A stretch of DNA of 17,075 bases from an uncultured Alphaproteobacteria bacterium (GTDB lineage Bacteria > Pseudomonadota > Alphaproteobacteria > Rhizobiales > Aestuariivirgaceae), in assembly GCA_937868035.1 (NCBI GenBank), contig CALMLK010000168.1:1-17075 (forward strand), read 5' to 3'. This document shows positions 1 through 17,075 of the stretch, in pieces (position 1 is the first letter of the stretch; every line of letters starts with the position of its first letter). The notes below the pieces were generated by a model. That model was not told the DNA's origin and searched no databases. It saw only the letters and a program-made list of their open reading frames with translations. The position numbers were made by a program, and so were the translations under genes.

Positions 1-279
1 TTTCCGCTGGCCATTCCGCTGATGGCGGGACCGGGCGCCATCACGGCGATGATCCTGCTCGCAGGCCGGGCCGAAGGCGACTGGAGCAAGCTCGGGGCGC
101 TTTATGGGGTAGCGGCCTGCGTCATGCTGGCCTGCTACCTGTGCTTTCGCATCGCCGTGCCGATTTCAAAGACGCTGGGCATCACCGGCCGCGCCGTGAT
201 CACGCGGTTGCTGGGCATCATCCTTGCGGCGCTGGCCGTGCAATTCGTGATCGACGGCGTCTTCGCCCTCAGCCGTTGA
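1..279 (+). CDS. marC: MarC-family integral membrane protein, 3' part only
   Basis: Open from the first base of the window, so the 5' end lies outside; about 92 C-terminal residues are visible. The segment FPLAIPLMAGPGAI near the visible start is the typical MarC/NAAT-family sequence, and the end (TRLLGIILAALAVQFVIDG) matches the usual last helix of the family. Three hydrophobic stretches can be seen. MarC proteins are six-helix inner-membrane proteins; the name came from a multiple-antibiotic-resistance locus, but the resistance role was not upheld and the true substrate is unclear. The stop codon lies inside the 3' end of the convergent membrane-protein gene (11-bp overlap). Family assignment is firm; function is not. 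Confidence 0.87.
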   Translation, partial: FPLAIPLMAGPGAITAMILLAGRAEGDWSKLGALYGVAACVMLACYLCFRIAVPISKTLGITGRAVITRLLGIILAALAVQFVIDGVFALSR

Positions 280-991
280 AGTCGTCCCTCTGAAGGGCGA
301 GACGGGGGCGCGGGGCGCGCGGTGCGGGCACATGGGCGTGGCGGTGCTCCGGCACATCGGGGATGGTGGGCATCAGGCGGACCGGCGGCGCGGGTGCGCT
401 TTCAGGTCCGCGCATGGCATGCACGGCCAATCCGCGCAGCACGAGTGCGGGGCCCGCAAACATCAGCCAGAACACCAGCGTCATCAAGGCGAGCGCGGCG
501 AGCGTGGTGGAGGCGGCGGGCGGTGTTGCGGAAAGGGCCAGCACCAGCCAGAGCGTCCAGGCCGAGGCCAGTGCTGCCAGTGACAGGGAAATGGCAAGAC
601 TGCGATGGGCGGAGACATCGAGAACGAGGGGCCGGGCCGAGAGCGGTTCGCGGGCCACATCCACAAGCCAGGGCCGCGCCACCACATGCAGGAAGATCAC
701 GCTGGCGGCGAGAATGGTGAGGAGCACACTCTGCGCACCCAGGGCCTGCAGCGGCGGCAGATCGTTGGTCTCGAAGAGACGCGTCGCCATCAGCCCACCG
801 CCGGAGAAGGCCAGCAGCAAGAGGCCGACAGCCATGGTCGAGGTGACGATGTGGAGTGATTGCAGCGCCGCCGGGGCCCAGTGGCGCTGGACATAGTGCA
901 CGGCGATCAGGCGCAGCAGCGCCACCGCGGCACCACCGATCAGCACCAGGCCGGATGACTGCATGAAAACGACGAAGACGGAATAGGACAT
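269..991 (-). CDS. predicted five-helix membrane protein of unknown function
   Basis: 240 residues. I chose the ATG at 991 because GAGGGG lies about 9 bases upstream; an in-frame ATG at 1117 would add 42 hydrophilic residues without a good ribosome site. Hydrophobic segments are at about residues 5-31, 44-68, 86-108, 129-153 and 161-187. The last 50 residues are rich in Pro, Arg and His (PEHRHAHVPAPRAPRPR) and are probably cytoplasmic or disordered. Histidines in or near the helices (H32, H47, H102, H119) could in principle bind heme or metal, but no known motif is present. I do not recognise the family. The gene stands alone: it is separated from the upstream aminotransferase by a strong terminator and converges on marC with an 11-bp overlap. 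Confidence 0.75.
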   Translation of the reverse strand: MSYSVFVVFMQSSGLVLIGGAAVALLRLIAVHYVQRHWAPAALQSLHIVTSTMAVGLLLLAFSGGGLMATRLFETNDLPPLQALGAQSVLLTILAASVIFLHVVARPWLVDVAREPLSARPLVLDVSAHRSLAISLSLAALASAWTLWLVLALSATPPAASTTLAALALMTLVFWLMFAGPALVLRGLAVHAMRGPESAPAPPVRLMPTIPDVPEHRHAHVPAPRAPRPRLALQRDDFNG

Positions 992-1394
992 GGCGTAACC
1001 CCTCGCGACACGCCCACGGTTTTGATCCGTGTGCTGAGCTTTTGTTTTTGTGCCGACGCCGCCCGGTGAGAAAGGTCTGCCCGTGTGGTGGCAGAAGTGG
1101 GGCGGGAATGTTGTCAAAAAAAGAGGGACGGAGGATTGTCCATCCTGCCGTCCCCAAGTCTGCCGGACTCTGCCGGCAACCGCGAAAGACTATGCTTCGA
1201 AAATGGGAGGATCCGAGAAGGTCTTGCGATGAGTCTTGCCTCGCAAGCCCAATGCCAGTTTCGCAACGGGCCAAACAAATGCAAATTTATATTTCATAAT
1301 CAATGGGTTGCGCGCTCTCCTGAAAATCAGGATGGAGCCTTCGGCGACGCCGTGTTGACCATCATTTGTGCAGCGCGCGCAGCAAAAGGCAGCA
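992..1394. other. 403-bp intergenic region with a terminator and possible small RNA
   Basis: No convincing protein gene. It contains a strong minus-strand terminator (1116-1154), a 7-bp stem CTTGCGA/TCGCAAG at 1223-1229 and 1241-1247, a short perfect inverted repeat TCCTGA-AAA-TCAGGA at 1318-1332, and an AT-rich stretch at about 1275-1305. On the minus strand that stretch has a TATAAA element (1286-1291) but no good -35 partner. A TTGACA hexamer on the minus strand (1112-1117), next to the T-run, could be the -35 of the membrane-protein promoter, but the matching -10 is poor. The minus-strand segment between the AT-rich stretch and the terminator could be a 3' UTR of the aminotransferase mRNA or a separate small RNA. 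Confidence 0.5.
1116..1154 (-). terminator. rho-independent terminator, minus strand
   Basis: Arms GGGACGG (1125-1131) and CCGTCCC (1148-1154) enclose a second stem GGAT/ATCC (1133-1136 and 1142-1145) with a five-base loop. On the minus strand the hairpin is followed after two bases by seven T (1122-1116). It ends transcripts from the aminotransferase side, about 240 bases past that gene's stop, and insulates the membrane-protein gene downstream. Confidence 0.85.
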
Positions 1395-2588
1395 CTAGCT
1401 GGGCTGGTGATTTTCCAGCCAGGCGGAGAAGCGGGCGAGGCCTTCGCGGAGCTTGTCCTCGTCCTTGAGATAACACATGCGCAGGAACCCTTCCCCCGCC
1501 GCGCCGAAGGCAGCGCCCGGGGCGAAGCCGACATTTGCCTCATCGACAAGGCGGCGGGCCGTGGCGAGTGAGTCGCGCATGCCATCGATGGCGAAGAAGA
1601 AATAGAAGGCGCCATCAGGAATCTGGAAACGGATATTCTTGTGGCCGCGGAGGGCCTCGATGACGATGTCGCGGTTCTTGCGCGCCGTTGCCACCTGACT
1701 GTCGACGAAGGCATCGCCGAGATTCAGGGCGGCGGCACAGCCACGCTGCAGGAAGACCGGACTGCCGGAGGTGTTGTACTGGATGAAGCGCTCGAACACG
1801 GGGCCCAGCGCTTTCGGCGCCTGCACCCATCCCTGCCGCCAACCCGTCATGGCCCAGTTCTTGGAGAAGGTGTTGCAGAGGATGAGCTGCTCTTCGGTGT
1901 CGCAGATGTCGAGGAACGAGGGCGCGCGTTTCGCTCCATCTTTGCCGAAGTAGAAGCGGCCATACACTTCGTCGGCCAGAATCCAGATGCCGTGTTTGCG
2001 CGCGAAGTCGCGGATCGCCGTGAGGTCGGCCCGCGACGCAGTCCAGCCCAAAGGGTTTGATGGCGAATTGATGAGGATGGCCTTGGTGCGCGGTGTCACC
2101 GCGGCGAAGAGGCGGTCGAGGTCAAGGGACCACGCGCCATTGGCGAAGTTCATGGGCACTTCGACGGGGCGCGTGCCTTGCAGGCGCAAGGGGCCTGCAT
2201 AGTTGGGCCAGGCGGGTGCAGGGATGAGAATGTCGTCGCCATCGCCCGCCACCATCTGGATGGCGTTCTGGATGGCCTGCATGCCGCCGCCGGTGACAAA
2301 GAAGTTCTCGCTCGAAAATTCCCGGCCATAGTGGCGCGTGTGATAGTCGGCCAGCGCCTGGCGCAGTTCGGGAATGCCACGCTGCCACGTATAAAATGTC
2401 TCGCCCTGCAGCAGGCTCTCCACCGCGGGTGAGCAGAACTCGCGGGGCGTGGGCAGGTTTCCCTCGCCGGCCCAAAAGGCGATGATGCCGGGACGGCCCA
2501 TGCCGTACATGGCGACATTGACGATGCCGCTGTCGGGTTCGGTCTGGGCAGGAACGGTGAGGCGGGACAAAAGCTGGTCAGGTGTCAT
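1395..2588 (-). CDS. class I/II pyridoxal-phosphate-dependent aminotransferase
   Basis: 397 residues, the normal length for fold-type I aminotransferases. Visible catalytic residues are: N178 in the SPSNP motif, D206 and Y209 in LADEVYG, the Schiff-base lysine K243 in NTFSKNWAMTGWRQGW, R251 nearby, and R370 (GFLRMCY) as the substrate carboxylate-binding arginine. W127 probably stacks on the cofactor. The enzyme should move an amino group between an amino acid and a 2-oxo acid in the cytoplasm; the exact substrate cannot be read from sequence. I start at 2588 because the in-frame ATG at 2627 lies inside the mscL terminator hairpin. GGATGG about five bases upstream is a weak ribosome site, and an in-frame TTG at about 2603 is another option. 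Only about 12 bases separate the terminator T-run from the start. Confidence 0.92.
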   Translation of the reverse strand: MTPDQLLSRLTVPAQTEPDSGIVNVAMYGMGRPGIIAFWAGEGNLPTPREFCSPAVESLLQGETFYTWQRGIPELRQALADYHTRHYGREFSSENFFVTGGGMQAIQNAIQMVAGDGDDILIPAPAWPNYAGPLRLQGTRPVEVPMNFANGAWSLDLDRLFAAVTPRTKAILINSPSNPLGWTASRADLTAIRDFARKHGIWILADEVYGRFYFGKDGAKRAPSFLDICDTEEQLILCNTFSKNWAMTGWRQGWVQAPKALGPVFERFIQYNTSGSPVFLQRGCAAALNLGDAFVDSQVATARKNRDIVIEALRGHKNIRFQIPDGAFYFFFAIDGMRDSLATARRLVDEANVGFAPGAAFGAAGEGFLRMCYLKDEDKLREGLARFSAWLENHQPS

Positions 2589-2600
2589 GACCCATCCATG

Positions 2601-2633
2601 CAAAGAAAAAGCCCGGGTGTCCAGCACCCGGGC
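2601..2633 (-). terminator. rho-independent terminator of mscL
   Basis: Perfect 9-bp stem GCCCGGGTG (2611-2619) / CACCCGGGC (2625-2633) with a five-base loop, followed on the minus strand by TTTTTCTTT (2610-2602). It lies 25 bases past the mscL stop and directly in front of the aminotransferase start, so it separates the two genes or regulates read-through between them. Confidence 0.92.
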
Positions 2634-2658
2634 TTCAGGTCTCCCTTGCGGGAAAAGC

Positions 2659-3072
2659 TTACTTCTTCTTGAGCGCGTCGCGGATTTCCGCGAGCAGCGT
2701 GTCGGTGGTCGAGGCGGGCGGCGGCGGTGCCGGCGGCTCGGCCTTCTTCATGCGGTTCGAGATCTTCACCAGCTGGAAGAGGAAGAAGGCGATGATCAGG
2801 AAGGTGATGACAGTCTGGATGAAGCTGCCATAGGCCAGCGTGGAGCCGGCTTCCTTGGCGGCGGCGAGTGTCGCGTCCTTGGGCGCGCCACCGGCGAGCT
2901 GCATGAACTTCTGCGTGAAGTCGACGCCGCCGGTGATTACGCCGATGATCGGCATCAGCAGGTCGTTCACGACCGAGTTGACGATGTTGCCGAAGGCGCC
3001 GCCCATGATGACACCGACGGCAAGGTCAAAGGCATTGCCCTTGAATGCGAAATTCTTGAATTCAGACCACAT
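2659..3072 (-). CDS. mscL: large-conductance mechanosensitive channel MscL
   Basis: 137 residues, full family length. The N-terminal amphipathic segment ([13 protein letters not shown]) leads into the first helix with the conserved A/G-rich pore sequence ([27 protein letters not shown], about 15-41). A periplasmic loop of about 40 residues and the second helix (about 82-103, [19 protein letters not shown]) follow. The C-terminus has a Pro-rich linker and a charged helical bundle ending in KKK. MscL is a homopentameric inner-membrane pore that opens under extreme membrane tension to release osmolytes on hypo-osmotic shock. The start is supported by GGGGGA about eight bases upstream. Divergent from the histidine kinase; followed by its own terminator. 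Confidence 0.97.
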
Positions 3073-3118
3073 GTGTGAAGTCCCCCAATAATGTTATAGT
3101 TCCCAAAGGTTGCAAGCC

Positions 3119-3148
3119 ATGACAAAGCTGCAATCCCAGCGGGATAAT
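3119..3148 (+). promoter_or_regulatory. sigma-70-type promoter of the hybrid kinase gene
   Basis: ATGACA (3119-3124, five of six matches to TTGACA), an 18-bp spacer, and GATAAT (3143-3148, five of six to TATAAT). The predicted start near 3155 gives a leader of about 95 bases before the ATG at 3250. Prediction only. The divergent mscL promoter must overlap this 177-bp region; a TATAAC on the minus strand near 3092-3097 is a possible -10 for it, without a clear -35. Confidence 0.5.
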
Positions 3149-3155
3149 AATCCAG

Positions 3156-3178
3156 TTCCACGAATTGAGAAAGTGGAA
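3156..3178. promoter_or_regulatory. inverted repeat, possible operator at the kinase promoter
   Basis: TTCCAC (3156-3161) and GTGGAA (3173-3178) are perfect 6-bp arms with an 11-bp spacer, right at the predicted transcription start. Further TTCCG copies follow at about 3180-3200. The position suits a repressor or autoregulatory site, but no regulator can be named. Confidence 0.35.
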
Positions 3179-3249
3179 ATTCCGTTCCGCGGGTTCCGCA
3201 CTTGCGCGGCACCTGCAACCCTGGCCATGATGCCCCACAGGAGGGGGAA

Positions 3250-6200
3250 ATGGTCTTTCAGGCCTGGACAATCGTTCTGGTCGGCTTCTGCTACGTGGGC
3301 CTGCTCTTTGCCGTGGCCACCTGGGGCGACCGGCTGGCTGTCCGGCGGAAGAACCAGCGCCGGCCGCGCCCCCTCATCTATGCCCTGTCGCTCGGCGTCT
3401 ATTGCACGTCCTGGACCTATTTCGGCAGCGTCGGCATCTCGTCGCGCACCGGATATGATTTCATCCCGGTCTATCTCGGGCCGATCCTCGTCTTCGCTCT
3501 CGCCTATCCGCTGATCAGCCGGATCGTGATGATCGCCAAGACGCAGAACATCGCCTCCATCGCCGACTTCATCTCGGCGCGCTATGGCAAGAACGAAGCG
3601 CTCGGCGCCCTTGTCGCCATGATCGCCGTCATCGGCATCGTTCCCTACATCTCGATCCAGCTCAAGGCGTTGTCGTTCTCCCTGCAGACCGTGATCGCCA
3701 GCGGGGGCGGCACGGGTGCTGCGGCCGCGGGATCGGGCTGGGCGCCCCTGCCGCTGGCCGGCGACATCGCCCTCTTCGTCACCATCGCCATGGCGGTGTT
3801 CGCCATTCTGTTCGGCACGCGCCACATCGACACCACCGAACACCAGGACGGCATGATCCTCGCTGTCGCGGTGGAGTCTGTGGTGAAACTTGTGGCCTTC
3901 GTGGCGGTGGGCGTGTTTGTGACCTATGCGCTGGCCGGAGGCGTGGGCAATCTTTTCGAGATCGTGCGCAGGGACCCCAAGATCACCGCAGTCTTCGACC
4001 ATACGCCCGATGGCGGACGCTGGCTGAGCGTGACGTTGGTCTCCGCGATTGCCGTGCTGCTGCTGCCGCGGCAATTCCATGTGGCCGTGGTGGAGAATGC
4101 CCATGGCAGCGACGTGCGCCGCGCGGCATGGCTGTTTCCGCTCTATCTGGTGTTGATCAACCTTTTCGTGGCGCCCATCGCCATTGTTGGGTTGCAGATG
4201 CAGTCGGGGGCGGATCCCGATACCTATGTGCTTGCCCTTCCGGTTCTCGCACAATCCCCATTCTTCACCACCGTCGCCTTTGTGGGTGGCGTTTCCGCCG
4301 CCACCGCCATGGTGATCGTCGAGACGATTGCGCTCGCCATCATGGTGTCGAACAACATCGTCGTGCCTCTGGTGCTGTTGCGCCAGGGCGAGCACAACAT
4401 GTTCCAGCATCGGGAAGGTGACACGCGCAACACCGCCCTCATCAACATCCGCCGCATTTCCATCTGCTGCATCCTGCTTTTTGCCTATCTCTACTACTGG
4501 CTCGCCGGAAATGCCGCGGCGCTGGCGCAGACGGGGTTGATCTCCTTTGCCGCCATCGCGCAATTCGCGCCGTCCTTCTTTGGCGGACTCTATTGGCGGA
4601 ATGGCACGGCACGTGGCGCTGCGGCAGGCATTTTCGCCGGGTTTGCCGTGTGGGCCTACACGCTGCTCATTCCCAGCTTCATCGATTCCGGCTGGTTGGG
4701 TGCATCGCTGCTGCAGGATGGTCCTTTCGGAATCGCTGCGCTGAAACCACGCCAGTTGCTGGGCATCGAGTTCGATCCGCTGACGCATGGCGTGTTGTGG
4801 AGCATGCTCGCCAATATCGCTGCTTATGCGGCCATCTCGGCCATGCGCCCGCCGAGCCGCATCGAGGCGCTGCAGGCAGAGGCTTTCCTGCCGGATACGC
4901 GCGCAGGTTCCGGTCTCGCCGGGTTCCGCCTGTGGCGCTCCAGCGTGACCGTGGCACAGGTCGAGGAAACCGTCGCCCGCTACCTCGGCACGGAAAAAAC
5001 CCGCGAGGCCTTTGCCGGCATGGTGGCGATGCGGGGCCTTGCCAATGATCCCGGCCTTGAAGCCGACATCGGCATCCTCAATTTCGGCGAACACCTGCTG
5101 GCCTCCGCCATCGGTCCCGCCTCGTCGCGGCTCGTCATGGCACTGCTGCTGGAGCGGCACACCAAGGGCTCGCGCGATGCCATGCAATTGCTCGACGATG
5201 CCTCCTCCGCGATCGAGCACAATCGCAGCGTCCTGCAATCTGCCATCGACAACGTGCCGCAAGGCATCGCGGTGTTCGATCACAAGGGCGCGCTCGTCTC
5301 TTGGAATGCGGCGGTGAAGGATGTGCTGGCGCTGCCCGTGGCGCTCCTGCGCGTCGGCACGCGCATTGACGAGTTCCTCATCTACGTGGGCACGCGCACG
5401 CTGGAGCCGGAAGCGCGGCAGGACAGTGCCATCGCCGCGCGCCGCCGCAAGCTGTTTGCAGGCGAAGGGCAATGGCGGCAGCGCCTGGTGGAGCCGCTCT
5501 GTGTGGTGGACATCCACAGTGGCCGCCTGCCCGATGGCGGCATCGTCGTTTCTTTCTCGGATGTCACCGAAACGGTGGCGGCGGCGGATCAGCTGCTGCT
5601 CGCCAACGAGACGCTGGAACTGCGTGTGGCCGAACGCACGGCGGAACTGACCAAGCTCAACGGCGAACTGGCCAAGGCCAAGGCCGAGGCCGACGCCGCC
5701 AACCAGGGCAAGACCCGCTTCTTCGCCGCCGCCAGTCACGACATCCTGCAGCCGCTCAATGCAGCGCGCCTGTTCACCAGCACACTGGTGGAAGGCCAGG
5801 CGGCAACGCCCGACAAGACAATCGTGCGCAACGTCGATGCCGCGCTGGAGGCGGTGGAAGACATTCTCTCCACGGTGCTCGATATCTCGCGGCTCGATGC
5901 GGGCGCCATCAAACCGGAGATCGAGAGCTTTCCGGTGCAGGAACTCTTCGACACGCTGGCCCGCGAATTCGACCGCCTGGCCAGCGACAAGCACCTGTCG
6001 CTTCGCTTCGTGCGCACCTCTGCTGTGGTGAAATCAGACCGCAAGTTGCTGCGGCGTGTGCTGCAGAACCTCGTCTCCAACGCCATCAAGTACACGCCGA
6101 AGGGCCGCGTGCTGGTGGGCGTGCGGCGAAAGGGGAGCAGTTTCCAGATCGCGGTGCATGACACGGGGCTCGGCATTCCGTCGGAACAGTTGCGCGTCGT

Positions 6201-6807
6201 CTTCCGCGAATTCGAGCGCCTGGGGCGCGACAAGCACAATGAGCCCGGCCTCGGCCTTGGCCTCTCCATCGTCGACCGGTTGTGCAAGGTGCTGCGCCAC
6301 CCGATCACGCTGACCTCGCAGGTGAACACAGGGTCTGCCTTCATGGTGCTGGTGCCGGGCGGGCGCGAGGCGGTGGCGCGCGAAGCTGCCGCGATTGCGC
6401 CTCCCGTGATCCATCAGCCGCTCGCCGGCCTGCGTGTGCTGGCCGTCGACAACGAGACCTCCATCGTCGAGGGCCTCTCGGCGCTTCTCGCCAACTGGAA
6501 CGTCACCGTCATTCCCGCGACCAGTGCGGCAGAAGCGGTGGAGCAGATGGAACGGCACGGGGCGGAGATCGATGCGGTGCTGGCCGACTATCACATCCAC
6601 CGGGAAGACGGCATTGCGCTGGTGCAGGCGCTGCGGCGGCGGGCCAAGCGGCACATCCCCGCCATCCTCATCACCGCCGATCGCAGCAAGCGGGTGCAGG
6701 ACGAGGCGCAGGCGGCGAGCATTCACTACCTGCGCAAACCTGTGAAGCCCGCCTCCTTGCGCGCCAGCCTTTCGCAAATCGCGCTGAGCCGGGAAGCAGC
6801 GGAGTAG
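3250..6807 (+). CDS. symporter-fold hybrid sensor histidine kinase / receiver (NahK/ErcS, CrbS/MxtR type)
   Basis: 1185 residues. Start at 3250 because AGGAGGGGG lies directly upstream; an in-frame start at 3202 would add 16 poorly placed residues. Order of domains: a multi-helix sodium/solute-symporter-like region (about 1-520, with SLGVYCTSWTYFGSVG and TQNIASIADFISARYGK typical of this kinase group), a linker, a PAS-like domain (about 660-785), a coiled coil (about 790-825), a dimerisation/phosphoacceptor domain with H830 (ASHDILQPL), an ATPase domain (N944 in the N-box, D971 in HDTGLGIP, GLGLGL from 1000), and a C-terminal receiver (phosphoacceptor D1113, K1163). It is an inner-membrane protein that should sense a small molecule or flux and phosphorylate itself. 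It converges, 33 bases apart, on a NarL-type response regulator, its probable partner. The CrbS/MxtR link (acetate/carboxylate metabolism) is inferred from architecture. Confidence 0.95.
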   Translation: MVFQAWTIVLVGFCYVGLLFAVATWGDRLAVRRKNQRRPRPLIYALSLGVYCTSWTYFGSVGISSRTGYDFIPVYLGPILVFALAYPLISRIVMIAKTQNIASIADFISARYGKNEALGALVAMIAVIGIVPYISIQLKALSFSLQTVIASGGGTGAAAAGSGWAPLPLAGDIALFVTIAMAVFAILFGTRHIDTTEHQDGMILAVAVESVVKLVAFVAVGVFVTYALAGGVGNLFEIVRRDPKITAVFDHTPDGGRWLSVTLVSAIAVLLLPRQFHVAVVENAHGSDVRRAAWLFPLYLVLINLFVAPIAIVGLQMQSGADPDTYVLALPVLAQSPFFTTVAFVGGVSAATAMVIVETIALAIMVSNNIVVPLVLLRQGEHNMFQHREGDTRNTALINIRRISICCILLFAYLYYWLAGNAAALAQTGLISFAAIAQFAPSFFGGLYWRNGTARGAAAGIFAGFAVWAYTLLIPSFIDSGWLGASLLQDGPFGIAALKPRQLLGIEFDPLTHGVLWSMLANIAAYAAISAMRPPSRIEALQAEAFLPDTRAGSGLAGFRLWRSSVTVAQVEETVARYLGTEKTREAFAGMVAMRGLANDPGLEADIGILNFGEHLLASAIGPASSRLVMALLLERHTKGSRDAMQLLDDASSAIEHNRSVLQSAIDNVPQGIAVFDHKGALVSWNAAVKDVLALPVALLRVGTRIDEFLIYVGTRTLEPEARQDSAIAARRRKLFAGEGQWRQRLVEPLCVVDIHSGRLPDGGIVVSFSDVTETVAAADQLLLANETLELRVAERTAELTKLNGELAKAKAEADAANQGKTRFFAAASHDILQPLNAARLFTSTLVEGQAATPDKTIVRNVDAALEAVEDILSTVLDISRLDAGAIKPEIESFPVQELFDTLAREFDRLASDKHLSLRFVRTSAVVKSDRKLLRRVLQNLVSNAIKYTPKGRVLVGVRRKGSSFQIAVHDTGLGIPSEQLRVVFREFERLGRDKHNEPGLGLGLSIVDRLCKVLRHPITLTSQVNTGSAFMVLVPGGREAVAREAAAIAPPVIHQPLAGLRVLAVDNETSIVEGLSALLANWNVTVIPATSAAEAVEQMERHGAEIDAVLADYHIHREDGIALVQALRRRAKRHIPAILITADRSKRVQDEAQAASIHYLRKPVKPASLRASLSQIALSREAAE

Positions 6808-6840
6808 CGGGGAGGCTTACCCGTTCCCGGGAGAAGCGGC

Positions 6841-7527
6841 TCAGCCTTCGTGAATGGACTCGCCGTCGATCTTGCCGGCGGCGATCACCGCCTGCGTGCG
6901 GCTGTCGACGTTGAGCTTGAGCAGGATGGCCGAGACGTGAGCCTTCACCGTCGCCTCCGAGACATCAAGCTCGTAGGCGATCTGCTTGTTGAGAAGCCCT
7001 GCCCGCAACATCATCAGCACGCGCACCTGTTGCGGCGTCAGCGTGGCGAGGCGCTTCGAGAGATCGTCAATCTCGCGTTCCTCGTCGGTCAATTGCTTGG
7101 CCACCTGCGGTGCCCACACCTCGCCATCGAGGATCGACGACACGGCGCGGCGCATTTCCTCAGCAGGGGTGGATTTCGGGATGAAGCCGGACGCCCCCAG
7201 CGCCAGGGCGCGGCGGATCACGGCCGGCTCTTCCTGGCCTGAGACAATTGCCACCGGAATGGAGGGGAACTGGGCGCGGAGAAAAGCCAGGCCCGAGAGC
7301 CCCTGCACACCCGGCATCTTGAGGTCGAGCAGGACGAGGTCGCAATCGCGGTCCTCATCGAGGATCTTGATGCCATCATCGAGGCTCGCCGCTTCCCGGA
7401 CCGCCGCATTGGCGAGGATTCCGGCAAGTGCTCCCTTCATGGCATCGCGAAAAAGGGGGTGGTCGTCGATGATAAGGATCTGGCGGCTGCTCACGCTGTT
7501 CACGGGCTTCGACTTCCGTTCGGACAT
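6841..7527 (-). CDS. NarL/LuxR-family response regulator
   Basis: 228 residues. The receiver domain (about 15-135) has the acidic pair D21/D22, phosphoacceptor D68 (LLDLKMPG), S96 at the switch position and K118 (IPKS). The LuxR-type helix-turn-helix is at about 162-225 (LTPQQVRVL, then NKQIAYELDVSEATVKAHVS as the recognition region). AGGAAG a few bases upstream supports the ATG at 7527. It is a cytoplasmic DNA-binding regulator activated by phosphorylation. It converges with the hybrid kinase gene; in gammaproteobacteria kinases of this build work with NarL-type partners (CrbR, ErdR), so the pairing here is likely but inferred. Only 32 bases separate its start from the divergent iminopeptidase gene. 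Confidence 0.95.
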   Translation of the reverse strand: MSERKSKPVNSVSSRQILIIDDHPLFRDAMKGALAGILANAAVREAASLDDGIKILDEDRDCDLVLLDLKMPGVQGLSGLAFLRAQFPSIPVAIVSGQEEPAVIRRALALGASGFIPKSTPAEEMRRAVSSILDGEVWAPQVAKQLTDEEREIDDLSKRLATLTPQQVRVLMMLRAGLLNKQIAYELDVSEATVKAHVSAILLKLNVDSRTQAVIAAGKIDGESIHEG

Positions 7528-7559
7528 TCACTTCCTCGCCAGATTGCCACAGGTGTTGT

Positions 7560-8549
7560 ATGGCCCCCAACATGACCATAGTTCAAGGACAGATGCGCGG
7601 CTTTTTTCCCATGATCGAACCGCATGTGCGGGGCAGGCTGAAAGTCTCCGCCCTGCATGACCTCTACTACGAAGAATCTGGCAATCCCGGCGGTTTGCCC
7701 GTGGTGGTGCTGCATGGCGGGCCGGGCGGCGGCTCCTCGCCCAACCTGCGCCGCTTCCACGATCCGGCACTCTATCGCATCATCACCTTCGACCAGCGCG
7801 GCTGTGGGCGATCAACGCCCCATGCCTCGCTCGAACACAACACCACATGGGATCTGGTGGCCGACATGGAGGCGCTGCGCCAGCACCTCGGCATCGCGCG
7901 CTGGCAGGTGTTCGGCGGATCATGGGGATCGACCCTCGCCCTGGCCTATGCACTGACCCATCCGGATCGCGTGCGGCAACTGGTGCTGCGCGGCATCTTC
8001 ACGGTGCGGAAATGCGAGATCGACTGGTTCTACCAGCACGGCGCATCCATGCTGTTTCCGCAGCAGTGGGAGTCCTTCATCGCGCCCATCCCGCCGGAAG
8101 AGCGGCATGACCTCGTGGCCGCCCATCACCGCCGCCTCACCGGGGCTGACCATGAGCAGAAGCTGGCCTCGGCGCGGGCCTGGGCGCAGTGGGAAGGCGC
8201 CACACTGTCCCTGCTGCCCGACCCGTCACGGGAGGCGGCCTTCGGTGAGGACCACTTCGCCATCGCCTTTGCCTCGATCGAGTGCCACTACTTCATGAAT
8301 GCCGGTTTTTTCGCCGAGGACGGCTGGATCATCAATCAGGCCCACCGCCTGCGGGATATCCCCGGCATCATCATCCAGGGCCAGTATGACGTGGTGACGC
8401 CGCCCGCCACCGCCCATGCGCTGCACCGGGCCTGGCCGGAGGCGGACTATGTGCTCATTCCCGATGCCGGCCACGCTGCGGCGGAACCCGGAACACTCAA
8501 CGCATTGATTCGGGCCACTGATTCTTTCGCACATGCGAAAGGCGCATAG
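7560..8549 (+). CDS. pip: proline iminopeptidase (alpha/beta hydrolase)
   Basis: 329 residues, close to the family's usual 310-330. It has the oxyanion motif HGGPGGG (52-58), the segment DQRGCGRSTPH, the nucleophile S121 in GGSWGS, acid D277 (GQYDVVTPP) and base H305 (DAGHAA), which together form the serine-hydrolase triad of peptidase family S33. It removes N-terminal proline from peptides in the cytoplasm. The ATG at 7560 has AGGTG upstream; an in-frame ATG at 7593 with AAGGA three bases upstream is an equally plausible start and would give 318 residues beginning MRGFFPMIEP. Divergent from the response regulator. A perfect stem CTTTCGC-acat-GCGAAAG (8524-8541) lies in its last codons. Confidence 0.93.
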   Translation: MAPNMTIVQGQMRGFFPMIEPHVRGRLKVSALHDLYYEESGNPGGLPVVVLHGGPGGGSSPNLRRFHDPALYRIITFDQRGCGRSTPHASLEHNTTWDLVADMEALRQHLGIARWQVFGGSWGSTLALAYALTHPDRVRQLVLRGIFTVRKCEIDWFYQHGASMLFPQQWESFIAPIPPEERHDLVAAHHRRLTGADHEQKLASARAWAQWEGATLSLLPDPSREAAFGEDHFAIAFASIECHYFMNAGFFAEDGWIINQAHRLRDIPGIIIQGQYDVVTPPATAHALHRAWPEADYVLIPDAGHAAAEPGTLNALIRATDSFAHAKGA

Positions 8550-8630
8550 CTCCCCTGCACGCCAGAGGCGAAAAAGCAACGAATTCTCCACAATTCGCAA
8601 CCATATGCACCGCATAAAAGGTTACGCATC

Positions 8631-8756
8631 ATGGTCATTCGCACGCTCAAGGATATTCTGGTCGGCCTCTCGCAGGGAGTCGGCTTCACGCTCGAGCGCC
8701 GCAGTGACTTCACGGCCCGGGCTGTTTTCCCCGCGAGCGCCACAATCAAGCGCTGA
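8631..8756 (+). CDS. possible 41-residue small protein
   Basis: ATG at 8631, TGA at 8754-8756. AAAAGG ends about nine bases before the ATG, a weak ribosome site. About 33 of 40 sense codons end in G or C, as in the neighbouring genes. The protein (MVIRTLKDILVGLSQGVGF..., ending ATIKR) has an amphipathic first half and a basic end; no family recognised. Its stop codon lies inside a terminator hairpin, so the ORF would end exactly with its transcript. It could instead be a remnant of a longer gene, or chance within a small RNA. Support is only moderate. Confidence 0.35.
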   Translation: MVIRTLKDILVGLSQGVGFTLERRSDFTARAVFPASATIKR

Positions 8757-8772
8757 TTTCGCTCGGTTTTTT
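8734..8772 (+). terminator. rho-independent terminator after the small ORF
   Basis: Outer stem CGAGCG (8734-8739) / CGCTCG (8760-8765), inner stem AATCA (8744-8748) / TGATT (8754-8758) with loop AGCGC, then one G and six T (8767-8772). It would end a transcript of the small ORF and any read-through from pip. Confidence 0.75.
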
Positions 8773-9027
8773 CCGTACCGCCACAATTGTAGGGCAGTTC
8801 CCTCCTGAAATAGCCTGAAAATGACCTGCGATTTTTCGCGGTTGGGCATTCTTGCAGCCCCAATTGAAGGTCACTCTCACACTCGATCCAGCGGGGGATC
8901 GGCGGGTGCCACCACACGGCGCTACTTAAAGAGACGGCCCAAGTTTTGGCCTCTTTGCCTTTCTCCATTCTGGTCCGATCTGTCCGCCTTGGGCTCCTGT
9001 CGCCGTCCCGAGTTCAGAGCGGATTGG

Positions 9028-9072
9028 AGGCCCGTTCCTGCCCAGTCGGTAGGAACGGGCCTTTTCCTTTTT
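9028..9072 (+). terminator. strong terminator with plus-strand T-run
   Basis: 12-bp stem AGGCCCGTTCCT (9028-9039) / AGGAACGGGCCT (9051-9062) with an 11-base loop, followed by TTTTCCTTTTT (9062-9072). By its T-run it acts on the plus strand. On the minus strand, where it lies 20 bases past the methyltransferase stop, the hairpin is followed by CCAATCC and is less canonical, though it may still help end that mRNA. Confidence 0.8.
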
Positions 9073-9081
9073 GGCGTCAGA

Positions 9082-9915
9082 TCACTTGGTGATGACTGCT
9101 TCCAGGTAGGTGCTCGGCACCACCAGGGCGGTGGCATCCTTGCGCTTTGCCGTGGCGATCAATTCCAGCACATCCGCTTCCAGCTTGCCGCGGGCATTCT
9201 CGTCCAGGGCCGCAAAGGCCTTGTGGGTCGGGCCGTAATAGGTCCGGAACACCTGCACGAAATGGGCGGGCGAGTGATAACGGAAATTGAAGGTGCGGCG
9301 CTCGGCCTTGATCTTGTGGCCGGGGAAGAGGGTGGCAAGGTGCATCTCATCGCCCCACAGGGCGGGAGACGTGAGGCCTGCTGGCGGGGGCACGTGGCGG
9401 CCGATCACCTTGAACAGGCTGCCGATGAAGCTGTCGGGCGTCCAGTTGGCAAGGCCAATGCGGCCGCCCTTGCGCAGCACGCGCGACATTTCCGCCGCCG
9501 ACTGCACCTGGTTCGGCGCAAACATCACGCCGAAGGTGGAGAGCACAACGTCGAAACTTGAATCGCCAAAGGGCAGCGCTTCCACATCCGCCGTGCGGAA
9601 CGCCACCTCCAGGCCTTCGGCCTCGGCGCGGGTGCGGCCCTGGTTGAGCAGGCTTTCCACATAGTCCGTTGAGGTCGTCGTGGCGTGGCGGCGGGCGGCG
9701 GCCAGCGTGGCATTGCCGTTGCCGGCGGCCACATCGAGCACGCGCTCACCCGCCATCACATCCGCCGCCTCCGCCAGCATTTCACCCACGATCTGCAGGG
9801 TCGTGCCCACGACGGCATAGTTGCCGGAGGCCCATGTGGCCTGCTGCTTCTGCTTGATGGCGGTGTAGTCCGGGGCCGGCTGCACGCCTGGGTTCGGGTT
9901 GGTGTTCATGGTCAT
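9082..9915 (-). CDS. class I SAM-dependent methyltransferase
   Basis: 277 residues from the ATG at 9915, which has AGGAAG a few bases upstream; a second ATG (9909) is two codons in. The SAM-binding motif I is VLDVAAGNGNAT (59-70); the acidic motif with TADVEALPF (98-106) and the strand FDVVLSTFGVMFAP (111-124) follow, as in the UbiE/Methyltransf_11 group. The C-terminal 120 residues (from about 150) form a substrate cap with LFKVIGRHVPPP and a YYGPT segment. The substrate is unknown; small molecules such as lipids, quinones or natural products are usual. Divergent from the HxlR regulator, which may control it. Confidence 0.9.
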   Translation of the reverse strand: MTMNTNPNPGVQPAPDYTAIKQKQQATWASGNYAVVGTTLQIVGEMLAEAADVMAGERVLDVAAGNGNATLAAARRHATTTSTDYVESLLNQGRTRAEAEGLEVAFRTADVEALPFGDSSFDVVLSTFGVMFAPNQVQSAAEMSRVLRKGGRIGLANWTPDSFIGSLFKVIGRHVPPPAGLTSPALWGDEMHLATLFPGHKIKAERRTFNFRYHSPAHFVQVFRTYYGPTHKAFAALDENARGKLEADVLELIATAKRKDATALVVPSTYLEAVITK

Positions 9916-10084
9916 GTCTTCCTTTGTGGAAATGCCGTCCTCGCGACGGGGCTGCACATAGGAAGGCGGCGGCAGGAGGTTGAGTCCTCGAAATGGAGCA
10001 AAGCCGATACAGATTGTGGACTAGCACCGGCCCGCGCGTTGGGGCATAGGGACAGCCTGACGTGGGGGGCATGGAGATTTGTCT
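9916..10084. promoter_or_regulatory. divergent control region between methyltransferase and HxlR regulator
   Basis: 169 bp. On the methyltransferase side there is a perfect inverted repeat CCGTC-ctcgc-GACGG (9935-9949), within the likely leader. A weak repeat GAGG/CCTC lies at 9976-9989. No clear -35/-10 pair on either strand. HxlR-type regulators commonly bind divergent regions such as this one, so an operator is expected here but not identified. Confidence 0.4.
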
Positions 10085-10768
10085 ATGTCCAACGAAAGCT
10101 ATCATCACTTCTGTCCGATCGCGAAGGCCTGCGAGATCCTTGAGCCGCGCTGGACACTGCTTGTGCTGTGCGAACTCCTGAACGGGGCAACACGCTTCAA
10201 CGACATCCGCCGCGGTGTACCCTCGATGTCACCCACGCTGTTGTCGAAGCGACTCAAGGAAATGGAAAAGAACGGGCTGGTGCGCCGTGACATTCATCCC
10301 GCGACAGGCGACAGCAGCTACCGCACCACAAAACTCGCCGACGAGCTCGCCCCCGTCATCATGGCACTGGGCGACTGGGCCCACCGCAATGTTGATGCCG
10401 ATGTCTGCCTCGAACACCTGGATGCACGTCTGTTGATGTGGAACATGCGGCGCAAGGTGAATACGGCCGTGCTGCCGGCGCGGCGGCGCAGCGTCATCCA
10501 GTTCATCTTCCCGGAACTGCCGGAGCAGGAACGTAACTACTGGATCATCGGGCGGCCCGGCGTGGAGGCCGATCTCTGCGTCATCGATCCGGGGCATGAC
10601 GTCGATCTTTTCATCACCGCCGACCTGAAGGCGCTCACCTCGGCGTGGATGGGGCATTCGGCGCTGCAGACGGAAATCGACCGCAACAAGATCAGCCTCG
10701 TCGGCGACGACATGCTCGCCAACTCCATGGGCACCTGGATGGTCCGAAGCCGCTACGCCGCCGCGTGA
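10085..10768 (+). CDS. HxlR-family winged-helix regulator with extra C-terminal domain
   Basis: 227 residues, about twice the usual HxlR length. The N-terminal 100 residues are a winged helix-turn-helix: CPIAKACEIL, then PRWTLLVLCELLNGATRFNDI, SPTLLSKRLKEMEKNGLV and a wing at about 65-82. Cysteines C10 and C16 are at the helix start, where some family members (HypR) carry a redox-sensing cysteine. The C-terminal 110 residues resemble the SCP2-like ligand domain found in some long HxlR proteins; I judge this from pattern, with moderate confidence. GGAG seven bases upstream supports the ATG at 10085. Probably controls the divergent methyltransferase gene and itself. Confidence 0.9.
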   Translation: MSNESYHHFCPIAKACEILEPRWTLLVLCELLNGATRFNDIRRGVPSMSPTLLSKRLKEMEKNGLVRRDIHPATGDSSYRTTKLADELAPVIMALGDWAHRNVDADVCLEHLDARLLMWNMRRKVNTAVLPARRRSVIQFIFPELPEQERNYWIIGRPGVEADLCVIDPGHDVDLFITADLKALTSAWMGHSALQTEIDRNKISLVGDDMLANSMGTWMVRSRYAAA

Positions 10769-10801
10769 AGGCAGCGTGGTCGCGGGCCGCTTCCGCTTGC
10801 C

Positions 10802-10818
10802 TTCCAGCCCGTCTGGAA
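10802..10818. repeat. perfect inverted repeat between HxlR gene and rmuC
   Basis: TTCCAG (10802-10807), five bases, CTGGAA (10813-10818). No T-run follows on the plus strand, so it is not a clear terminator; it might be an operator in the rmuC leader. Little more can be said. Confidence 0.4.
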
Positions 10819-10848
10819 CAAAACGCGAATCCGTGCTAGGCGGACGGG

Positions 10849-12012
10849 ATGGACCTGTCTTCTCCCTTCTTCACGCTCGGTGGCCACAGCTTTACCCTTG
10901 CCGAGACATTGCTCGCGGCGGCGGCCTTTGGGCTGGTGCTGCTGTTGCTCGCGGTCATCCTCGCCTTTCGCGCCCAAGCCGGCCGCAAGGCGGAGCGGGC
11001 GGAGGCGGCCCGGCGGACCGCGGACATGGACGTTCGCCTCGCCGAACTCTCGGGCGCGGTGCAGAGCTATGCCTCGCAGTCCCAGAGCCACCAGATTCAC
11101 CTCCAGCGGGTGATCGACGAGCGCATGGACATGGTGAGCGCCCGCGTCGGCCACGGCCTCAGCGAGCAGGCGGAAAAGACCACGCTGTCTCTGTCGCAAC
11201 TCAACGCGCGCCTGGCCGTCATTGATGCCGCCCAGCAGAATCTCACCACGCTCTCGGGCGAAATGCTGTCGCTCAAGGACATTCTCAACAACAAGCAGTC
11301 GCGCGGCGCTTTTGGCCAGGGGCGGATGGAGGCAATCATCCGCGACAATCTCTCGTCGCGCAGCTTTGCCTTCCAGGCAACGCTCTCCAACGGCACTCGC
11401 CCCGACTGCCTCATCACTTTGCCGGATTCATCGCTGCGCCTCGTGATCGACGCGAAGTTTCCGCTGGAAGCCTTCACGGCGTTCACGTCGGCGCAGGATG
11501 AAGCCTCGCGCAAGGCAGCCGAACAGCGGCTGAAGGCCGACATCGGCAAGCACGTGAAGGATATCTCGGAAAAATATCTGCTGAGCGGCGAGACGCACGA
11601 GACGGCGATCATGTTCGTGCCCTCGGAATCCGTTTACGCCGAGTTGCACGAGAAGTTCGATGACGTGGTGCAGAAGGCACACCGCGCCCGCGTCATCCTC
11701 GCCTCACCCAACGTGCTGATGCTTCTGGTGCAGACCATGCAGGCCATCGTCAAGGACGTGGCGATGCGCGAGCAGGCGCACCTCATCAAGGCTGAAGTGA
11801 TGCGGCTTCTGGAAGACGTGGAGCGCCTGAAGGAGCGAGCCTCCGATCTCCGCCGCCACTTCGACATGGCCAGCACCGATCTGGAAAAGCTCACCACCTC
11901 TGCCGACCGTATCGGCAAGCACGGCACGCGCATTGAAAATCTCGATGTGTCCGATGACAGCGCAGCAGCCCTGCCGGATGGCGCCCGCCCGCGCCTGGTG
12001 ACGGGAAGCTGA
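10849..12012 (+). CDS. rmuC: RmuC-family DNA recombination protein
   Basis: 387 residues. One N-terminal membrane helix (about 18-40) followed by a long coiled coil (about 42-145), then the RmuC domain with NNKQSRGAFGQGRMEAII (148-165), RPDCLITLP and VIDAKFPLEAF (199-209), which belong to the nuclease-like core, and a helical end to about 355. RmuC limits inversions at short inverted repeats and is thought to act as a structure-dependent nuclease or scaffold. GGACGGG directly upstream supports the ATG. It converges on the TadG-like gene; the 54 bases between hold a weak hairpin (GGCCA...TGGCC, 12017-12050) without a T-run. Confidence 0.94.
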   Translation: MDLSSPFFTLGGHSFTLAETLLAAAAFGLVLLLLAVILAFRAQAGRKAERAEAARRTADMDVRLAELSGAVQSYASQSQSHQIHLQRVIDERMDMVSARVGHGLSEQAEKTTLSLSQLNARLAVIDAAQQNLTTLSGEMLSLKDILNNKQSRGAFGQGRMEAIIRDNLSSRSFAFQATLSNGTRPDCLITLPDSSLRLVIDAKFPLEAFTAFTSAQDEASRKAAEQRLKADIGKHVKDISEKYLLSGETHETAIMFVPSESVYAELHEKFDDVVQKAHRARVILASPNVLMLLVQTMQAIVKDVAMREQAHLIKAEVMRLLEDVERLKERASDLRRHFDMASTDLEKLTTSADRIGKHGTRIENLDVSDDSAAALPDGARPRLVTGS

Positions 12013-12066
12013 GACAGGCCACGCCCCCTTACGGTGCGGGCGCAATGGCCTTCATGATCGCCGACC

Positions 12067-13320
12067 TCACTTCTTCAGGTAGATTTCGCTCGCCACCGCC
12101 GTCTTGATTTCCTCGAATGCGGCAGAGAGGTCGGTGTCGTCATTGGCAATGAAGAAGCTCTTGGCATCGCTGGCGCAGGCCTTGAGGCGGGCGCGCGTCG
12201 TGGTGTCGTCGAGGTCGAAGGCCAGCGTGATGATGCGGATGCCGTCGGCCTTGGCGTTGCTGCACAGCTTGGCAAGGTTCTTCTCGCCCTGGGAGACGTT
12301 GCGGGACGTTCCCGGACCGAAGGCTGGTTCCGTCTGCATGCCGTCCGTCAGCACGATCATGAACTTCTGTGTGTCGGGGTCGCTGAACGACACGCCCTCG
12401 TTGAAGGGCATGTTGTCGGAAAGCAGGTGGTAGCCGAACTCGACGCCCAGCGCGATGTGCGTCCAGGCATAGGGCTTCATCGCGGCAAGTTGCGTCTTCA
12501 CCGCGGTGCTGTCGGTGGTCAGCGGCTTCACCACGAGCTTGTTGGCGGCATAGCCGCTGCAGCCGTCGGAGGCATGGTCGGGGGCGACCGGCTGGTTCCA
12601 CTTGGTGTCCACATCGCTCGTCGGCGTGGCATTGGTGAGGTTGTAGGGATACTTGCGGTCCTGCGTGCAGCCCGTCCAGTTGCCCGTGCCGGTGGCGCCT
12701 TTCACGTAGGCCTTGGGCAGCGTCACGTAGACATGATGCGAGAACGGCACGAGGCCGAACTTCACCTTGCCGGGGCTTGCGGCGGTGAGATCGCTCACCA
12801 GCTTCGTCGCGGCATCGCGCATGGCGATGTACTTGACCTTGGTGCCGGAGATGTCGCCCATGGAGCCGGAATAATCCAGCACCATGGCAATCTCGGCCTG
12901 CTTCATGCTGGCGAGGCCGACCTCGGCCGAGGCCTTGGCATTGATTTCGGAGATGCCGGCAACACGCATGAAGGACATGGGCACGGTCAGCGTTGCGTCG
13001 GCCTTGAAGGTGCCGGACTCGACGCGGAAGTCGGTGGTGGTGCCGTAGCCGCCGGCGGCACCGCGCGCCATGTTGGCATCGAAGGAGGCTTCCGCGATGG
13101 TGGCGCGCTCGGCGTCGGTCTTGCCCGAGGCGGCAGCGCCTGCGAGGGCGGCGGCGTCCAGTGACGACTGCATGTGTGTCGCGGCGCTGTTGTAGTTGGC
13201 GTAGTCGATCCCTGCGCCGGCGGCGAGCAGGACCGGAATGGCGCTCAGGGCAAAGAGGATGGCCGTGTCGCCGCGCTCGTTGTTCCACAACCGGCGAAGG
13301 GTCTTGCGGAAGTTAAACAT
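12067..13320 (-). CDS. TadG-like pilus-assembly protein with von Willebrand A domain
   Basis: 417 residues. After a short basic start (MFNFRKTLRRLWNNERGD) comes one membrane helix (about 19-37), with the ERG-x-TAILFAL pattern and GIDYANY end typical of TadE/TadG-like proteins. The middle is extracytoplasmic; a von Willebrand A domain starts at about 143 with the metal site D149-Y-S-G-S153 and contains LTDGMQ later. Start chosen at 13320 with AGGAG ten bases upstream; an ATG at 13350 would add ten residues. TadG proteins belong to Flp/Tad pilus loci, but no other tad gene is nearby, so this is an orphan copy. Transcribed in the same direction as recR, 130 bases downstream of it, with no terminator between. 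In its leader is a stem CCGGC/GCCGG (13342-13357). Confidence 0.88.
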   Translation of the reverse strand: MFNFRKTLRRLWNNERGDTAILFALSAIPVLLAAGAGIDYANYNSAATHMQSSLDAAALAGAAASGKTDAERATIAEASFDANMARGAAGGYGTTTDFRVESGTFKADATLTVPMSFMRVAGISEINAKASAEVGLASMKQAEIAMVLDYSGSMGDISGTKVKYIAMRDAATKLVSDLTAASPGKVKFGLVPFSHHVYVTLPKAYVKGATGTGNWTGCTQDRKYPYNLTNATPTSDVDTKWNQPVAPDHASDGCSGYAANKLVVKPLTTDSTAVKTQLAAMKPYAWTHIALGVEFGYHLLSDNMPFNEGVSFSDPDTQKFMIVLTDGMQTEPAFGPGTSRNVSQGEKNLAKLCSNAKADGIRIITLAFDLDDTTTRARLKACASDAKSFFIANDDTDLSAAFEEIKTAVASEIYLKK

Positions 13321-13450
13321 GTGGCCTGCTCCTGTCCCATTCCGGCACAAGGGCCGGCTGTTTGAGGATCAAGGAGCAATCGCCAGTCCGGTCCGCGCAC
13401 ACGGAGCGCGTGCGCCAGCGACAGGGTTTATGAAGTGTTAACGGGCTGTA

Positions 13451-14053
13451 TCAGAGCGGGCGGCGGGCCCGCAGCGCCTGGGTGAGGGTGCCCTCGTCGA
13501 GGTAGTCCAGTTCGCCACCCACCGGCACGCCGTGGGCGAGGCGCGAGGTGGCGATGCCTTTCTCCTTCAGGCGTTCGGTGATGTAGTGCGCCGTGGTCTG
13601 GCCTTCGACGGTGGCGTTGGTGGCGAGGACGACTTCCTTCACGCTGCCATCGCCCACGCGGTCAAGGAGGCCACCGATCGAGAGGTCTTCGGGGCGCACG
13701 CCGCCCAGCGCCGAGAGCGTACCGCCGAGGACGTGGTACAGCCCCGTCCAGGCGCCGGCGCGCTCCAGCGCCCAGAGGTCGCCCACATCCTCAATCACGC
13801 AGATGAGGCTCTTGTCGCGGCGCGGGTCGCGGCAGATGGAACAGGGATCGACTGTATCGACGTTGCCGCAGACCGAACATTGCGACACCTTGTGGCGGGC
13901 ATCCTCCAGCGCCAGCGTGAGGGGATCGAACAGCTTTTCGCGGTTCTTGATGAGGTGCAGCACGGCGCGGCGGGCCGAACGCGGCCCCAGGCCCGGCAGC
14001 CGGGCGAGAAGCTGGATCAGCTTTTCAAGTTCAGGCCCGGCCTGGCGCTTCAT
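13451..14053 (-). CDS. recR: recombination mediator RecR
   Basis: 200 residues, full length. A helix-hairpin-helix region (about 11-30, [19 protein letters not shown]), a C4 zinc finger with C59, C62, C71 and C74, then a Toprim domain (about 81-175) beginning [14 protein letters not shown], and the C-terminal Walker-B-like segment ([19 protein letters not shown]). With RecF/RecO it loads RecA onto single-stranded gaps. The start is seven bases past the ybaB stop; no strong ribosome site, so it is probably translationally coupled. Third gene of the dnaX-ybaB-recR unit. Confidence 0.97.
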
Positions 14054-14060
14054 GCGTGGC

Positions 14061-14384
14061 TCAGAACGGCAGCTTCAGCCCGGGCGGAAGCGGCAGGCCG
14101 CCGGTCACGGACTTCATTTCCTCCGCCGCCGCGGCTTCGGCCTTGGACTTGGCATCGGCATGGGCGGCGACGATCAGGTCTTCGAGGATGTCCTTCTCGT
14201 CGGCCTTCATCAGCGAGGCATCGATGTCGAGGCCGGTGAGCACGCCCTTGCCGTTGAGCGTGACCTTGACCAGCCCGCCGCCGGATTGGCCGGTGACGTT
14301 GGTTGCCTCCAGCTTCGCCTGCATGTCGGTCATCTTCGACTGCATGGACTGGACCTGTTTCATGATGTCAGCGAGATTCTTCAT
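14061..14384 (-). CDS. ybaB: YbaB/EbfC-family nucleoid-associated protein
   Basis: 107 residues, usual length. It begins [18 protein letters not shown], the family's N-terminal helix, and contains [13 protein letters not shown] (about 35-47) and the helical segment [20 protein letters not shown]; the end is [12 protein letters not shown]. It forms tweezer-shaped dimers that bind DNA. The ATG at 14384 has GGAAG six bases upstream; a start further upstream (14552) would read through dnaX in another frame and is rejected. The start overlaps the last 17 bases of dnaX, so coupled translation is likely. Confidence 0.95.
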
Positions 14385-16077
14385 CTGGTTCTTCCGGTGT
14401 GAAGGTGGGGAGAGGTTGCGGTTCCCTGACGCTCGTGATCTCGGCGCCGGGGAAGGTCTTGAGGATCGCCTGCACGGCGGGGTGTTCGCGCGCTTCCTGA
14501 AGCGCCACGGCCTCGGCCGACTTGCGCTGTTTGAGGATCGGGTCGGCGCCACCTTCGCGCGCCACGGTGACGAGGGTGCGGCGGCCAGTCCAGGCTTCGA
14601 GCTTGCGCATCAGTTCATTGGCGAGGCCCGCTGGGGCATCGCGTTCGAGGGCAAATTCGATGCGGCCCTCGCTCACCGAGATGGGGCGGACGTGACGTTC
14701 CAGTTCGGTCTTCAACTTCACGTCGCGGCGCTCGCCCACGTATTTCACAAGGCCTGCGAAATCGGCGAAGGCCACGGGCTCGCGCGGCGATGATGGCGGC
14801 GGGGCTTGCGGTGCGGGCGCCACTGCAGCCGCAAGGCCTGCGCCATTTCCGGCGGCGGAGGCGGAGGCGCCATTGCCCTCGCCCCGCAGCGGCAGCGGCT
14901 TGACGTTGGAGGCGGGTGCCGCCCCTGATTTTGCGATGCGCGCCAGTTCATCGGCGGGCGGCATCTCGACGGCATGGGCGAGGCGGATCAGCACCATCTC
15001 GGCGGATTGCATGGGATTGGCGGCGGTTGCCGTTTCCTGGATGCCCTTCAGAAGCATCTGCCAGGCGCGCGAGAGCATGGGCACGGCGAGTTTCCCGGCG
15101 AAGGCGAGGCCGCGGGTTTTCTCGGCCTCGGTGCGCGCGCCGTCCATCAGGGCGCTGTCCTTCACCAGGCGCAGGCGCGTGACCCAGTGCACGAAGTCGG
15201 CCATGTCGGTGAGGATGGTTTCGGGGTCGCCGCCGCCTTCGAATTGTTGCGCCAGTTCGGCAAGGGCGCGGGCCGGATCGCCGCCCATCACCGCATCGAA
15301 GAGTTCGATCACGCGGCTGCGATCGATCAGGCCCAGCATGTTGCCCACGTCGTCGGCCTTCACCGTGCCGTCGCCATAGGCGATGGCCTGGTCGAGCAGC
15401 GAGAGGCCGTCGCGCACCGAGCCTTCGGCGGCGCGCGCGATCATGCGCAGTGCCTCCTCCTCCACCTCGGCGTTTTCCAGTTTGGCGATGCGGCCGTAGT
15501 GCTGCATCAGCAGCGTGGCGTCGAGGCGCTTCAGGTCGAAGCGCTGGCAGCGCGAGAGAATGGTGACGGGAACCTTGCGGATTTCGGTCGTCGCGAAGAT
15601 GAACTTCACGTGCGGCGGCGGTTCTTCCAGCGTCTTCAGGAGCGCGTTGAAGGCGCTCTTGGAGAGCATGTGCACTTCGTCGATGATGTAGACCTTCATG
15701 CGCGCCTGGACGGGGGCATAGCGCACCGAGTCGATGATCTCGCGCATGTTGTCGACGCCGGTGTTGGAGGCGGCGTCCATCTCGATCACGTCCATGTGGC
15801 GCGACTCGAGGATGGCCTCGCATTGCGGCGTCATCTCCGGCATGTCGATTGCGGGGCCGGGCGGATAGTTCAGCGCCCGCGCGATCAGCCGCGCCGTGGT
15901 GGTCTTGCCGACGCCCCGCACGCCGGTGAGCATGTAGGCCTGGGCCACGCGGCCGGTGGCGAAGGCATTGGTGAGGGTGCGCACCAGCGCCTCCTGCCCG
16001 ATCAGGGCGGAGAAATCCGTGGGGCGGTACTTGCGCGCCAGCACACGGTAGGCGGGCATGGGAGAAGGAGAAGCCAT
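14368..16077 (-). CDS. dnaX: DNA polymerase III subunit gamma/tau
   Basis: 569 residues from the ATG at 16077 (MASPSPMPAYRVLARKYRP); an ATG six codons in (16059) is also possible, and neither has a good Shine-Dalgarno sequence. AAA+ clamp-loader core: Walker A GVRGVGKTT (52-60), Walker B VYIIDEVH (129-136), sensor 1 around FATTE (161-165), and the SRC motif (175-177) with the arginine finger. The zinc-module region (about 71-95) has one cysteine only (C86), against four in the classical protein. After the collar, an Ala/Pro-rich linker and a tau-type C-terminal domain (about 440-569) follow. Loads the sliding clamp in the replisome. First gene of the dnaX-ybaB-recR unit, downstream of the SRP RNA. 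Confidence 0.97.
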   Translation of the reverse strand: MASPSPMPAYRVLARKYRPTDFSALIGQEALVRTLTNAFATGRVAQAYMLTGVRGVGKTTTARLIARALNYPPGPAIDMPEMTPQCEAILESRHMDVIEMDAASNTGVDNMREIIDSVRYAPVQARMKVYIIDEVHMLSKSAFNALLKTLEEPPPHVKFIFATTEIRKVPVTILSRCQRFDLKRLDATLLMQHYGRIAKLENAEVEEEALRMIARAAEGSVRDGLSLLDQAIAYGDGTVKADDVGNMLGLIDRSRVIELFDAVMGGDPARALAELAQQFEGGGDPETILTDMADFVHWVTRLRLVKDSALMDGARTEAEKTRGLAFAGKLAVPMLSRAWQMLLKGIQETATAANPMQSAEMVLIRLAHAVEMPPADELARIAKSGAAPASNVKPLPLRGEGNGASASAAGNGAGLAAAVAPAPQAPPPSSPREPVAFADFAGLVKYVGERRDVKLKTELERHVRPISVSEGRIEFALERDAPAGLANELMRKLEAWTGRRTLVTVAREGGADPILKQRKSAEAVALQEAREHPAVQAILKTFPGAEITSVREPQPLPTFTPEEPDEESR

Positions 16078-16178
16078 CGGGAGAGGATTTAGGGATTTTC
16101 GCCGCCGGATGAAAGCGCAGAAGCGCCGCGCTCCCCCATCTTGCCGTGGAGAACAAGGCCAGTCCGCATCCCCCTTCA

Positions 16179-16199
16179 CCCTCCCCCTTGTGGGGAGGG
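16179..16199. repeat. GC-rich palindrome, CCCTCCCC-N5-GGGGAGGG
   Basis: Perfect 8-bp arms CCCTCCCC (16179-16186) and GGGGAGGG (16192-16199). From memory, sequences of this form are widespread intergenic repeats in rhizobial and related genomes; dispersion in this genome cannot be judged here. Confidence 0.7.
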
Positions 16200-16217
16200 A
16201 AAAGAGGGAGCGAAACA

Positions 16218-16277
16218 CTCTCAAATCTCGGGAAAAGTGGAAGGCTGGACGGCAACCCGTCAAAAGCTTGTTGGGGT
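16218..16277 (-). repeat. duplicated, degenerate copy of the SRP RNA 3' end
   Basis: Matches 16461-16520 at 56 of 60 positions without gaps, exactly 243 bp away. The four differences fall in two pairs: two convert GAGAG into AAAAG, which breaks the terminator stem, and two alter the CTCG segment needed for the SRP stem. Similarity ends after GTTGGGG; the apical loop and 5' half are absent. A non-functional fragment. Confidence 0.93.
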
Positions 16278-16294
16278 GAGGCGGGCGCTCCACG

Positions 16295-16317
16295 CGAAGG
16301 TCCAGTGGACCTTCGCC
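16295..16317. repeat. palindrome 1 of the cluster (centre CCAGTGG)
   Basis: GCGAAGGTCCA (16295-16305), one base, TGGACCTTCGC (16307-16317): perfect 11-bp arms around a single G. Shares the seven-base centre with palindrome 4. Confidence 0.9.
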
Positions 16318-16329
16318 GCCCGCCGAACG

Positions 16330-16361
16330 CGCGGGAGCTGCCGGAGGCAGCGGGTCCCGCG
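16330..16361. repeat. palindrome 2 of the cluster
   Basis: Outer arms CGCGGGA (16330-16336) / TCCCGCG (16355-16361); inner arms GCTGCC (16337-16342) / GGCAGC (16346-16351) with loop GGA. A three-base bulge lies on one side, making a 32-base hairpin. Confidence 0.88.
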
Positions 16362-16377
16362 CCGGGGCGAAAAGCGA

Positions 16378-16392
16378 CGGACCGCAGGTCCG
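16378..16392. repeat. palindrome 3 of the cluster
   Basis: CGGACC (16378-16383), GCA, GGTCCG (16387-16392): perfect 6-bp arms with a three-base loop. Confidence 0.85.
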
Positions 16393-16393
16393 G

Positions 16394-16418
16394 CACATCA
16401 TGCCAGTGGCATGATGTG
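16394..16418. repeat. palindrome 4 of the cluster (centre CCAGTGG)
   Basis: CACATCATGCCA (16394-16405), one base, TGGCATGATGTG (16407-16418): perfect 12-bp arms. Its centre (16406) is exactly 100 bp from that of palindrome 1 (16306), and the central seven bases are identical. Confidence 0.9.
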
Positions 16419-16460
16419 AGCTTTGAACGCCTGAGCGCAAGCGAAGGCCGGGGCGGATAA

Positions 16461-16482
16461 ACTCTCAAATCTCGGGGAGAGT
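16461..16482 (-). terminator. terminator-like hairpin after the SRP RNA
   Basis: On the minus strand ACTCTC (16482-16477) and GAGAGT (16466-16461) form a 6-bp stem with a ten-base loop, followed by TTATCC. The T-run is short, so termination may be partial and some transcription could continue to dnaX. Confidence 0.5.
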
Positions 16483-16520
16483 GGAAGGCTGGACGGCAAC
16501 CCGTCAAAATCTCGTTGGGG
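16461..16520 (-). repeat. parent copy of the 60-bp direct repeat (SRP RNA 3' end plus terminator)
   Basis: Covers the last 38 bases of the SRP RNA and its terminator hairpin. Same orientation as the copy at 16218-16277. Recombination between the two would delete 243 bp including all four palindromes. Confidence 0.93.
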
Positions 16521-16578
16521 CTGCTACCTTCCGGTCCTGACCCGGTTGGCGAGCACGACGCCTGCCACCAACCTTCCG
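16483..16578 (-). ncRNA. ffs: signal recognition particle RNA, small bacterial type (4.5S-like)
   Basis: The minus strand contains the universal apical hairpin: GGGTCAGG, then CCGGAAGG with the GGAA tetraloop (16532-16529), then AGCAGCCC. The flanks fold into one long helix: CTCG pairs with CGAG, CGTC with GACG, GGCA with TGCC, and the terminal GGAAGG (16577-16572) with CCTTCC (16488-16483). Length is about 96 bases. The RNA binds Ffh and directs nascent membrane proteins to FtsY and the translocon. Its place just upstream of dnaX-ybaB-recR is a recurring bacterial arrangement. Ends are inferred from pairing. Its last part is duplicated at 16218-16277. Confidence 0.9.
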
Positions 16579-16584
16579 GGGCCG

Positions 16585-16613
16585 CATATGGGGGAAGGAG
16601 GCGGAAAAGGCAA
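16585..16613 (-). promoter_or_regulatory. probable promoter of the SRP RNA
   Basis: On the minus strand TTGCCT (16613-16608), a 17-bp spacer, and CATATG (16590-16585). The predicted start, about seven bases later, coincides with the 5' end of the SRP RNA helix. Both hexamers match only moderately, but spacing and position agree. It sits between the stop of the restriction enzyme gene (16624) and the RNA. Confidence 0.55.
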
Positions 16614-16623
16614 GTGGGGCGGG

Positions 16624-17075
16624 TTACAGCGGCATCTCAATGGTCTTCATGATCCGGTCGGTCTCGGACAAAATCTTGATGATCTTCTGGTAGTGCTTGA
16701 TGTCGTCGAAGGACAGCTCCCGGCCCTTGCGGTCTTTCAGCCATTTCTGGGCGGGCTGGTAGCCGCCGATGTAGAAGTTCCAGGCAATCGCCGGCACACC
16801 ATCGAAGCCCTGCCCTTCATTGATAGACACGCGGCCCCCCTCAAACTTCACCTTGCCGACAACACTGTCGCCCTGCCCTGTGAACTTGTAGGGCGTGGCG
16901 CCAATCGCGGCATCTTCCATCAGATGCAGCCTGCGCAGTTCCGTGCCCTTGGCTGACACATCCCAGAACACATCTGGCGATGCCGGATAGGGCACGCGGG
17001 GAAAATCAATCTTGAGAAATTCCATGTAGGTCTCGCGGTAGGCCGGGCAGTGCAGCACACCATAGATGTAGTCGA
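16624..17075 (-). CDS. type ISP restriction-modification enzyme, C-terminal fragment (runs out of window)
   Basis: The frame is open to the window edge; about 150 C-terminal residues are visible. The segment DYIYGVLHCPAYRETYMEFL, then KIDFPRVPYP, ELRRLHLME, and near the end WNFYIGGYQPAQKWLKDRKG and LSFDDIKHYQKI are characteristic of the C-terminal specificity region of type ISP enzymes (LlaBIII-like single polypeptides with nuclease, helicase, methyltransferase and target-recognition parts). The catalytic domains lie outside the window, so completeness cannot be judged. A role in defence against foreign DNA is expected from the family. It ends 46 bases before the SRP RNA and may mark the edge of a mobile or defence island. 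Base composition looks somewhat less GC-rich than its neighbours by eye. Confidence 0.88.
   Translation of the reverse strand, partial: DYIYGVLHCPAYRETYMEFLKIDFPRVPYPASPDVFWDVSAKGTELRRLHLMEDAAIGATPYKFTGQGDSVVGKVKFEGGRVSINEGQGFDGVPAIAWNFYIGGYQPAQKWLKDRKGRELSFDDIKHYQKIIKILSETDRIMKTIEMPL

What the first reader, a model, noticed from the sequence alone, without database searches (positions are those of the whole stretch)
16218..16520. SRP RNA 3' end duplicated next to the intact gene
The last 60 bp of the SRP RNA locus (16461-16520, RNA 3' arm plus terminator hairpin) recur at 16218-16277 with 56 of 60 identical bases, no gaps and the same orientation. The copy stops just before the apical loop and carries changes that break both the SRP stem and the terminator stem. 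A structural-RNA fragment as a repeat is unusual in bacteria. It could be a one-off duplication, or a member of a dispersed SRP-RNA-derived family, an analogy to eukaryotic 7SL-derived repeats that is purely speculative.
Basis: partly seen in the sequence, partly recalled or inferred. Interest (0 to 1): 0.7.

Follow-up and report, generated by a model that had tools for sequence, protein, structure and literature searches.

The report
Displaced SRP RNA tail fragment
Next to its single intact SRP RNA gene this uncultured alphaproteobacterium carries a second copy of the gene's last 60 or so bases; a sister species has it too, and it looks like an old local rearrangement scar rather than a family of repeats.

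Summary
The 3' arm and terminator of the SRP RNA gene (minus strand, 16520-16461) recur at 16276-16217 with 56 of 60 identical bases. The dispersed-family idea fails: in the own genome (79% complete) one SRP RNA gene and only these two stretches were found. An assembly artefact is unlikely: a second species, G007, has the same fragment at the same junction. Of 122 SRP loci fetched, 115 were testable; three had a clear second copy: the window, G007, and G234 of another family, an independent event. In G234 a three-gene cassette separates the intact SRP gene from its old 3' end, which still joins the native dnaX-side flank; the same-genus G425 shows the uninterrupted site. In the window the insert is two palindromic REP-like elements, and the copy starts at a CCCC shared by element and SRP gene. 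Best reading: a one-off rearrangement displaced the original SRP 3' end, now a relic. That the SRP 3' end is a recurrent, perhaps site-specific, insertion point is not excluded, but no recombinase gene was seen in either insert.

The parts
16480..16577 (-). Intact SRP RNA gene (bacterial small SRP RNA), the only one found in the genome
   Evidence: Rfam RF00169, 60.3 bits; only match at E <= 1 in own genome, 150 of 237 candidates scored
16456..16520 (-). A: 3' arm of SRP RNA from just after the apical loop, plus terminator hairpin
   Evidence: the repeat finder D2; hairpin -5.6 kcal/mol
16212..16276 (-). A': displaced second copy of A, 56 of 60 identical over 16217-16276
   Evidence: same fragment at same junction in G007 C21:5037-5108
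16364..16451 (-). B1: dispersed palindromic REP-like element (in the window it ends TTCGCCCC)
   Evidence: other copies in G000 C80, G007 C51, G008 C44, G005 C20, G003 C59
16277..16366 (-). B2: dispersed palindromic REP-like element; its end CTCACCCC overlaps the first four bases of A'
   Evidence: other copies in G000 C80 and C160, G008, G013, G002, G014, G026; the copy next to A' also in G007
16273..16276 (-). CCCC shared by the end of B2 and the start of A' (microhomology at the junction)
   Evidence: sequence comparison
14368..16077 (-). dnaX (DNA polymerase III gamma/tau), downstream neighbour of the SRP gene
   Evidence: Pfam PF12169, PF13177, PF12362; dnaX found downstream of the SRP gene in 109 of 111 loci, window included

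Best explanation
A' is a relic of one local rearrangement in the common ancestor of the window species and G007. The rearrangement put a palindromic REP-like element (B2), and perhaps more DNA, between an SRP gene with a complete 3' end and the old 3' end of the gene, which stayed attached to the dnaX-side flank. The junction fell at a CCCC present both at the end of the REP-like element and just 3' of the SRP apical loop, so the most likely route is a partial tandem duplication by template switching or unequal exchange at that microhomology. A' is not an SRP RNA: it lacks the 5' arm and apical loop, and most likely it does nothing beyond perhaps weak termination. Shown: the copy, its sharing by two species, that it was not found in the other genus genomes, the element, the CCCC. 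Inferred: the order of events, the mechanism and the lack of function.
For: Only two copies found in the genome. Same B2-A' junction in G007. Uninterrupted SRP-dnaX arrangement in G032, G004 and G008. Two differences from A (unit positions 8 and 11) are shared by both A' copies while the A copies of both species are identical over the 41-nt arm, so one duplication before the split is the simplest history. Both A' copies carry GCCGTCCAGCCTTCC, as the two A copies do, where G032 has GCCTGTCAGCCTCCC, so the event followed the split from G032 (or A' was later made like A). B2 ends in CTCACCCC in 6 of 11 printed copies. A' continues into CTCTTTTCCC, which G032 also has downstream of its single SRP gene (a 10-nt low-complexity match seen by eye).
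Against: A simple tandem duplication across B2 should leave a second B2 after A', and none is there, so a later deletion has to be assumed. A' is nearly unchanged between the species (1 of 41 arm positions) while dnaX four-fold sites differ at 94 of 311, which is not what a long-neutral relic should show: P of 1 or fewer changes is 7e-6 at that rate, 0.02 at the overall dnaX rate of 13%, and 0.11 at 9%, about the divergence of neighbouring B2. An independent case in G234 has no B2-like element at the junction by eye and points to a mechanism that does not need one.
Confidence: 0.6

Rival explanations
1. The SRP RNA gene 3' end is an attachment site, as tRNA and tmRNA genes are: an element inserted by site-specific recombination brought a replacement 3' end and displaced the old one, then lost its recombinase and cargo. 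A and A' are the left and right attachment-site remnants.
For: The anatomy fits: the gene is intact, the distal fragment starts inside the gene and runs through its 3' end, and foreign DNA lies between. An independent case exists in G234: 2.0 kb with TetR, glyoxalase and alpha/beta-hydrolase genes, then an SRP 3' arm (28 of 33 identical; 0 of 200 shuffles as good) joined to the native flank seen in same-genus G425. The matches begin at arm base 1 (window, G007) and 7 (G234) after the apical motif.
Against: No recombinase gene seen in either insert. The viral-contig scan for the alphaproteobacterial SRP 3' arm found 0 (exact pattern only). Three other loci with more than 450 bp between SRP and dnaX (L116, L141, L187) have no detectable arm copy; two more (L108, L197) had no dnaX in the stretch fetched. 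Paper searches listed no SRP RNA attachment site.
Confidence: 0.2
2. The whole SRP RNA gene was duplicated in tandem; a REP-like element then inserted at the CCCC of the spare copy and its 5' half was deleted.
For: The native downstream flank would stay with the distal copy, as after a tandem duplication. REP-like elements abut many features here.
Against: No 5'-half remnant seen between the SRP gene and dnaX in either species (sequences) or by the SRP model in the own genome (a half gene may score too low). Three steps are needed.
Confidence: 0.15
3. A' is kept because it works: as a back-up terminator, or as an alternative 3' arm that pairs with the SRP 5' arm in read-through transcripts.
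For: 1 of 41 arm positions changed between species. A terminator-like stem can form in A' of both species. In both species the predicted minimum fold of the long transcript pairs the SRP 5' arm with A' instead of A, by 9.6 and 5.8 kcal/mol over separately folded parts. In G007 the intact gene has no predicted hairpin while A' has one.
Against: The stems in A' are weak (-2.8 and -2.5 kcal/mol), and in the window it is not the minimum fold. Minimum folds of 385-440 nt are unreliable and ignore co-transcriptional folding. The other genus loci tested have no A'. Conservation is not clearly better than that of B2 (P = 0.11). Exchange between A and A' could also keep the arm uniform.
Confidence: 0.06
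4. Dispersed SRP-RNA-derived repeat family.
For: None found.
Against: Own genome: only the two stretches. Genus: second copy in 2 of 37, same locus. Genome collection scan for the junction: 1 record, the sister (the own genome may be left out of that scan).
Confidence: 0.01

Closest known systems
Displaced 3' fragments of tRNA/tmRNA genes at the far end of genomic islands (recalled)
   Same: Intact RNA gene, then foreign DNA, then a copy of the gene's 3' end in the same orientation; in G234 and probably here the distal copy sits on the native flank
   Different: RNA is SRP RNA; no recombinase seen; in the window the inserted DNA is under 200 bp and palindromic
GTAG-/CGTC-tagged REPs (Di Nocera et al. 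2013, PMC3733652; abstract and passages seen)
   Same: B1 and B2 are dispersed palindromes, often at the 3' end of a reading frame and in several cases supplying its stop codon
   Different: B1/B2 are about 90 bp, at most 3 places per genome found, often end in (C)TCACCCC, and no Y1 transposase domain was found in G000; class not proven
Eukaryotic 7SL-derived repeats
   Same: Derived from SRP RNA
   Different: No dispersion: one extra copy, adjacent to its source

Membership tests
Dispersed SRP-derived repeat family | Many copies at unlinked places | tested here: not met
   2 stretches in own genome, both at this locus; genus 2 of 37 genomes with a second copy, same locus
Integrative element at an RNA gene | Direct repeat of the gene's 3' end bounding inserted DNA, gene left intact | tested here: met
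   window and G007; G234
Integrative element at an RNA gene | Uninterrupted site in a relative | tested here: met
   G032, G004, G008 for the window; G425 for G234
Integrative element at an RNA gene | Recombinase gene in the insert | tested here: not met
   the window's insert is palindromes only; the three genes of the G234 insert are TetR, glyoxalase and hydrolase
CGTC- or GTAG-tagged REP (B1, B2) | Unpaired GTAG or CGTC tag at one end, stem 8-9 bp for CGTC | tested here: inconclusive
   several B1 copies carry CCGTCGC or ATCGTCGC after a short stem, but element length and ends differ from the description (by eye)
CGTC- or GTAG-tagged REP (B1, B2) | High copy number | tested here: not met
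   at most 3 places per genome at E <= 0.001, self-inverted matches left out; diverged copies may be missed and some genomes had more candidates than the 24 scored

The most novel reading that the evidence does not exclude
The SRP RNA gene, upstream of dnaX, is a recurrent insertion point in this order: DNA enters just 3' of the apical loop, the gene's 3' half is restored, and the old 3' half is pushed towards dnaX, as with tRNA-gene islands. The window/G007 and G234 are two independent scars, and a weak remnant in G061 may be a third.
Probability: 0.2. Interest if true: 0.5.

Novelty: new member of a known kind. Interest (0 to 1): 0.3.

Why it matters
It argues strongly against a bacterial analogue of 7SL-derived repeats here. 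It also gives a small example, placed on a branch of the genus, of how a single-copy and (recalled) essential RNA gene can take an insertion in its 3' half and stay intact. If the SRP 3' end proves to be an attachment site, it joins tRNA and tmRNA genes as a landing place, and islands there may have gone unannotated because SRP RNA is rarely used as a target when islands are called (recalled, not tested).

Tried and rejected
Assembly artefact: rejected, because G007 shares the junction. Dispersed family: rejected.

Constraint on A' from its low divergence: tested and not convincing. P = 7e-6 against dnaX four-fold sites and 0.02 against the overall dnaX rate, but 0.11 against 9%, about the divergence of neighbouring B2 (B2 counted by eye, 8 of about 92 columns).

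Attachment site in viruses: the apical-motif scan of viral contigs gave 1 contig, a phage's own SRP-like RNA. The 3'-arm scan gave 0.

Decayed arm copies at long SRP-dnaX spacers: L116, L141 and L187 negative. G061 (L148) scored z = 3.7 among 68 loci scored (20 of 26 bases), too weak to count.

REP target rule: at the one ortholog compared (G032), the site without the element reads TCAGCCTTTCTTC where two occupied ones read TCACCCCTTCTTC, so the CCCC is probably brought by the element (one case).

Limits. One search scored at most 2 candidates per genome and matched 135 of 397, so it cannot exclude distant copies; only G000 had two matches there. In one search the A' query matched only 7 of 37 genomes at all, so absence in the genus rests mainly on own-arm tests in 20 other genus loci. 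In one search, 111 of 122 loci had the strict apical motif; 4 of the other 11 were tested, leaving 7 untested. Two hits of 15 and 17 nt (L139, L154; E 0.003 and 0.01) were not counted as copies. In one search, loci without the motif, without dnaX, or with too short a spacer were dropped; 68 were scored. In one search, 13 of the 18 element copies printed were checked, and the longest frame among several possible stops was taken, which favours long frames. The organism was not identified beyond the sister's record.

Full report
What is there. The window's minus strand carries a bacterial small SRP RNA gene at 16577-16480 (RF00169, 60.3 bits) followed by a terminator-like hairpin. dnaX follows in the same direction (16077-14368). 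Between them, the last 60 bases of the SRP unit are repeated ungapped at 16276-16217 with 56 of 60 identities; extended, the repeat is 65 nt with a start-to-start distance of 244. The best match of the unit to the rest of the window is 29 of 60.

Is it a family? In the own genome (474 contigs, 79% complete) the 86-bp query finds only these two places, and the SRP covariance model finds one gene. Among 37 genomes of the genus a second copy appears in the window genome and in G007 only (7 of 37 matched the query at all). A scan of the named genome collection for the junction pattern returned one record, titled uncultured Alphaproteobacteria bacterium, whose contig has the length of the G007 contig. 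So at this sensitivity it is not a dispersed family. An assembly artefact is unlikely too: G007 is a different species (dnaX 512 of 568 amino acids identical, 224 of 1704 bases different, 94 of 311 four-fold sites different) and shows the same element-fragment junction.

What lies between. The 180 bp between A and A' consist almost wholly of two palindromic elements, B1 and B2, each found elsewhere in the genus at low copy (B2 in 7 of 37, B1 in 5 of 37 genomes at E <= 0.001, own included). Of the 18 copies printed, 9 end in CTCACCCC (B2 6 of 11, B1 3 of 7) and two more in TTCACCCC; the window's B1 ends TTCGCCCC. In 8 of 13 copies checked, a stop codon in or beside the element end closes a neighbouring frame open for at least 150 codons, up to the end of the stretch held. 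Di Nocera et al. (PMC3733652; abstract and passages seen) describe REPs lying next to the 3' ends of genes, GTAG ones often supplying the stop codon. B2's last CCCC is also the CCCC just 3' of the SRP apical loop (GCAGCCCCAACGAG), so the junction lies in a four-base microhomology.

History. G032, G004 and G008 have a single SRP gene with a short spacer to dnaX. The arm in both A' copies has the GCCGTCCAGCCTTCC of the window and G007 A copies rather than G032's version, so the event most simply followed the split from G032. Two A' changes are shared by both species, so it preceded their split. In the window, A and A' also share a terminator loop that G007's A' does not have, and G007's A has no predicted hairpin; exchange between A and A' in the window lineage would explain this (inference).

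A second, independent case. I tested each genome's own SRP 3' arm against up to about 8 kb on either side: 122 loci fetched in 122 genomes, window and G007 included, 115 testable. Three had a clear second copy: the window, G007, and G234, which belongs to another family of the order. In G234 the SRP gene is followed by TetR, glyoxalase-type and alpha/beta-hydrolase genes. An arm copy then follows (28 of 33 identical; 0 of 200 Markov shuffles of the region matched as well), directly joined to the flank that in same-genus G425 follows the single SRP gene. Of 61 genomes drawn from that family, 58 matched the arm and only G234 had a convincing second place; G434 has a 20-nt match at a contig end. 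The matched stretches begin at arm base 1 in the window and G007 and base 7 in G234.

How it arose. Two readings fit. One is a one-off duplication at microhomology helped by the REP-like element, which I think most likely. The other is site-specific insertion at the SRP 3' end, which explains both cases with one mechanism but lacks any recombinase. A preserved function is possible but weak: the arm differs at 1 of 41 positions between species, which is striking against dnaX four-fold sites (P = 7e-6), less so against overall dnaX (0.02), and not against the neighbouring element at about 9% (0.11). The predicted alternative fold, SRP 5' arm with A', occurs in both species but rests on long minimum-energy folds.

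In print. Searches combining SRP RNA with integration site, genomic island, ffs, attB, integrase, prophage, integrative element, or duplication and pseudogene listed no paper whose title or abstract start reports an SRP RNA attachment site or such a duplication. I looked at passages of three of the listed papers, which mention SRP RNA only in genome inventories or a reference; the others I saw only in the listing. The library lacks most subscription journals.

Noticed in passing
L143:642-685 (IMGVR_UViG_3300035698_028977, 46 kb viral contig): An SRP-RNA domain-IV-like hairpin with the conserved apical motif lies between tRNA-Glu and tRNA-Arg genes of a viral contig (partial match to Archaea_SRP, 37.8 bits, below the family cut-off of 96.5). 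A phage-borne SRP RNA would be notable; one paper search listed two papers, neither on it by title or abstract start.
   Followed up: partly
window 16277-16451 and copies in L035, L036, L037, L040-L046, L048, L049: Two families of about 90-bp palindromic elements, often ending CTCACCCC, that commonly sit at the stop codon of a neighbouring reading frame (8 of 13 copies checked). By eye, B2's outer stem shows a compensatory change between the window and G007 (GGCGGGC/GCCCGCC against GGCTGGC/GCCAGCC).
   Followed up: partly
L187, L141, L116 (G405, G112, G049): SRP-dnaX interval widened to 0.9-2.4 kb without a detectable SRP arm copy; L187 contains a reading frame that looks like a sensor histidine kinase and L141 one that looks like an autotransporter (by eye, not searched).
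   Followed up: partly
L148 (G061, same family), 149-174 bases after the apical motif: A weak match to its own SRP 3' arm (20 of 26 bases, z 3.7 among 68 loci scored) that might be a decayed third case.
   Followed up: partly
L047:523-557 (G014 C28): A 35-nt stretch resembling the start of the SRP gene and its upstream edge (89%) on another contig than that genome's SRP locus.
   Followed up: no
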